This document shows, in pieces, positions 1 through 64,000 of a stretch of 64,000 bases of DNA. The position numbers and the translations under genes are program-made. The stretch is from Elusimicrobiota bacterium (GTDB taxonomy: Bacteria > Elusimicrobiota > Elusimicrobia > UBA1565 > UBA9628): contig JACPFR010000014.1 in the NCBI GenBank assembly GCA_016182905.1, positions 1 to 64,000 on the forward strand, in the 5' to 3' direction. Each line of letters opens with the position of its first letter. The first letter of the stretch is position 1. A model generated the notes under the pieces. The model did no database searches, was not told where the DNA came from, and saw only the letters and a program-made list of their open reading frames with translations.

Positions 1-1612
1 CGTCGACAAGGAGCTGCTCGACTTCAAGCGCTCCGGCCTCGAGCTGCCGAAGGAGAAGCGCCAGGAGGTCGTCGACCTGCGCAAGAAGCTCGTCGAGCTA
101 GAGGCCACCCTCGGCAAGAACATCAACGACTACAAGGACTTCGCCCTGTTCGACCTGTCCGAGCTCGACGGCCTGCCCGAGGACTTCGTCGCCCGCCTCG
201 ACAAGGTCGACGGGAAGTACAAGGTCGGCCTCGACTACCCCGACTACTTCCCGTTCATGGAGAACTCCACCAACCCGGCCGCGCGCCGCGTGATGGAGGG
301 CAAGTTCAACGACCGCGCCACGCGCCAGAACCTGCCGGTGCTCAAGGAGGTCCTCGCCCTGCGCCTGAAGGCCGCGCGCCTGCTCGGCTACCCGACCCAC
401 GCGAGCTTCGTCCTCGAGGACCGCATGGCGAAGGACCCGAAAGCGGTCGCCGCCTTCATCACCCGCCTGCGCAAGAAGGTGAAGATCCTCGGCGCCGACG
501 AGCTCGAGGTCCTCAAGGCGCTGAAGGTCGTCTTCGAGGGCCGCGCCGCCGACGGCAAGTTCAACGCCTGGGACTGGCGCTTCTACGACAACCAGCTCAA
601 GAAGGCCAAGTACTCCGTGGACAACCAGAAGATCAAGGAGTACTTCCCGGCCGATCACGTGACCGAGCAGATGCTCGGCGTCTACCAGAAGCTCCTGGGC
701 CTGAAGTTCCGCCAGATCACGGACGCCGACACCTGGCATCCCGACGTGAAGCTCTACGAGATCACCGACGCCGCGGGCGGCGAGCCGATCGCGTACTTCT
801 ACCTCGACCTGTTCCCGCGCGAGGGCAAGTACAAGCACGCCGCCGCCTTCTCGATGATCACGGGCCGGGTCCTGCCCGACGGCCGCTACCAGAAGCCGGT
901 GTCGTCGATGGTCGCCAACTTCAACAAGTCCACGAAGGACCGCCCGTCCTTGCTGACCCACGACGAGGTGGAGACCTTCTTCCATGAGTTCGGCCACATC
1001 ATGCACCAGACCCTGACCAAGGCCCGCTACGGCCGCTTCTCCGGCTCGGCGACCGCGCGGGACTTCGTCGAGGCCCCGTCGCAGATGCTCGAGAACTGGG
1101 TCTGGGACCGGGAGGTCCTGCAGTCGTTGTCGGGCCACTACTCCGACCGGACGAAGAAGCTGCCGGGCGAGCTGCTCAACAAGATGCTCGCGGCCAAGAA
1201 CGTGAACTCCGGCCTCGTGACCTTGCGCCAGCTCCTGTTCGGGTCGGTGGACCAGCTCTACCACGGCAACCCCCCCTCGGACACGACCAAGGCCTACGCG
1301 CGCCTGGCCTCGGAGGTCTCCATGATCCCGATGTCCTCCGGCACGCACCCCGAGGCGAGCTTCGGCCACCTGATGGGCTACGACTCGGGCTACTACGGCT
1401 ACATGTGGTCGAAGGTCTACGCCGAGGACATGTACTCCCTCTTCAAGGAGGCAGGCGCGCTCAACCCGCAGCTGGGGCGGCGCTACCGCACCGAGATCCT
1501 CGAGAAGGGCTCCTCGCGCGACGAGATGGAGTCGCTCAAGGCGTTCCTTCTGCGCGAGCCCAACGAGGACGCGTTCCTCGAGAGCATCGGCCTCAAGCCC
1601 GGAAAGAGCTGA
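1..1612 (+). CDS. M3-family oligopeptidase, 5'-truncated by the window edge
   Basis: The reading frame is open from base 2, so the N-terminus lies outside the window and about 536 residues are visible. It is a zinc metallopeptidase of the M3 (thimet oligopeptidase/oligopeptidase F-like) family, which cleaves short peptides, usually in the cytoplasm or periplasm. The zinc site HEFGH is encoded at 983-997, preceded by ETFF and followed by IMHQTL, and the downstream FVEAPSQMLENW segment supplies the third ligand region typical of M3. The C-terminal GYDSGYYGYMWSKVYAEDM motif is also characteristic. The missing N-terminus hides any signal peptide. The gene converges on lgt, and a strong inverted repeat separates the two. 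Confidence 0.93.
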   Translation, partial: VDKELLDFKRSGLELPKEKRQEVVDLRKKLVELEATLGKNINDYKDFALFDLSELDGLPEDFVARLDKVDGKYKVGLDYPDYFPFMENSTNPAARRVMEGKFNDRATRQNLPVLKEVLALRLKAARLLGYPTHASFVLEDRMAKDPKAVAAFITRLRKKVKILGADELEVLKALKVVFEGRAADGKFNAWDWRFYDNQLKKAKYSVDNQKIKEYFPADHVTEQMLGVYQKLLGLKFRQITDADTWHPDVKLYEITDAAGGEPIAYFYLDLFPREGKYKHAAAFSMITGRVLPDGRYQKPVSSMVANFNKSTKDRPSLLTHDEVETFFHEFGHIMHQTLTKARYGRFSGSATARDFVEAPSQMLENWVWDREVLQSLSGHYSDRTKKLPGELLNKMLAAKNVNSGLVTLRQLLFGSVDQLYHGNPPSDTTKAYARLASEVSMIPMSSGTHPEASFGHLMGYDSGYYGYMWSKVYAEDMYSLFKEAGALNPQLGRRYRTEILEKGSSRDEMESLKAFLLREPNEDAFLESIGLKPGKS

Positions 1613-1652
1613 AGGCGATCGCGGAGATCAGCCAAGCGCGAATTGATAAGGG

Positions 1653-1775
1653 CCGGCGGAAGGATCATGTCCGACGGGGCTTGGGGTTGACGCGACCATG
1701 GCCGTCGTTGTCGCGTCTACCCCGGAGGGCGCGGCCAATCGCGCCCGTCCCCGGAGGACATGATCCTTCCGCCGG
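1653..1775. repeat. 123-bp element with 20-bp perfect terminal inverted repeats
   Basis: The arms 1653-1672 and 1756-1775 are exact reverse complements (20 bp). Inside lie two further hairpins: 1683-1696 with 1710-1723 (13 of 14 pairs) and 1727-1733 with 1740-1746 (7 pairs, 6-nt loop). The element fills the gap between two convergent genes and ends 11 bp before the lgt stop. It may serve as a bidirectional terminator, or it may be a MITE/REP-like element. No target-site duplication is obvious and there is no T-tract next to the outer stem. Confidence 0.75.
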
Positions 1776-1786
1776 GCCGTCTCGAG

Positions 1787-2629
1787 CTAGGGCTTGCCGT
1801 CGGCGTAGATCGTGCGCGACTTGGGGTCGCGCTCGATGACGCCGCGGACCTTGAGCGCCCAGGCGGCGGCGAGGCCGGCGCCGAGCGAGACCCACTGGGA
1901 CGGCGACAGGAACGACCAGAGGAACACGCCGCGGTCGTCGCCGCGCAGGCACTCGATCGAAAATCGCAGGATCGAATAGTAGAGGATGTAGCCGAGGAAG
2001 GCCGAACCGTAGCGATACTTCCCCGCGCGAATCTTCGGGAGGACCCAGCCGATCAGGACCGCCGCGGCCGCGGCCTCGCCGAACGCCTCGTAGAGCTGGG
2101 TCGGATGAAGCAGCACGCCGAGCAGCCGCGGCGGCACGCTCGACGCGGGGTCCATGAACGCCGAGCCCCAGGGCAGGCCCGTCGGGCGCCCGTGGCAGCA
2201 GCCCTCGGCCCAGCAGCCCAGGCGGCCCAGCACATGGCCCAGCGCGAGCGCCGCGCCGAAGTAATCGGCCACGGGCAGATACAGGCGCGGGCGGTGGGTC
2301 TTGTTGTGCCAGATCTGGAAGAAGAACCCCGCGAGGCAGGCCAGCAGGAAGCCCGACCAGAACACCCAGCCCGTACCCCAATCGCGCAGCATCGCCCCGG
2401 GATCGGCGGCGAAGTCCCGCCACTCGACGAGGAAGAAGCCGAGCTTGCCGCCCGACAGGGCCGCGGCGAGCAAGGTCCCCACCAGCGCGTAGAAAAGCCC
2501 CGGCGTGGCCCGCAGATTCTTGACCTGGGTGCGCAGCCAGACGATGCCGGCCAGATAGCCCAGCGCGGTGAGGACGGAGTAGGTCGAGATCGTCGTGCCG
2601 TCGGCCAGGCGGCACAGGGTCGGGTGCAT
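1787..2629 (-). CDS. lgt: Prolipoprotein diacylglyceryl transferase
   Basis: Lgt moves a diacylglyceryl group from phosphatidylglycerol to the lipobox cysteine of prolipoproteins, the first step of lipoprotein maturation in the inner membrane. The 280-residue protein has about seven hydrophobic segments and begins MHPTLCRLADG. The family core is visible as HVLGRLGCWAEGCCHGRPTG, a cysteine-rich variant of the Lgt signature, followed by HPTQLYEA, which holds the conserved HPTQLYE motif. Length is normal for the family. It is followed on the same strand by the end of the cyclopropane-synthase-like gene two bases upstream of its start, so the two are probably cotranscribed. Confidence 0.93.
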   Translation of the reverse strand: MHPTLCRLADGTTISTYSVLTALGYLAGIVWLRTQVKNLRATPGLFYALVGTLLAAALSGGKLGFFLVEWRDFAADPGAMLRDWGTGWVFWSGFLLACLAGFFFQIWHNKTHRPRLYLPVADYFGAALALGHVLGRLGCWAEGCCHGRPTGLPWGSAFMDPASSVPPRLLGVLLHPTQLYEAFGEAAAAAVLIGWVLPKIRAGKYRYGSAFLGYILYYSILRFSIECLRGDDRGVFLWSFLSPSQWVSLGAGLAAAWALKVRGVIERDPKSRTIYADGKP

Positions 2630-2630
2630 C

Positions 2631-3800
2631 TCAGGGCTTCTCGCAGAGGATCTGCTTGAGCACCGACTGCGGCCCGTCCACCACCGACGCGTAGGTCAGG
2701 TACAGGTGCCAGGCCCGCTCGATCGTGGGCGTGATCATGTGCCGGGTCCGCGGCAGGTTCTCGACGTAGAGCTTGTACCAGTGCCGGAGGGTCTTCGCGT
2801 AATGGCCGTAGCGGAAGTTGATGTTCTTCACCCGGAAACCCAGCTTCTCGATGATCTTGAGGTGCACGTGCAGCGGGAACTGGAAGTGGTCGGGGAACAC
2901 GTACTTCTGCGAGAATGTCCCCGAGATCGTCGTGTAGTTGGTCAGGCCCGCGTTGTTGGCCGGCGGGATGATGGCATGGAACCACGCCTTGCCGCCGGAC
3001 TTCAGCAGGCCGTAGCAGTGCCGGTAGTAGCGCTCGATCTCGGAGCGGTCGAGATGGCTGATCATGCCGCAGGTGTGGAGCTTGTCGAAGCTCCCGTCGG
3101 CGGGCACCTCGAGATAATGCAGCAGCTTGAGGTTCTTCGAGAAGCCGTCGTCGACCTGGTTCTGCGAGAGGGTGATGCCGAGGGTGTTCTTGCAGCCGAA
3201 CTTCGTCTCCGCCAGGTGCGGCGCGAAGCCGTAGCCGGTGCCGATGTCGATGAACTTGTCGTCCGGCTGGACCTGCAGGGCGGTCAGCGCCTGATCGAAC
3301 TTGTCGTACTGGGCGTCGCCCAGGGCCTGGTCGTCGAGGTCCCCGATCTTGAGCGGGTCCTTCCACATCGCGCAGGAGTAGGCCTTCGTCCTTTTGTCCA
3401 GATAGGACAGGATGAAGTCGTTGGGCAGGTCGTAGTGGGAGCTGACCGCCCGCAGCTTGCGCCGGATGTTCGAGGGGAAGAGGGCGGTCGTCAGGTAGCG
3501 CAGCTGGTACTTGAGATGGATGCGCCACAGCTGGTCCTTTCGCACGAAGTTGCGCGCCCCGACGAAGGAATACATGTCGCCGTTGAGGTCGGCGTCGCCC
3601 ATCGCGTAGTGGTCGAGGAACTCGGAGAGGTCCTGGCGGGCGAGGGCCGCGAGCGAGTCCTCGGTCTTGCAGGCCATCTCGACCTTCTCCGGCCCGGAGC
3701 CGACGGCGCGGCTCTGGCCCTTGTAGGAGATGCGGATGATATATGGAAGCGTCGGGAACATCCAGTTCATCGCGGCGCCGGCCTGGTCGAGTTTGGACAA
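2631..3800 (-). CDS. Cyclopropane-fatty-acid-synthase-like SAM methyltransferase
   Basis: A class I SAM-dependent methyltransferase of the CMAS family (mycolic/cyclopropane fatty-acid synthases), expected to act on unsaturated phospholipid acyl chains or a related lipid. The SAM-binding motif I is FIDIGTGYGFAPHL, preceded by the HYDLPNDFILSYLD stretch typical of CMAS (HYDxxNDFY) and followed by LGITLSQNQ. I chose a TTG start at 3800 because AGGAG lies about 6 nt upstream of it on this strand. An in-frame ATG at 3848 would overlap this gene's own -35 element, and ATG 3770 has no ribosome site. The exact substrate is unknown. Confidence 0.82.
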   Translation of the reverse strand: MSKLDQAGAAMNWMFPTLPYIIRISYKGQSRAVGSGPEKVEMACKTEDSLAALARQDLSEFLDHYAMGDADLNGDMYSFVGARNFVRKDQLWRIHLKYQLRYLTTALFPSNIRRKLRAVSSHYDLPNDFILSYLDKRTKAYSCAMWKDPLKIGDLDDQALGDAQYDKFDQALTALQVQPDDKFIDIGTGYGFAPHLAETKFGCKNTLGITLSQNQVDDGFSKNLKLLHYLEVPADGSFDKLHTCGMISHLDRSEIERYYRHCYGLLKSGGKAWFHAIIPPANNAGLTNYTTISGTFSQKYVFPDHFQFPLHVHLKIIEKLGFRVKNINFRYGHYAKTLRHWYKLYVENLPRTRHMITPTIERAWHLYLTYASVVDGPQSVLKQILCEKP

Positions 3801-3819
3801 AGAGGTCTCCTGAGCCTTA

Positions 3820-3848
3820 AGCTTAACGGCGCGCGGCGCGCGCGTCAA
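3820..3848 (-). promoter_or_regulatory. Promoter of the CMAS-like gene
   Basis: On the minus strand TTGACG (plus 3843-3848) and TAAGCT (plus 3820-3825) are 17 bp apart. The -35 boxes of this promoter and the opposing one form a palindrome, CGTCAAGC-N5-GCTTGACG (3843-3863). Confidence 0.65.
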
Positions 3849-3857
3849 GCCCGGGGC

Positions 3858-3885
3858 TTGACGGAACGCCTAGACGGGCTATACT
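3858..3885 (+). promoter_or_regulatory. Promoter of the OmpA-like secreted protein gene, probably leaderless
   Basis: TTGACG (3858-3863), a 16-bp spacer, then TATACT (3880-3885). Only 7 nt separate the -10 from the ATG at 3893, so the expected transcription start falls at or next to the start codon. No Shine-Dalgarno sequence is present. Confidence 0.7.
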
Positions 3886-3892
3886 CCATCCC

Positions 3893-4939
3893 ATGACCAT
3901 CAAACCCCTCCTCGCCGCCGCCCTGATCGCCGCCTCCTGCCTGCCGCTGCGCGCGCAGGACTACGACAAGAAGGACGTCAAGAAAGCGGAGAAGCTCGCC
4001 GCCGCCGACAAGGATTTCAAATCCCTTCCCGAGGACGAGAAGCAGGAGGTCATCCTCTTCATCGCCAAGGAGATCCACGGCCACCGGCGCAAGGCGATCG
4101 ACGCCGACATCCGCACGCTGAAAGGCGCCAAGCTCGAGGACCTCAAGAAGAAAGCCCGGCGCAACGTCGTCATCGCCGAGCAGGACAAGGAGGCGGTGTC
4201 CGTACCGGGGACGAGCCGCCTCGACGTCAAGCACATCGACACCCCGCCCTTCGGCCGCCTTTTCAAGGACAACGAATGGGACGTGCTCGGGGACTCCGCC
4301 GAGGCGCAGACCCTCAAGCAGAACATCGACAAGGTCTCCGACGTCGTCAAGAAGGGCGGGGGGCGCCTCGTCTCGATGCACGTCGAGTCCTCGGCGAGCA
4401 CCCTGCGCAACACCGGCAAGGCGGCGAAGCTGACCCATCTCGAGCTGTCGAAGCTGCGCGCCGAGGCGGCGGCCCGCTACGCGCTCGACTACCTGAAGAC
4501 GAAGGGCTTCGACCTCGATGAGGACGAGCAGGTGACCCTGGATTACTACGGCGCGAACAAGAACGGGACCTCCGGCGCGTCGAGCCCGTTCGCCGTGCCC
4601 GCCGGGACCGACCCCAAGCTCGTCTCCGAGGGCTCCTGCCAGGCGCCGCCCGACATGAAGGCCGCCGCCGCCGCGGGGGACCTGGCCAAGATCGCGGCGT
4701 TCTACGACCCGAACAAGTTCGTCCAGCTCACCTTCGACGCGGTGTTCGAGGTCAAGGATGACAAGCCCGGCAAGGACATCCCCGGCGAGGCCCACGTCGT
4801 CACCGCGACCGTGGATTACCGCGACCCGGTCAAGATCAAGCTGCCGCGCATCCGCCTGCCGCGCATCCACATCGGCTGGCCCTTCGGCAACCGGGACCAG
4901 CGCAAGGCACGGCGCCAGGTCAGATGCCCGAAGTGGTGA
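3893..4939 (+). CDS. Secreted protein with a possible OmpA-like region
   Basis: Residues 1-21 form a signal peptide ending at LRAQ. The mature part (348 residues in all) is rich in Lys, Asp and Ala. The segment around residues 160-205 (SMHVESSAST, then LSKLRAEAAARYALDYLKTKGF) resembles the helix of OmpA/MotB-type peptidoglycan-binding domains, where LSxxRAxAVxxYL is usual; this is a weak similarity read by eye. A short KLPRIRLPRIHIGWPFG tail follows. The gene lies 3 bp upstream of the next secreted-protein gene, so they probably form an operon. The function is unknown. Confidence 0.65.
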   Translation: MTIKPLLAAALIAASCLPLRAQDYDKKDVKKAEKLAAADKDFKSLPEDEKQEVILFIAKEIHGHRRKAIDADIRTLKGAKLEDLKKKARRNVVIAEQDKEAVSVPGTSRLDVKHIDTPPFGRLFKDNEWDVLGDSAEAQTLKQNIDKVSDVVKKGGGRLVSMHVESSASTLRNTGKAAKLTHLELSKLRAEAAARYALDYLKTKGFDLDEDEQVTLDYYGANKNGTSGASSPFAVPAGTDPKLVSEGSCQAPPDMKAAAAAGDLAKIAAFYDPNKFVQLTFDAVFEVKDDKPGKDIPGEAHVVTATVDYRDPVKIKLPRIRLPRIHIGWPFGNRDQRKARRQVRCPKW

Positions 4940-4942
4940 GCG

Positions 4943-6199
4943 ATGCTGATCCTGCTCGCCCTGCTCCTGGCGGGGCCGTCCCCCGCGCGCGCGGAGGGCG
5001 CTCCTTCCTCGCAAGCCCCGGGCCTCGACTCGGCTGACAAGGACGGCGACGGGGTGGTCAGCGGCAAGGAGCGCCGGCAAAAGCGCCGAGCCGAGCGGCG
5101 CGCCCGCCGCGGCGAGAAGGGCCCGAACGGCGAGATCATGAGCGACGAGGAGGCAGACGCCGCCGACGCCGCGGAGTCCTCCTCCCGGAGCGCGTCCGCC
5201 TCCGGCAAGGCCTCCGCCGCGGCCGCCGCGCTGAAAAGCTCCCTGCCCTCCATGGACGCCGCCGGCGGCCTCCCCGGCGGCACGGGAGCGCCGGGTGGAC
5301 GGGAGATGAACGAGGGCGGCCGAAAGTCGGGCGTCGTGACGAGTGCTTCGGCCGGAGGGTCGAGATCGACTCCCGCGGGAGACGCCGAGACCCTGCCGAG
5401 CGGGGATCCCGGAAGGCCCAAAGCCCCGTCCGACTTCGCCCTCGCCGCGCGCTCGGGCTACGCCCCCGCCTTCGCGGCCGCCGGGCTCAAGCTCGGCCCC
5501 GACGGGAAGAGCGTCGTGCGCCTCGACGGCAAACCCGCGACGGCGGAAGACTACGCCCGCCTGCAGAGGGAGATCGCGTCGATGCCCGCCGCCCTCGGCC
5601 GGCGCCCCGACTTCTTCTCCGTCGTGAGCCCGGGACATTACGCCGACCTCAAGCGCGGCTACAAGGAGAAGAAGGAGGGCGACGCGGTCTACAAGGACGT
5701 CGGGACGACCGCGGAGGACCGCGACTTCGTCCACACCGCCTCCTGCGACAAGCTCTCGGGCGATTGCAACAAGAACGTCGAGAAGGCCTCTTACAAGAAG
5801 GGCGACTTCGTCGCGCCCGAGGACCTCGACAGCATGTGGGACGCACTGCAGAAGGAGCTCGACGGCTCCGCCGAGGCGGGCGGCCTGCCCAGCCTCGCGA
5901 CGACGCGCTCCGACATCTCCCGCGCGGCGGCGATGGACGCGGCGCGGGCCCTCTCCTACGCGGGCGCCGGGGAGGACGACGCGATCCGGATCGCGACCGG
6001 CGAGGGGCCCAAGACCGCCCCGACGCAGATCTCCCAAGCCGTGGCGTCGCTCGGCCGCCTTTGGAAGCGCGCCTCGTCGATGACCTCGCCCGAGGCCGGC
6101 GGCACGGCGGGGGGCGGCTCGGGCGCCCCGATAGCCCTCGGCGCCTTGGCCCTCGCCGCGCTCGGCGCCGGCGCGCTGTTCCTGCGCCGAAAAGGCTAA
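4943..6199 (+). CDS. Secreted EF-hand protein with a C-terminal membrane anchor
   Basis: A 418-residue protein with a signal peptide (MLILLALLLAGPSPARAEG). Close to the mature N-terminus is a calcium-binding EF-hand-type loop, DKDGDGVVSGKE, followed by an Arg-rich stretch and low-complexity Ser/Ala/Gly sequence. The C-terminus is a Gly-rich linker, one hydrophobic helix and a basic end (LFLRRKG). That is the tripartite layout of CTERM-type protein-sorting tails, although no named signature is certain. The middle part (about 150-290) matches nothing I recognise. It is probably exported and tethered to the envelope. Confidence 0.65.
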   Translation: MLILLALLLAGPSPARAEGAPSSQAPGLDSADKDGDGVVSGKERRQKRRAERRARRGEKGPNGEIMSDEEADAADAAESSSRSASASGKASAAAAALKSSLPSMDAAGGLPGGTGAPGGREMNEGGRKSGVVTSASAGGSRSTPAGDAETLPSGDPGRPKAPSDFALAARSGYAPAFAAAGLKLGPDGKSVVRLDGKPATAEDYARLQREIASMPAALGRRPDFFSVVSPGHYADLKRGYKEKKEGDAVYKDVGTTAEDRDFVHTASCDKLSGDCNKNVEKASYKKGDFVAPEDLDSMWDALQKELDGSAEAGGLPSLATTRSDISRAAAMDAARALSYAGAGEDDAIRIATGEGPKTAPTQISQAVASLGRLWKRASSMTSPEAGGTAGGGSGAPIALGALALAALGAGALFLRRKG

Positions 6200-6211
6200 A
6201 ATCACGAATAC

Positions 6212-6285
6212 GCCCCTGTAGCTCAGTTGGTTAGAGCGGTCCGCTCATAACGGATTGGTCGCCGGTTCAAGTCCGGCCGGGGGCA
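6212..6285 (+). tRNA. tRNA with CAU anticodon, probably tRNA-Ile2
   Basis: A complete cloverleaf: acceptor GCCCCTG/CGGGGGC, D arm GCTC...GAGC, anticodon stem GTCCG/CGGAT around loop CTCATAA (anticodon CAT at 6246-6248), T arm GCCGG-TTCAAGT-CCGGC, and discriminator A. CCA is not encoded. The TTGGTCGC variable region and T arm are closer to bacterial tRNA-Ile(CAU), the lysidine-modified type, than to elongator or initiator tRNA-Met. Identity among CAU tRNAs is inferred. A TAAAAT box at 6197-6202 could be its -10. Confidence 0.93.
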
Positions 6286-6306
6286 TTCTTTTAGGAGACC
6301 TATCGC

Positions 6307-7194
6307 ATGGCCAGTCAGCGCTTGAAAGGCATCGTGCTCGCCGGGGGCTCGGGGACGCGCCTGTACCCCGTGACCCGCTCGGTCAGCAAGCAGCTTGTCC
6401 CCGTCTACGACAAGCCGATGATCTACTATCCCCTGTCCACGCTCATGCTGGCCGGCATACGCGACATCCTCATCATCACGACCCCCGAGGACCGGCCGGC
6501 CTTCGCGCGCCTGCTCGGCGACGGTTCGTGGGCAGGACTGAATATTTCATATGCGGTCCAGCCCAAGCCCGAGGGCCTGGCCCAGGCCTTCATCATCGGC
6601 GCCGACTTCGTGGGCAAGGACCGCGCCGCCCTCGTCCTCGGCGACAACATCTTCTACGGCCACGGCCTGCCCGAGCATCTGCGCGCCGCCGCGGCGCAGA
6701 AGACGGGCGCGACCGTCTTCGCCTACCACGTCCGCGACCCCGAGCGCTACGGCGTCGTCGAATTCGACGCGCGGGGGCGGGCGGTGAGCCTGGCCGAGAA
6801 GCCGCTGAAGCCGAAGTCCAACTATGCCGTGACCGGCCTCTACTTCTACGACAACACGGTCCTCGATATCGCCGCCAAGCTCAAACCCTCCCCGCGCGGT
6901 GAGCTCGAGATCACCGACGTGAACAAGGCGTTCATGCGGAAGGGGAAGCTGCACGTGCAGACGATGGGCCGGGGCATCGCCTGGCTCGACACCGGCACGC
7001 ACGAGGCGCTCCTGCAGGCCTCGACCTTCATCCAGGTCATCGAGGAGCGGCAGGCGCTCAAGGTCGCCTGCCTCGAGGAGATCGCCTTCAACATGGGCTG
7101 GATCGACGCCAAGGAGCTGCGGGCGCTGGCCGAGCCGATGCGCAAGAACGAGTACGGCCGCTACCTGCTCCGCGTCGCCGAAGGGCGGGACTGA
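6307..7194 (+). CDS. rmlA: Glucose-1-phosphate thymidylyltransferase
   Basis: RmlA makes dTDP-glucose from glucose-1-phosphate and dTTP, the first step to dTDP-rhamnose and other dTDP sugars for surface polysaccharides. The 295-residue length is normal. The nucleotide-binding signature [13 protein letters not shown] and the [17 protein letters not shown] motif are intact, followed by [10 protein letters not shown] and [12 protein letters not shown]. An AGGAG site precedes the ATG. No rmlB, rmlC or rmlD is adjacent. The next gene starts one base after its stop. Confidence 0.97.
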
Positions 7195-7195
7195 G

Positions 7196-7957
7196 ATGCT
7201 GAGGCCCGACGTCGTCGAATATCTCAAGGAGAACCTGAAGAGCTACCCGGTCGAGGTCCTGCGCAAGCAGCTCGCCGACGAGGGCGTCTCCGACGCGGAC
7301 TTCACCGATTCCCTGGCCGCGGCCCTGCGCGCCCCGACGACGGTCTCCAAGACCCTCCCGGTGAAGCGCAAGGCCAGCGTCGCCGCGATCGCCTTCCTCT
7401 GCGTCGGGGTGGCGATCATCCTCTCGATCGGGTTCTACGCCCTGTCCCAGAAGCCGACGCTGTCCCGCAACGAGGGCAACACCGAGAACCCCCCGGGCGA
7501 GTCCGGCTTCATCGGCCATGCGGGCTGGATCGTGCGCCTGCCCAAGGACTACGTCGGCATATCGGACTTCAAGGACTCGAGCAAGCGGCATCAGGTCGTG
7601 TACTTCTGCAAGAAGGGCACCGACCCGACGAACTTCGTCAACGAGGGCCTGTTCGGCCAGCTCGGCATCGTCAAGCTCGAGGTGCTCCCGACCCAGTTCC
7701 CGAACAACCCGACCGGGATCGCGAACCTCTCGCGCATGGCCGCCGGCAAGTACAAGAACGCGGGCGAGAAGTTCACGATGAAGAACATGCAGGTCGCCAC
7801 CTTGCCCGGCGTCTCGGTCACGGTCCTCTCCCCCTTCCCGCGCGCGGAGGCCTTCGTCCTGGGGCAGGACCACATGTACTTCTTCTCCGCCGGCCAGGAG
7901 GACGACGTCTGGCGCGACATAGTTCTCAGCCTGCGCGACGCCCACACCGAGAACTGA
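7196..7957 (+). CDS. Membrane-anchored protein of unknown function
   Basis: A 253-residue protein that starts one base after the rmlA stop, so translation is probably coupled. Residues 5-45 (VVEYLKENLKSYPVEVLRKQ, then LADEG) form a short helical module of the type often seen before a single membrane helix in bacterial membrane proteins. One membrane helix follows at about 62-82. The remaining 170 residues are probably outside the membrane and contain no enzyme motif that I recognise. It may be a membrane-tethered accessory to the neighbouring envelope genes, but nothing in the sequence proves this. Confidence 0.7.
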   Translation: MLRPDVVEYLKENLKSYPVEVLRKQLADEGVSDADFTDSLAAALRAPTTVSKTLPVKRKASVAAIAFLCVGVAIILSIGFYALSQKPTLSRNEGNTENPPGESGFIGHAGWIVRLPKDYVGISDFKDSSKRHQVVYFCKKGTDPTNFVNEGLFGQLGIVKLEVLPTQFPNNPTGIANLSRMAAGKYKNAGEKFTMKNMQVATLPGVSVTVLSPFPRAEAFVLGQDHMYFFSAGQEDDVWRDIVLSLRDAHTEN

Positions 7958-7966
7958 ACGGCTGAA

Positions 7967-8060
7967 CCACAAAGACACTAAGGCACAAAGAGAAGAGGGT
8001 TAACGGCGAACATTTGCCGTTAACCCTCTTCCGTTTCTTTGTGTCTTAGTGTCTTTGTGG
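7967..8060. repeat. Long inverted repeat, CCACAAAGACAC family, copy 1
   Basis: Arm 7967-8007 pairs with 8016-8060 around an 8-nt loop. The outer part consists of CACAAAGACACTAAG-type repeats and the inner part is GAGGGTTAACGGC with its complement. A weaker extension (CTGAACGG and complement) reaches 7953-8075 and includes the upstream stop codon. It lies between convergent genes and probably works as a bidirectional terminator. A second copy is at 50285-50384. Confidence 0.85.
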
Positions 8061-8084
8061 TTTTTTCCGTTCAGCTGTCCGCCG

Positions 8085-10760
8085 TCAGACGCCCTTGCTG
8101 ACCTTCTCGAGCGTGAGCCAGCGGTTGGTGCCCGCGAACTTCTGGTGCATGCGGGACCGGGGCTCGCCGTTCGGCTGGTCGATCTCGGTGAGCTGAAGGT
8201 CCGCCAGCGCGTCGATGCCGCGCTCGCGGAAGCCCCGCAGCGAGTTCTCGAGCGCCATCCCGACCGTGCGGAAGGCGAGCAAGGTCGAGAACTGGAGCGT
8301 GAAGCCCATCTTGCCCAGGACCTCGTTGGTGATCAAGGTGCCGTCCTTCTTCGCCTTGCCCCAATGCAGCGAGGGCGAGAGGTTGAAGCCGAGCATCTGG
8401 TTCGGGTAGTACTTGTGCACGCCCTCGGCGAACTCCTGGGGCCCCTCAAGGTCGGTGTTGTTGAACTCGGGCCAGATCACGTCGACGCCGAGCGAGGCGG
8501 CCTCGAGCGCGCGGTCGATCGCGTGCTGGACGCTGCCGGTGCGGCCGCCGGGGACGGCGCCGTCGACCGCGTCGGTGCGGGCGATGACGACGAGGTTCGT
8601 CCCCGTGGCCTGCGCCGCGGCCTTCACTGCGATGAGCTTCTCGATCCACTTGTTGGTCGGGACGAGGACCTTCTCGCGCTTGACGCCGTGGTGCGCGACG
8701 ATGTGGCCGCAGGTGCGCTCCGCCGGGTCCTGGTCCTCGAGATGGACGCCGGCGACGCCGGATCTGATGAGCTCGCGCGTGAGAGTGAACGTCTGGGTCG
8801 GGCCGCCGAACCCGGCCTCGATGTCGGCGAATATGGGAGGCGTGTTGAGGACCAGGCCGCCGTCGTCGTAGAAGTGGCGGTCGCGGGTGCCCTCGATGCC
8901 GCGCACGAGCTCGCGCGCCAGGTCGACCATCTGGTGCGACGGGTAGATGCCGATGTCGGGGTACATGTTGTGCGCGACGGCCAGCTGCCAGCCGCTGGCG
9001 TAGATCGCCTCGAAGCCGAGGTCGGTCAGCATCGACGCGGTCATCGCGTCGTAGGCGCCGGCGGTATGCAGGAAGGACTTCGACGGGTTCGTGAGGCGGT
9101 GGGCGAACTTCTCATGGAGCAGGGCGCGGAGCTTGTCGGAGGGGTGGACCTTCTCGTGGGGCGCGTACATCTTGGCGAATTCGGCTTGGGGATACTTCCA
9201 GGACTTTATGCCCTCGGGCAGGGGGGCGACTGCTTCCTTGATCATTTGCTGGCTCCATTCGCTGGCTCTTTGGTATTTATCCGCCGTGGCGGATTCCGGA
9301 TTCGCGGCCAAGATCTTGGTCAGCTCCTCGCCGAACCAGCGCTCGACGAGCGCCGCCGTCACCTTCACGCCCTCGTCGGTGACGACGGCGTGGCGCACGC
9401 GCTGGGCGATCATCAGGCGATAGATGCGGTCGGTCGCCAGGTCCTCCATGAAGTTGCCGATCAGGGCGCCGGTCCTGTCGTAGCCCTTGATCATGCGCGC
9501 GCCGAGCCCGGAGAGGACGCCGAAGCGGTACTCGATGCAGGTGCGGATCGCGTCGCGCGTGCCGGCGACGGTGACCGCCCCGACGCCGGCGGGCGAAGGC
9601 GTCAGGTCCGGCCGCGTCGCGGCGGCGTGCGTCACGCCGAGCTGGTTCGGGGCCGGGAACTGGGAGATGGCGCCCTCATGCTGGTCCGGATGGCCGGTCC
9701 AGGCGCCGTCGAAGCCGATGGAGGCCTCGTTCTTCTTGTCGGCGGCCAGGCGCTCGAGCGCCCGGGCGTTGACCGCGGCGTCGGCGCGGTCCGGGAACAG
9801 GGCGCTCATGCCGCCGATCGCCAGCGCCCCGCGCCGATGGCAGGCGTCGACGAGGCGCTTCCTGAGGTTCTGGAAGAAAGGGACGGCGTGCGGTATCGTG
9901 TTCCGGTCGGGCAGGATCCACGCCGGGTCGGCGAGCTTGAAGTGCAGCAGGCTCGCCATGTAGTCCCAGCGTCCGAGGTTGAGGCCGATCGCGTGGCGCC
10001 GCGCCGCGAACAGGATCTCCTCGACCTGGTACGCCGCCGGGAGGGACTCGATCAGGAACATGATCCGGGTCGTCCCGACGGGGACGCCGATCGCCGTCTC
10101 CATCTCCGCGATGACGTCCGAGAACCAGGCGGCTTCCTCGAACGACTCCGTCTTGGGAATGTAGAAGCAGAGCTTCGCCTGCAGGGCGGCGTCTTCCGAC
10201 GCCGCCCGGCGGCGCTGATCCGCCGTCCCGAAGAAGACGGCCGCGAGGTCGAACAGGGACCCGGAGACCGTCTCGCCGGGGAGCGCGTTGACCTCGTCGA
10301 GGTGGAGGCCGCGCGGCCGGTAGAACATGACCTGCGCCGACGGCTTGATCGTCGCGCCGTTGAAGGAGAGCCTGCCCTGGATCGCCGCCACCGTGTTGCG
10401 GTGCGCGGCCCGCACGTTCGCCCAATCCGTCGTGATCGAGTCCTCTCCGTCGGGCATGCAGCCGGGGTCCTTCGTGTTGCACATCGCGACGAGGAGCTTG
10501 GCGTTGTCGGCGGGCCCGGTGATCTGGTTGCGCTGGTCGCGCGCCCAGTCGGGGATGGTCAGACGCCACGCTCCGGAGGTCGCCTCGGAGTCGGGAAGGT
10601 AGCCCGGGGCGATCCCGGCGTGCGCGTCCGCGAGGGCGCGCCGCCGCGCCGCGAGCAAGGTCCGGCGGCGAGGCTCGAAGGTCCGGTGCAGCGGACGGAA
10701 GAATTCCAAGAGCTCCGGGGAGGGCGCGTCCTGGATCGGGGTCTCCATGATGTCTGTCAT
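8085..10760 (-). CDS. Malate synthase-isocitrate lyase fusion (bifunctional glyoxylate cycle enzyme)
   Basis: One 891-residue frame holds both glyoxylate-bypass enzymes. Residues 1-515 are malate synthase A: RPRGLHLDE (catalytic Arg about 150), the signature HAIGLNLGRWDYM (about 256-268) and NFMEDLAT with the catalytic Asp at about 440. Residues about 516-891 are isocitrate lyase: AIYASGWQLA, ADIEAGFGG, the active-site CGH at 684-686 (RTCGH here, where KKCGH is usual), ARTDAVDG and FNLSPSLHW. The lyase half is about 376 residues, somewhat shorter than typical stand-alone enzymes. No stop or frameshift lies at the junction. Together the two activities turn isocitrate plus acetyl-CoA into succinate and malate. 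Confidence 0.92.
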   Translation of the reverse strand: MTDIMETPIQDAPSPELLEFFRPLHRTFEPRRRTLLAARRRALADAHAGIAPGYLPDSEATSGAWRLTIPDWARDQRNQITGPADNAKLLVAMCNTKDPGCMPDGEDSITTDWANVRAAHRNTVAAIQGRLSFNGATIKPSAQVMFYRPRGLHLDEVNALPGETVSGSLFDLAAVFFGTADQRRRAASEDAALQAKLCFYIPKTESFEEAAWFSDVIAEMETAIGVPVGTTRIMFLIESLPAAYQVEEILFAARRHAIGLNLGRWDYMASLLHFKLADPAWILPDRNTIPHAVPFFQNLRKRLVDACHRRGALAIGGMSALFPDRADAAVNARALERLAADKKNEASIGFDGAWTGHPDQHEGAISQFPAPNQLGVTHAAATRPDLTPSPAGVGAVTVAGTRDAIRTCIEYRFGVLSGLGARMIKGYDRTGALIGNFMEDLATDRIYRLMIAQRVRHAVVTDEGVKVTAALVERWFGEELTKILAANPESATADKYQRASEWSQQMIKEAVAPLPEGIKSWKYPQAEFAKMYAPHEKVHPSDKLRALLHEKFAHRLTNPSKSFLHTAGAYDAMTASMLTDLGFEAIYASGWQLAVAHNMYPDIGIYPSHQMVDLARELVRGIEGTRDRHFYDDGGLVLNTPPIFADIEAGFGGPTQTFTLTRELIRSGVAGVHLEDQDPAERTCGHIVAHHGVKREKVLVPTNKWIEKLIAVKAAAQATGTNLVVIARTDAVDGAVPGGRTGSVQHAIDRALEAASLGVDVIWPEFNNTDLEGPQEFAEGVHKYYPNQMLGFNLSPSLHWGKAKKDGTLITNEVLGKMGFTLQFSTLLAFRTVGMALENSLRGFRERGIDALADLQLTEIDQPNGEPRSRMHQKFAGTNRWLTLEKVSKGV

Positions 10761-10775
10761 ACTCGGGTCCCACCT

Positions 10776-10804
10776 AAGGTAAGAAACATCGCTCGCCCGG
10801 TCAA
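10776..10804 (-). promoter_or_regulatory. Promoter of the malate synthase-isocitrate lyase gene
   Basis: On the minus strand TTGACC (plus 10799-10804), a 17-bp spacer, then TACCTT (plus 10776-10781). An AGGTGGG ribosome site follows at plus 10769-10775, ahead of the ATG at 10760. This gene therefore has a conventional leader, unlike several neighbours. Confidence 0.6.
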
Positions 10805-10854
10805 TGACGAGTTTGTGAACAAACGGCGTTATTTTTTTGACCCCTCTCCCCCCC

Positions 10855-10883
10855 TTGCGAAAACAGGGAAGTCCCGTTACACT
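10855..10883 (+). promoter_or_regulatory. Promoter and structured leader of the small basic protein gene
   Basis: TTGCGA (10855-10860), a 17-bp spacer, then TACACT (10878-10883). The leader that follows holds a CCGAGCC/GGCTCGG hairpin and an AGGAGG-like ribosome site (CCGGAGGAA) ahead of the ATG at 10928. Confidence 0.6.
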
Positions 10884-10927
10884 CCTATCCCGAGCCGACT
10901 CAGCGGCTCGGACCGGAGGAACCCTGC

Positions 10928-11212
10928 ATGAAAAAGAAGGTCCAGAGCGCCGCCGCGAAGGCGGCCCCCCGTAAGATCAAGAAATCTCCCGTGCGCCGCC
11001 TCGTCCTGAAAGCCGCGCCCGCCGAGACGATGACCCCCGACGAGGTCTCGCATCTCGAGACTTTGGTCAAACGCTTTGAGGACAGCGAAAAGGCCTGGCA
11101 GCGCATGACGGCCCCCATCGACGACGCCGATCCGTGGACCCAGGTCGAGGAGCACATGCTCGAGCGCCGCGACGGCGACTCGGACAGACGCTGGAAGTTC
11201 TTCTCTAAATAG
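10928..11212 (+). CDS. Small basic-tailed protein of unknown function
   Basis: A 94-residue protein. The first 30 residues are rich in Lys, Ala, Pro and Arg (KKKVQSAAAKAAPRKIKK), like the disordered tails of histone-like or RNA-binding proteins. The rest is acidic and helical (TPDEVSHLETLVKRFEDSEK) and ends RRWKFFSK. It has its own promoter, a strong ribosome site and a perfect intrinsic terminator, so it is transcribed as a single gene, probably at a high level. Nucleic-acid binding is possible but unproven. Confidence 0.7.
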   Translation: MKKKVQSAAAKAAPRKIKKSPVRRLVLKAAPAETMTPDEVSHLETLVKRFEDSEKAWQRMTAPIDDADPWTQVEEHMLERRDGDSDRRWKFFSK

Positions 11213-11231
11213 GCGCCGCGCGCCTAAGCAC

Positions 11232-11278
11232 CCCGCCCCCCTCTTCCGATTCGTCGAAGAGGGGGGCGGGCTCTTTTT
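11232..11278 (+). terminator. Intrinsic terminator after the small basic protein gene
   Basis: A perfect 15-bp GC-rich stem (11232-11246 with 11256-11270), a 9-nt loop and a CTCTTTTT tail (11271-11278). Confidence 0.95.
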
Positions 11279-11280
11279 CC

Positions 11281-11286
11281 TATAAT
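11281..11286 (+). promoter_or_regulatory. -10 element TATAAT directly before the TPR/HEAT gene
   Basis: A consensus TATAAT lies immediately after the preceding terminator and 7 nt before the ATG at 11294. No convincing -35 is seen. A transcript starting about 7 nt downstream would be leaderless. Confidence 0.6.
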
Positions 11287-11293
11287 AATGACG

Positions 11294-12739
11294 ATGAAAG
11301 CCTCATCCCGGCGGACGAACATGCTCATCGTGATCGCGCTCCTCATGATCGCGGTCGCCTTCGCCGCCTACTCGGTCATCATGATGAGCTGGTTCAAGAC
11401 GCCGCCGCGCTCCGGCGCCGCGGCCGGCCTCACCGTTGCGTCGCGCGCCGAGGCCGAGGAGCGCCTGGCCGCCGCCCGCAAGGAGTTCCGCGCCCGCCTG
11501 CTCGACGCGCGGGCGCATCTGCGGCTGTCGGACGCGCTCTGGAAGGCCGGACGGCCGGTCGATTCCTTCTACGTGATGTACGCCGCCCGGCAGCTGTTCA
11601 GCGAGGACGCCTTCGCCCGCGCGCACGCCGAGGTCGTCCTCGGCGCGGGCGGGCCCGCCGCCGAGACGCGCCGCCGGCTCGACGGCGTGCGCGACGCGGC
11701 CGCCGCCGTCCCGATCCACGCGGAGATCGCGCGCGAGCACCCCGACGCTCCCGAAGGCCGCATGTCGCTCGACTCGCTGTCGCGCATGGCCGCGGGAGAC
11801 GAGAACGCCGCGGGCGGAGAGGCGGCCCAGCTCGCCCGGACCGCGCTCGAGGATATCCACCACGACGACCCCAAGCATCCCGGCAAGCTCGCGGCGCTCG
11901 GCATGGCGTTCTTCGCCCGCGGCGATTTCGCCCTCGCCCACGCCGTCGCCTCGGAGGCCCTCGCCAAGGACCCGGACCAGGCCGGCGCGGCGCAGATCAT
12001 GGGAGCGCTGGCGCTCCAGCAGAAGGACATGGACGGCGCGCTGCGCTGGCTCGCGGCGTCCTGGGACCGGAATCCCGACGACCTGTACAGCGCCTCGAAG
12101 CTCGCCCAGATCTACGACAAGCGGCGCGCCGACGCGGAGAGCGCCCTGCCGTTCTATCTGGCGCTGCACCGCCAGAATCCCGATTTTTCCGACGGCGGCG
12201 AGCCCGTCGAGCGCCGCATACGCGAGACCCTCGACGCGCGCCGCGAGTCGCTGCTCAAGCTCGCGCCGGTCGAGGGTCTCGGCGCCCGCTTCGCCCTCGA
12301 CGACGCGTCCCTGCGCGCCGAGGCCTGCCTGCGCGCCGCCGCGTTCAAGGACCCGCGCTGGATCGACCGCCTGAGCGAGCTCCTCGACGACGACGCCGAG
12401 ATCGTGCGCCGCAACGCCGACTACGCGCTGTTCGAGATCGGCAAGAAGGACCTCGAGGCGGTCCGCATGCGCCGCGACCTGTGGCTGGCCAGCGACAAGC
12501 CCCTCGTGCGCATCCGCGCTCTCAACCTGTTCGCCGACCTCGAGGGCAAGAACGCCCTGCCCGCGCTGGCGACCGCGCTGCGCGACCCCGATCCCGCCGT
12601 CCGCGCCTTCGCCAAGGTGATGGTCCTCGACCATTACTTCGACGCGGCGCCGGAGGCCTCCAAGCTCCGCGCCCGCTACCTCGCCGAGGAGCGCGACCCC
12701 GAGGCCCTGTCCTTGCTCGCGCGTTTCCCCGCGAAATGA
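11294..12739 (+). CDS. Membrane-anchored TPR/HEAT-repeat protein
   Basis: The N-terminus holds a single membrane helix (about 11-30) preceded by basic residues. It is followed by TPR-like helical pairs rich in Ala, Leu, Asp and Arg (about 55-290; for example ALGMAFFARGDFALAHAVAS) and then HEAT-like repeats (about 340-470; for example DDDAEIVRRNADYALFEIG and LPALATALRDPDPAVRAFAK). It should be a protein-interaction scaffold facing the periplasm or the cytoplasm. An ATG at 11288 is also in frame, but it lies 1 nt from the -10 box, so 11294 is preferred. tatD overlaps its stop codon (ATGA). Confidence 0.75.
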   Translation: MKASSRRTNMLIVIALLMIAVAFAAYSVIMMSWFKTPPRSGAAAGLTVASRAEAEERLAAARKEFRARLLDARAHLRLSDALWKAGRPVDSFYVMYAARQLFSEDAFARAHAEVVLGAGGPAAETRRRLDGVRDAAAAVPIHAEIAREHPDAPEGRMSLDSLSRMAAGDENAAGGEAAQLARTALEDIHHDDPKHPGKLAALGMAFFARGDFALAHAVASEALAKDPDQAGAAQIMGALALQQKDMDGALRWLAASWDRNPDDLYSASKLAQIYDKRRADAESALPFYLALHRQNPDFSDGGEPVERRIRETLDARRESLLKLAPVEGLGARFALDDASLRAEACLRAAAFKDPRWIDRLSELLDDDAEIVRRNADYALFEIGKKDLEAVRMRRDLWLASDKPLVRIRALNLFADLEGKNALPALATALRDPDPAVRAFAKVMVLDHYFDAAPEASKLRARYLAEERDPEALSLLARFPAK

Positions 12740-13524
12740 CCTTCGTCGACACTCACGCGCACCTGGGCGACGCCCAGTTCGACGCCGACCGGGACGCCGT
12801 CTTCGAGCGGGCCGCCGCGGCCGGCGTCTCGCGCGTCGTCGAGATCGCGGACCACCCCGACGAGTGGGCGCGCGCCGTCGCCATCGCGCGCGCGCGGCCC
12901 GGCGTCGCACGCTGCACCTTGGGGCTCCACCCGTACTACGCGGACCTCTACGACGCCGCCTTCCTCGCCCGCCTGCGCGCCGCGCTCGACTCGACGCCGG
13001 AGGCCGTCGCCATCGGCGAGATCGGTCTCGACTACGCGCGGGCCGAGGTCCCGCGCGACGTCCAGCGGCGCGCGTTCGAGGACATCGCCGCGGCCGCGAG
13101 GTCCTGGAACGTCCCGGTCGTCGTGCACTGCCGCGACGCCTTCCCCGACCTCCTTCCGATACTTGCCAGAGTCTACGACGGCAAGCCGTCCGGCCGCTTC
13201 TGGGGCGTCATCCACTGCTTCACCGGCACGCCCGACGACGCGGCGGCGTGCACGGCGCTGGGCTTCGCCCTCGGCGCCGACGGCCCGGTGACCTACAAGA
13301 AGAACGACGCCCTGCGCGAGGCCTTCCGCCGCGCCGGCCCGGACGCGACCGTGCTCGAGACCGACTCCCCCTACCTTCCCCCGCAGAGCAGCCGCGGCAA
13401 GCGCAACGAGCCCGCCGCCATCCTCGAGATCGCGGCCAAGCTCGCCGAGGTCTGGGGCGTCCCGCTCGACGAGGCCGGCCGGCGCACGAGCGCGGCGGCC
13501 GCCGCGCTGTACCGCTGGCCGTGA
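12736..13524 (+). CDS. tatD: TatD-family metal-dependent deoxyribonuclease
   Basis: A TIM-barrel metallohydrolase of the TatD family, usually a 3'-5' exonuclease on DNA or RNA. Metal-ligand motifs are in order: DTHAHLGD at the N-terminus, GEIGLDYARAE, VVHCRDAF, IHCFTGT and ETDSPYLPP. The length of 262 residues is normal. The ATG at 12736 overlaps the upstream stop (ATGA), which fixes the start. The downstream acetyltransferase starts with GTG inside the tatD stop region (GTGA), so all three genes form one transcription unit. Confidence 0.93.
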   Translation: MTFVDTHAHLGDAQFDADRDAVFERAAAAGVSRVVEIADHPDEWARAVAIARARPGVARCTLGLHPYYADLYDAAFLARLRAALDSTPEAVAIGEIGLDYARAEVPRDVQRRAFEDIAAAARSWNVPVVVHCRDAFPDLLPILARVYDGKPSGRFWGVIHCFTGTPDDAAACTALGFALGADGPVTYKKNDALREAFRRAGPDATVLETDSPYLPPQSSRGKRNEPAAILEIAAKLAEVWGVPLDEAGRRTSAAAAALYRWP

Positions 13525-14090
13525 TCCGGGAACTGACGGAGAACGAGCTCCCCGAGGCCGCCGCGCTCGCGGCCGCCGCGTTCCGCGAGGACCCGGGCTT
13601 CGTCCACATACTGCCGGACGACGCGCTGCGCCGCCGGCGTCTGCCGTCGCTGTTCGAGGCGATGCTGCGCGTCGACGGGCTGGCCGGGGGCCGGGTGTCC
13701 GGGGCTTTCGACGACGGCGCCCTGATCGGCCTGTCCTCGATCATCCCGGCGGGCGTCGAGAATCCGGACCTGCCGGACTGGATCAAGCACCTCCCGGGTC
13801 TGGCCTGGTTCCTCGGGGAGCCCTCAGCACTCCTGCGCGCGCTCGCCTTGATCCACGCGATCGAGGAGCGGCGCACGAAGGAATCGGATTATCTCCACCT
13901 GCTCGCCGTCCATCCCGCGACCCAGGGACGCGGCGTCGGCGCGGCGCTCCTGAACGCCGCCCCGAAGTCCCTGTATCTCGAGACCTTCGAGGAGAGGAAC
14001 GCCTCCTGGTACGAGGCTCGCGGCTTCCGAAGGATCGCCGAGATCCGCTCCCCGGTGCGCCCTTCGTTCTGGGCCTTGAGGCGAGGCTAG
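13521..14090 (+). CDS. GNAT-family N-acetyltransferase
   Basis: A 189-residue acetyl-CoA-dependent acetyltransferase. The acetyl-CoA-binding motif A is LLAVHPATQGRGVGAALL (Q/RxxGxG/A type), followed by the motif B end, YEARGFRRIAE. The substrate cannot be told from the sequence. The GTG start overlaps the tatD stop. Its 3' end overlaps the aldehyde dehydrogenase gene on the other strand by 4 bp. Confidence 0.88.
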   Translation: MIRELTENELPEAAALAAAAFREDPGFVHILPDDALRRRRLPSLFEAMLRVDGLAGGRVSGAFDDGALIGLSSIIPAGVENPDLPDWIKHLPGLAWFLGEPSALLRALALIHAIEERRTKESDYLHLLAVHPATQGRGVGAALLNAAPKSLYLETFEERNASWYEARGFRRIAEIRSPVRPSFWALRRG

Positions 14091-15523
14091 GCGTTCGAGA
14101 TGAAGACGTTCTTGACCTCGGAGTAGAGGTCGAGCGCCTTCAGGCCGAGCTCGCGGCCGAGGCCGGAGCCCTTGCAGCCGCCGAACGGAGCCTCGAGATG
14201 GACGCTCGAGCTCGTGTTCACCGAGATCACGCCGCTCTGCACCGCGCGCGTCACCCGCAGGATCCGGCCGACGTCGCGCGTCCAGAGGGAGGCCGACAGG
14301 CCGTACGCGGAGTCGTTGGCGAGCGCGACGGCTTCCGCCTCGTCCTTGAAGGGGATCACGGCGAGCACCGGCCCGAAGATCTCCTCGCGGACGATCCTCA
14401 TCTCGGCGTCGGCTCCGGCGAACACGGCCGGCGTCATGTAGTGTCCCCCCTTCGGGACGCCCTTCGGACGGACGCCGCCGCACAGGAGCTTGGCGCCCTG
14501 GGCCTTGCCGGAGGCGATATAGGCGACGATCTTGGCGTGCTGCCGGGCGGAGATGACGGGGCCGATCTGGGTGCCTTTTTTCTCCGGATGGCCGACGACG
14601 AACTTCCGCGTCCGCGCGACGAGCGCGGCGACGAGCTTGTCGTGGACCTTGCGATGGACGAGGACGCGCGAGCGGGCGCAGCAATCCTGGCCCGCGTTGT
14701 AGAAGACCGACCAGACGGACTTCTCGACGCACAGGTCGAGGTCCGCGTCGTCGAAGACGATGTTGGGGGACTTCCCCCCCAGTTCGAGCGAGACGCGCTT
14801 GATGCCGTCGGCCGCCGCCTTCATGATGCCCGTGCCGGTCGCCGTCGAGCCGGTGAACGAGATCTTGCGCACGAGGGGATGGCGCACGAGCGCGTCGCCG
14901 CAGCCCGGACCGGGGCCGGGGACGACGTTGAGCACGCCCTCGGGAAGGCCGGCCTCGGCGGCGAGCTTGGCCAGGGCCAAGGCGGTGAGCGGGGTCTCGG
15001 GCGAGGGCTTGAGGACGACGGTGTTGCCGCAGGCCAAGGCGGGGCCTATCTTCCAGGCCGCGATGACGAGCGGGAAGTTCCACGGCACGATGAGGCCGCA
15101 CACGCCGACCGGCTCGCGCAAGGTGTAGTCGAGGCCGGCGCCGGCGACAGGGATCGTCTCTCCGAAGTGCTTGTTCGCCGCGCCGCCGTAGTACTCGAAG
15201 GTGTCCGCCGCGAGGCCCATCTCGTCCTTCGCGTCGGCGAGGGGCTTGCCGGCGGTGCGGCACTCCAGCAGGGCCAGGGAATCCAGGTTCTCGCGGATGA
15301 GCGCGGCTATCTTCAGGAGGATCTTGCCGCGCTCGCGCGCGTGCGATCTCGACCATGCTCCGCCCGCGGCCTTGGCCGCGGCGCCGACGGCGGCGTCGAT
15401 GTCCTCGGGCCCGCCTTCCGAGACGCGGGCGACGAGCGAGCCGTCGGCGGGATTATGAACGGCGTAGACGCGGCCCGACTTCGCGGGGATGAACCGGCCG
15501 TCGATGAACAGCCGGGTCTGCAT
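14087..15523 (-). CDS. NAD(P)-dependent aldehyde dehydrogenase
   Basis: A 478-residue member of the ALDH superfamily that oxidises an aldehyde to its acid. Visible motifs are FNPADG-like HNPADGSLVA, VPWNFP, KPSPETPL, the cofactor loop FTGSTATG, the general-base motif LELGGKSPN and the catalytic cysteine in FYNAGQDCCAR. The ATG at 15523 comes one base after the SDR stop. In-frame codons upstream belong to the SDR region and are not used. The pairing with a dehydrogenase of the SDR family suggests stepwise oxidation of an alcohol to an acid. The substrate is unknown. Confidence 0.94.
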   Translation of the reverse strand: MQTRLFIDGRFIPAKSGRVYAVHNPADGSLVARVSEGGPEDIDAAVGAAAKAAGGAWSRSHARERGKILLKIAALIRENLDSLALLECRTAGKPLADAKDEMGLAADTFEYYGGAANKHFGETIPVAGAGLDYTLREPVGVCGLIVPWNFPLVIAAWKIGPALACGNTVVLKPSPETPLTALALAKLAAEAGLPEGVLNVVPGPGPGCGDALVRHPLVRKISFTGSTATGTGIMKAAADGIKRVSLELGGKSPNIVFDDADLDLCVEKSVWSVFYNAGQDCCARSRVLVHRKVHDKLVAALVARTRKFVVGHPEKKGTQIGPVISARQHAKIVAYIASGKAQGAKLLCGGVRPKGVPKGGHYMTPAVFAGADAEMRIVREEIFGPVLAVIPFKDEAEAVALANDSAYGLSASLWTRDVGRILRVTRAVQSGVISVNTSSSVHLEAPFGGCKGSGLGRELGLKALDLYSEVKNVFISNA

Positions 15524-15524
15524 C

Positions 15525-16301
15525 TTAAAAATAATTGGACGTGATGCCGCCGTCGACGACCATGGCGGCGCCGTTGGTCCACTTCGACTCATCGGAGGCG
15601 AGGTACAAGGCCATGTTGACGATGTCCTCGGACTTGCCGAACCGTCCCATCGGGATGCGGTTGAGGCGCTTGGCCTTCTCGGCGGGCTCCTTGAAGAGCC
15701 AGGCGGTCAGCAGAGGCGTCTCGATGGGCCCCGGGCAGATCGCGTTGGTGCGGATCCCCTTTGGCCCATACTGGACCGCGAGGGACTTCGAGAGGGCGAG
15801 GACGGCGCCTTTCGACGCGGTGTAAGCGTCCTGCGGCACCGTGCAGCCGACCAAGGCGACGAAGCTCGCCACGTTGATGATCGAGCCGCCTCCGGCGGCC
15901 AACAACTCGGGGATGCCGTGCTTGCAGACGAGGTAGACGCCTTTGACGTTCACGGCCAGGACCGTGTCCCAGACTTTTTCCTCCGTGTTCGTCACGGAGT
16001 TGTCGTCGTTGGGGAAGATGCCCGCGTTGTTGTACAGCACGTCGAGCTTGCCGAACGCCTTCACGGCGGCGGCGACGCCGGCCTTCACCTCGTCTTCCTT
16101 CGCGACGTTCATCGCGACCGCGATCGCCTTGCCGCCGGCGGCCTGCGCCGTCTGCACGACGCGCTGGGCGGCCTCGAGGTTCATGTCGCAGGCGACGACC
16201 TTGGCCCCTTCGCGGGCGAAACGGACCGTCGCCTCGGCGCCCATGCCCGACCCGGCGCCGGTGATGAGGACGACCTTGCCCTCCAGACGCCCGGCGCTCA
16301 T
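15525..16301 (-). CDS. Short-chain dehydrogenase/reductase
   Basis: A classical SDR of 258 residues. It has a TGAGSGMG cofactor-binding loop, D at the end of beta 2 (ACDMN, favouring NAD(H)), YNNAGIF, a catalytic Ser in INVASFVAL and Tyr/Lys in YTASKGAV, followed by an NAICPGPIETPL loop. It probably interconverts an alcohol and a ketone or aldehyde. The ATG overlaps the stop of the small upstream gene (ATGA), and the aldehyde dehydrogenase follows by one base, so the three genes are translationally coupled. Confidence 0.93.
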   Translation of the reverse strand: MSAGRLEGKVVLITGAGSGMGAEATVRFAREGAKVVACDMNLEAAQRVVQTAQAAGGKAIAVAMNVAKEDEVKAGVAAAVKAFGKLDVLYNNAGIFPNDDNSVTNTEEKVWDTVLAVNVKGVYLVCKHGIPELLAAGGGSIINVASFVALVGCTVPQDAYTASKGAVLALSKSLAVQYGPKGIRTNAICPGPIETPLLTAWLFKEPAEKAKRLNRIPMGRFGKSEDIVNMALYLASDESKWTNGAAMVVDGGITSNYF

Positions 16302-16600
16302 GAGATGACGAGGAAGCCCGCCTTCTTGACGGCCTCGCGCAGGCGGGTCTTGCCGAGGTCGGTGTCCAGGCCCCGGTCGGTGGTCACGGTCAGGTTGCGG
16401 ACGACGCGGCCGCGGCCGCGCAGCTTCCCGACGAGCGTCGAGATGTCCTTGGCCGCGGCGCGGACGTTCGTGACGCCGTCCTTGGCGAACCAGCGGATGG
16501 TGACGGTGCCGCTCTTGCGGCTGGGCATCAGCTTGAGGGTCAGGGCGGTCTCGGTGACGAACAGGTCTCCGACCTCTTCCTGCGAATTCTTATCGATCAT
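16298..16600 (-). CDS. Small protein of unknown function, first gene of the SDR-ALDH operon
   Basis: A 100-residue soluble protein (MIDKNSQEEVGDLFVTETAL...). No motif is recognised. Codon use matches the neighbours, AGGAG lies before the ATG, and it overlaps the SDR start, so it is very probably expressed. Its position at the head of the operon may mean a role linked to the oxidoreductases. Confidence 0.7.
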   Translation of the reverse strand: MIDKNSQEEVGDLFVTETALTLKLMPSRKSGTVTIRWFAKDGVTNVRAAAKDISTLVGKLRGRGRVVRNLTVTTDRGLDTDLGKTRLREAVKKAGFLVIS

Positions 16601-16626
16601 GGCGTCTCCTGCTCGGCGAGAAGGGC

Positions 16627-16656
16627 ACTGTAGCGCAACGGACGCGGGGCTGTCAA
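16627..16656 (-). promoter_or_regulatory. Promoter of the small gene-SDR-ALDH operon
   Basis: On the minus strand TTGACA (plus 16651-16656), an 18-bp spacer, then TACAGT (plus 16627-16632). The -35 overlaps the stop codon of the upstream gene. A leader of about 20 nt carries the AGGAG site. Confidence 0.6.
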
Positions 16657-17738
16657 CGCGCGAGGGCGGGCTGGATCAGCCAGCCCTTTTCCCGGGCCTT
16701 GGCCTCGAGGTCCTTGTCGCCGGACAGGATCACCCGCACCCCGTCCCCGTAGGTCATCAGGTCGAGGTCGGCCGCGTCTCGCCCGAGGGCGAGGTCCGGG
16801 GGACGCCCCACCGACGCCTTGACGATCTCCGCCTTGCCGCTGCGGGTCGGGACCGGCTTGAGGACGGACGCGGAGTAGCGGTTGCCGTCGGGCGCGGCGC
16901 GCACGCCCGCGACGCGGCTCGGATCGATGCCGTAATCCGCCGCGGCCGCGATCAGCACCGGCTGGGGGACGTCGTCGACGACCCAGACGTCCACGCCGGC
17001 CTCGCGGAGCTTCAGGGCGAGGTCGCGCATCTCGGGGATCAGCCGCAGGCCGCGGCGCACGCGCAGCGGCTCCCGGTCGGCGGGCTCGGAGTGGACGAGC
17101 TCGACGCCCCCGGGGCGGGACTTCTCCCCGGCGAGCACCGCGCGGGCGTAGTCGACGGCCTCGTCCTCGCGCCAGCCGGCCCACACGCGCATCAGGTACT
17201 GGCGGCACTCGCGACGGCCCACCTCGCGGCAGAGGCCGATGTAGCTTCCGAGCATGGCCTTGCGGTAGACGTGGTAGTCCGGCTGGGAGGACCACACCGA
17301 GCTCGACAGCGAGATGAACTGGTTGTAGGCGGCGCGCGCCGGCTGGCGGCCGTAACCGACCGGCATGATCTCCCACCACGGGTCGTCGAAGCGGAAATCG
17401 ACGCTCGTCGCGAGATGAAGGAACACGAGCTCGGCGGGATCTCCGGTGACCGACGCGTCGCTCCACGGGAGCACGGCGACCGGCGGCTTGGCCGGGTCGT
17501 AGCCGGGGGCTCCCTTCCAGCGCTCCGCGAGGAACTTGTCGAGCGCCGCCCGGACCTCGGGCTTCCAGCGGCCGCTCATCAGGCGCGGGACGACCGGCGC
17601 GGTCGAGACCGCGGGCTCCTCGACGGCCGCGCGCTTCGGCATCCTCCGGAAGTTCTTCGGCTTGCGCGCTTCGGCGGGCGCGGCCGCGAGCGCGAGGAGC
17701 GCGAGAAAAAAGGCGATTCCCGGAAATTTTTTTCTCAT
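16653..17738 (-). CDS. Secreted HAD-fold protein with lost catalytic aspartates
   Basis: A 361-residue protein with a signal peptide (residues 1-24). Its layout follows HAD phosphatases of the phosphoserine-phosphatase type. PPVAVLPWSDASVTGD sits where the family has the nucleophile DxDxT and the following GD. LRLIPEMRDLALKLREAG followed by VDVWVVDDVPQ sits at motif II, and GRDAADLDLMTYGDG sits at motif IV. Both aspartates of motif I are replaced (PWSDA), so phosphatase chemistry is unlikely. It may bind a ligand or act as a structural pseudoenzyme. The -10-like TATAAC (plus 17753-17758) lies 14 nt before the ATG. Confidence 0.65.
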   Translation of the reverse strand: MRKKFPGIAFFLALLALAAAPAEARKPKNFRRMPKRAAVEEPAVSTAPVVPRLMSGRWKPEVRAALDKFLAERWKGAPGYDPAKPPVAVLPWSDASVTGDPAELVFLHLATSVDFRFDDPWWEIMPVGYGRQPARAAYNQFISLSSSVWSSQPDYHVYRKAMLGSYIGLCREVGRRECRQYLMRVWAGWREDEAVDYARAVLAGEKSRPGGVELVHSEPADREPLRVRRGLRLIPEMRDLALKLREAGVDVWVVDDVPQPVLIAAAADYGIDPSRVAGVRAAPDGNRYSASVLKPVPTRSGKAEIVKASVGRPPDLALGRDAADLDLMTYGDGVRVILSGDKDLEAKAREKGWLIQPALAR

Positions 17739-17804
17739 CGTCGTCGAGCAATGTTATAAAATAAACGGCCGCTCATTCTTCGTCGGAGGATCACCGAGCC
17801 CAAC

Positions 17805-18863
17805 ATGGCGAACATCAAGAAGTCGGACCTGCTTAAGGAAGAGATCGAGCACATCGACATCACCAAGCATGACATGCGTCCTCTCGTCGAGGCCTACTCG
17901 AAGATGTCCTTCTCCGCCCGCGACCTCGCGCGCGCGAGCAACATCTACGACAAGATGCTCGCCGACAAGGAATGCGGGGTGATCCTCTGCCTGGCCGGTT
18001 CCTTGTTCTCCGCCGGGCTCAAGAAGATCGTCTGGCAGATGGTCGAGAGCAACATGGTGGACGCGATCGTCTCCACCGGCGCGAACATCGTCGACCAGGA
18101 CTTCTTCGAGGCCCTCGGCTACAAGCACTACAAGGGCTCGAAGTGGGAGGACGACATGTCCCTGCGCGGCGCCCGCATCGACCGCATCTACGACACCTTC
18201 ATCGACGAGGACGAGCTCGGCGCGTGCGACAACGTCATCTCCGACATCGTGGGCAACCTCAAGCCCAAGCCTTACTCCTCCCGCGAGATCGTCGAGGAGA
18301 TGGGCAAGTACCTCGTGAAGAAGTCCAAGGTCAAGGACTCCATCGTGCTGTCCGCGTACAAGAAGGGCGTTCCGATCTTCATCCCGGCGCTCTCCGACTG
18401 CTCGGCCGGCTTCGGGTTCCTCCACCACCAGTGGCACAACCCCGAGAGCCACGCCTCGATCGACTCCGCGAAGGACTTCCGGGAGCTCGTGCGCGTCAAG
18501 CTCGCGTGCGGCGACACGGGCCTTCTCATGATCGGCGGCGGCGTGCCCAAGAACTTCGCCCAGGACGTGACGGTCGGCGCCGAGATGATCGGCCTCGAGC
18601 CCATCATGCACAAGTACGCGGTGCAGATCACCGTGGCCGACGAGCGCGACGGCGCTTTGTCGGGCTCGACTTTGCGCGAGGCGTGCTCGTGGGGCAAGGT
18701 CGCGGTCACCGACGAGCAGATGGTCTTCTCCGAAGCCACCATCGCGCTCCCGGTCCTCGCGGGCTACGGCTGGCACAAGGGCAACTGGAAGAAGCGCCGC
18801 GAGCGCCGCTTCAACGCGATGCTCAACGACGAGAAGGCGAAGATTCCCGCCGCCCTCCGCTAA
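17805..18863 (+). CDS. Deoxyhypusine synthase family protein
   Basis: A 352-residue bacterial member of the deoxyhypusine synthase family, whose enzymes transfer the aminobutyl group of spermidine through a lysine-imine intermediate. The catalytic lysine is kept (REACSWGKVAV, K298), as are the NAD-site segments STGANIVDQDF, FIPALSDCSAGFGF and LLMIGGGVPKN. Bacteria have no eIF5A, and known bacterial relatives act as homospermidine synthases or have unknown acceptors. Adjacent agmatinase-like and deacetylase-like genes support a polyamine role. An AGGA ribosome site (CGGAGGA) precedes the ATG. Confidence 0.93.
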   Translation: MANIKKSDLLKEEIEHIDITKHDMRPLVEAYSKMSFSARDLARASNIYDKMLADKECGVILCLAGSLFSAGLKKIVWQMVESNMVDAIVSTGANIVDQDFFEALGYKHYKGSKWEDDMSLRGARIDRIYDTFIDEDELGACDNVISDIVGNLKPKPYSSREIVEEMGKYLVKKSKVKDSIVLSAYKKGVPIFIPALSDCSAGFGFLHHQWHNPESHASIDSAKDFRELVRVKLACGDTGLLMIGGGVPKNFAQDVTVGAEMIGLEPIMHKYAVQITVADERDGALSGSTLREACSWGKVAVTDEQMVFSEATIALPVLAGYGWHKGNWKKRRERRFNAMLNDEKAKIPAALR

Positions 18864-18870
18864 AGATCAC

Positions 18871-19725
18871 ATGGGTCGGGTCTTCTCCGACCTCAAGACC
18901 GCCGAATACGGCGCCTCGGGACACCCCGAGGCGCCGTTTCGCGTTTTAAGGACCTTCGAACGGGCGAAGTCCGCGGGGCACGCCCCGGAGCTCCCCGCCG
19001 TGACCGCCGGAGCCTCGGACGTCGCCCTGCTCCACGGCGAGGGGCACCTGAACTCCATCCGCCTCGGCACCTTCGAGGACGCCGACACGCCGATGTTCGC
19101 CCGCATCGCCGACATCGCCCTGATCTCCCTATCCGGCGCCCTCTCGGCCGCGGACGCGGCGCTCACGGGAGAGCCGTCGTTCTCGCTGATGCGCCCGCCG
19201 GGGCACCACGCCGGCAAGGACCGGGTCGCCGGCTTCTGCTACCTGAATAATCTGGCGCTCGCCGTCGCCCGCCTTCAGAAGGCGAAGCCGGGCCTGAAGG
19301 TCGGCATCGTCGACTTCGACGTGCACCACGGCGACGGGACCGAGTCGCTGGTGCTCGGCCGCGAGAACACCGCCTTCCTGTCCCTCCATCAGTACCCGCT
19401 GTACCCCGGGACCGGTTTCGAGTCGCGCGGCAACTGCCGGAACGTGCCCCTCGAAGCGGGGGCCGCCGAGGATGATTGGCTTTCGGCCTTCATGCCCGCC
19501 TTCGAAGACCTGATCAAAACCAAGCCCGACGTCCTCGCCGTCTCCGCCGGCTTCGACGCTTATAAAGGAGACCCGATCGCCGGCCTCAAGCTCGACCGCG
19601 CGACCTTCAAGCGGATCGGCGCCCTTCTCGCGGCGACCAGGATCCCGCGCTTCGCGACGCTGGAGGGCGGCTATTCGGAAGACCTCCCCCTCCTCGTCGA
19701 GAGCTTCCTCGATGGGTTTTTCTAG
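18871..19725 (+). CDS. Histone-deacetylase/acetylpolyamine amidohydrolase family protein
   Basis: A zinc amidohydrolase of 284 residues that starts 7 bp after the DHS-like gene. Active-site motifs are intact: the catalytic His pair in RPPGHHAGKD, zinc ligands in DFDVHHGDGT and VSAGFDAYKGDP, and a C-terminal LEGGYSED. Family members remove acetyl groups from polyamines, lysine or other amines. Next to a spermidine-using enzyme and an agmatinase-family gene, an N-acetylpolyamine substrate is a reasonable guess, but the sequence does not prove it. Confidence 0.92.
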   Translation: MGRVFSDLKTAEYGASGHPEAPFRVLRTFERAKSAGHAPELPAVTAGASDVALLHGEGHLNSIRLGTFEDADTPMFARIADIALISLSGALSAADAALTGEPSFSLMRPPGHHAGKDRVAGFCYLNNLALAVARLQKAKPGLKVGIVDFDVHHGDGTESLVLGRENTAFLSLHQYPLYPGTGFESRGNCRNVPLEAGAAEDDWLSAFMPAFEDLIKTKPDVLAVSAGFDAYKGDPIAGLKLDRATFKRIGALLAATRIPRFATLEGGYSEDLPLLVESFLDGFF

Positions 19726-19748
19726 GCGACCGCCGGCCCGACCTTTTT

Positions 19749-19836
19749 TGGTTCTCTGCTTTTAAGCAGAGCGGAGGCAGATTGAAGCGATTAAACACTC
19801 CGTTGGCCCCCGCCTATGCTTAAAAGCAGAGAACCA
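19749..19836. repeat. 88-bp element with 20-bp perfect terminal inverted repeats
   Basis: Arms 19749-19768 and 19817-19836 are exact reverse complements. The left arm can also fold alone (CTCTGCTT-TT-AAGCAGAG). It sits between the deacetylase stop and the agmatinase start and is more AT-rich than its surroundings. It could be a MITE-like insertion or a terminator-like stem separating two co-directional genes. Its arms differ from those of the other inverted repeats in the window. Confidence 0.75.
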
Positions 19837-19878
19837 TTTTGGAGGAGTCCGCCGGCGCCCCCGATTTCTCCGGTTTGC

Positions 19879-19884
19879 TAGAAT
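19879..19884 (+). promoter_or_regulatory. Extended -10 element of the agmatinase-like gene, probably leaderless
   Basis: TGCTAGAAT is an extended -10 (TAGAAT at 19879-19884) that ends 5 nt before the ATG at 19890. No ribosome site is present and no clear -35 is seen. Confidence 0.6.
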
Positions 19885-19889
19885 CAACC

Positions 19890-20942
19890 ATGCTCGACTT
19901 CGATCCGAACTCCGCCCCCGACGCCGACTCCGGCGTCTTCGGTCTCCCCCACGAGGAAAAGGACGCCGCTTTGGTCCTGCTGCCCGTGCCCTGGGAGGCG
20001 ACGACCTCCTACGGCGGCGGGACTTCGAACGGCCCCAGGGCGATCCTCGAGGCCAGCGGGCAGGTCGACCTGTTCGACGGCGAGGTGCACAAGCCCTACG
20101 AGCCCGGGATCTACATGCGCCCGGAGTCCAAAGAGGTCCGCGCCTGGAACAAGGCCGCGAAGGCCGCCGCGCAGAAGGTCATCAAGCAAGGCGGGCGCAT
20201 CGAAGGGAACAAGGCGCTGCAGAAGGCGCTCAAAAAGGCGAACGGCCTCGGCGGGAAGCTCAACGATTGGGTCTACCGCGAGACCAAGGGCTTGATGGAC
20301 GCCGGCAAGATCGTCGGCCTCGTCGGCGGGGACCACTCGGTGCCTTACGGCGCGTTCAAGGCGGCGGCCGAGAAGCACGGGGAGTTCGGGCTGCTCCATT
20401 TCGACGCGCACTCCGACACGCGCGTCGCCTACGAGGGGTTCACCTGGTCGCACGCCTCCATCATGTACAACGCGATGGAGAACATCCCGAAGATCTCCCG
20501 GATCGTCCAGGTCGGCATCCGCGACTTCTGCGAGCAGGAGCACGAGTTCACGCGCGCTCTCGGGGAGCGCGCGAAGGTGTTCTACGACCGCGATCTGGCC
20601 TGGCGCCGGTTCTCCGGCGAGCCGTGGACGAAGACGGCCGCGGAGATCGTCGCCGCCCTGCCGCCGCGGGTGTGGATCAGTTTCGACATCGACGGCCTGG
20701 ACCCGAAGCTGTGCCCGCACACGGGCACGCCGGTCCCCGGCGGCCTGGAGCTCGCCGAGGCCGTGCACCTGATCGGGCTCCTCGCCCGCTCGGGACGCAC
20801 GATCATCGGCTTCGACCTCAACGAGGTCTCCCCCGCCCCCGGCGGCAAGGACGAGTGGGACGCCAACGTCGGCATGCGCCTGCTGTACAAGCTGATCGCT
20901 TGGACCTTCGTCAGCCGCGGACTGCGCAAAGCCCGCGAATGA
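19890..20942 (+). CDS. Agmatinase/arginase-family ureohydrolase
   Basis: A 350-residue manganese ureohydrolase. The metal-binding motifs are all present: VGGDHSVPYG, HFDAHSDTR and SFDIDGLDP. The length and a charged insert at about 70-130 (KAAKAAAQKVIKQGG...) exceed usual SpeB proteins. It probably releases urea from agmatine or a substituted agmatine to give putrescine or spermidine. An upstream in-frame ATG at 19839 is unlikely because the -10 box at 19879 lies inside that extension. The next gene overlaps its stop (ATGA). Confidence 0.92.
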   Translation: MLDFDPNSAPDADSGVFGLPHEEKDAALVLLPVPWEATTSYGGGTSNGPRAILEASGQVDLFDGEVHKPYEPGIYMRPESKEVRAWNKAAKAAAQKVIKQGGRIEGNKALQKALKKANGLGGKLNDWVYRETKGLMDAGKIVGLVGGDHSVPYGAFKAAAEKHGEFGLLHFDAHSDTRVAYEGFTWSHASIMYNAMENIPKISRIVQVGIRDFCEQEHEFTRALGERAKVFYDRDLAWRRFSGEPWTKTAAEIVAALPPRVWISFDIDGLDPKLCPHTGTPVPGGLELAEAVHLIGLLARSGRTIIGFDLNEVSPAPGGKDEWDANVGMRLLYKLIAWTFVSRGLRKARE

Positions 20943-22048
20943 ACATACTCGTGGTCATGGGCACGCGGCCCGAGGCCATCAAGCTCGCTCCCGTCGTGGC
21001 CGCGCTGCGCCGGCGAAAGGGATTGAAAACGCTCGTTTGCGCCACGGCCCAGCACCGCGAGCTGCTCGACCAGGCGCTGCGGCTCTTCAGGCTGAAGCCC
21101 GACTTCGACCTCGATCTCATGCGCCCGGGCCAGTCGCCGGACGCCGTCGCCAAAAGGGTGGTCTCCTCGCTGGGCCCGCTCCTAGGCCGCGTGAAGCCGG
21201 ACATGGTCGTGGTGCAGGGCGACACCACCACGGCCGCCGCCGCCGCGCTGTGCGCGTCGGAACGCGGGATCCCGGTGGCGCATGTCGAGGCGGGACTGCG
21301 TTCCTTTGATTTCAAAGACCCTTTTCCCGAGGAACTCAATCGCGTCTTCATCGACACGCTCTCCTCGCTCGTGTTCCCCCCGACGCCGCAGGCAAAAAAA
21401 AATCTGATGCGCGAGAAGCTGGGCGGCCGTTCGTCGTTGATGACCGGCAACACGGTGGTCGACGCATTAAGGTCCGCCGAAGGCGGACAAGCTCCAAACC
21501 CTCTTACCCCGCACGAGGTTCTGGTGACCTTGCACCGCCGCGAGATCCACGGAAAGCCGTTAACAAGGATCTACACGAGTCTACTGAGGCTCGTCAACCA
21601 ACATGAGGATCTGTTGTTCGTCTATCCGGTGCACCCCAATCCGTTGATTCTAAAAACCGCGAAGCGGATGCTCCAGCACCCGCGCCTCCGTCTCCTGTCC
21701 CCCCTGTCCTACCCCGATTTCCTCGCCCATCTGAAGCGTTCCCTCTTCGTCATCACCGACTCCGGCGGCGTCCAGGAGGAGGCCGTCTGCCTCGGCAAGC
21801 CCGTCCTCGTCGTGCGCGAGAAGACCGAGCGCCCCGAGGTCCTCGCCTCCGGCGCGGGCCGCCTCGTCGGGCTCGACCCCGCGCGCCTCGAGCGCTGGAC
21901 CTCGCGCCTGCTGACCGACCCCGCCCTGCGCCGCAGGATGAGCCGCGGCCGGAGCCTATACGGCGACGGCCGCGCCGCGAAGCGCGTCGCCGCCGGGATC
22001 GTCCATTGGCTCGGCCGCGGCCCTCGTCCCAAGGAATGGAGACCATGA
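20939..22048 (+). CDS. UDP-N-acetylglucosamine 2-epimerase, paralogue 1
   Basis: A 369-residue non-hydrolysing UDP-GlcNAc 2-epimerase (WecB-like), making UDP-ManNAc for surface polysaccharides. The fold starts MNILVVMGTRPEAIKLAPVV. Further motifs are VVQGDTTTAAAAAL, HVEAGLRSFD, FPEELNRVFID, VTLHRREIHG and ITDSGGVQEEAVCLGKPVLV. The Asp, Glu and His residues of the active site appear conserved. It overlaps the agmatinase stop (ATGA) and is itself overlapped by a second paralogue. Confidence 0.94.
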   Translation: MNILVVMGTRPEAIKLAPVVAALRRRKGLKTLVCATAQHRELLDQALRLFRLKPDFDLDLMRPGQSPDAVAKRVVSSLGPLLGRVKPDMVVVQGDTTTAAAAALCASERGIPVAHVEAGLRSFDFKDPFPEELNRVFIDTLSSLVFPPTPQAKKNLMREKLGGRSSLMTGNTVVDALRSAEGGQAPNPLTPHEVLVTLHRREIHGKPLTRIYTSLLRLVNQHEDLLFVYPVHPNPLILKTAKRMLQHPRLRLLSPLSYPDFLAHLKRSLFVITDSGGVQEEAVCLGKPVLVVREKTERPEVLASGAGRLVGLDPARLERWTSRLLTDPALRRRMSRGRSLYGDGRAAKRVAAGIVHWLGRGPRPKEWRP

Positions 22049-23136
22049 AACACATACTTCACGTCGTCGGCGCCCGCCCGAACTTCATCAAGGCCGCCCC
22101 CGTCCTGCGCGCGCTGGCCGCCCGCAAGGGCGTCCGTCAGACCTTGGTGCACACCGGCCAGCACTACGACGTCAACATGTCGGACGTCTTCTTCCGCCAG
22201 CTCGGGATGCCCGCGCCCGACGCGTCGCTCGGCGTCGGCTCCGGGTCGCACGCCAAGCAGACCGCCCAGGTGCTCCTCGGCCTCGAGCCCGTGCTGCTCG
22301 AGCGCAAGCCCGACGCCGTCGTCGTGTACGGCGACGTCAACTCGACGATGGCCGCCGCGCTCGCCGCCGTCAAGCTCCGCATCCCCGTCGCGCACGTCGA
22401 GGCCGGCCTGCGCTCCGGCGACCGGGAGATGCCCGAGGAGATCAACCGGATCATCACCGACGCCGTCTCCGACCTCCTGTTCACGCCCTCCAAGGACGGG
22501 GACGCGAACCTCGCGAAGGAAGGCGTCCCGAAGAGCAAGATCCGCTTCGTCGGCAACGTGATGATCGACACCCTGATCCGGCTCCTGCCGGCCGCGGCGC
22601 GGCCCGCCGAGCCGCGCCTCGACGGCCGCTACGTCCTGGTGACGGTCCATCGCCCCGCGAACACCGACGATCCGAAGGGCCTGGCGGCGCTGATGAAGGC
22701 CCTGGCCGGAATCTCGAAGCTCGCCCCGGTCGTCTTCCCGATCCACCCGAGGACTCGCGCTCGTCTTGATAAGGCCGGCTTCAAAGCGCCGGCGGGCGGA
22801 CGTCTTATGCTCATCGAACCTCTGGGCTATCTCGAGTTCCTCGCCCTGCAGCGGGACGCGGCCCTCGTCGTCACCGACTCGGGCGGCATCCAGGAGGAGA
22901 CGACGTACCTGGGCGTGCCTTGCCTGACGGTGCGGACGACGACCGAGCGGCCGGTCACGGTGACGGCCGGCACCAACATGCTCGTGCGCGACTGCTCGCG
23001 GCTGCCGCGCGAGGCGGCGGCGGCCCTCAAGCGGGGACGAAAGCCCGCCAGGCCGCCGAAGCTCTGGGACGGCAAGGCGGGCGAGCGCGTCGCCGACGGC
23101 CTCCTGTCCTGGCTCGCTCAGCGCCGCGCGGCGTAG
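22045..23136 (+). CDS. UDP-N-acetylglucosamine 2-epimerase, paralogue 2
   Basis: A 363-residue second member of the same family: HVVGARPNFIKAAPVL, VYGDVNSTMAAALAA, HVEAGLRSGDREMPEEINR, VTVHRPANTDDP and VTDSGGIQEETTYLGVPCLT. It is clearly diverged from its neighbour. GGAG lies 6 nt before the ATG at 22045, which overlaps the upstream stop (ATGA). Its 3' end overlaps the glycosyltransferase gene on the other strand by 19 bp. One copy may be specific for a different sugar nucleotide, such as a di-N-acetylated sugar; this is inference. Confidence 0.94.
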   Translation: MKHILHVVGARPNFIKAAPVLRALAARKGVRQTLVHTGQHYDVNMSDVFFRQLGMPAPDASLGVGSGSHAKQTAQVLLGLEPVLLERKPDAVVVYGDVNSTMAAALAAVKLRIPVAHVEAGLRSGDREMPEEINRIITDAVSDLLFTPSKDGDANLAKEGVPKSKIRFVGNVMIDTLIRLLPAAARPAEPRLDGRYVLVTVHRPANTDDPKGLAALMKALAGISKLAPVVFPIHPRTRARLDKAGFKAPAGGRLMLIEPLGYLEFLALQRDAALVVTDSGGIQEETTYLGVPCLTVRTTTERPVTVTAGTNMLVRDCSRLPREAAAALKRGRKPARPPKLWDGKAGERVADGLLSWLAQRRAA

Positions 23137-24236
23137 ACGGCCTCGTAGGCCGCGATCGTCTTGCTCGCCGCGCCGCTCCAGGAGAAATCCTTGCAGCGCT
23201 CGAGGCCCTTCGCGCGCATGCGCGCGCGCAGCTCCGGGTCGAAGGCGACGGCCTCCATGCCGCGGCACATATCCTCAGGGGTCGGGTCCGCGTGCAGGCC
23301 CGCGTCGGCGACGATCTCGGTCTGGGCTCCCCCCCGCGCGGCCACGGTCGGTATGCCGCAGGCCATCGCCTCGATCAGCGGGAGGTGGAAGCCCTCGAGC
23401 GCCGACGCCGAGACGTAGGCGAGGGCCTTCCGGTAGTACGGGGCGACCTGCGACTGCGGGACGTTGCCCGCGAAGGTCACCTCGCCGGTCAGGCCGGCCT
23501 TGGCGAGCAGCTCCTCGATGAGGGCCTGCTCGTCGCCGGGCGCGCCGCAGATCACGAAGCGGTGCGGCGCCTCGGGGTGCTTCTTCTTGAACCGGACGAA
23601 GCCTTCCATGAGGATGCGCGTGTTCTTCGTCGTCCGAGTGACGCCGACGAAGAGGAAGTAGGGCTTCTCCGCGGGATCGCGGGGCGAATCGTCGGGCCGG
23701 AACTCGTCGAGCGGAGCGCCGTAGTAGACGACCTCCACCTTGGCCGGATCGAGGCCCCAGTGCTCGATCGCCGCCTCGCGCGCGACGCCCGAGATCGCCA
23801 GGACCTTGTCCGCCTGGCGGACCGAGCGCGGCAGCAAAGTGTTGAAGTAGAAGCCGTCCCAGCCGGTGAAGCGCTCGTCGGTCGCGTAGGCGAGCGTCAT
23901 CAAGGACGGCAGGCGGTCGAGCCGGGGAAGCCAGTTCGAGAAGCCGTGGACGACGTCCACGCCGAGCGCGCGCAGGCGCCTCTCTTGCCAGCGCAGGCCG
24001 AGGTATTCCTCGGCGGGGAGCAGCAGGCGCTGGGGCGCCTTGATCGTCTCGATCCGGAAGTTCGGCTGCGGCGGCAGGTAAAGCTCGCGGATCCGCTCCG
24101 GGTTCTTCCAGAAGGCGCCGAACAGGATGTACTCGTTCTTCTTGTCCTCGGCGGCCAGCGCCCGGACGATCATGTCCGTGTAGCGGCGGAACCCCCCTCC
24201 GGCGAGGGCCCCGGAGACCTCGAGCCCGATCCTCAT
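23118..24236 (-). CDS. Family 4 glycosyltransferase
   Basis: A 372-residue GT-B glycosyltransferase of the GT4 type. The N-terminal domain starts MRIGLEVSGALAGGGFRRYT. The C-terminal domain has FLFVGVTRTTKN, an EGFHLPLIEAMACGIPTVAA donor-site stretch with the E-x7-E motif, and EIVADAG. The ATG at 24236 overlaps the upstream epimerase stop (ATGA). It probably adds a sugar during exopolysaccharide or O-antigen assembly, together with the adjacent sugar-nucleotide enzymes. Confidence 0.92.
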   Translation of the reverse strand: MRIGLEVSGALAGGGFRRYTDMIVRALAAEDKKNEYILFGAFWKNPERIRELYLPPQPNFRIETIKAPQRLLLPAEEYLGLRWQERRLRALGVDVVHGFSNWLPRLDRLPSLMTLAYATDERFTGWDGFYFNTLLPRSVRQADKVLAISGVAREAAIEHWGLDPAKVEVVYYGAPLDEFRPDDSPRDPAEKPYFLFVGVTRTTKNTRILMEGFVRFKKKHPEAPHRFVICGAPGDEQALIEELLAKAGLTGEVTFAGNVPQSQVAPYYRKALAYVSASALEGFHLPLIEAMACGIPTVAARGGAQTEIVADAGLHADPTPEDMCRGMEAVAFDPELRARMRAKGLERCKDFSWSGAASKTIAAYEAVYAARR

Positions 24237-25162
24237 CGGGACCCGAAGCGGCCGCGGTACCAGTCGACGGTCCGGCGCAGTCCCTCGGCTAGGCCCACCG
24301 TCGGCGCCCAGCCGGCGTCGCGGCGCGTGAGGCGGTTGTCGGCCCGGCGGCGCGCGGTCTTGTCCCAGCCGCGGCGGGGCGTGAAGCGCACGTCGACGTC
24401 GCGGCCGCAGGCGTCCTGGATCATCGCGGCCAGAGCCTTGATCGAGGTCTCGCGGCCGGTGCCGACCGGATAGACGCGCGGGCCCAAAGTCTTGCGCGAG
24501 CGCGCGACGGCCAACGTCCCCGCGACGATGTCGTCGACGAAGGTGAAGTCCCGGGTCTCGGTGCCGTCGCCGGTGATCGTCAGGGGCTCCCCCTTCATGA
24601 CGCGGTCGATCCAGTTGATGATCACGTTCCGGTACCGGCCGGGCCACTCGCCGGGGCCGTAGCAGTTGTAGTAGCGCACGGTCCGGACCGGGACCGCCGC
24701 GATGCGGCGATAGTAGCGGCAGTACAGCTCGCCGGTGAACTTGGACGCCATGTACGGGGTGCTGAAGCCCTCGGCGAGGCCCGCGTCGAGGTCGCCGGTC
24801 AGCGACGAGGTCGAGGCGAACAGGAAGGTCTTGAGCCCGCGGATGCGCGAGGCGCCCTCGAGCATGTGCATCGTGCCGAGCGCGTTGGCCCGGAAGTCCT
24901 TGAGCGGGAAGTCGCAGGAGTTCTGGTTGGCGAAGAAGGCCGCGAGGTGGTAGATCTCGTCGAAGCCCGGCTTCAGGACCCGCGCGACGGTCTTCTCGTC
25001 GCCGACGTCGCCTTTGACGAAGCGGACGCCCTTGGGGAGGTTCTCTCTATGCCCCGAGGTCAGGTCGTCGAGGACGGTCACGCGGCAGCCCTCGCGGACG
25101 AGCGCGGCGACGAGGTTTCCCCCGATGGCCCCCGCCCCGCCCGTCACGAGAGCGCGCTTCAT
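24233..25162 (-). CDS. NAD-dependent sugar-nucleotide epimerase/dehydratase
   Basis: An extended SDR of 309 residues (GalE/RfbB/Gmd superfamily). Visible are the Rossmann loop VTGGAGAIGGNL, DDLTSGHREN, HLAAFFANQ, the catalytic ASTSSLTG and YMASKFTGE (Tyr-x3-Lys), then RYYNCYGPGEWPG. The FFANQNS segment is typical of UDP-glucuronate or UDP-glucose 4-epimerase-like proteins, but the substrate is uncertain. It starts 3 bp after the heptad-repeat protein gene and runs into the GT4 gene with an overlap. Confidence 0.92.
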   Translation of the reverse strand: MKRALVTGGAGAIGGNLVAALVREGCRVTVLDDLTSGHRENLPKGVRFVKGDVGDEKTVARVLKPGFDEIYHLAAFFANQNSCDFPLKDFRANALGTMHMLEGASRIRGLKTFLFASTSSLTGDLDAGLAEGFSTPYMASKFTGELYCRYYRRIAAVPVRTVRYYNCYGPGEWPGRYRNVIINWIDRVMKGEPLTITGDGTETRDFTFVDDIVAGTLAVARSRKTLGPRVYPVGTGRETSIKALAAMIQDACGRDVDVRFTPRRGWDKTARRRADNRLTRRDAGWAPTVGLAEGLRRTVDWYRGRFGSR

Positions 25163-25165
25163 CGC

Positions 25166-25705
25166 TCAGCGCCGGCCGCGGCGCTGCAGGCGCTCGCCCC
25201 GGTTCTCGCGGCGCTCGCCGCGGCGCTCCATGCGCTCGCCGCGCTTCTCTCGACGCTCCCCCCTTCTCTCCATCCGTTCGCCGCGCTTCTCGCGCGCTTC
25301 GCCGCGGCGCTCGAGCCGCTCGCCGGCCCGGTCCACCCGCTCCGCGGCTCTCTCGCGCCCCGCGTCCTCGAACCGGTCCGCTTTTTCCTGGAGGTTCTCC
25401 CCCCTCTCCTGCAGGCGCTCCCCTTGCTCCTGGCGCTTTTCGCCCCGCTTCTGCATGTTCTCGCCTTGACGCTGGAGCCGCTCGCCTCTCTTCTCGATCT
25501 TTTTTCCCTGCTTCTCGACGCGCTTGCCGCGATTTTCGAGCGCGGGGCTGGCCGGGGTCGCCCCGTCACCCGGGGCGTCCGGCTGGGCCGGCGTCACGCC
25601 GGACGGCGTCTCGACCGGCTTATCGGAGTCATCCTGCGCCGAGGCGACGGTCGGAACGGACAACGCGAGGCTCAAAAGAGCCGCGAAAAAAATAATCTTG
25701 CTCAT
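25166..25705 (-). CDS. Secreted heptad-repeat (coiled-coil) protein
   Basis: A 179-residue protein with a signal peptide ending at ASAQ, a short Pro/Asp/Thr-rich linker and then about 115 residues of near-perfect seven-residue repeats. Units such as GERLQRQ, GENMQKR, GEKRQEQ, GERLQER and GENLQEK are followed by RGERMER-type units to the end. The content is almost wholly Arg, Glu, Gly, Gln and Lys. It should form a highly charged helical rod in the envelope. A GGGGA ribosome site precedes the ATG. The function is unknown. Comparable low-complexity repeats expand and contract by slippage. Confidence 0.75.
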   Translation of the reverse strand: MSKIIFFAALLSLALSVPTVASAQDDSDKPVETPSGVTPAQPDAPGDGATPASPALENRGKRVEKQGKKIEKRGERLQRQGENMQKRGEKRQEQGERLQERGENLQEKADRFEDAGRERAAERVDRAGERLERRGEAREKRGERMERRGERREKRGERMERRGERRENRGERLQRRGRR

Positions 25706-25751
25706 GGTTCCCCCTGCTTCCTTATTATACGAACGGCTGAAGCGATTGTCC

Positions 25752-26146
25752 TCATTCCAGGTCGCCGCTCTTCAGCTTCCATATCCACCCGACGGCTCCG
25801 CACGGGAGGAGCACGACGGCGATGGCCGCGGCCACCGAGGCGTCGGCCCAGCCCAGGGCCTGGACCAGCGCCTGGGCGGAGCCTCCGGGCGACGGCATCC
25901 CCAAGTCCCAATACCAATGACGCCACGCGGCCAGTACGCCGGGCCAAGCCCCGGAGAACGCGGCCAGGATCCAGCCGTATCGCAGTTTTCGCAAGAACAT
26001 CCCCGTCGAACCGGCGGCCATGATCGACGCGAACAGCATGTGCGTCGAGCCCTCGGCCTCGAGGCCGAAGAGGACCGCGGCATGAGGCCGAGAGACACGA
26101 CATCCCGCAGCCAGCCCGGCCACGTCTTGAATGGGCTCTTGCTCAA
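25752..26146 (-). pseudogene. Small membrane protein gene, probably frameshifted
   Basis: Two frames that look coding by their GC-rich third positions join near 26075-26082. The first starts at a TTG (26146) overlapping the glutamine-synthetase-like stop (TTGA) and reads SKSPFKTWPGWLRDVVSLGL. The second continues to 25752 as AAVLFGLEAEGSTHMLFAS, then two hydrophobic helices and a final KLKSGDLE. One missing base would restore a single protein of about 130 residues. A GTG at 26123 could open the second frame by itself, but its first 15 codons have poor third positions. It is either a sequencing or assembly indel or a decayed gene. Confidence 0.55.
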
Positions 26147-27492
26147 ATCCTCTCGAAGTAGCGGCCGCGCTCCCAGTCGGAGACCGCCCGGTCGGAGGCG
26201 GCCTGCTCGGCCTGGGCCGCGTGCAGGTAATGCGCGTGGACCTCTTCGCCGAAGGCGGCGCGCGCGGCGGCCGATCTCTCGAAGAGGCCGATCGCCTCAG
26301 TCAAGGTCTTGGGCACCGGCGAGACGTTCGCCTTGTAGGCGTCGCCGGCGAGCTCGGCCGGGGGCTCGATCCTCTTCTCGATGCCGTGCAGCCCCGCGGC
26401 GATGGTCGCGGCCAGCGCGAGATAGGGGTTGGCGTCGGCGCCGGGAAGGCGGTTCTCGATGCGCAAGGAGTCCCCCTCCCCGACGACGCGGAAGCCGCAG
26501 GTGCGGTTGTCGCGCGCCCAGGCGATGCGCGTCGGCGCGAAGGTCGCGGCCTGGTATCTCTTATAAGAATTGACCGTCGGGGCGAAGAGCAGGGAGAACT
26601 CGCGCGCCAGGGACATCGCCCCGCCGAGGAACCAGCGGAACTCCTTCGTCGGCTTGCCCTCCAACGAGAAGGCCGAGCTCCGCCCCGCCTTATCCCACAG
26701 GCTCGCGTGAATATGGCACGAGGAGCCCGCGAGCTTGTCGCTGTACTTGGCCATGAAAGTGAGCGCGGCGCCCTTCTGCATCGCGATCTCCTTGGCGCCG
26801 TGCTTGTACACGGTGTGCAGGTCGGCCATCGTGACCGGGTCGGAGTACTCGAGGTTGATCTCGTGCTGGCCGGGCCCCCACTCCCCCTTCGAGTTCTCGA
26901 CGAGGACGCCGGAGGCCTCCATGAGGTTGCGGATCTCCCCGACGACCGGCTCCTCCCGGGTCCCCTGCAGGATGTGATAGTCCTCGATATAGGTTCCGTA
27001 ATGCTCGAGGCCGGTCCAGTTCTTCTTCTGCGCCGACTCGTACGTCTCCCGCAGCAGGTAGAACTCGAGCTCTGTCGCCATCTTGAGCGACCAGCCCTTC
27101 GCGGCGGCGCGCGCGACCTGGTCCTTGAGGATCTGCCGGGGTGCCACCGCGATCGTCTTCTCGTGGGCGGCGTCCAGCACGTCGGCCACGACGAGCGCCG
27201 TGCCGGGCAGCCACGCGAGGCCGCGCCACGTCGAGAAATCGGGGACCAGCGCGAAGTCCTGATAGCCCTTGTCCCAGCTCGTGAGCGCGAACCCGGGGAC
27301 GGGATCCATCTCCATGTCGACGGTGAGCAGGTAGGCGCAGGCGTGGGTGCCGTGGGACGCGACCGACTTGGCGAAATGGCGCGCGGTGAAGCGCTTCCCG
27401 ATCCAGCGGCCCTGCATGTCGGGCATCGCGAGGATCACCGTGTGGAACTTCCCCTTCTTGATGGCGGCCAGCAAGGACGCGGCGTTGTTCAT
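26143..27492 (-). CDS. Glutamine-synthetase-family ligase, possibly gamma-glutamylpolyamine synthetase type
   Basis: A 449-residue glutamine-synthetase fold enzyme that ligates glutamate to ammonia or an amine using ATP. The motifs ATELEFYLL, GPGQHEINLEYSD, KYSDKLAGSSCHIHASL (usual KPxxGxxGSGxHxHxS, altered here) and IENRLPGADANPYLALAA are present. The altered KPF-type motif and length favour the PuuA/GlnA-like amine ligases over housekeeping GlnA. With polyamine genes in the same window, glutamylation of a polyamine or another amine is a plausible role; this is inference. The start at 27492 is set by the promoter 6 nt upstream. Confidence 0.85.
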   Translation of the reverse strand: MNNAASLLAAIKKGKFHTVILAMPDMQGRWIGKRFTARHFAKSVASHGTHACAYLLTVDMEMDPVPGFALTSWDKGYQDFALVPDFSTWRGLAWLPGTALVVADVLDAAHEKTIAVAPRQILKDQVARAAAKGWSLKMATELEFYLLRETYESAQKKNWTGLEHYGTYIEDYHILQGTREEPVVGEIRNLMEASGVLVENSKGEWGPGQHEINLEYSDPVTMADLHTVYKHGAKEIAMQKGAALTFMAKYSDKLAGSSCHIHASLWDKAGRSSAFSLEGKPTKEFRWFLGGAMSLAREFSLLFAPTVNSYKRYQAATFAPTRIAWARDNRTCGFRVVGEGDSLRIENRLPGADANPYLALAATIAAGLHGIEKRIEPPAELAGDAYKANVSPVPKTLTEAIGLFERSAAARAAFGEEVHAHYLHAAQAEQAASDRAVSDWERGRYFERI

Positions 27493-27498
27493 GGGCTG

Positions 27499-27527
27499 AG
27501 TGTAAGATAAAAGCGCAAAACTGTCCA
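27499..27527 (-). promoter_or_regulatory. Promoter of the glutamine-synthetase-family gene, probably leaderless
   Basis: On the minus strand TGGACA (plus 27522-27527), a 17-bp spacer, then TACACT (plus 27499-27504), ending 6 nt before the ATG at 27492. Confidence 0.7.
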
Positions 27528-27619
27528 GCCCGAGCCTCCCCCGCAGCGGGAAATAAACAAACAACACTAAACGATACTGAGGAGTCTGTAATAATACAAA
27601 ACAACAGGTTAGCTAAGAC

Positions 27620-27648
27620 TTGACAACTTTATGACCACATGCTAACAT
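27620..27648 (+). promoter_or_regulatory. parA promoter
   Basis: TTGACA (27620-27625), a 17-bp spacer, then TAACAT (27643-27648). The predicted start (about 27655) falls on the first copy of the 18-bp repeat described next. Confidence 0.7.
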
Positions 27649-27654
27649 CAGCGG

Positions 27655-27710
27655 AGTTTTCACGAGTAAACAGAATCGGCGTTAGAAAAACAAGTTTTCA
27701 CGAGTAAACA
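27655..27710. promoter_or_regulatory. Two direct repeats of a parS-like motif upstream of parA
   Basis: The 18-mer AGTTTTCACGAGTAAACA occurs at 27655-27672 and again, identical, at 27693-27710, with starts 38 bp apart. Each copy is an imperfect palindrome around CAC|GAG and shares the TTTCACG core of the bacterial parS site. The first overlaps the predicted transcription start and the second ends 4 bp before the parA ATG. They may be operators for ParA/ParB autoregulation or diverged parS sites. The role is inferred. Confidence 0.6.
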
Positions 27711-27714
27711 CGCT

Positions 27715-28530
27715 ATGGTTGAAATAATCGCGATCGCAAACCAGAAAGGGGGGGTGGGAAAGACCACCACCGCCGTCAATTTGGCCTCAGCTTTGGCCGT
27801 TCTTGGTCACGAAACCTTGCTGATCGACATGGACCCCCAAGGCAACGCCACTTCTGGGGTGGGGTTCAACAAGCACGAATTCGATCCCAACATGTACGAT
27901 GTGCTTGTCGACCTCATGCCTTTGGAAAAGACCATCAAGCAAAGTCCGCTGCCGAAGCTGTCCGCCGCGGGGACCAATAACGACCTGGCTGGGGCTGAAA
28001 TCGAGCTGGTTTCGGCCCTGGCCCGGGAGAGCCGGCTCAAAGGCGCCCTTTCGGCGGTCAAAAACAGGTTCGCCTTCGTGGTCATCGATTGCCCGCCGTC
28101 TTTGGGCCTTTTGACGGTCAATGCCCTCAATGCGGCCGATAAAATCGTTATTCCGATCCAGGGGGAGTACTACTCCATGGAGGGCTTGGCGCAATTCACA
28201 GGCGCTGTGGATAGAGTGAAAAGCGCCTTGAACCCCAAACTCGAGACCGAGGGGGGGGTCCTGACCATGTTCGACTCCCGCATGACCTTGTCCAACCAGG
28301 TCAAGGATGAGGTCGGCAAGTTCTTCGGCCCCAAGATGTTTTCGTCCATCATACCCCGCAACATCCGCCTGGCCGAGGCCCCCGGTTTCGGCCAAAGCAT
28401 TTTCCAGTACGACGCCAAGTCCAAAGGCGCCGAGGCGTATATGTCCTTCGCTCGGGAGTTCCTGTCCCGGCGCGGCCTGTCCACCCCACCCTCGCCCATC
28501 ACACCTGAAACCACGGAGAATCCAGCATGA
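27715..28530 (+). CDS. parA: Chromosome-partitioning ATPase ParA/Soj
   Basis: A 271-residue deviant Walker-A ATPase. It has KGGVGKTTTAVNLA at 11-24, LLIDMDPQGNATSG, FVVIDCPPSLGLLT and IPIQGEYYSMEGL. With ParB it moves the origin regions apart after replication. Codon use is visibly less GC-rich than in most neighbours, especially in the first half. parB overlaps its stop codon (ATGA). The promoter and duplicated motif upstream suggest self-regulation by the Par proteins. Confidence 0.97.
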   Translation: MVEIIAIANQKGGVGKTTTAVNLASALAVLGHETLLIDMDPQGNATSGVGFNKHEFDPNMYDVLVDLMPLEKTIKQSPLPKLSAAGTNNDLAGAEIELVSALARESRLKGALSAVKNRFAFVVIDCPPSLGLLTVNALNAADKIVIPIQGEYYSMEGLAQFTGAVDRVKSALNPKLETEGGVLTMFDSRMTLSNQVKDEVGKFFGPKMFSSIIPRNIRLAEAPGFGQSIFQYDAKSKGAEAYMSFAREFLSRRGLSTPPSPITPETTENPA

Positions 28531-29438
28531 CCCGCAAAGCTCTCGGCCGCGGCCTCTCGGCCCTCATCCCCAGCGTCCCGGCGCCCGTCGTCTCGCCCGC
28601 CTCCGCGGCGGCGGCCGCGACGCCGTCCGAGGGAAACGCCCTCAAGGTGCCTGTCGACAAGATCCGCCCCAACCATCTCCAACCCCGGCGCCACTTCGAG
28701 CCCGAGGCCCTGACCGAGCTCGCCACCTCCATCAAGCAGCACGGCCTGGCCCAGCCCATCGTGGTCTCCTATGACGTGGCGACCCGCTCCTATGAGCTGA
28801 TTGCGGGCGAGCGCCGCTGGCGCGCCACCCAGCTGGCCGGTCTCAAGGAGATCGACGTCGTCGTCCGCGAGCCCCGGGACGAGAAGCACCGCATGGCCCT
28901 GACCCTCATCGAGAACCTCCAGCGCGCCGACCTGAATCCGATCGAGGTCGCCCTCGGCTACCTGCGTCTGATGAAGGAATTCGGCATCAACCAGACCTCT
29001 CTCGCCGAAGAGGTGGGAAAGTCGAAGGCCGCGATCTCGAACACCTTGCGGCTTCTGGAGCTGTCCGACGAGATCCAGAAAGCCCTTCAGTACGGCCAGG
29101 TCACCGAAGGCCACGGCCGCGCGCTGCTGACGATCAGCGACCCCAACCTCCGTCACGCCGTCTTTCAAAAGCTGGTCGCCAACAAATTGTCCGTCCGTGA
29201 GACGGAGGCCCTGGCCCGCGAGATGGAGGCGGACCCCGTCGTCGCGGAGACGCCGGCCAAGGACAAGAAGCCGGAGGCGAAACCCGCGGACCTGCGCGCG
29301 CTCGAGGAATCGCTCCAGCAGATCCTCGGCACCAAGGTCGTCATCCGCACGAAGAAGACCGCGTCGAAAGGCTCCATCCAAATATCGTTCTTCTCCTTCG
29401 AAGACTTCGACCGCATACTAAAAGTACTTAAAAATTAA
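28527..29438 (+). CDS. parB: Chromosome-partitioning protein ParB
   Basis: A 303-residue CTP-dependent DNA clamp that loads at parS. It has the usual N-terminal ALGRGLSALIP (ParA contact), the CTPase motifs PNHLQPRRHF and GERRWRAT, the ENLQRADLNPIE helix and a helix-turn-helix (TSLAEEVGKSKAAISNTLRL). The C-terminal dimerisation domain is preceded by a Lys/Pro/Ala linker. It overlaps parA (ATGA) and its stop overlaps the next start (TAATG). It lies about 16 kb from the predicted origin, which is normal for parS-parABS loci. Confidence 0.97.
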   Translation: MTRKALGRGLSALIPSVPAPVVSPASAAAAATPSEGNALKVPVDKIRPNHLQPRRHFEPEALTELATSIKQHGLAQPIVVSYDVATRSYELIAGERRWRATQLAGLKEIDVVVREPRDEKHRMALTLIENLQRADLNPIEVALGYLRLMKEFGINQTSLAEEVGKSKAAISNTLRLLELSDEIQKALQYGQVTEGHGRALLTISDPNLRHAVFQKLVANKLSVRETEALAREMEADPVVAETPAKDKKPEAKPADLRALEESLQQILGTKVVIRTKKTASKGSIQISFFSFEDFDRILKVLKN

Positions 29439-30436
29439 TGATAATTTCATATTTATCCCTCGTCGCCGCCCTGACCGCCGCCGCGGCGGACGGGCTCCCG
29501 GCGTCCCTTTCCACGAGCTCGATCGTCCCGACCATCGTCACGATCGCGCCGAGCCTCCACGAGTACGGCCGGTTCGCGGACGGCGGCCCGGACGCCAACT
29601 GGTACGTCGGCTTCAACAACGCCTGGATCGTGAAGCTGCCCCCCGCGCCTATTGGAGATTTCACGCACGCCTTCATCGGGGCCAAGCTCGGCCGCGCCAA
29701 GACCCGGCCCGTGCCGGACAAGCCTTGGCTGCGCGAGACCATCCCCGGCAAGGTGTACGCGGGCATATCCGCCTCGCCCGCGTGGACGTCGGAGCAGAGC
29801 TTCTTCCTCGCCGAGACGCGGGACATCCCCGCCGAGGCCGATCCGCAGGCGCGCGTCGACGGCGTGGGCGCGGGAGAATGGTTCTGGGCGGAGGTGCCGC
29901 TGTCGCAGGTGAGCTTCACCGCGCCCAACTACCTGATCGTCTGGTCGCCGACGAATTATTTCACGAAGGCCTCGAGCGCGCCGATCCTGGCCGCCGCCGA
30001 CCTCGAGGAGCCGGGGGGGGAGACCCGCGCCTGGCTCAACCGGTCGATCCAGGGCGTGCCGCCGCGCTCGCGGGGAGCCTCCCTCGAGACCCCGCTCAAC
30101 ACCTTGGCTCCCGCGATCGCGATCAAGCTCGTCCCGCCCGGGCCCGAGGAGCCGGCCGTGTCCGTCGCCGACTTCAGCGTCGCGCGCGCCGGCAAGCGCG
30201 TCATCGTGCGCTTCTCCGCCGCCGGCGAGGACGTGGCCGAGGCGTGGGTCGAGTCCTCGCGCGACCAGCTCGAATGGCAGCGCGCCTCCCGCATCCAGCG
30301 CCGCCCGCCGTACGCGTTCTCGCTCGCGCCCGACAAGACGCCCGTCCCCGGCTCCTTCCTGCGCGGCGCGGCCCGGGACATCTCCGGAGCCGTCGGCGTC
30401 TCGGACGGCTACATGATCCCCTATGCGCCCCGGTAA
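29438..30436 (+). CDS. Secreted protein of unknown function
   Basis: A 332-residue protein with a short hydrophobic N-terminus (MIISYLSLVAALTAAAADG), probably a signal peptide. The mature part is rich in Trp, Pro and Ala (NWYVGFNNAWIVKLPPAP; GEWFWAEVPLSQVSF), and the C-terminal 100 residues look like a beta-sandwich (VADFSVARAGKRVIVRFSAAG...). No enzyme motif is seen. The start overlaps the parB stop and its 3' end overlaps asd by 14 bp, so it is part of a tightly packed unit. Confidence 0.7.
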   Translation: MIISYLSLVAALTAAAADGLPASLSTSSIVPTIVTIAPSLHEYGRFADGGPDANWYVGFNNAWIVKLPPAPIGDFTHAFIGAKLGRAKTRPVPDKPWLRETIPGKVYAGISASPAWTSEQSFFLAETRDIPAEADPQARVDGVGAGEWFWAEVPLSQVSFTAPNYLIVWSPTNYFTKASSAPILAAADLEEPGGETRAWLNRSIQGVPPRSRGASLETPLNTLAPAIAIKLVPPGPEEPAVSVADFSVARAGKRVIVRFSAAGEDVAEAWVESSRDQLEWQRASRIQRRPPYAFSLAPDKTPVPGSFLRGAARDISGAVGVSDGYMIPYAPR

Positions 30437-31478
30437 CGGCCTCGCCGTCGGCGTCGTCGGCGCCACCGGCATGGTCGGCCGGGAGCTCGTCGCGCTGCTG
30501 GAGCGCCGCCGCTTCCCCGTCGGCGAGCTGCGCCCGTTCTCCTCCGGCCGCGCCGCCTCCTCGGTGCGCTTCAAGGGGCGCGCGCTCGCCGCTCCGGGGG
30601 TCTCGGCCGCCGCTCTCGGCTCCTGCGACCTCGTCTTCCTCGTCAGCTCCGACGAGGTCGCTCTCGAGCTGGCGCCGGCGCTCGCCAAGGCCGGCGTCTG
30701 GACCATCGACGACAGCGCCGCGTTCAGATTGAAGGATTCCGTTCCGCTCGTGATCCCCGAGGTGAACGGCGGGGCTCTCCGCGAGGACCGCCGCCTGATC
30801 GCCGGTCCCAATTGCACGATGACCGGCCTCGCCGTCGCCGGCTCGCTTCTCCACAAGCTCGTCGGCGTACGCGAGGTCCGCCTCGCCTCCTATCAGGCCG
30901 TCTCCGGCGCCGGGAAGGCCGCCTTGGCCGAGCTGTTCTCCCAGTACTCGTCGCTGTCCGGCCTGCGCGCCGAGTCCGACGGCCGCGCCCCCGTGCTCGG
31001 CCCGGGCAGATCATCCGTGCTGCCGCGCGCGATCGCCTACAACGCGATCCCCCAGGTCGGACGCTTCGGCGCGGACGGCTACTCGAGCGAGGAGACCAAG
31101 GTCGCCGCCGAGCTGCGCAAGATCTGGTCCGCGCCCGGGCTCAAGGTCTCCGCGACCGCCGTGCGCGTGCCCTCGATCCGCGGCCACGCGCTGGCCGCGT
31201 GGCTGACCTTCTCCCGCCCGGTCGCGCTGTCCCGCGCCCGCGCGCTCCTCGAAAAGACACCCGGCCTCGTCCTCAGCCGCGAGGGGGACTACCCCACGCC
31301 GCGCTCGACGGGGGGGCAGGGCCCCGTGTACGCCGGCCGCCTGCGCCGCGGCGCCACGGCGAGGGAGCTGGCGCTCTGGATCACCTCGGACAACCTGCTC
31401 AAGGGCGCGGCCCTCAACTCGGTGCAGGTCGCCGAGGAGCTCCGCCGCCGCGGCTGGCTGTCGCGCCGGGCCCGATGA
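30423..31478 (+). CDS. asd: Aspartate-semialdehyde dehydrogenase
   Basis: A 351-residue Asd, which reduces aspartyl phosphate to aspartate semialdehyde on the way to lysine, threonine, methionine and diaminopimelate. Seen: the NADP loop VGATGMVGREL, LVSSDEVALELAP, a catalytic cysteine in GPNCTMTGLA, a QAVSGAGKAA stretch, and the RVPSIRGHAL segment with the active-site Arg/His. The neighbouring frames overlap at both ends (14 bp with the upstream gene and ATGA downstream). No lysC or dapA is nearby. Confidence 0.95.
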   Translation: MRPGNGLAVGVVGATGMVGRELVALLERRRFPVGELRPFSSGRAASSVRFKGRALAAPGVSAAALGSCDLVFLVSSDEVALELAPALAKAGVWTIDDSAAFRLKDSVPLVIPEVNGGALREDRRLIAGPNCTMTGLAVAGSLLHKLVGVREVRLASYQAVSGAGKAALAELFSQYSSLSGLRAESDGRAPVLGPGRSSVLPRAIAYNAIPQVGRFGADGYSSEETKVAAELRKIWSAPGLKVSATAVRVPSIRGHALAAWLTFSRPVALSRARALLEKTPGLVLSREGDYPTPRSTGGQGPVYAGRLRRGATARELALWITSDNLLKGAALNSVQVAEELRRRGWLSRRAR

Positions 31479-32332
31479 TCCTCGCTTTGGTCCTCGCCGC
31501 GGCTTCCTTCGCCGCGGCCGAGGCGGTCAGCCCTTTCGCCGCCGTCGACGCGGCCTGGCTGAGCAAGGGCTACAACGCGCGCGAGCGCGTCAGCGGCGTG
31601 AACGGCGACCTCTCGGCCTCCGCGGCGATCTACACCCCGGCCGCGGGCGGGGGCGACCGGCTCGAGGTCCACGTCGTCGCCAAGGGCAAGGCCTACCTGG
31701 GCTTCACCCACCCCTCGACGGTCGAGCGGCTCGAGTTCGACCCGTCCCCCGCCGGCCGCTTCGCCGACATGTTCCGCGACGGCTCGCTGACCGTGGCCTA
31801 CCGCGCGACGCGGACCTCCCTGGGTGCCACCGAGCTCAACGTCCTGCGCTGGCGGCGCTTCCGCATCGAGCGCATCGCGACCTTCCCCGAGGGCCGCTTC
31901 CTCCGCCTCGACAGCGGCCCGGTCGTCGCGGCCCGCGAGCTCCCGCTCGGGCGCTACCTGTCGATGGGCTGCGAGGACTTCGGCACGATCTCGCGCACCG
32001 CCTTCAAGACGACCTTGCACGCCCCCCGCGACGGAGGGTTCCAGGACGTGTCGGCGAAGAATCCCGGCTTCTACGCGGCGGAGATCGCGCGCAAGGAGAA
32101 GGCGCTGGGCCGCCTCAAGGTCGAGCTCGAGAAGAACGCGGGGGAGTACCTGGGCCTCGCGATCTCGGCCTATTACGACTACGCGGCCCTGGGCCGGAGG
32201 CGCGAGGGCTGGACCCGCCTGCGCGAGTTCTTCAAGATCCCGGCGCTGGCGCCCCCGTCGGTGACGACCTGCATGACCTCGATGGAGAAGGACCTGCGGG
32301 ACAGGCTCGAGATCCCCGCCGCCTGGCCCTGA
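31475..32332 (+). CDS. Secreted protein of unknown function
   Basis: A 285-residue protein with a short signal peptide (MILALVLAAASFAAAEA). It contains a probable beta-rich domain (LEVHVVAKGKAYLGFTHPST) and a C-terminal helical part with a long charged helix (EIARKEKALGRLKVELEKN). Two cysteines occur (GCEDFG and TTCMTS). No family is recognised. It overlaps the asd stop (ATGA), so it is translated with asd. Confidence 0.65.
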   Translation: MILALVLAAASFAAAEAVSPFAAVDAAWLSKGYNARERVSGVNGDLSASAAIYTPAAGGGDRLEVHVVAKGKAYLGFTHPSTVERLEFDPSPAGRFADMFRDGSLTVAYRATRTSLGATELNVLRWRRFRIERIATFPEGRFLRLDSGPVVAARELPLGRYLSMGCEDFGTISRTAFKTTLHAPRDGGFQDVSAKNPGFYAAEIARKEKALGRLKVELEKNAGEYLGLAISAYYDYAALGRRREGWTRLREFFKIPALAPPSVTTCMTSMEKDLRDRLEIPAAWP

Positions 32333-32361
32333 AGACCTGGACGCGGGGCGGGTCTTTCGGG

Positions 32362-32367
32362 TAGAAT
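32362..32367 (+). promoter_or_regulatory. -10 element of the Ser/Gly-rich secreted protein, probably leaderless
   Basis: TAGAAT (32362-32367) ends 6 nt before the ATG at 32374. A weak TGGACG lies 18 bp upstream at 32338-32343. There is no ribosome site. Confidence 0.6.
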
Positions 32368-32373
32368 CGGCGC

Positions 32374-32889
32374 ATGAACAACATCATGGCCGCCGCCGCG
32401 CTCATCGCCTCCCAGATCGGAGCCCCGCCCCCCGTCGACGCCCCGGCGGTCGTCGTGCCGGTCGCGACGGCGAAGGCCGTCGCCGCGCCGCGCGCCGCCG
32501 CGGCCTCCGGGTACGTCTCGGCCTCGGGCACCTTGTCCGGCTCCGGCTACCTGCACTGCAGCGCGCCGCAGAACGGCAGCGGCTGGATGAACGGCTCGGT
32601 GAACCTGACGGCGAACATGCCCGTCAACGCCGGCGACGGCGCGAGCGGCTACGTGCCCGTGTCGGGCTACGTGCACCTCAGCGGCTCCTGCCAGAACGGC
32701 GGCGGCTTCGTGTCGGGCTCGGCGTTCGTCAACGGCTACGGCACGCTGTACGGCCGCGACGGGAAGGTCGCCGGGACCGTCCGCCTCGACGGGAGCGTGT
32801 TCGTCCACCAGTACGCTTCGTCGTCGTTCGTCTGGGTGAACCAGTTCGCGACGCTCAGCGGCTACTTCACCGCCGATCCCCAGAACTGA
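32374..32889 (+). CDS. Secreted Ser/Gly/Tyr-rich repeat protein
   Basis: A 171-residue protein with a hydrophobic N-terminal segment and an Ala/Pro/Val linker. From about residue 46 it is built of loose repeats of SGYV/SGS type (SGYVSASGTLSGSGYLHCSA, SGYVPVSGYVHLSGSC). It has two cysteines, one in each half, which could form a disulphide. Such Ser-Gly-aromatic repeats suggest a beta-solenoid or beta-sheet surface protein. The function is unknown. It is transcribed alone, from a probable leaderless promoter. Confidence 0.65.
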   Translation: MNNIMAAAALIASQIGAPPPVDAPAVVVPVATAKAVAAPRAAAASGYVSASGTLSGSGYLHCSAPQNGSGWMNGSVNLTANMPVNAGDGASGYVPVSGYVHLSGSCQNGGGFVSGSAFVNGYGTLYGRDGKVAGTVRLDGSVFVHQYASSSFVWVNQFATLSGYFTADPQN

Positions 32890-32905
32890 ACGGCTCGGAC
32901 CCCGA

Positions 32906-32933
32906 GGGCGACTGTTTCCGGAAACAGTCGCCC
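32906..32933. repeat. Palindromic repeat, CTGTTTCCGGAAACAG family, copy 1
   Basis: A perfect 28-bp palindrome (14-bp arms) centred on TTCC|GGAA, between two convergent genes. It is preceded by a smaller CTCGG-ACCC-CGAG hairpin. Copies with the same centre occur near 55022 and 56150. Confidence 0.8.
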
Positions 32934-32946
32934 GTCGATGCGCGCG

Positions 32947-33795
32947 CTAGCGTCCGATCGCTTTCTTGAGGAAGTTCGGGAGGGCGAAGCAGGCGGCGTG
33001 GATCTCGGCGTTGTACCAGCGCAGCTTCAGCCCCGACTTCTTCACGCGCGCCGGCTTGAAGTCGCGCAGCGGATGAAGGCCTTTCGTGGCGAACGTGAAC
33101 GCCCAAAGCCCTCCCGGATAGGTCAGGTTGTTGAAGAGGCAGACCTCGACGACGGGGAAGATCGGCTTGGTGATCTTGAACAGGTTCTTGATCGTCGAGA
33201 TCTCGTAGAAGGGGGAGCCCGCCTGGCTGGCCACCACGCCGTCCTCGGTGAGGATCCGCTTCACGTTCTCGTAGAACGACGGCCCGAACAGCTCCTTGGC
33301 CGGGCCGAACGGCTCGGTCGAGTCGACGATCACGACGTCGAACTTCTCCCTCGTCTCGGCGACGAACTTCACGCCGTCGTCGATGAGCACCGTCGCCCGT
33401 CTATCGGAGAGGGCTCCGGCCGTCTGCGGGATGTGCTTTCGCGAGGCGGAGACCACGAGGCCGTCGATCTCGACCAACGTGCAGCTCTCCACCGTCTTAT
33501 GCCGCAGCACCTCCCGCACCGTTCCGCCGTCCCCGCCGCCGATGACGAGCACGCGCCGCGGCTTCGGGTGCAGGAACAGGGCGGGGTGCGCGATCATCTC
33601 GTGGTAGACGAACTCGTCGCGCTCGGAGACCATCGTCATCCCGTCGATGAGCAGGAGCCGTCCGTGGCCGGCCGTCTCGACGACCTCGACGCTTTGAAAG
33701 GGGCTGCGCCCCTTGAAGAGCCGCTTCTTGAGCTTGAAGCTCGTCCTGACGATGTCCTGGTAGACCTCGTCGACCCAGACGGTCTTTTTGCTCAC
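32947..33795 (-). CDS. speE: Spermidine synthase-family aminopropyltransferase
   Basis: A 282-residue aminopropyltransferase that makes spermidine from putrescine and decarboxylated SAM. Motifs: a beta-rich N-terminal part (VEVVETAGHGRLLLIDGMTM), ERDEFVYHEMI, VLVIGGGDGGTVREVL for decarboxylated-SAM binding, and VIVDSTEPFGPAKELF with the catalytic Asp (DST, usually DSS or DST). It overlaps the stop of the AdoMet decarboxylase gene (ATGA), so enzyme and cosubstrate supplier are made together. Confidence 0.95.
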   Translation of the reverse strand: MSKKTVWVDEVYQDIVRTSFKLKKRLFKGRSPFQSVEVVETAGHGRLLLIDGMTMVSERDEFVYHEMIAHPALFLHPKPRRVLVIGGGDGGTVREVLRHKTVESCTLVEIDGLVVSASRKHIPQTAGALSDRRATVLIDDGVKFVAETREKFDVVIVDSTEPFGPAKELFGPSFYENVKRILTEDGVVASQAGSPFYEISTIKNLFKITKPIFPVVEVCLFNNLTYPGGLWAFTFATKGLHPLRDFKPARVKKSGLKLRWYNAEIHAACFALPNFLKKAIGR

Positions 33796-34730
33796 AGGAC
33801 GATCTCCACGGCGGGCGCGGCGCCTTCGACGGGCTTGAAGTGATGGTCGAAGGTCACCCGGTAGCCGCAGGCGAGGTTCTGGCGCACGGCCCGCTTGATC
33901 GGGTAGTAGCAGCGGATCTTCTGCCGCGAGGACTGCGGCTGGAAGAGGATCACGTCGCAGGACTGGGGCTTGAACAGGTCGAGCACGCGCGTGATCGTCT
34001 CGTTGGCGTCGCCCTCGACCGCGTTCGTCTCGAAGCTCACGTACGAGCCGATCTTCTGGGGCGTGACGTGGATCGTGTAGTACTTCGAGCCGCGGATCGC
34101 GTTGAGGGAATAGCCCATCGGCTCGAAGAGATAGTCGTCCACTTGGAATCCGGGCAGGATCGACCAGACGCCCGACTTCTCCTTGATGAAGTCCTTCTTG
34201 CGGGCCGGGCCGGACATGAAGACGCGGGAGGCCTGGGGGTCGATGCCGTGCATCAGGATCTCGAGCGTCAGGTCCTCCGCCGCCGGCACGTAGGGCTTGT
34301 CGAGATGGAAAAGGAAGACGTGGTGGTCGTCGCCGTCGCCGAAGCGGTAGGACTTCGCGGGCATCCGGTCGGTCAGGCGGCGGCAGTCGTCGAAGAAGTT
34401 GGAGGGCTGGTACTCCTGGTGATGGGCGTTCTTGCGCTCGTAGACGAGGTACTGGAAGGAATCGGTCCCGAAATCGTCGACCAGCTGGAGGACTGCGGCG
34501 ACGAGGTCGGTGCGGCCGCAGGTGATCATCGTCAGCCAGGTGTCGGTGACGAACAGGCTCGACTCGGACAGCAGGTAGGCGTCCATCGACTCGTTGGAGA
34601 TCGTGGACAGGACCTGCGCGTTGGACTTCGCGACGATGCCCTTCCAGTAGTCGTGGCCGCGCGCGCGCAGGGACGGCAGTCCCGGCGTCATCGCGAGCTC
34701 GACCTTCTTCTCCGGTCCTTCGAAGAACAT
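33792..34730 (-). CDS. Eukaryotic-type S-adenosylmethionine decarboxylase
   Basis: A 312-residue proenzyme of the eukaryotic AdoMetDC class (AMD1/SPE2-like), not the short bacterial SpeD/SpeH class. It has MFFEGPEKKVEL at the start, the autocleavage site LLSESSLFV (Glu56-Ser57, with Ser becoming the pyruvoyl group), MITCGRT with Cys71 exactly 14 residues after the Ser as in the human enzyme, FFDD, LEILMHGIDP, GYSLNAI and YYTIHVTPQ (Ser and His active-site segments), and YVSFETNA. It makes the aminopropyl donor for SpeE, which overlaps it. The start follows the mazG stop directly. Confidence 0.95.
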   Translation of the reverse strand: MFFEGPEKKVELAMTPGLPSLRARGHDYWKGIVAKSNAQVLSTISNESMDAYLLSESSLFVTDTWLTMITCGRTDLVAAVLQLVDDFGTDSFQYLVYERKNAHHQEYQPSNFFDDCRRLTDRMPAKSYRFGDGDDHHVFLFHLDKPYVPAAEDLTLEILMHGIDPQASRVFMSGPARKKDFIKEKSGVWSILPGFQVDDYLFEPMGYSLNAIRGSKYYTIHVTPQKIGSYVSFETNAVEGDANETITRVLDLFKPQSCDVILFQPQSSRQKIRCYYPIKRAVRQNLACGYRVTFDHHFKPVEGAAPAVEIVL

Positions 34731-35141
34731 CTACTTCTTTCTCCTGTTTCGCGCGGCGACTTCCTTGGCGCGCAGCGCGCGCTCGCCGGCCTTGATCGTC
34801 TTCCAGTTCGCCAGCACTTCCTTCGAGTCCTTGAAGCGCCGGGTGCGGCCGAAGACGTGGGGATGGCGGCGCATCAGCTTCTTGGCCTGGCTCTCGGCGA
34901 TCGAGTCCAGATCGAAGCGCTTCTTGCCCAGTCGCGCGTGGAAAAGGACGTGGAACAGGATGTCGCCGAGTTCGTCCTCGATCTCGTGCCAGCGTCCGCC
35001 CTCGAGCGCGACGGCGAGCTCGACGGACTCTTCCCGGAGGAAGGGGATCAAGGTCTTGTGCGTCTGCTCGCGGTCCCAGGGGCAGCCCTTCGGGCCCAGG
35101 AGCTTGGCCACGACGGCGTCGAGTTTCCGGATGCCCTTCAT
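34731..35141 (-). CDS. Short MazG-type nucleoside triphosphate pyrophosphohydrolase
   Basis: A 136-residue MazG-domain protein. It has the KGCPWDREQTHKTL motif, the metal-binding helices EESVELAVALE and EIEDELGDILFHVLFHARL (E-x2-E and D ligands) and a KKLMRRHPHVFG stretch that matches MazG. Full-length MazG has two such domains; only one is present. It probably removes noncanonical NTPs. The ATG is 2 bp after the serS stop and its own stop abuts the AdoMetDC start, so it is inside the serS-speD-speE operon. Confidence 0.9.
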   Translation of the reverse strand: MKGIRKLDAVVAKLLGPKGCPWDREQTHKTLIPFLREESVELAVALEGGRWHEIEDELGDILFHVLFHARLGKKRFDLDSIAESQAKKLMRRHPHVFGRTRRFKDSKEVLANWKTIKAGERALRAKEVAARNRRKK

Positions 35142-35143
35142 GG

Positions 35144-36445
35144 TCAGGGGATCGCGATGCGCTCGGCGCCGAAATAGGGGACCAGCGCCCGCGGGATGAT
35201 CACGGACCCGTCGTTCTGCTGGTTGTTCTCGAGCACGGCGGCGGCCAGGCGGCCGACCGCGACCCCCGAGCCGTTCAGGGTGTGCACGAGCTCCGCCGGA
35301 GCCTTCGGGTCGCGCCGGAAGCGGGCCTGCATGCGGCGGGCCTGGAAGTCGGAGCAGTCCGAGCAGGAGGAGATCTCGCGGTACTTGTCCTCCGACGGCA
35401 TCCAGACCTCGATGTCGTACGTCTTCCGGGAGGCGAAGCCCATGTCGCCGGTGCACAGGTGGATCACGCGGTGCGGCAGCTCGAGCGCCTCGAGCGTCGC
35501 GGCGGCGTCCTTCGTCAGCTGCTCGAGCGCCGCGAGCGAGTCTTCCGGCTTGGTGATCCAGACGAGCTCCACCTTGTCGAACTGGTGGTTGCGGATGACG
35601 CCGCGCACGTCCTTGCCGTAGGTGCCGGCCTCCTGGCGGAAGCAGGCGGTCAGCGCGGTGAGCTTCATCGGAAGCTTCTCGGCGGGCAGGATCTCCTCGC
35701 GGACCATGTTCGTCAGCACGATCTCGGAGGTGGAGATCAGGTAGAGGGTGCTGACCTTGTCGCCCTCGACGTTGACCGTCTTGTACATGTCGGCTTCGAA
35801 CTTGGGCAGTTGGCTCGTGCCCTCGAGGACCTCGGGCAGCGCGAGATAGGGGGGATGCACCTCGAGATAGCCGCTCTGGGCATGGCGGTCGAGCAGGAAG
35901 TTCCCCAGCGCCCGGATGAGCCTGGCGCCGGAGCCCTGCCACAGCGCGAAGCGCGAGCCCGCGAGCTTGACGCCCGTCTTCATGTCGAGGGCGCCCAGCT
36001 TCTCGGCGACGGTCTGGTGGTCCAACGGCTTGAAATCGAACTTGCGCGGCTCGCCGGCGGTCCGGACGACCGGGTTCTCGGTCTCGTCCTTGCCCACGGG
36101 CACGGTCTCGTGCGGGATGTTGGGGATGTTCATCGCCGCGTCCCGTATGAGCTTCTCGGATGCCAGCAGCGCGGCTTCTTTATCGGTCATCCGGCCCTTG
36201 AGCTCGGAGACCTCGGCCTTGAGCTTCTCCGCGGTCGCCGTGTCCTTGGCGGCCATGGCCTTCCCGATCTGTTGGGAGGCGGCGTTGCGCTTGGCGCGCA
36301 TATCCTCGACTTCGTTGAGGAGGGCCCGATGCGACTCGTCGAGCTTGATCAGCTCGTCGAAGGCCGCGCCGAGCTTGGGATTCCGGGACGAGAGCGCCGC
36401 CCGGACCACGGCGGGATTCTTCCGTGCGCCGCCGAGATCGATCAC
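35144..36445 (-). CDS. serS: Seryl-tRNA synthetase
   Basis: A 433-residue class II aminoacyl-tRNA synthetase. It has the N-terminal coiled-coil arm for tRNA binding (about 30-105), motif 2 (TACFRQEAG... with RGVIRNHQFDKVEL) and motif 3 (NGSGVAVGRLAAAVLEN), plus the serine-binding EISSCSDCSDFQARR stretch. A GTG start at 36445 overlaps the stop of the upstream small gene (GTGA) and gives the usual IDLGGARKNP N-terminus. Confidence 0.97.
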   Translation of the reverse strand: MIDLGGARKNPAVVRAALSSRNPKLGAAFDELIKLDESHRALLNEVEDMRAKRNAASQQIGKAMAAKDTATAEKLKAEVSELKGRMTDKEAALLASEKLIRDAAMNIPNIPHETVPVGKDETENPVVRTAGEPRKFDFKPLDHQTVAEKLGALDMKTGVKLAGSRFALWQGSGARLIRALGNFLLDRHAQSGYLEVHPPYLALPEVLEGTSQLPKFEADMYKTVNVEGDKVSTLYLISTSEIVLTNMVREEILPAEKLPMKLTALTACFRQEAGTYGKDVRGVIRNHQFDKVELVWITKPEDSLAALEQLTKDAAATLEALELPHRVIHLCTGDMGFASRKTYDIEVWMPSEDKYREISSCSDCSDFQARRMQARFRRDPKAPAELVHTLNGSGVAVGRLAAAVLENNQQNDGSVIIPRALVPYFGAERIAIP

Positions 36446-36960
36446 TTCGAGACCTCCAGGACCGTCTCCAGCGACTGGACCGCGGCCGCGCCCTGGTGCG
36501 GCTCGATCATCGCCTGGATCTTCACGCGGTCCGCCCACCAGCCGGAGCGGCCGAGCTTGTTGAGGTAGAGCTCCAGGGCGGGGGAGGTGGTGAGGAACAC
36601 GTCCAGGATCTTGTTGGCGCCGACCTTGGGGACGCGCTTCTCATCGACGGCGAACGGCACTCCCCACGACCCGTCCGCGGCCTCGCCGCCGGCGGGCTTT
36701 ATGCGCCCGGTCATGCCGTAACGGATCAGGATGCCTTCCGCCGGCATCGGGCCGCGGTTCTTCAGCGTCAGCCGCGCCCGCAGGCGGACGTCGAGCTTCG
36801 GGGCCGCGTCGGAGACGGCCGGCGCGTCCTCCCAGGCGACGACGCGGCCGCGCTCCACGCGCGCGCGCTGCCAGGTCAGGCCCTCGACGGAAAGCTCCGC
36901 CCCGGCGTCCGCGGCCGCGAAGGCCGCGAACGCCAGGACGGGAAGGATGCGCCGCTTCAA
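36442..36960 (-). CDS. Secreted protein of unknown function
   Basis: A 172-residue protein with a signal peptide (MKRRILPVLAFAAFAAADAG). The mature domain (LDVRLRARLTLKNRGPMPAEGI followed by LIRYGMTGRI) looks like an immunoglobulin-like beta-sandwich (charged and alternating hydrophobic). No enzyme motif is seen. It lies 10 bp downstream of gyrA and overlaps the serS start (GTGA). Confidence 0.7.
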   Translation of the reverse strand: MKRRILPVLAFAAFAAADAGAELSVEGLTWQRARVERGRVVAWEDAPAVSDAAPKLDVRLRARLTLKNRGPMPAEGILIRYGMTGRIKPAGGEAADGSWGVPFAVDEKRVPKVGANKILDVFLTTSPALELYLNKLGRSGWWADRVKIQAMIEPHQGAAAVQSLETVLEVSK

Positions 36961-36970
36961 CCCGCGCGCC

Positions 36971-39487
<2,517 letters not shown>

Positions 39488-39525
39488 GATTATCTCCGAA
39501 GAGTGATTGCTTTACGGGCCGTTAG

Positions 39526-39534
39526 TTATCCACA
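39526..39534 (+). promoter_or_regulatory. DnaA box in the gyrB-gyrA gap
   Basis: A perfect TTATCCACA in the 134-bp gap between gyrB and gyrA. DnaA may bind here to regulate gyrA, or the box may belong to the wider origin region. Confidence 0.55.
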
Positions 39535-39621
39535 CGATTCACAACACGACTGTCGTCTACGACAGCGACGATCCGCCGCGTTCGATGATTCCGGACTTTC
39601 CTTTCAATACCGCGTGTCCTG

Positions 39622-42486
<2,865 letters not shown>

Positions 42487-42490
<4 letters not shown>

Positions 42491-43605
42491 AGCCTCATCG
42501 GCATGACGACGAACTTATAGTCGCCCTCGCCGCCGGCCGGCTCGAAGAGGGCCGGGTTGACGGGGCTCGTCATCGCCACCGACACGGTGTCCGTGTCGAC
42601 GTGCTTCAAGGCGTCGATGACGAACTGAGGGTTGAAGGCCACGGAGAACTCCGCGCCGGGGTACTCCACCGCGAGATCCTCGTTGAACTCGTTGTTCTGG
42701 CTCGAGGAGGTGACGTGCAGCGCCCCCTTCTTTAAAGCGTATTTGACGGAGCCTCCGCGGTCGACGGCGCAGAGCGAGGCGCGCTTGGTCACGGCGAGGA
42801 GGTCCTTGGTCGAGGCGGTGAAGACGACCTCCCGCTTCGTCGGGATGACCTGATCGTAGTTGGGGAACGCCCCTCCCACGAGGCGGGAGAGGATGGTCGT
42901 GTCCTTGAGCTGGAACGTGATCTGGTTCTCCGTCACCGCCACGAGGATCTTCTGGTCGTCGTTCTCCTCGATCTCGAGCAAGGTGACGAGCCGGAGGAGC
43001 TCGGAAAGGACCTTCGTCGGCACGATGACCGAGAACTCCTTGTCCTTCGGGATGATCTTTTTCGCGCACACCGCGAGGCGGCGGCCGTCGGTGGAGACCA
43101 TCTCGAGGACGCCCTTGCGCGCGGCCCAGAAGACGCCGTTGAGCACGTGGCGGGTCTCGTCGGAGGAGGCCGCGAAGATCGTCTTCTTGATCATGCCGGC
43201 CACGATCCCGGCGGGCATCTCGAAGGACGTGGCCTTGTTGAATTCGGGCAGGACGGGGTATTCGGACTTCGGGGAGCCCACGATGCCGAAGCGCGAGCGC
43301 CCGCACTTCAAGGATATCTTCCCGCCCGCGTCCACTGAGAGTTCGATGTCCTGGGATTCCGGGAGGCTGTGGAGGATGTCCGCGAACTTCTTGGCTGGGA
43401 TGGTGATGGAGCCGTCGGTCTCGATCTCGGCCTTGATGTAGTGCTTGACGCCCATCTCGAGGTCGGTCGAAATGACCTTCACCTTCTCGTCTTCGGTCTC
43501 CAAAAGGAAGTTCAAGAGGATCGGGAGCGTGGTCCGGCTGGACAGGGCGGACTGGATGGTCTGGACTCCCCGCGCCAGTTCTTCCTTGCTGATGTTTATT
43601 TTCAT
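42487..43605 (-). CDS. dnaN: DNA polymerase III sliding clamp beta
   Basis: A 372-residue ring-forming clamp with three repeated domains. It begins MKINISKEELARGVQTIQSALS and ends with the family-typical YKFVVMPMRL. It tethers Pol III to DNA and is the docking site for replication factors. It lies between dnaA and dciA on the same strand, next to the origin, in the classic dnaA-dnaN order. Confidence 0.97.
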
Positions 43606-43640
43606 TTAAATCATCCTCTCCGTCATCGAGCGGGGGACGC

Positions 43641-43711
43641 GGTGGATAACCCGGCTCCCCTTGGTGAATATCCGTCCGGACTCTGTGGATAACTCTCCCG
43701 GCTTATCCACA
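43641..43711. promoter_or_regulatory. DnaA-box cluster between dnaA and dnaN
   Basis: Within the 197-bp gap there are a near-perfect box on the minus strand at 43641-43649 (TTATCCACC), a perfect one at 43684-43692 (minus) and a perfect one at 43703-43711 (plus, TTATCCACA), with a weaker TGTTCACA near 43763. These may form part of a bipartite origin or regulate dnaN. Confidence 0.7.
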
Positions 43712-43802
43712 CTGTCCACAGTTCGGCGCGCCGTCCACGATCGTCGTAAAAAGTACACGAACTGTTCACAGGCCGGATGTACACGCGGCGGACACATGGC
43801 GG

Positions 43803-45152
43803 TCATCTTTCCGCCGCCTTGATGTCCGCCTGCAGCTTGTTGATCAGCTCGAGGAAGAACGGGTCCTCCTCGATCTTCTTCTCGATCTTCTTGCGCGCGT
43901 GCAGCACCGTCGAGTGGTCCTTGCCGCCGAAGGCCCGGCCGATGTCGGTCGAGGACAGCTCCGTCATCACGCAGGACAGGTACATCGCGACCTGGCGGGG
44001 CATCGAGATGGACACGGTGCGCTGATGCCCCTTGAGGTCCTTGACGTCCACGGAATACTTGAGCGCGACGACCCGCTGGATCGTCTCGACCCTCACCGGG
44101 GAGGAGTCGTCGACGGCGATCGAGTCCTTCAGGATGTCCCGGGCGTCGTCGACGGACAGGGGGGCGCCGGTCATCGCCTGGAAGGCCTTCAGGCGGATCA
44201 GGCAGCCCTCGAGCGCCCGGACGTTGGTCTTGACCGAGGAGGCGATGAAGAGGATGACGTCGTCGGGCGCGGTGAAGCCCTCGTGCGCGGCCTTCTTGCG
44301 CAGGATCGCGATGCGGGTCTCGAGGTCGGGCGGCTTGATGTCGGCGACGAAGCCCCACTCGAGCCGGGAGACCAGGCGCTGCTCGAGCGGCGACATCTCC
44401 TTCGGAGAGCGGTCCGAGCTGACGACGATCTGCTTGCGGGAGTCGAAGAGGGCGTTGAAGGTGTGGAAGAACTCCTGCTCCGAGCGGTCCTTGGCGATCA
44501 GGAACTGGATGTCGTCGATGAGCAGACAATCCAACGAACGGTAGCGGGCGCGGAAGGCGTCGATCTGGTTGTTCTGCACGGCGGCGATGAACTCGTTGAC
44601 GAACTGCTCGCTGGTCGTGTAAAGGACGCGGGAGCGCGGATGATGGCGCCTGATCGCGTTGCCGATCGCGTGCATGATGTGGGTCTTGCCCAGGCCGACG
44701 CCGCCGTAGATCACGTACGGGTTGTACTGCGTGCCCGGGCTCTTCGAGATCGACTCCGCGGTCGCGCGCGCGAGGCGGTTCGACTCGCCGATGACGAAGG
44801 AGTCGAAGGTGTAGCGAGGGTTGAGCTCGGAGAGGGGGAAGTCGGACTGGGGCGAGGCCTCGGGCACGGGATCCGAGGGAGGAAGCACGCGCGTCAGGTC
44901 CCGCTCGACGCGGAAGTCGATGCCGATCTCCTGGCCGGAGAGGTCGCGCAGCAGCGAGATCAGCCGCTTCTGGTAGCGCTCCTTGATGCCGTCCGAGAAG
45001 AACTTGTTGGGGACCTTGAGCATCAGGACCCCGCCTTCGAGCGATATGGCCGAGACCGGCTTGAGCCAGAGCTCGGCGTTCTCATCGCCGATCTCCGAGC
45101 GCAGGCGCTCCACGGTCTGATTCCAGAGCTCGATTCCGTCGGCTATTTTCAC
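43803..45152 (-). CDS. dnaA: Chromosomal replication initiator DnaA
   Basis: A 449-residue initiator. Domain I (about 1-85) is followed by a short linker; the AAA+ domain has the Walker A motif GGVGLGKTHIMHAI and Walker B LLIDDIQFL, then YTTSEQFVNEF; domain IV holds DHSTVLHARKKIEKKI, the DnaA-box-binding helix-turn-helix. The start is GTG at 45152. It is divergent from hpf, with oriC-like sequence in between. Confidence 0.98.
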   Translation of the reverse strand: MKIADGIELWNQTVERLRSEIGDENAELWLKPVSAISLEGGVLMLKVPNKFFSDGIKERYQKRLISLLRDLSGQEIGIDFRVERDLTRVLPPSDPVPEASPQSDFPLSELNPRYTFDSFVIGESNRLARATAESISKSPGTQYNPYVIYGGVGLGKTHIMHAIGNAIRRHHPRSRVLYTTSEQFVNEFIAAVQNNQIDAFRARYRSLDCLLIDDIQFLIAKDRSEQEFFHTFNALFDSRKQIVVSSDRSPKEMSPLEQRLVSRLEWGFVADIKPPDLETRIAILRKKAAHEGFTAPDDVILFIASSVKTNVRALEGCLIRLKAFQAMTGAPLSVDDARDILKDSIAVDDSSPVRVETIQRVVALKYSVDVKDLKGHQRTVSISMPRQVAMYLSCVMTELSSTDIGRAFGGKDHSTVLHARKKIEKKIEEDPFFLELINKLQADIKAAER

Positions 45153-45228
45153 AGGTTATTCACAGATGTGGATAACTCGGTTATCCACAGGATAAATGTT
45201 TTATTTATATGTGTTTATCTTAATAACG
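45153..45228. other. Predicted replication origin (oriC) with DnaA boxes and AT-rich DUE
   Basis: Three DnaA boxes are packed at 45156-45164 (TTATTCACA), 45167-45175 (minus TTATCCACA) and 45181-45189 (TTATCCACA). An AT-rich stretch follows (45190-45226; ATAAATGTTTTATTTATATG then TGTTTATCTTAATAAC) in otherwise GC-rich DNA, suitable as a duplex-unwinding element. Gene direction switches here: dnaA-gyrA run left and hpf-lepB run right. The GC-rich remainder up to hpf (45230-45350) holds palindromes such as 45269-45287. Confidence 0.85.
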
Positions 45229-45358
45229 GCCGCAACGTCTCGCGACCGCGGTCGACGCGCCCGCGCGCCCCGGGAATTCTTCCCGGGACCGGGCTCCATA
45301 CTACCAGTTTCTCTTCCATAGAGTCAACCCGAGGCCGGCGCCGACGGCGCCTCATTCG

Positions 45359-45387
45359 TTGACAGCGCGAGGGCCAACCGCTAGAAT
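45359..45387 (+). promoter_or_regulatory. hpf promoter, near-leaderless
   Basis: TTGACA (45359-45364), a 17-bp spacer, then TAGAAT (45382-45387). The -10 ends 9 nt before the ATG at 45397, so the leader should be only 0-3 nt. Confidence 0.75.
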
Positions 45388-45396
45388 CTCTCACCT

Positions 45397-45921
45397 ATGG
45401 AGATCCAACTGACGGCCAAGCAGCTCAAGATCACGCCCGCTCTGCGCGAGTACGTCCAGCAGAAAATGGGGAAGACCCAGAAATATTTCGACCATATCGT
45501 TTGGGGACAGGCTTTTCTCTTCGTGGAAAAGCGCTCTCATAAAGCGGAGATGATCGTGCACGCGCCGGGGCAGACGTTCCGCGCCATCGCGACGGCCGCG
45601 GACCTCTACTCGGCCATCGACCTCGCGTCCGACAAGATCGACGCGCAGCTCAAGAAGCACAAGGAGCGCATCAAGAGCCGCCACAAGCCGAAGACCTCCG
45701 ACACGATGGCCGAGGCCGTGCCTCCCGTCGAGCCGTCCTTCGCGGTCTCGCGCCAGCCCGTCTATCCGATGACCCCCGAGCAGGCCTCGGCGGCGTTCGA
45801 CTCGTCCGAGCGCGTGTTCCTCGTCTACCTCGACAAGGACACCGACCAGGTTCAGGTCCTCTACCGCCGCGAGGACGAGAGCCTCGGGATCATCCAGCCC
45901 GTCCGCAAGCTCAAGCGCTGA
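45397..45921 (+). CDS. hpf: Long-form ribosome hibernation promoting factor
   Basis: A 174-residue HPF. The N-terminal domain (MEIQLTAKQLKITPALREYV) binds the 30S subunit, and a linker with charged and Pro-rich sequence leads to the C-terminal dimerisation domain (YPMTPEQASAAFDSSERVFL followed by VYLDKDTDQVQVLYRREDES). Long HPF joins two 70S ribosomes into inactive 100S dimers in stress or stationary phase. It is the first gene of the run to the right of oriC, just before hprK. Confidence 0.96.
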   Translation: MEIQLTAKQLKITPALREYVQQKMGKTQKYFDHIVWGQAFLFVEKRSHKAEMIVHAPGQTFRAIATAADLYSAIDLASDKIDAQLKKHKERIKSRHKPKTSDTMAEAVPPVEPSFAVSRQPVYPMTPEQASAAFDSSERVFLVYLDKDTDQVQVLYRREDESLGIIQPVRKLKR

Positions 45922-45925
45922 CGCC

Positions 45926-46876
45926 GTGCACGCGACGGAACTGACCGTCGGCGAACTCCTCAAGGAGCAGGGCGAGAGGCTTCGCCTCGAGCTCCTGTCG
46001 GGAGAGAAGTCCCTCGGCCGCCGGATCACGGTGCCGGACCTCAATCGCCCCGGACTCGCGCTGTCGGGGTTCCTCGACCGCTTCCGCGCGGAGCGCGTGC
46101 AGATCTTCGGCAACGGCGAGCAGGCCTACTGCCAAAAAGCCGACGCCAAGAAGCTGGCGGACGCCCTGTCGGCGATGCTCTCCGTGGCCGAGCTGCCGTG
46201 CGTGATCGTCACGCACAACACGCCGGTGCCGCCGGCGCTGGCGCAGGCGTGCAAGAAGCACGGCGTGCCGCTGATGCGCTCCGCCTACGACACGACGACC
46301 TTGACCGGCGAATTGTCGGAGGCACTCGAGGCGCGCCTGGCGCCGGCGACCACCATGCACGGCGTGCTCGTCGACGTCTACGGTCTCGGCGTCATCATCC
46401 AGGGCGACTCCGGGATCGGCAAGTCGGAGTGCGCGCTCGAGCTGCTCAAGCGCGGACACATCCTCGTGGCCGACGACGCGGTGCAGATCCAGCACCGCCG
46501 CGGCGGCTATTTGAGAGGATCCTGCCCCGAGCCCCTCAAGAACCACATGGAGGTGCGCGGCCTCGGCGTCATCGACGTCAAGCTCCTCTTCGGCATCGGC
46601 GCGATCCTCGACCGCACGCGCATCGAGCTCGCGATCAAGCTCGAGGCGTGGACCGCGGGCACGGCGTACGATCGGACCGGGCTCGACGCCAAGAAGCTCT
46701 CCATCCTCGACGTGGAGATCCCGCTCATCCGCATCCCCGTCAGCCCGGGCCGCAACCTCGCCGTGCTCATCGAGGTCGCCGCGCTCAACCAGCGCCTGCG
46801 CTCGCAGGGCTACTTCTCGGCGGAGAACTTCAACCAGCGCCTCATCGAGCGCATGAAGACCAAGGAGCGCGGATGA
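45926..46876 (+). CDS. hprK: HPr kinase/phosphorylase
   Basis: A 316-residue bifunctional kinase/phosphorylase for the regulatory serine of HPr. The Walker A GDSGIGKS is at 160-167, followed by the conserved ADDAVQIQH and the K3-type EVRGLGVIDVK and LIRIPVSPGRNL (HPrK signature). The GTG start follows the hpf stop by 4 bp. The gene precedes rapZ and the PTS, whose HPr has the matching Ser45, so it fits a carbon-regulation role. HPrK is typical of Firmicutes but is also present in many Gram-negatives with incomplete PTS. Confidence 0.96.
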   Translation: MHATELTVGELLKEQGERLRLELLSGEKSLGRRITVPDLNRPGLALSGFLDRFRAERVQIFGNGEQAYCQKADAKKLADALSAMLSVAELPCVIVTHNTPVPPALAQACKKHGVPLMRSAYDTTTLTGELSEALEARLAPATTMHGVLVDVYGLGVIIQGDSGIGKSECALELLKRGHILVADDAVQIQHRRGGYLRGSCPEPLKNHMEVRGLGVIDVKLLFGIGAILDRTRIELAIKLEAWTAGTAYDRTGLDAKKLSILDVEIPLIRIPVSPGRNLAVLIEVAALNQRLRSQGYFSAENFNQRLIERMKTKERG

Positions 46877-47733
46877 AGAAGGCCGCGCCGAAGAAGATCT
46901 TCGTCATCACCGGCGTTTCGGGCGCGGGCAAGAGCCAGGCGCTCAAGGTGTTCGAGGACTTCGGCTGGTTCTGCGTCGACAACCTCCCGATCGCGCTGCT
47001 CGACGAGTTCGCGGCCTTCGTGCAGAAGTCGCCGGCGATGACGCGCGTGGCGCTGGGCATGGACGTCCGCGAGGGCAAGGTCCTCGGCGCGCTGCCGCCG
47101 CTGCTGCGGCGCCTGAAGAGCCAGGGCCTCGACGTCAACGTCCTGTTCATCGACGCGGCGGACGCGACGGTCATCCACCGCTTCTCGGAGACGCGCCACC
47201 GCCACCCGCTCGGCGGCAAGATCGCCGACGCGGTCAAGCAGGAGCGCCGCCTCCTCGCCCCGATCAAGGGCGCGGCCGACAAGGTCATCGACACGACGCG
47301 CCTGACGCTCGGCGAGCTCAAGGAGAAGATCTCCGAGACGCTCGGCCTGACGCTCACCCGGGAGATGACCTTGCAGGTCGTCAGCTTCGGCTACAAGCAC
47401 GGCATGCCGATCGACGCGGACATCGTCATGGACGTCCGCTTCCTGCCGAACCCGCATTACCTGTCCGCCCTGCGCAAGAAGACCGGCCTCGACGAGCCCG
47501 TGCAGAAATACATCCTGGCCCAGCCCGTGGCCCGCAGGTTCCTCAACGACTGGCATAAGCTCATCTCGACCTTGCTCCCGCACTACGTGCGCGAGGGGAA
47601 ATCCTACCTGACGATCGCCATCGGCTGCACCGGCGGCCGCCACCGGAGCGTGTTCTGCACGCGCTGGCTCGCGCAGAAGCTCCGCGCGACCGGCCACCCG
47701 GTCCAGGAGTTCCACCGGGACGTCACGCTGTGA
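46873..47733 (+). CDS. rapZ: RNase adapter/GTPase RapZ-like protein
   Basis: A 286-residue P-loop protein. Walker A is GVSGAGKS at 14-21, the CVDNLPIALLDEF segment follows, and a C-terminal domain carries TIAIGCTGGRHRSVF, the family signature. RapZ in E. coli senses glucosamine-6-phosphate and controls a small RNA; in other bacteria it links the cell wall with PTS. The start overlaps the hprK stop (ATGA), and its stop overlaps the EIIA start (GTGA). Confidence 0.96.
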   Translation: MKKAAPKKIFVITGVSGAGKSQALKVFEDFGWFCVDNLPIALLDEFAAFVQKSPAMTRVALGMDVREGKVLGALPPLLRRLKSQGLDVNVLFIDAADATVIHRFSETRHRHPLGGKIADAVKQERRLLAPIKGAADKVIDTTRLTLGELKEKISETLGLTLTREMTLQVVSFGYKHGMPIDADIVMDVRFLPNPHYLSALRKKTGLDEPVQKYILAQPVARRFLNDWHKLISTLLPHYVREGKSYLTIAIGCTGGRHRSVFCTRWLAQKLRATGHPVQEFHRDVTL

Positions 47734-48149
47734 TCAATTTCATCGTCGTGACCCACGGGGAGTTCGGCGCGTACCTCGTCGAGGCCGCGGAAGGCATCGT
47801 CGGCCGCCAGGCCCAGGGCGTGCGCGTCGTGGCCACCTCCTCGCGCCAGTCGATCGAGGACATCCGGCGCCGCATCGAGCGCGCGCTGGCCGAGCTCGCC
47901 GGCCCGGACGGCGTGCTGGTGTTCACCGACATGCCGGGCGGCACGCCCAACAACGTGTCCTTCCCGCTGATCCGCGACGAGAAGAACGTCGAGATGATCA
48001 GCGGCGTCAACCTCTACATGCTCGTCTCCGCCTTCAGCGGCCGCTCTCAGCTGCCGCTGCCGCGCCTCGTCGAGAAGGTCGTCGCCGACGGGCAGAAGTC
48101 GATCAAGGACATCCGCGCGATGTTCGTCGCCGCGGTGGGGACCCGCTGA
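47730..48149 (+). CDS. PTS mannose-family EIIA
   Basis: A 139-residue EIIA domain (ManXa type). The phospho-accepting His9 lies in VVTHGEFG, followed by ALAELAGPDGVLVFTDMPGG and TPNNVSF, a conserved stretch. It passes phosphate from HPr to EIIB. GTG start, coupled to rapZ; the stop TGA shares a base with the EIIB start (TGATG). Confidence 0.95.
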   Translation: MINFIVVTHGEFGAYLVEAAEGIVGRQAQGVRVVATSSRQSIEDIRRRIERALAELAGPDGVLVFTDMPGGTPNNVSFPLIRDEKNVEMISGVNLYMLVSAFSGRSQLPLPRLVEKVVADGQKSIKDIRAMFVAAVGTR

Positions 48150-48631
48150 TGGGCGTCACCTTACTCCGCGTCGACGACCGCCTCATCCACGGCCAGGTGG
48201 TCGAGGGCTGGGTGCCCTTCCTCAATGTGGACCTCGTCGTCGTCGTCTCCGACGCCGCGGCCGCCGACGAGATCCAGACCGCGCTGATGAAGATGGCGCT
48301 TCCCGCGTCCGTCGGCCTTCTCGTCCTTCCGGTCGCCGAGGCGGCCGCCTCCTTGACGTCCCCGCGGATGGCCGCTCGATCGGCGCTGGTCCTCGTTCCC
48401 GGCCCCGCCGAGGCCCTGGCCCTCGTCGAGAAGGGCCTGACGGTCGACCGGATCAACGTCGGCGGCCTCCACTACACGGTCGGCAAGGTCCAGCTCGGCC
48501 GCGCCCTCTTCCTCGACGAGAAAGACCGGCTCGCGCTGCGCGCTCTCGCGGCGAAGGGCGTCCGCCTCGAAGGGCGCGCGCTTCCCGGCGACGCCGAGGA
48601 AGACTTGACCGCCGCGCTGGAGGGCCGATGA
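48149..48631 (+). CDS. PTS mannose-family EIIB
   Basis: A 160-residue EIIB domain of the mannose/sorbose type. The phospho-accepting His14 is in RVDDRLIHGQVVEGW, and the conserved NVGGLHY follows at about 108. EIIA and EIIB are separate genes, unlike ManX of E. coli. It overlaps the EIIC start by 4 bp (ATGA). Confidence 0.95.
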   Translation: MGVTLLRVDDRLIHGQVVEGWVPFLNVDLVVVVSDAAAADEIQTALMKMALPASVGLLVLPVAEAAASLTSPRMAARSALVLVPGPAEALALVEKGLTVDRINVGGLHYTVGKVQLGRALFLDEKDRLALRALAAKGVRLEGRALPGDAEEDLTAALEGR

Positions 48632-49224
48632 GCGCCGCCGCCGCCTGCGCCGTGCTGGCCGTGCTCGAGCTCGACGCGGTCCTGGTCGCGCAGACCATGG
48701 TCTCGCGCCCGCTCATCGTGGGCGCGGTGCTCGGCGCGCTGACGGGCCAGGCGCAGGCCGGGATGCTGTTCGGCGCGGCGTTCGAGCTGTTGAGCCTGTG
48801 CGACCTTCCCGTCGGCGGCTGCCTGACCTGGTCGGCGCCGGTCGCGGCGGGCACGGCGACGGCGCTCGCGGGCCGCGGGACGTCGTTCTCCCTCTGCTTC
48901 CTCGGCGGCGTCGCCGCCGGCGTCCTCCACGCCCGGGCGGAGGCCTTCGAGCGAGCCCGCCGCGCGTCGACCGGAGACGCCCTCGTCCGGCGCGCGGAGG
49001 CGGGCGGCCCGGCCCTCGGACGGGCCCTGGGCTCCTCGATCGCCCTGCACGCGGCGATGACCTTCGCGGTGGCCGGGGCGGTCGTCGCCGCCGTCGGCGC
49101 CGTGGACCGGGCCTGGTGGGCGGGCGCGCCCGCGGTCCTCCAGGGCGGCGCGGCGCTCGCGGCCTCGAGCGCGCCGTGGATCGGCCTGTCCGGACTCGCG
49201 GCCTGGGGGCTGAAGCGCTCATGA
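48628..49224 (+). CDS. PTS mannose-family EIIC, short
   Basis: A 198-residue membrane protein with an LELDAVLVAQTMVSRPLIVG motif, QAQAGMLFGAAFELLSLCDL and a PVGGCLTWSA stretch. EIIC of the mannose family is about 260 residues; here one or two helices seem missing at the C-terminus. It may still form a channel with EIID. Overlaps both neighbours (ATGA). Confidence 0.9.
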   Translation: MSAAAACAVLAVLELDAVLVAQTMVSRPLIVGAVLGALTGQAQAGMLFGAAFELLSLCDLPVGGCLTWSAPVAAGTATALAGRGTSFSLCFLGGVAAGVLHARAEAFERARRASTGDALVRRAEAGGPALGRALGSSIALHAAMTFAVAGAVVAAVGAVDRAWWAGAPAVLQGGAALAASSAPWIGLSGLAAWGLKRS

Positions 49225-50009
49225 GCCTGCCCGTCATGACGCCGCGGATGAAGGCTCGGATCGCCGGGCGGCTGCTGCTGCTCCAGGCGCGTTGGGACCC
49301 CGCGCGGATGCAGGGCTCCGGCTTCGCCTTCGCCCTCGACCCGTGGCTCGAAGCCTGTTGGGCGGCCGAGCCGGCGGCTCTATCCGCCGCCCGCGGGCGC
49401 CATCTGGAGTATTTCAACACGCATCCGGTCGCGGCGTGGCTGGCCGCGGGCGTCGTCTGCCGCCAGGAGGCCGCGGCGGCCGCGCTGACGGGCGCGGCGC
49501 GCGAGGCGGCGATCGCCCGGCTCGTGACGCAGAAGGCGTCGCTCGGCGCGTCGCTCGCCGGCCTGTACGACTCGTTCTTCTGGGGCGGCCTGCGCCCCGC
49601 GAGCGCCTTGGCGGGCATACTCGCCGCGCAGGGGGCCTACTGGCTCGGACTGCCTCACGCTCCGGCCTGGGCGGCGGCGACCGCGCTGTGCGTCTACAAC
49701 GTCCCGGCCCTGGCCGCGCGGGCGTACGGCCTGCAGCGCGGGCTCGCCGAGGGCGAGCGCGCCGTGATCGCCCTCACCCGCCTTCCCGTCCAATCCTGGA
49801 TCGCGGGCCTGCGCCGGGCGACGGTCGGCGGCGCCATGGCGTCGTTCGCGATCGCCGCGGGGCTCCTCGGCGTCGGCGACCGCCTCACGGCGGCGCTGAC
49901 CTTCGCCGCGGGGCTCGTCCTCACCTGGCGCGGGGTGTCCCCTCTCGCCCAGCTCGGGTTCGCGGGCCTCGGCGGCATGGCCGCCGCGGCCGCGGGGGTC
50001 CGGCCGTGA
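49221..50009 (+). CDS. PTS mannose-family EIID
   Basis: A 262-residue membrane protein. The early segment LLLLQARWDPARMQGSGFAF and the HLEYFNTHP motif match EIID (FNT/FNxHP), followed by GLYDSFFWGGLRP (DS.FWG.LRP) and four hydrophobic helices near the C-terminus. EIID has a substrate-gating role beside EIIC. The ATG lies at the EIIC stop (ATGA) and the HPr gene starts at its own stop. Confidence 0.93.
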   Translation: MSLPVMTPRMKARIAGRLLLLQARWDPARMQGSGFAFALDPWLEACWAAEPAALSAARGRHLEYFNTHPVAAWLAAGVVCRQEAAAAALTGAAREAAIARLVTQKASLGASLAGLYDSFFWGGLRPASALAGILAAQGAYWLGLPHAPAWAAATALCVYNVPALAARAYGLQRGLAEGERAVIALTRLPVQSWIAGLRRATVGGAMASFAIAAGLLGVGDRLTAALTFAAGLVLTWRGVSPLAQLGFAGLGGMAAAAAGVRP

Positions 50010-50272
50010 TGGAAAAAACCATGACGATCAAGAACCGCATGGGCCTGCACGCGAGGCCCGCGGCGATGTTCGTCCAGGAAGCGGGCAAGTTCAAGAGCCA
50101 GATCTACGTCGTCAAGGACGGCCTCCAGGTCAACGGCAAGAGCGTGATGGGCCTCATGCTTCTGGCCGCGGAGAGCGGCTCCAAGCTCACTATCAAGGCC
50201 GACGGCCCCGACGAGGCGAAAGCCATCGAGGCCCTGGAAAAACTTTTCGAGCGCCGGTTCGATGAGACTTAA
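50009..50272 (+). CDS. ptsH: Phosphocarrier protein HPr
   Basis: An 87-residue HPr. The phosphorylation site His14 is in MGLHARPAA, and the regulatory Ser45 in VNGKSVMGLM, the site for HprK. The ATG at 50009 shares a base with the EIID stop; the GTG at 50006, in frame, is a less likely alternative. The copies of HPr and HprK in one operon predict seryl phosphorylation as a carbon signal. Confidence 0.96.
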   Translation: MEKTMTIKNRMGLHARPAAMFVQEAGKFKSQIYVVKDGLQVNGKSVMGLMLLAAESGSKLTIKADGPDEAKAIEALEKLFERRFDET

Positions 50273-50284
50273 CGAACGAATGAA

Positions 50285-50384
50285 CCACAAAGACACAAAG
50301 ACACAAAGAACGAAAAGAATGGTAACGGCAACGCGCGTTGCTGTTAACCCTTCCGCCGTTCCTGGTGTCTTGGTGTCTTTGTGG
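50285..50384. repeat. Inverted repeat, CCACAAAGACAC family, copy 2
   Basis: A 100-bp imperfect inverted repeat whose outer arms begin CCACAAAGACACAAAG and end CTTTGTGG, with a GTTAAC-containing inner hairpin. The arms match those at 7967-8060. It lies between ptsH and ptsI, two genes on the same strand, so if it terminates transcription it would separate EI from HPr. Confidence 0.85.
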
Positions 50385-50413
50385 TCAAATCCGTTCCCGT
50401 CGGGGGCTTTCTC

Positions 50414-52135
50414 TTGATCGTTATCAAAGGGATAGCCGCCAGCCCCGGGATCGCGATCGGCCGCGCGTACGTGGTCGAGGACGAGGACATCGTCGTCGAG
50501 CGCGTGGAGATCCCGCGCGACAAGATCAAGGAGGAGGTCCGCCGCTTCAAGGTCGCGCAGAAGGCGACCCACCGCGACCTCGACTCCGCCGAGCAGAAGG
50601 TGCTCAAGGTCCTCGGCAAGCACCACGCCAAGCTCATCGACGCCCACCGCCTCATCCTGAAGGACTCGCTGATCACGCACGACGTGCCCAAGCGCATCCA
50701 GGAGGAGGGCGTCAACGCCGAGTTCGCGCTCTCCGAGGCCCTCGAGCAGGTCAACAGGCAATTCGAGCGCATGGAGGACGAGTTCTTCCGCGAGCGCCGC
50801 CACGACCTGTTCGACGTCGGCAAGCGCCTCCTCCTCCACCTGATGAAGCGCCAGAAGCGCTCGCTGGCGGACATCGACGAGGAGTGCATCCTCATCTCCC
50901 GCAACCTGCTGCCCTCCGACACGATGGGCCTCAAGGAGACGAAGATCATCGGCTTCGCCACCGACCTCGGCGGCAAGACGAGCCACACGGCCATCCTCGC
51001 CCAGAGCCTCGAGATCACCGCGGTCGTCGGCCTCTCCGACGTCAGCCGGCGGGTGCGCACGGGCGACACGGTCATCCTCGACGGCGAGCAGGGCCTCGTC
51101 ATCATCAACCCCGGCCCCGAGACCGTCGCCAAGTACGAGAAGGTCCAATCGCGGGCCGAGGCCGAGGAGCGCTCTCTCGAGACGCTGAAGGGACAGCCCG
51201 CCGTCACGCTCGACGGCCGGGCGTTCAAGCTCGAGGCGAACCTCGACTCCCCCGAGGAGCTCAAGAACGTCGTCTCCCTGCAGGTCGACGGCGTCGGCCT
51301 CTTCCGCACCGAGTACCTCTTCCTCAACCGCACCGAGCCGCCCTCCGAGGAGGAGCAGGTCAAGGCGTACGCCGCCGCCGTCAAGGCGCTCGAGACCCGC
51401 GAGGTCATCATCCGCACGGCCGACATCGGCGGCGACCGCCTCTCCATGCTCGGCATCGAGGGGCCGAAGAACGAGACGAACCCGTTCATGGGCCTGCGCG
51501 GCGTCCGGCTCTTCCTGCGCCACCTCGACCTGTTCAAGACGCAGCTGCGCGCGATCCTGCGCGCCTCGCTCAAGGGCAAGGTCCGCGTGATGATCCCGAT
51601 GGTCTCCGCCGTCGGCGAGGTCCTCGCCGCGCGGCGCCTGCTCGAGCAGGCGCGCGCCGAGCTCGCGGCGGAAGGCGTGGTCTTCAAGGAGGAGCTCGAG
51701 CTCGGCATCATGGTCGAGATCCCCTCGACGGCGATCCTTCTCGACGCGTTCCTGCCGCACGTGGACTTCGTCTCCATCGGCACGAACGACCTCATTCAAT
51801 ACACGCTGGCTGTCGACCGCATCAACGAGAACGTCACCCATCTCTACGACCCGTACCATCCCGCCGTCATCACCTTGCTCGACTCGATCGTGCGCGCGGC
51901 GCACGCCAAGGGCAAGTGGGTCGGCGTGTGCGGCGAGATGACCTCGGACCCGCGCGCGGTGCCGCTGCTCGTCGGGCTCGGCGTCGACGCGATGAGCGTC
52001 TCGCCGCGCATGTTCCTGCGCGTCAAGCAGACGATCCGCGGCCTCAAGCACGAGTCGATGAAGCGCCTCGTGGCGAAAGCGATCGCCTGCGCCGAGTCGG
52101 ACGAAGTCCGGCGACTGCTCGAGCAGAACCCCTAG
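50414..52135 (+). CDS. ptsI: PTS enzyme I
   Basis: A 573-residue phosphoenolpyruvate-protein phosphotransferase. The active-site His191 is in GGKTSHTAILAQSLEI, and the C-terminal PEP-binding domain has GVGLFRTEYLF, SIGTNDLIQYTLAVDR and GVCGEMTSDP. It phosphorylates HPr. A TTG start at 50414 (MIVIKGIAASPGIAIG) matches other EI proteins; a GTG at 50381 lies inside the repeat and would add 11 odd residues. Confidence 0.95.
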   Translation: MIVIKGIAASPGIAIGRAYVVEDEDIVVERVEIPRDKIKEEVRRFKVAQKATHRDLDSAEQKVLKVLGKHHAKLIDAHRLILKDSLITHDVPKRIQEEGVNAEFALSEALEQVNRQFERMEDEFFRERRHDLFDVGKRLLLHLMKRQKRSLADIDEECILISRNLLPSDTMGLKETKIIGFATDLGGKTSHTAILAQSLEITAVVGLSDVSRRVRTGDTVILDGEQGLVIINPGPETVAKYEKVQSRAEAEERSLETLKGQPAVTLDGRAFKLEANLDSPEELKNVVSLQVDGVGLFRTEYLFLNRTEPPSEEEQVKAYAAAVKALETREVIIRTADIGGDRLSMLGIEGPKNETNPFMGLRGVRLFLRHLDLFKTQLRAILRASLKGKVRVMIPMVSAVGEVLAARRLLEQARAELAAEGVVFKEELELGIMVEIPSTAILLDAFLPHVDFVSIGTNDLIQYTLAVDRINENVTHLYDPYHPAVITLLDSIVRAAHAKGKWVGVCGEMTSDPRAVPLLVGLGVDAMSVSPRMFLRVKQTIRGLKHESMKRLVAKAIACAESDEVRRLLEQNP

Positions 52136-52141
52136 GACACC

Positions 52142-53950
52142 ATGAGCGCCCCCGACCGCATCCGAAATTTCTCCATCATCGCCCATATCGACCACGGCAA
52201 ATCCACCTTGGCGGACCGCCTGCTCGAGATGACCGGCACCATCGCCCGCCGCGACATGCAGGCCCAGATCATGGACTCGATGGAGCTCGAGCGCGAGCGC
52301 GGCATCACGATCAAGGCCAAGGCCGTGCGCATGGACTACGCCGCGCCCGACGGCCAGCAGTGGCTGCTCAACCTCATCGACACGCCCGGCCACGTGGACT
52401 TCACCTACGAGGTCAGCCGCGCGCTCGCCGCCTGCGAGGGCGCACTGCTCGTCGTCGACGCCACGCAGGGCGTCCAGGCGCAGACCTTGGCCAACGCGAC
52501 GCTCGCCCAAGCGGTCGGTCTGCGCATCATCCCGGTCATCAACAAGATCGACCTTCCGTCGTCCGACGTCGACGGGACCCTGGAGCAGATCTTCGACGTG
52601 CTCAAGATCGTGGAGGACCCCGTCCTGATCTCCGCGAAGAGCGGCGAGGGCTGCCAGGCGGTCCTCGACGCGGTCGTCCGGGAGATCCCCGCCCCGGCCG
52701 GAGACCCGAAGGCCCCGCTCTCCGCGCTGATCTTCGACTCCTCCTACTCCACCTTCCGCGGCGTGATCCTGCTCGTGCGCGTCGTCGACGGCACGATGAA
52801 GAAGGGCATGCGCGTGAAGTTCTTCTCCACCGGCACCGAGGCGATCGTCGAGGAGGTCGGCTTCCTCAAGCCCAAGATGGTCCCCGCCGACACGCTCGGC
52901 GCCGGCGAGGCCGGCTACCTGATCTGCGGCATCAAGGACATCCACACCGTGCGCGTCGGCGACACGGTCATGGAGAAGGACCGTCCGCTGACGGCTCCCC
53001 TGCCGGGCTATAAAGAAGCCAAGCCGGTCGTCTTCGCCGGCATCTTCCCGATCGACCAGACCGAGTACACGGCCCTCAAGTACGCCCTCGACAAGCTCAA
53101 CCTGGAGGACTCGTCCTTCAACTACATGGCCGACTCCTCGCAGGCGCTCGGCTTCGGCTACCGCCTCGGCTTCCTCGGCCTGCTGCACATGGACATCGTC
53201 AAGGAGCGTCTCACCCGCGAGTTCGGCCTCGACCTGATCGTGACCGCGCCGAACGTCATCTATCGCGTGCAGACCTACGAAGGCAAGTGGATCGTCATCG
53301 ACAACCCGGCCAAGTTCCCCGAGCACGGCTTCATCAAGACCATCGAGGAGCCCTACGTCCTGCTGACCATCGTGCTGCCCATCGAGCACCAGGAGCCGGT
53401 CCTCAACCTCATCAAGGAGCGCCGCGGCGTGTACGTCGGCATCGAGTACCTCTCGCCCACGCGCATGCTCATCAAGTACGAGCTGCCGCTTGCCGAGATG
53501 GTCGTCAACTTCTACGACCGCCTCAAGTCGGTCTCCAAGGGCTACGCGACGCTCGACTACCAGCCGATCGGCGACCGCGAGTCGGACATGGTCAAGCTCG
53601 AGATCCTCATCCACGCCGAGCCCGTCGACGCGCTCTCCCAGATCGTGCACCGCGACAAGGCGCAGGACGTCGCGCGCAAGCTCTGCGAGAAGCTCAAGGA
53701 GCTCATCGACCGCCAGAACTTCGAGGTGGCGATCCAGGGCCGCGTCAACGGCAAGATCATCGCGCGCGAGACGATCGGCGCCAAGCGCAAGGACGTCATC
53801 GCCAAGTGCTACGGCGGCGACATCACGCGCAAGAAGAAATTGCTGGGCAAGCAGAAGGAAGGAAAGAAGCGGGCCAAGCTGATCGGCTCCGTCGAGGTCC
53901 CCCAAGAGGCGTTCCTCGCGGTGCTCAAGATCGACGAGGACGCCGGCTAG
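52142..53950 (+). CDS. lepA: Elongation factor 4 (LepA)
   Basis: A 602-residue translational GTPase. G motifs: AHIDHGKSTLADRLLE (G1), RGITIKAKAVRM (G2), DTPGHVDF (G3), NKIDLP (G4) and SAKSGEG (G5). The LepA-specific C-terminal domain is present. LepA binds ribosomes and back-translocates or assists initiation. Starts 6 bp after ptsI. Length is usual (about 600). Confidence 0.97.
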   Translation: MSAPDRIRNFSIIAHIDHGKSTLADRLLEMTGTIARRDMQAQIMDSMELERERGITIKAKAVRMDYAAPDGQQWLLNLIDTPGHVDFTYEVSRALAACEGALLVVDATQGVQAQTLANATLAQAVGLRIIPVINKIDLPSSDVDGTLEQIFDVLKIVEDPVLISAKSGEGCQAVLDAVVREIPAPAGDPKAPLSALIFDSSYSTFRGVILLVRVVDGTMKKGMRVKFFSTGTEAIVEEVGFLKPKMVPADTLGAGEAGYLICGIKDIHTVRVGDTVMEKDRPLTAPLPGYKEAKPVVFAGIFPIDQTEYTALKYALDKLNLEDSSFNYMADSSQALGFGYRLGFLGLLHMDIVKERLTREFGLDLIVTAPNVIYRVQTYEGKWIVIDNPAKFPEHGFIKTIEEPYVLLTIVLPIEHQEPVLNLIKERRGVYVGIEYLSPTRMLIKYELPLAEMVVNFYDRLKSVSKGYATLDYQPIGDRESDMVKLEILIHAEPVDALSQIVHRDKAQDVARKLCEKLKELIDRQNFEVAIQGRVNGKIIARETIGAKRKDVIAKCYGGDITRKKKLLGKQKEGKKRAKLIGSVEVPQEAFLAVLKIDEDAG

Positions 53951-53979
53951 CCCGAGCGGCGCCTGTAACGAGGAATTTC

Positions 53980-54981
53980 ATGGAAGAACGGTTGCTTTTC
54001 GTCGGCGTCTCTCTCGGTCTCTTCGCCTGGCACTCCCGCCGCTGGAAGGACCGCGGCGGCCCCGTCTCCCCGCTCCAGTCGGCGCTGTGGCACGCGCTGT
54101 TCTACGCGATCGCGGCCTTCTCCATCGTCATGATCCTGACCATGGTGTTCGAGGGCCGCACCAAGGTCATCGCGCTGTGGGCGCGCGTCCTGCGCGTGGG
54201 CGACCTCCTGCCCGCGCTCACGGCCGCCGCCGTCTTCGCCACCATCGGCTTCTGGCGCGCCTGGTCCAAGGGCGAGAGCGTGGAGAGCCGCCGCTTCTAC
54301 CTCGACGACGACCTGGAGTGGGCGGACACCGTGTTCTCCTCGGCCCTGCTCGCCTGGGTCCTCATGACCTTCCTCATCCAGGCGTTCAAGATCCCGTCCG
54401 GCTCGATGGAGAAGACCTTGCTCATCGGCGACCATCTCTTCGTCAACAAGTTCGTCTACGGCCTGCGCGTGCCGCTGTGGGGCAAGCGCGTCCTGCCCCT
54501 GCGCAAGGTCCAGCGCGGCGACGTCATGGTCTTCGAGTTCCCGGTCACCGACCCGCGCGACACGCACTGCGGAAAGATCAACGCGGGGGAGAACTTCATC
54601 AAGCGCGTCATCGGCCTGCCCGGCGAGACGATCACCGTCAGCGCCGGGAAGGTCATCGTCGACGGCAAGCTGATGAGCGACGAGAACTACGCCCAGTGGG
54701 ACGAGCCTTACCGCCAGCCCGAGTCGGTCCACGCCAAGGAGATCTCACCCGAGCGCTACCAGCGGCTCTGGCAGGAGCACAAGCTCGACCGCGAGCTTGG
54801 AGATATCCAGAAGGACTTCCTCGGGCCCGTGAAGGTCCCGGAGGGCGCCTACTTCATGATGGGCGACAACCGCGACCACTCCTGCGACTCGCGCTACTGG
54901 GGCCCCGTCGACGACCGCTTCATCAAGGGCAAGGCCTGGTTCATCTACTGGCCGCCGTCGCGCATGAAGGTCGTGCGCTAG
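53980..54981 (+). CDS. lepB: Signal peptidase I
   Basis: A 333-residue serine-lysine protease that removes signal peptides from secreted proteins. There are several N-terminal membrane helices in the first 135 residues (more than in typical LepB), followed by the catalytic Ser142 in IPSGSMEKTLLIGD, the catalytic Lys208 in NFIKRVIGLPGE, and the conserved GDNRDHSCDSRYWGPV. GAGGA lies 8 nt before the ATG at 53980. It sits directly after lepA, the classic lepA-lepB order. Confidence 0.95.
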   Translation: MEERLLFVGVSLGLFAWHSRRWKDRGGPVSPLQSALWHALFYAIAAFSIVMILTMVFEGRTKVIALWARVLRVGDLLPALTAAAVFATIGFWRAWSKGESVESRRFYLDDDLEWADTVFSSALLAWVLMTFLIQAFKIPSGSMEKTLLIGDHLFVNKFVYGLRVPLWGKRVLPLRKVQRGDVMVFEFPVTDPRDTHCGKINAGENFIKRVIGLPGETITVSAGKVIVDGKLMSDENYAQWDEPYRQPESVHAKEISPERYQRLWQEHKLDRELGDIQKDFLGPVKVPEGAYFMMGDNRDHSCDSRYWGPVDDRFIKGKAWFIYWPPSRMKVVR

Positions 54982-54994
54982 CGGCGGGGACATC

Positions 54995-55043
54995 GGACTC
55001 GCGCCGGTGCGAGTCCATGGCCGGCTGTTTCCGGAAACAGCCG
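54995..55043. repeat. Composite palindromic repeat, CTGTTTCCGGAAACAG family, copy 2
   Basis: A hairpin GGACTCGC-N6-GCGAGTCC (54995-55016) followed by a perfect 22-bp palindrome (55022-55043) centred on TTCC|GGAA. It matches copy 3 at 56123-56171 over both parts. It follows lepB and may aid termination. Confidence 0.8.
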
Positions 55044-55063
55044 CGAGGCAGGAAAAAACTATT

Positions 55064-55095
55064 GATAATCACTATTCCCGGGAATAGTGATTATC
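55064..55095. repeat. Perfect 32-bp palindrome overlapping the stop codon of the next minus-strand gene
   Basis: Both halves (16 bp) are exact reverse complements, centred on CCC|GGG (55077-55082), with AT-rich arms GATAATCACTATT. It overlaps the final codons of the gene at 55091-55597 (stop 55091-55093) and lies between convergent genes. A-rich sequence precedes it on the plus strand (GGAAAAAACT), so a transcript of the minus strand would form a stem followed by U residues, making it a good terminator for that gene. Confidence 0.8.
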
Positions 55096-55597
55096 CCGAG
55101 TGATTCCGGTTCGAGCGCGCCCACAGGAGCGTCACGCCGGCCATGGCCGCGGCGAAGCACGCCAAGTGAAGCGAACCCAGCCCGATCGTTCCTAATAAAG
55201 GATTGGCGTCGGACCAGGGCGCGAAGGGCCGGACGTCGCCGTGCATGAGCCCATCCAGAAAAGGATGGGAGGCTCCCCCGACCAGCCCTCCGGCGAGGAT
55301 CCCGGCCGTCGAGACCTCGGATTTCAGGAAAGGGGAAGACGCTTCCAGCCGCGCGACGGGGCCGGGAGCCAGGCGGCGCAGGCCGAGGAATAAGATCGCG
55401 GTCGCCAAACCCGCCGACGTCGCCCCGATGAAGGTATGCAGCCCGCGATGGAGAGGATATTCGTGCTTCAGGATGTGATAGAGCGTCTCGCAATCGATGA
55501 GGACCTGCGCGGCGGCGAAGGTCGTCCAGGAGAAGCGGCCGGGCGCCAGGCCTTTCACCAGCAGTCCCGGCCCGAAATGGAACGGGGTAAAGGGCAT
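55091..55597 (-). CDS. Membrane protein, DUF4184/YdjM-like hydrolase family
   Basis: A 168-residue membrane protein. It begins MPFTPFHFGPGLLVKGL, which matches the N-termini of membrane-bound metal-dependent hydrolases (DUF4184/YdjM: MPFTPFHFGPG...), and contains HRGLHTFIGAT, GGASHPFLDGLMH with conserved His and Asp residues and four hydrophobic helices. Family members may bind metal through these His/Asp residues. The biological role is unknown. It starts immediately after the stop of the next gene upstream. Confidence 0.78.
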   Translation of the reverse strand: MPFTPFHFGPGLLVKGLAPGRFSWTTFAAAQVLIDCETLYHILKHEYPLHRGLHTFIGATSAGLATAILFLGLRRLAPGPVARLEASSPFLKSEVSTAGILAGGLVGGASHPFLDGLMHGDVRPFAPWSDANPLLGTIGLGSLHLACFAAAMAGVTLLWARSNRNHSG

Positions 55598-56071
55598 CTA
55601 GTCTTCTCTCAGCAAGGCCGGCGCGCCGGCCGGGACGCCCTTGAGGCGGAATCCGATGTAGGCGACGCCGCCGACGAGCCCCATGAACTGGTCCTTCATC
55701 GTGTTCGCCACGTCCGGCTGGGCGCCGAGGCGGAATAAATAGTCGCCAAGGAACTCCGCGAACTCCCAAACGACGGTCGCGGCCGCGACCAGGCCGAAGA
55801 CCATGATCGACTCGGCCGCCTTGCTCCCGACGCGGACCCAGCCGAGACGGTCGGCGTAGGCGACGACGACATGGAAGAAATAGGCGATGGCAGCGCCGCC
55901 GAGCAGGTGCATCGGCACGTCGAGGGAAGGGAGGACGTCATAGGCGTCGAAGCCGAGCGAGAGGACGCAATGGAGGATGAAAACGAGGCTCGGGGACCAG
56001 CCCGCCTCGATCAGGAACGGGAGGTGCTCCTTCAGCCTGGACAACGGACTCTTATCGATCTGATTCGTCAC
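55598..56071 (-). CDS. Membrane protein, DUF2238/YjdF-like
   Basis: A 157-residue protein with three or four membrane helices. The segments DVPMHLLGGAAIAYFFHVVV and VVWEFAEFLGDYLF, plus ANTMKDQFMGLVGG, resemble the DUF2238/YjdF family pattern of a conserved His, Glu and a D-x2-x-D end. The role is unknown. It is cotranscribed with the DUF4184-like gene, whose start abuts its stop. Confidence 0.65.
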   Translation of the reverse strand: MTNQIDKSPLSRLKEHLPFLIEAGWSPSLVFILHCVLSLGFDAYDVLPSLDVPMHLLGGAAIAYFFHVVVAYADRLGWVRVGSKAAESIMVFGLVAAATVVWEFAEFLGDYLFRLGAQPDVANTMKDQFMGLVGGVAYIGFRLKGVPAGAPALLRED

Positions 56072-56122
56072 GCGGCCTCCGTCGACTTCATACCGATCTC
56101 GCCAAGAAAGACTTACAGGTCC

Positions 56123-56171
56123 GGACTCGCGCCGGCGCTAGCCCCGTCCGACTGTTTCTGGAAACAGTTCC
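56123..56171. repeat. Composite palindromic repeat, CTGTTTCCGGAAACAG family, copy 3
   Basis: GGACTCGCGCCGGCGCTAG followed by ACTGTTTC-TG-GAAACAGT (56151-56168). It is a diverged copy of 54995-55043. It lies in the 102-bp gap between two genes on the minus strand. Confidence 0.7.
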
Positions 56172-56173
56172 GC

Positions 56174-56521
56174 CTAGAGGACCAGGCCGAAGCGCCGCGC
56201 CGCCGCGGCGTACGCCGCGTAGCCGGCGGCCGTCGCCGCGCAGGCCGCGCCGAGCGCCGGCCAGTAGCCCCAGCCGCGCTTGAGCAGGGCGGGGAGCACC
56301 AGGAAGAAGAGCAGCGAGGGCAGGACCGCCCAGAAGACCCCGCTCGTCATCGCGGCGGCGCGCGCCGTGTCCTTCGTCTCGACGTACAGCCACGTGACGG
56401 CGAGCAGCGACGATAAGGGAAGGGAGATCAGGATCGCGCCCGCGAAGGTCGAGCGCTTGCCGAGCTCGGAGGCGCCGGCGATGATCAGCGCGGACACGAC
56501 GAGCTTCAGCGCGAAGAGCAT
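56174..56521 (-). CDS. DUF3147-like small membrane protein
   Basis: A 115-residue protein with four hydrophobic helices. The pattern KRSTFAGAILISLPLSSLLA followed by VTWLYVETKD matches DUF3147-type proteins (GALLASLPLTSLLA-x-WLY). A start at 56521 overlaps the galE stop (TGATG). An in-frame ATG at 56575 would lie inside galE and is less likely. The role is unknown. Confidence 0.75.
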   Translation of the reverse strand: MLFALKLVVSALIIAGASELGKRSTFAGAILISLPLSSLLAVTWLYVETKDTARAAAMTSGVFWAVLPSLLFFLVLPALLKRGWGYWPALGAACAATAAGYAAYAAAARRFGLVL

Positions 56522-57531
56522 CAGCCCTCGTAGCCCTGGGGGTTCTGCTTCTGCCAGTTCCAGGAGTCGGCGCACATCTCATCGAGGCCGCGGGTCGTCT
56601 CCCAGCCGAGCTTTTTCTTCGCCAGCGAGGCGTCGGCCCAGATGGCGGCGGCGTCGCCGGGGCGGCGCGGCATGATCTTGTGCGGGATGGTCTTGCCGGC
56701 GGCCTTGGCGGCGGCGGCGATCACCTCGAGCACGGAGTAGCCGCGTCCGGCGCCGAGGTTGACGGCCTGGGCGCCCTTGAACGAGTCGAGCTTGTCGAGC
56801 GCGGCGACGTGGCCCTGGGCCAGGTCCACGACGTGGATGTAGTCGCGCACGCCGGTGCCGTCGTGGGTGGGGTAGTCCCCGCCCCAGACGTTGACGGACT
56901 CCTGGCGGCCGACGGCGGTCTGCATGACGAACGGCATCAGATTGTTGGGCACGCCGCGCGGGTCCTCGCCGATGCGGCCGCTCTCGTGGGCGCCGACCGG
57001 GTTGAAGTAGCGCAGCAGCGCGATCTTCCAGCGCTTGTCCTCGCTCGCCAGCTCGTAGCACATGTCTTCGATATCTAATTTCGTCTTGCCGTAAGGATTC
57101 ACGGCCGATCTCGGGTGGCGCTCATCCACGGGGTTTTTTTCGACGGCGCCGTAGACCGTACAGGACGACGAGAAGACGAGGCGGCGGCAGTCGCCCTTCT
57201 CCAGCGCCGCGAGCAGGTGGTGGGTTCCCAGGACGTTGTTGTCCATGTAGAGCTGGGGCTTCTCGACGGACTCCCCGACGGCCTTCAGGCCCGCGAAATG
57301 CATGACCGCGTCGAAGCCTTCCCCGATCAGCGCGTCCAAACCGTCGGGGTCGCGCAGGTCGAGCTTCTCGAGGCGCATCGGCTTGCCCGCCAGCGCCTTG
57401 ACGCGCTCGATGGATTCCGGGGAGGAGTTGGAGAAGTTGTCGAAGCCGACGACCTCGTGGCCGGCCTTCAGCAGCTCGAGGCAGGCGTGGCTGCCGATGT
57501 AGCCCGAGGCGCCGGTGACGAGGACCTTCAT
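56521..57531 (-). CDS. galE: UDP-glucose 4-epimerase
   Basis: A 336-residue GalE interconverting UDP-glucose and UDP-galactose for surface polysaccharides. The N-terminal VTGASGYIGSHACLEL, DNFSNSSPES, HFAGLKAVGESV, the catalytic SSSCTVYG and NPYGKTKLD, plus LRYFNPVGAH, are present. Its ATG shares a base with the stop of the tandem ATP-grasp gene. It is the second gene of an operon that continues into DUF3147. Confidence 0.96.
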   Translation of the reverse strand: MKVLVTGASGYIGSHACLELLKAGHEVVGFDNFSNSSPESIERVKALAGKPMRLEKLDLRDPDGLDALIGEGFDAVMHFAGLKAVGESVEKPQLYMDNNVLGTHHLLAALEKGDCRRLVFSSSCTVYGAVEKNPVDERHPRSAVNPYGKTKLDIEDMCYELASEDKRWKIALLRYFNPVGAHESGRIGEDPRGVPNNLMPFVMQTAVGRQESVNVWGGDYPTHDGTGVRDYIHVVDLAQGHVAALDKLDSFKGAQAVNLGAGRGYSVLEVIAAAAKAAGKTIPHKIMPRRPGDAAAIWADASLAKKKLGWETTRGLDEMCADSWNWQKQNPQGYEG

Positions 57532-59975
57532 CAGAAGGGCGTCATCGCGCTCTGCAGGTGGTAATAAGGAGGGCGCGCGCGGTAGCGCGAGATGCACTCC
57601 TTCATGATCTCCTCGATGAAGTCGGCGTAGTTGTGGCCGATCACCTCGGCGCAGGCCGGCACGCAGTCGCCGTCGGAGATCGACGGGTTCGGGTTGATCT
57701 CGAGGATGTACGGGTTGCCGGAGCGGTCGACGCGGACCTCTATGCGCGCGTAGTCGTGGCAGTCGAAGATGCGGTAGGCGTCGAGGCAGATCTCGGAGAT
57801 CAGGGCGGAGAGCTTCTGGGAGTACTTGGCCGGCCTCTCGACCCGGATTTTTGAATAAACGGAATTCTCCTCCCACTTCGCCTGGAAGGGGTAGATGCCC
57901 CAGGTCCCCTTGGGCAGGTCGTCGAAGATGGAGCGCGACAGCGGCAGCACCTTCACGCGGTCCTCGTTGCCCATGATGGAGACGTCGACCTCGTCGCCCT
58001 CGATGAATTCTTCGATCAGAACGGGACGATTGTACTTCTCGAGGAGCATCGCGACCTGGTCCTTCAAGGCCTTCAGGCTCGTCACGACCGACATGTTCGA
58101 GATGCCGATCGAGTTGTCCGTATTGGCCAATTTGACCATCAACGGATAACGAAGGTCCTCGCGGATGGGTTCGTTCTTCTCGAAGACGTAGTCGAACTTG
58201 GGCGTGGGCAGGCCGTGCTGCTCCAGGATCTTCTTCACCTTGATCTTGTCGATGCACAGCGCCAACGTAAGAGGATTGGAGCCGGTGTATGGGATTCCCA
58301 AGCAGTCGAGAATGGCCGCGGCATGGGGTTCCAGCAAGGACGAATTATTGATCCGCTCGCAGACGTTGAAGATCATGTCCACGTTGGCGTTGGCGATCTT
58401 GTCGAACGGCAGCGGCGTTTCATTCATGTCGAAGAACGTGACCTTGTGGCCCTTCGATTCGACGGCCTTTTGGATATTCCGGCCCACCGACGTCAAATCC
58501 GAATGGACCGCACCTTCTTCGCCGCCTTCGGCGTCGAAGATATTGCAGAGAATCCCGACATGTAGAGATTTCTTATCGAACCCAGTACCACGCACTTTTT
58601 CAATGCGTGCGGATTGAAGGATGCGGCGGCGGGAGACTTGAGCCGCGCCGAAGCGGTTCTTGCGCCTGGTCTTTCCCAAAGACGAGGTCGAGTCGAAGCG
58701 CACGATGTTGATGGAGACCTGGCGCAGGGTCTCGTCGAGGTTCTCCTCGGCCTCGGCGTAGGTGTCGCCGCGGCCGACGACCCAGCCGATCGTCTCGAAG
58801 CCTTCCGGCGGGACGAGCACGGCGTCGCCGGGCTCCTTCTGCACCGCGATCTCGTGGACCTTGGCGGGGTCGGGCTTCTCCTGGGGGAACTTGACCCCGG
58901 TGACGACGCCGGAGTACTCGGGTATGAGGTACTTGCCGACGAGGTGGCAGCGGGGATCCTTGAGGCGCTTGGGGCGGCAGTCCTGGCCGACGGCGATGCG
59001 CGCGGCCTCCTCGATGACGTCGACCTCCCAGACGGTCTTGATCCAGTCGTGGAGGTAGTCGCCGCCCATGCGCGCGTTGATCTCGACGAGCTTGGGGCCC
59101 GAGGGAGTGATCTTCGCCTCGAGGTGCAGCGCGCCGTTGGTCAGGCCCAAAGTCTTGACGACCTCCTTGGCCATGCGCAAAGTGTCGGAGAGGTCCTTGT
59201 CCTCGTGCCGGGACGGCATCGCGTCGCCGGTCTCGACGAAGAACGGCTCCTTGGTCGGGAAGTTGTCGTTGAAGGCGTGGAACTTGACCTCGCCGTTCTG
59301 CGCCAGCAGGTCGACGTCGATCTCGGCCCCGTCCATGAACTCTTCCGCGAGGATGTCCGTGCCGTACTTGTAGATGGGATCGAAGGCCGGCGTCATGTTC
59401 GTCTTGATGTAGTCGAGCGCCTTCTTCGCCTCGTCGAGATTGTCGAGCTTGACGACGAACTGCGACTTCACGCCCCACGCCGGCTTGAGCACGAGGGGGA
59501 AGCCGATGCGCGCCGCGGCCTTCTCGAGGTCGGTGTGGCTCTTGATCAGCGCCCACGCCGGCTGGTACTTGCCGAGCTTGGCGTTCTCGAGCGTCTGGCG
59601 CGTCAGGTACTTGTTGCGCGCGTTGAGCGCGGCCTGCGGCGTGTGGCCGATCCAGCCGAAGCGCTGCGCCAAGGTCGCGCACAGCGGCACCGCGTTCTCC
59701 CAGAAGGTGATGACGCCGTCGATCTTCTGCGTCTTGACGAGCTCCTCGACCTTCGCCACGCACGCGACCTCGTCGAGCGGGTCGCATTCGACGAAGCCGT
59801 CGGTGAGCTTGCTGACCCAGTTCGCCTCGGAGGACATCAGGATCATCTTCGAGCCCAGCTCCTTGAGGCGCGTGTAGATGAACTTCTTCTTCGGGTTGGG
59901 CGAGGAGATGACGAGAAGGGTCTTGTTGCGGAGGTCGGAGGAAGGCTCGGCGGCGACGGGCTCGGCGTGGCTCAT
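57531..59975 (-). CDS. Tandem ATP-grasp ligase (fusion of two ATP-grasp modules)
   Basis: An 814-residue protein. The N-terminal half (about 1-440) is an ATP-grasp domain of the carboxylase/amino-acid-ligase type (IGHTPQAALNARNKYLTRQT, FPLVLKPAWGVKSQF, LVEINARMGGDYLHDW). A linker (about 440-475) leads to the second half (about 475-814), which resembles D-alanine-D-alanine ligase (YTGSNPLTLALCIDKIKVKK, PLMVKLANTDNSIGISN, IEEFIEGDEVDV, IEVRVDRSGNPYILEINPNP). Each half should activate a carboxylate with ATP and join it to an amine or other nucleophile, so it could make a dipeptide-like or amide product. The product is unknown. Confidence 0.88.
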   Translation of the reverse strand: MSHAEPVAAEPSSDLRNKTLLVISSPNPKKKFIYTRLKELGSKMILMSSEANWVSKLTDGFVECDPLDEVACVAKVEELVKTQKIDGVITFWENAVPLCATLAQRFGWIGHTPQAALNARNKYLTRQTLENAKLGKYQPAWALIKSHTDLEKAAARIGFPLVLKPAWGVKSQFVVKLDNLDEAKKALDYIKTNMTPAFDPIYKYGTDILAEEFMDGAEIDVDLLAQNGEVKFHAFNDNFPTKEPFFVETGDAMPSRHEDKDLSDTLRMAKEVVKTLGLTNGALHLEAKITPSGPKLVEINARMGGDYLHDWIKTVWEVDVIEEAARIAVGQDCRPKRLKDPRCHLVGKYLIPEYSGVVTGVKFPQEKPDPAKVHEIAVQKEPGDAVLVPPEGFETIGWVVGRGDTYAEAEENLDETLRQVSINIVRFDSTSSLGKTRRKNRFGAAQVSRRRILQSARIEKVRGTGFDKKSLHVGILCNIFDAEGGEEGAVHSDLTSVGRNIQKAVESKGHKVTFFDMNETPLPFDKIANANVDMIFNVCERINNSSLLEPHAAAILDCLGIPYTGSNPLTLALCIDKIKVKKILEQHGLPTPKFDYVFEKNEPIREDLRYPLMVKLANTDNSIGISNMSVVTSLKALKDQVAMLLEKYNRPVLIEEFIEGDEVDVSIMGNEDRVKVLPLSRSIFDDLPKGTWGIYPFQAKWEENSVYSKIRVERPAKYSQKLSALISEICLDAYRIFDCHDYARIEVRVDRSGNPYILEINPNPSISDGDCVPACAEVIGHNYADFIEEIMKECISRYRARPPYYHLQSAMTPF

Positions 59976-59981
59976 GATGAT

Positions 59982-60010
59982 AGTGTAGGGCATTCCCCGA
60001 CGGGAATCAA
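59982..60010 (-). promoter_or_regulatory. Promoter of the tandem ATP-grasp gene, probably leaderless
   Basis: On the minus strand TTGATT (plus 60005-60010), a 17-bp spacer, then TACACT (plus 59982-59987), 6 nt before the ATG at 59975. It overlaps the palindrome of the next entry. Confidence 0.65.
59992..60007. promoter_or_regulatory. Operator-like palindrome between divergent ATP-grasp and Rrf2 genes
   Basis: ATTCCC-CGAC-GGGAAT, two 6-bp arms 4 bp apart. It lies inside the ATP-grasp promoter spacer and about 10 bp upstream of the Rrf2 -10 box. A further half-site CGGGAAT overlaps 60024-60030 after the Rrf2 -10. It could be the binding site for the Rrf2 regulator. Unproven. Confidence 0.5.
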
Positions 60011-60016
60011 ATCGGC

Positions 60017-60022
60017 TACAAT
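60017..60022 (+). promoter_or_regulatory. -10 element of the Rrf2 regulator gene, near-leaderless
   Basis: TACAAT (60017-60022) ends 9 nt before the ATG at 60032. The -35 is weak. No ribosome site is present. Confidence 0.55.
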
Positions 60023-60031
60023 CCGGGAATC

Positions 60032-60472
60032 ATGACTCCGGATATGAACCTGGTCGGCCTGTCCCAGCCGCTGCGCCACGCGCTCCAGGCGCTCGCGGTC
60101 GTGGCCGCGCGCCCCGGCGAGGCGCTGGAGCTGACCGGGATCGCGCGGCGCTTCTCGCTGCCGGAGGCCGCGCTCGCGAAGAGCTTCCAGGCCCTGGTCC
60201 GCGCGGGCGTGCTGAACTCCCGGCGCGGCCCCAACGGCGGCTACCGCCTGGACCGTCCGGCGAAGGAGGTCACGCTCGCCGAGGTCATCGAGGCGCTCGG
60301 CGGCAGCGACCGGCGGCACGGGCGCTGCCTGCTCGAGGAGCGGCAATGCTCCGCCGGCGGGACCTGCGCGCTGCACGCCGCGGCCGTCGAGGCCGACGAG
60401 CGCATGCGCTCGTCGCTGCGCTCTCTCACTTTGGCCGATCTCAAGCTGCCGCGGAAGTCCAAGCGCGCTTGA
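60032..60472 (+). CDS. Rrf2-family iron-sulphur regulator, NsrR-like
   Basis: A 146-residue Rrf2 regulator. Winged-helix domain (LTGIARRFSLPEAALAKSFQ; SRRGPNGGYRLDRP, the wing) and three cysteines C99, C106 and C112 (HGRCLLEERQCSAGGTCALH) suited to hold an Fe-S cluster. Rrf2 members with this triad sense NO (NsrR) or Fe-S status (IscR). Its position ahead of nirK and norB favours NO sensing. It overlaps the next gene's start (TTGA). Confidence 0.9.
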   Translation: MTPDMNLVGLSQPLRHALQALAVVAARPGEALELTGIARRFSLPEAALAKSFQALVRAGVLNSRRGPNGGYRLDRPAKEVTLAEVIEALGGSDRRHGRCLLEERQCSAGGTCALHAAAVEADERMRSSLRSLTLADLKLPRKSKRA

Positions 60473-60972
60473 TCCCCGGCCTGCTCCTCGCCGCGGCGCT
60501 CGCCGTCCGCGCGGAGCCGGCCCCCCAGGCGTCGAAGCTTCCCGAGGACCTCGGCCCCGCGACGATCGACGTCTCGAGCTACCCTCCCGAGCAGCGCCGC
60601 GTCTACAAGGAGGTGTTCCTGCGCGTTTACGGGTTCCTCGACGGCGGCCCGGCGCGGGCGATCAACTCGCCCCTGCTCGAGATCGACCCCGCGGGGGAAG
60701 CGGCCGAGCGCCGGGCTCATCCCGGGGAGTACTCGGACGCGAGCCTCGTCGCCCCTTCGCGCGACGGCTGGCGCCGGGAGGTTCTGCGCGTCAAGCTGCG
60801 GCCCCCGTGCTGCGGCGCCTGCCCTGTCCTGTCGGGGGAGGAGGCGCGGCAATTGTGGAACTTTTTGGTGTATGATTCGGTTCGCCGCAAGACCGGCCCG
60901 GCCGCCGCGGCCTGGTTCTCGAGCCGCCGTGAGCTGATCCGCCGTTTCGCCGCCGGAAAGGGGGGGAAATGA
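60469..60972 (+). CDS. Secreted CCxxC-motif protein in the nitrite reductase operon
   Basis: A 167-residue protein with a TTG start overlapping the Rrf2 stop (TTGA) and a signal peptide (IPGLLLAAALAVRAEPA). The mature part has one cysteine cluster PPCCGACPVLSGEEARQLWN (CCxxC) followed by FLVYDSVRRKTG, a layout reminiscent of small periplasmic cytochromes, but no CxxCH haem motif is present, so haem c attachment is unlikely. It may bind copper or form a disulphide for NirK maturation. Overlaps the nirK start (ATGA). Confidence 0.65.
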   Translation: MIPGLLLAAALAVRAEPAPQASKLPEDLGPATIDVSSYPPEQRRVYKEVFLRVYGFLDGGPARAINSPLLEIDPAGEAAERRAHPGEYSDASLVAPSRDGWRREVLRVKLRPPCCGACPVLSGEEARQLWNFLVYDSVRRKTGPAAAAWFSSRRELIRRFAAGKGGK

Positions 60973-61955
60973 GAATCATCGCCATCGCCGCCGCCGTGCT
61001 GCTGTCCGCGACGGTCCGCGCCGCGGAAACGATCGAGAACGCCGTCCTGACCGCCGCGCCCGAGGTCCCGCCGGCCGTCGCCCGCAAGGCCCCAGCCACG
61101 GTCAAGGTCCTGCTCGAGACGAAAGAGGCGACGGGTCCGCTGCTGGAGAGCATCGGCAATCCGACCTTGTACCGCTTCTGGACCTTCAACGGGACGGTGC
61201 CGGGCCCGTTCATCCGCGTGCGCGAGGGCGACACGCTGGACCTCACGCTGAAGAACCCCTCGACCAGTTCGATGGCGCACAACATCGACCTGCACGCGGT
61301 CACCGGTCCCGGCGGGGGCGCGGCGGTCACCTTGGCCAAGCCGGGCGAGACCGCGCGGGCCCGCTTCAAGATGCTGGCCCCCGGACTGTACGTCTACCAC
61401 TGCGCCGCGCCGCCGGTCACCGATCACATCGCCAACGGCATGTACGGCTTGATCCTCGTCGAGCCAAAGGAGGGCCTGCCGAAGGTCGACAAGGAGTTCT
61501 ACGTCCTGCAGTCCGAGTTCTACACGAAGGAGGAGCTCGGCTTCGAGGGGCTGACGACCTACGCTCCGGAGAAGGCCGCGGCCGAGACGCCGACCTACGT
61601 CGTCTTCAACGGCAAGCACGGCTCGATGACGGAGGAGGGAGCCCTGAAGGCGAAAGTCGGCGACAAGGTCCGCGTCTACTTCGGCAACGCCGGCCCGAAC
61701 AAGACCTCGTCGTTCCACGTCATCGGCACGATCTTCGACCGCGTCTTCCGCGAGGGCGGCCTGGCGAGGAGCGACGAGAACATCCAGACGACGGTGGTCC
61801 CGCCCGGCGGAGCCGCGACGGTCGAGTTCACCCTCAAGGTCCCCGGCGCCTACACCTTGGTCGATCACGCGATCTTCCGGCTCGAGAAGGGCGCCGTCGG
61901 GCTGCTCAACGCCGAGGGCCCCGAGGCGCCCGACCTCTACCGCGCCGTGAAATAA
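60969..61955 (+). CDS. nirK: Copper-containing nitrite reductase
   Basis: A 328-residue periplasmic two-cupredoxin enzyme that reduces nitrite to NO. Signal peptide 1-19. Type 1 copper ligands: H104 (MAHNIDLHA), C145 (YHCAAPP), H153 and M158 (TDHIANGMYG). Type 2 copper ligands: H109, H144, H300 (LVDHAIF). Catalytic D107 and H250 (SSFHVIGT) are present. Overlaps the CCxxC gene and is followed by a strong terminator. Confidence 0.96.
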   Translation: MRIIAIAAAVLLSATVRAAETIENAVLTAAPEVPPAVARKAPATVKVLLETKEATGPLLESIGNPTLYRFWTFNGTVPGPFIRVREGDTLDLTLKNPSTSSMAHNIDLHAVTGPGGGAAVTLAKPGETARARFKMLAPGLYVYHCAAPPVTDHIANGMYGLILVEPKEGLPKVDKEFYVLQSEFYTKEELGFEGLTTYAPEKAAAETPTYVVFNGKHGSMTEEGALKAKVGDKVRVYFGNAGPNKTSSFHVIGTIFDRVFREGGLARSDENIQTTVVPPGGAATVEFTLKVPGAYTLVDHAIFRLEKGAVGLLNAEGPEAPDLYRAVK

Positions 61956-61960
61956 GAGAA

Positions 61961-62000
61961 GCCGCGCGCGGGGCCTCCGGGGCTCCGCGCGCGGCTTTTT
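61961..62000. terminator. Bidirectional intrinsic terminator between nirK and norB
   Basis: An 11-bp GC stem (61961-61971 with 61985-61995), a 13-nt loop and TTTTT (61996-62000). On the minus strand the AATAAGAGAA upstream gives a weaker U-rich tail. It separates convergent nirK and norB. Confidence 0.9.
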
Positions 62001-62006
62001 CGCGTC

Positions 62007-64000
62007 TTAAGCGACGAGCTCCGGCTCGCGGTTCCCGTCGGGGCGGGCGTCGGCGGCCTTCTTCTCATCGGCGAACGAGTGGCCGGTGGCCAGCCCGATC
62101 ATGAACAGGATCAGCGCGACGGCGCCGAGCGCGAACACGGTGTCCCCGGGCGCGCGCAGCCACCGCAACGTCGACATCAGCGGCGTCTGCAGGAACTCGG
62201 GGCTGCGGGCGTACCAGTAGCCCGTGTCGATCGACGCGACGGTCTGCAGCAGCCCGACGGGCAAAAGGCTCATCAGGCACATCGCCATGAGCCCGCCGTT
62301 CATGCCCCAGAAGGCGACGGAGATCATGCCGTCCTTCCAGCGCCGCCCGGCCGTCGCCGCCCGCAGGCAGAACAAGGTCAGCCCGATGCCGAGCATGCCG
62401 TACACGCCGAACAGCGCGGCGTGGCCGTGCAGCGGCGTCGTGTTGAGCCCCTGCATGTAGTACAGCGCGGCCGGCGGGTTGATCATGAAGCCGAACAGAC
62501 CCGCGCCGACCATGTTCCAGAACGCGACGGAGACGAAGAACAGCACCGGCCAGCGGTAGTCGCGCATCCACGGGGCGGCGCGCGAGACCCGCAGGTGGTC
62601 CCACGCCTCGTAGCCCATCAGCGCCAGCGGCACGACCTCGAGCGCGCTGAACACCGAGCCGAGCGCGAGCGCCACGGTCGGCGTGCCCGTGAAGTACAGG
62701 TGGTGCAAAGTCCCGATGATGCCGCCCGCGAGGTAGATCGTCGCGGCGAGCAAGGTCGCCTCGGCGGCCTTCGCGTCGTCGACGAGCCCCATCTTCGAGA
62801 ACAGGAAGGCGATCACGACGGTGGCGAACACCTCGAAGAAGCCCTCGACCCAGAGGTGCACGACCCACCAGCGCCAGTACTCGACCATCGTCAGGTGGGT
62901 GTGCTGGCCCCAGGACAGGCCCGCGCCGTAGAAGCCCGCGATGGCGATCGCGGAGACGAGGAACAGCCCGAGCAGCTTGGAGGTCCCGGGCTTGGCCGAG
63001 ACCAGCGGCGGGATCACGCAGCGGCCGACGAGCGCCAGCCAGATCAGCAGGCCGGCGAACAAGCCGATCTGCCAGACGCGCCCGAGCTCGACGTACTCGT
63101 AGCCCTGATGGCCCCACAGGAACCAGTTGTTCCCGGCGAACTTGTGGAACACGCTCGCCCACTCGCCGGCCAGCGAGCCGACGACGATGACGACGAGCGC
63201 GCCGAGCAGGACGCCGACGCCGAGGGCCTGGCCCTTCGGCTCGCGGCCGAGGATGATCGGCCCGATGAACAGCCCCGCGGCGAGCCAGCTCGTCGCGATC
63301 CAGAACAGGCCGAGCTGGATGTGCCACGTGCGGGTGACGACGTAGGGAAGCCAGCGGTCGAGCGGCACGCCGAAGAAGCCGTCGCCCTCGACGCCGTAAT
63401 GGGCGGTGACGATGCCGACGCTGATCTGCGCGAGGATGAGGCCGCCGACGACGGCGAAGTAAGCGAGCGAGACCTTCTGCGACGCCGTCAGCGCGAGCCC
63501 GAGCAGCGGGTCGCGGGCCGGCACGTCCTTCTTGTGCTCGCCGCCGTGGCCGGCGCCCGCGTAGTACCAGACCATCGCGCAGATGCCGGCGAGCAGCAGG
63601 ATGATGCTGATGCCGGTCCAGAACATCGCGGAGGCGGTGGGACGGTTGCCGATCAGCGGCTCGTGCGGCCAGTTGTTCGTGTAGGTGTGGACGCTGCCGG
63701 GCCGGTTCGTCGACGCGGCCCACGAGGTCCAGAAGAAGAACGCGGACAGCTTCAGGGCCTTGTCGGGATCGGTCAGCGCGCCCTTGGGCATCGCGTAGGC
63801 GTGACGGCCGTTGGCGAACACGTCCGAGTAGTGTTCAAGGTTGGAACGGAACGCCGCCGCGCGGTCCGCGGACACGGTCAAGGTCCCGGTCGCGGCGTCG
63901 TAGCCGTTGGTCCGGAACAAGGTCTCGGCGCGCTGGCGCAGGGCCGCCTGGCGCTCGGCGGGAAGGGCCGCGTACGACCCGGCCTTCTCCGCCTCGGCCC
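62007..64000 (-). CDS. norB: Quinol-type nitric oxide reductase, N-terminus cut by the window edge
   Basis: At least 664 residues, open to the window end. It has about 14 membrane helices of the haem-copper oxidase fold. Conserved His residues: TRTWHIQLGLFWIATSWLAA, VVHLWVEGFFEVFATV (His and Glu of the FeB site), GTLHHLYFTGTP and LHGHAALFGVYGMLG. An N-terminal part outside the membrane (EHYSDVFANGRHAYAMPKG) makes it the single-subunit qNor type, which reduces NO to N2O using quinol. Opposite to nirK, so the two gene products work in sequence: nitrite to NO, then NO to N2O. Confidence 0.96.
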   Translation of the reverse strand, partial: AEAEKAGSYAALPAERQAALRQRAETLFRTNGYDAATGTLTVSADRAAAFRSNLEHYSDVFANGRHAYAMPKGALTDPDKALKLSAFFFWTSWAASTNRPGSVHTYTNNWPHEPLIGNRPTASAMFWTGISIILLLAGICAMVWYYAGAGHGGEHKKDVPARDPLLGLALTASQKVSLAYFAVVGGLILAQISVGIVTAHYGVEGDGFFGVPLDRWLPYVVTRTWHIQLGLFWIATSWLAAGLFIGPIILGREPKGQALGVGVLLGALVVIVVGSLAGEWASVFHKFAGNNWFLWGHQGYEYVELGRVWQIGLFAGLLIWLALVGRCVIPPLVSAKPGTSKLLGLFLVSAIAIAGFYGAGLSWGQHTHLTMVEYWRWWVVHLWVEGFFEVFATVVIAFLFSKMGLVDDAKAAEATLLAATIYLAGGIIGTLHHLYFTGTPTVALALGSVFSALEVVPLALMGYEAWDHLRVSRAAPWMRDYRWPVLFFVSVAFWNMVGAGLFGFMINPPAALYYMQGLNTTPLHGHAALFGVYGMLGIGLTLFCLRAATAGRRWKDGMISVAFWGMNGGLMAMCLMSLLPVGLLQTVASIDTGYWYARSPEFLQTPLMSTLRWLRAPGDTVFALGAVALILFMIGLATGHSFADEKKAADARPDGNREPELVA

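Follow-up and report, generated by a model that had tools for sequence, protein, structure and literature searches.

A two-domain gene on an Elusimicrobiota contig

The window analysed here, a 64,000-nucleotide stretch of an Elusimicrobiota genome (G000), carries a minus-strand gene at positions 8085..10760 in which malate synthase (MS) and isocitrate lyase (ICL) share a single ORF of 891 aa. The frame opens with an ATG at 10760, extends over 891 codons without an internal stop and closes with the stop codon at 8085-8087. The Pfam domains MS_N, MS_TIM-barrel and MS_C were identified on residues 16-508 and Pfam ICL on residues 741-889 and one earlier stretch, all exceeding their gathering scores. 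The protein can be divided into a malate synthase A-type domain (residues 15-508; 9237..10718, minus strand), which resembles E. coli malate synthase A (MSA; 3cuz and 3cv2) in sequence and fold, an inter-domain linker (residues ~509-521; 9198..9236, minus strand) and a divergent, short ICL domain (residues ~522-891; 8088..9197, minus strand). This order, MS then ICL within one ORF, is that of the bifunctional enzyme of Euglena. The first-pass annotation had also described an MS-first fusion in which most catalytic motifs are kept. This description holds: the motifs RPRGLHLDE, GLNLGRWDY and NFMED are present in the MS part and CGH, SGWQ and FNLSPS in the ICL part, and seven other genomes contain the fusion intact.

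A single-chain AlphaFold2 model contains two confident barrels (mean pLDDT 82.9, with the barrels mostly at about 80-98). The pTM of the model is 0.60, the linker is disordered (pLDDT < 50 at residues 515-534) and the C-terminal end (863-891) is poorly modelled. When the model was compared to known folds, residues 1-532 matched malate synthase A (3cv2, Z 46.7 over 491 residues), while residues 538-871 matched ICL structures with Z-scores of about 35 (6lrp, 35.0; 6c4a, 34.9).

The gene apparently stands alone: one neighbour converges on it and the other is transcribed away from it. Between the convergent genes, 3' of the fusion stop, lies a long inverted repeat (7964..8063, without assigned strand). 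It is near-perfect, its arms contain CCACAAAGACACTAAGGCACAAAGA, and it folds at -78.9 kcal/mol (z -14.35). This terminator-like site is possibly a two-way transcription terminator or a palindromic repeat element, and a related single copy is found at 50285-50309.

In the MS domain, four catalytic positions (R148, E238, D266 and D440; codons inside 9441..10319, minus strand) are retained in the alignment with E. coli MSA (3cuz). We take these to correspond to R166, E250, D278 and D447 of that enzyme, which are the catalytic arginine, the Mg-binding glutamate and aspartate, and the aspartate that acts as base. Because the domain scored below the cut-off of the NCBIfam equivalog TIGR01344 (322.4 vs 594.5 bits), we filed it as a putative MSA-like domain rather than as a malate synthase A equivalog. 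In the phylogeny it sits in a second MSA clade that is common to the Elusimicrobiota fusion and Acidobacteriota.

An isocitrate lyase of a short subfamily

The first-pass annotation had called the lyase part short, and with about 370 residues compared with about 430 in canonical ICL it indeed is. It scored 145.3 bits against Pfam PF00463 (gathering cut-off 26), and fell under the cut-offs of canonical AceA (NF011645, 198.7 vs 562; TIGR01346, 181 vs 275.9) and of the methylisocitrate lyase PrpB (TIGR02317, 90.7 vs 354.4 bits). As a guide to the active site we used the pocket of M. tuberculosis ICL, which we take to comprise S91 G92 W93, D108, D153, H180, R228, W283, E285, N313, S315, S317, F345 and T347. 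All isocitrate pocket residues of solved ICLs are retained with the exception of the two lysines of the KKCGH signature. The retained residues are SGWQ, D602, D646, E648, H673, E675, C684/H686, R728, W763, E765, N793, S795, S797, F824 and T826. By sequence and alignment, the catalytic loop (R682-T683-C684-G685-H686; 8703..8717, minus strand) reads RTCGH instead of KKCGH, so that the cysteine, glycine and histidine are kept.

The domain belongs to a short ICL subfamily from which two parts of canonical ICL are absent, the middle 'LLTSD..ERTAEGFF' segment and the C-terminal tail. As the canonical GSTEE..F tail has no counterpart in the fused ICL, the C-terminal lid is missing. In M. tuberculosis ICL, this lid consists of residues 411-428 in the C-terminal tail (PMC5430663). 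RTCGH was found in 15 of the 15 catalytically intact members of the subfamily, both fused and unfused and from two phyla. Since the loop is common to all of these members, including the unfused ones, it appears to be older than the fusion, and RTCGH, the missing segment and the missing tail are subfamily traits that would predate it. Given this invariance, the earlier suggestion that RTCGH may alter activity is not supported as a property of the fusion. Decay of the loop following the fusion was likewise considered and rejected, as the motif is subfamily-wide and includes the Acidobacteriota copies.

A search for the short ICL subfamily in two further phyla (247 and 251 genomes), run without a positive control, yielded no matches at E <= 1e-60. 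Matches at or above 60% identity were also absent from a plasmid collection, where the best matches were canonical separate genes only. In some Acidobacteriota and one Chloroflexota genome (loci L063, L073, L074, L078 and L028), MS adjoins another ICL/PEP-mutase-like protein with the motifs KRCGH and MDGGYGN.

Distribution of the fusion and its neighbours

We determined how widespread the fusion is in 44 genomes from 12 genera, which represent the GTDB family of the window. Eight of these, from five genera, contain an intact fusion (the window genome G000 and G001, G009, G016, G020, G021, G025 and G029). The fusion is broken in three others, being frameshifted in the assemblies of G006 and G011 and having lost most of MS in frame in G007. 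One genome (G024) retains a C-terminal remnant only, and two of the same genus (G010 and G017) carry a canonical unfused pair instead. A search for a second MS or ICL in the window genome (97% complete) returned no other matches to either half of the gene. Among the intact fusions, dN/dS relative to the window gene was 0.15-0.23 for MS and 0.05-0.20 for ICL, and both domains are under purifying selection. Close relatives share a conserved linker, yet its length and sequence vary across the fusions.

In G007 (loci L010/L173, L117 and L174), the fused gene lost MS residues about 129-461, and this genome also holds an ICL paralogue that is degenerate and lacks the CGH loop, along with a canonical-type MS and ICL pair encoded separately. 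The remnant in G024 (contig 28, 3283-3489) consists of 70 residues and adjoins aconitase, a trace of gene loss. Standalone ICLs were found in G036 (L092), G011 (L108) and G007 (L121), each directly 3' of the apparent end of a similar gene that is beta-barrel-like by eye.

The glyoxylate shunt comprises two enzymes and serves growth on acetate or fats, and aconitase makes isocitrate. In G020, an aconitase gene is divergent from the fusion with 58 bp between the start codons. Aconitase is also divergent near the fusion in G021 and G025, with a metallo-beta-lactamase-like gene (named by eye) in between. In the window genome, aconitase is located on another contig and citrate synthase is also found elsewhere. 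Because aconitase adjoins the fusion in three genomes, these neighbourhoods support a predicted glyoxylate-shunt role. The citrate synthase of the window genome (contig 10, 19945-20844) matches only family positions 1-291 of 357 in one piece, possibly reflecting a frameshift or divergence.

Unfused relatives in Acidobacteriota

Two Acidobacteriota genomes (G405 and G450) encode a related MS (about 69-70% identical) and ICL (71-72%) as separate neighbouring genes. In G450 the MS stop and the ICL start are 22 bp apart, and in G405 about 35 bp. This pair shares the MS-then-ICL order, RTCGH and about 70% identity in both domains with the fusion, but consists of two adjacent genes in different frames. 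Operons of canonical AceB and AceA, among them those of G010 and G017, share pathway and gene order with the fusion, whereas their genes are separate and only 35-38% identical. In the Elusimicrobiota fusions, a variable linker replaces the end of MS after '..SxxMI' as well as the ICL leader, and runs into the conserved '..W.YP.A.FAKMYAP'. A sigma-54-type activator gene, recognised by eye from its AAA+ motifs, is located just upstream of the unfused pair on the same strand (L123 and L124 in G405 and G450).

In the MS tree, all fusions of this lineage group together as one clade (99/97), with the Acidobacteriota MS next to it (82/94). In the ICL tree, the fused, Acidobacteriota and standalone Elusimicrobiota ICLs together form one clade (100/100), and the branch from this short ICL clade to canonical AceA is very long, at about 5 changes per site. 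The standalone ICLs of G036 and G011 may sit inside the fused ICL group. An AU test of the fused ICLs as a single clade gave a p of 0.34, which leaves room for a later split or for a second fusion in their history. Considering that two Acidobacteriota genomes hold MS and ICL as separate neighbouring genes, the fused gene would most simply have arisen once in the family from an MS-ICL operon like theirs, a direction that we infer on an unrooted tree.

Discussion

The window gene very probably encodes a bifunctional glyoxylate-shunt enzyme that was fused, most likely once, in one Elusimicrobiota family from an MS-ICL operon, judging both activities and the direction from sequence. From isocitrate, the C-terminal lyase domain would release succinate and glyoxylate; the N-terminal MS domain would then join glyoxylate to acetyl-CoA to give malate, and the fused protein would replace separate AceA and AceB. 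Two adjacent operon genes, MS then ICL as still found in some Acidobacteriota, would have been joined when a short variable linker took the place of everything from the final few MS residues and their stop codon, through the short spacer, to the ICL leader. The benefit would likely be matched expression of both enzymes, perhaps with a shorter path for the reactive glyoxylate. We counted several observations against a bifunctional enzyme, namely the sub-equivalog scores, RT in place of KK, the missing lid, the loss of MS in G007, the frameshifts in G006 and G011, and the location of aconitase on another contig in the window genome.

Some of these same observations would fit a lyase domain that acts on another 2-hydroxy acid such as methylisocitrate, or that is regulatory or a scaffold, leaving MS alone active: RTCGH for KKCGH, the missing lid, the branch to canonical ICL of roughly 5 changes per site and the scores under curated ICL cut-offs. 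However, the catalytic cysteine and histidine, and almost all of the isocitrate pocket, do not vary among the intact members, and methylisocitrate lyase models score even lower (prpB, 91 vs a cut-off of 354). Moreover, malate synthase accompanies the ICL in two phyla, aconitase does so in three genomes, and the dN/dS of the ICL is lower than or similar to that of the MS part, so we consider a non-ICL function quite unlikely. That the fusion is an artefact, be it a missed stop, a frameshift or two genes read as one, is hardly credible. The assemblies of G006 and G011 do contain frameshifts, but the reading frame passes from one domain to the other without a stop, and the linker has been conserved in closely related genomes. 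At the junction, a missed stop or frameshift, which the first-pass annotation had named as a concern, was looked for and rejected; an assembly error there is excluded by the intact single-ORF copies in seven other, separately assembled genomes.

Channelling, with glyoxylate handed directly between both sites of the oligomer, seems unlikely to us. It would suit consecutive enzymes with a common reactive intermediate, independent fusions recur in the same order, and ICL/MS has been placed among fusions around unstable metabolites (PMC4921024). On the other hand, the linker is variable and predicted to be disordered, the pTM of 0.60 of the single-chain model leaves the domain arrangement unfixed, and a fusion by itself need not channel (PMC4921024). 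It is very improbable that the short, lidless RTCGH lyase is closed by the neighbouring MS domain or controlled by MS-bound acetyl-CoA, which would result in channelling or in an acetyl-CoA-gated lyase. The reading that we prefer remains that of a bifunctional shunt enzyme derived from an operon.

Comparison with known fusions

Kondrashov et al. 2006 (PMC1630690) reported fused forms of the two enzymes in nematodes, where ICL comes first, in Euglena, where MS does, and in Anaeromyxobacter dehalogenans; they remarked that, for nematodes, no bacterial source of a fused gene had so far come to light. MS/ICL has further been reported in Euglena, Acanthamoeba, three chrysophytes and one kinetoplastid (PMC8219788), and a bacterial ICL/MS fusion, fig|404589 from Anaeromyxobacter sp. 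Fw109-5, is listed in PMC4921024. As protist, nematode and Anaeromyxobacter fusions are thus published, the architecture is already known and the Elusimicrobiota fusion is an independently evolved variant. What is new is the lineage, Elusimicrobiota, together with an ICL subfamily of unusual type and an operon representing the state before fusion; our literature search found no paper on an MS-ICL fusion in Elusimicrobiota and none relevant on Elusimicrobia glyoxylate metabolism.

The genome search reads through stops, and most of the ~1000-aa 'open frames' that resembled fusions were rejected. True MS-first fusions were found in three of the 20 Myxococcota loci with MS and ICL in one read-through frame (G649, G620 and G687) and in none of the six Acidobacteriota loci checked. 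The first-pass statement that bacterial MS and ICL are almost always separate applies to most sampled bacteria, but not to these three or to the published Anaeromyxobacter fusions. The Anaeromyxobacter ICL/MS is, like the window gene, a bacterial fusion; among the Myxococcota fusions, the MS-first order is established for G649, G620 and G687. Like the window gene, these three are bacterial and MS-first; unlike it, they consist of canonical AceB and AceA with KKCGH, which are about 61-63% and 66% identical to the Elusimicrobiota canonical proteins. Those of G649 and G620 (L146 and L147) also differ in carrying an extra C-terminal hemerythrin domain, and so represent MS-ICL-hemerythrin triple fusions (Hemerythrin E 7e-6 and 8e-7). 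Because neither tree unites the Myxococcota fusions in a single clade (AU p 0.018 for ICL and 0.017 for MS), MS-first fusion has arisen at least three times in the sampled genomes, including the Elusimicrobiota one. As fusion has recurred in the same order, the advantage long assumed for it, be it co-expression or glyoxylate channelling, can be tested by comparing the fused Elusimicrobiota enzyme with the unfused Acidobacteriota enzymes as a matched pair. The window gene also draws attention to an ICL subfamily with scores under current annotation cut-offs.

The Euglena gracilis MS/ICL combines the same enzymes, MS first, in one polypeptide, a likeness by published description, and differs in being eukaryotic and, in Euglena, mitochondrial. 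In the C. elegans/nematode ICL-MS both enzymes are likewise in a single chain, but the lyase comes first and the ICL is of alpha-proteobacterial type (PMC1630690). ICL does not precede MS in the window gene, so the order is opposite to that of nematodes, as the first-pass annotation had stated. The Elusimicrobiota gene represents one more independent glyoxylate-shunt fusion. In contrast to those of nematodes and Euglena, it has a close unfused relative, which makes the pre-fusion operon and the fused gene directly comparable.
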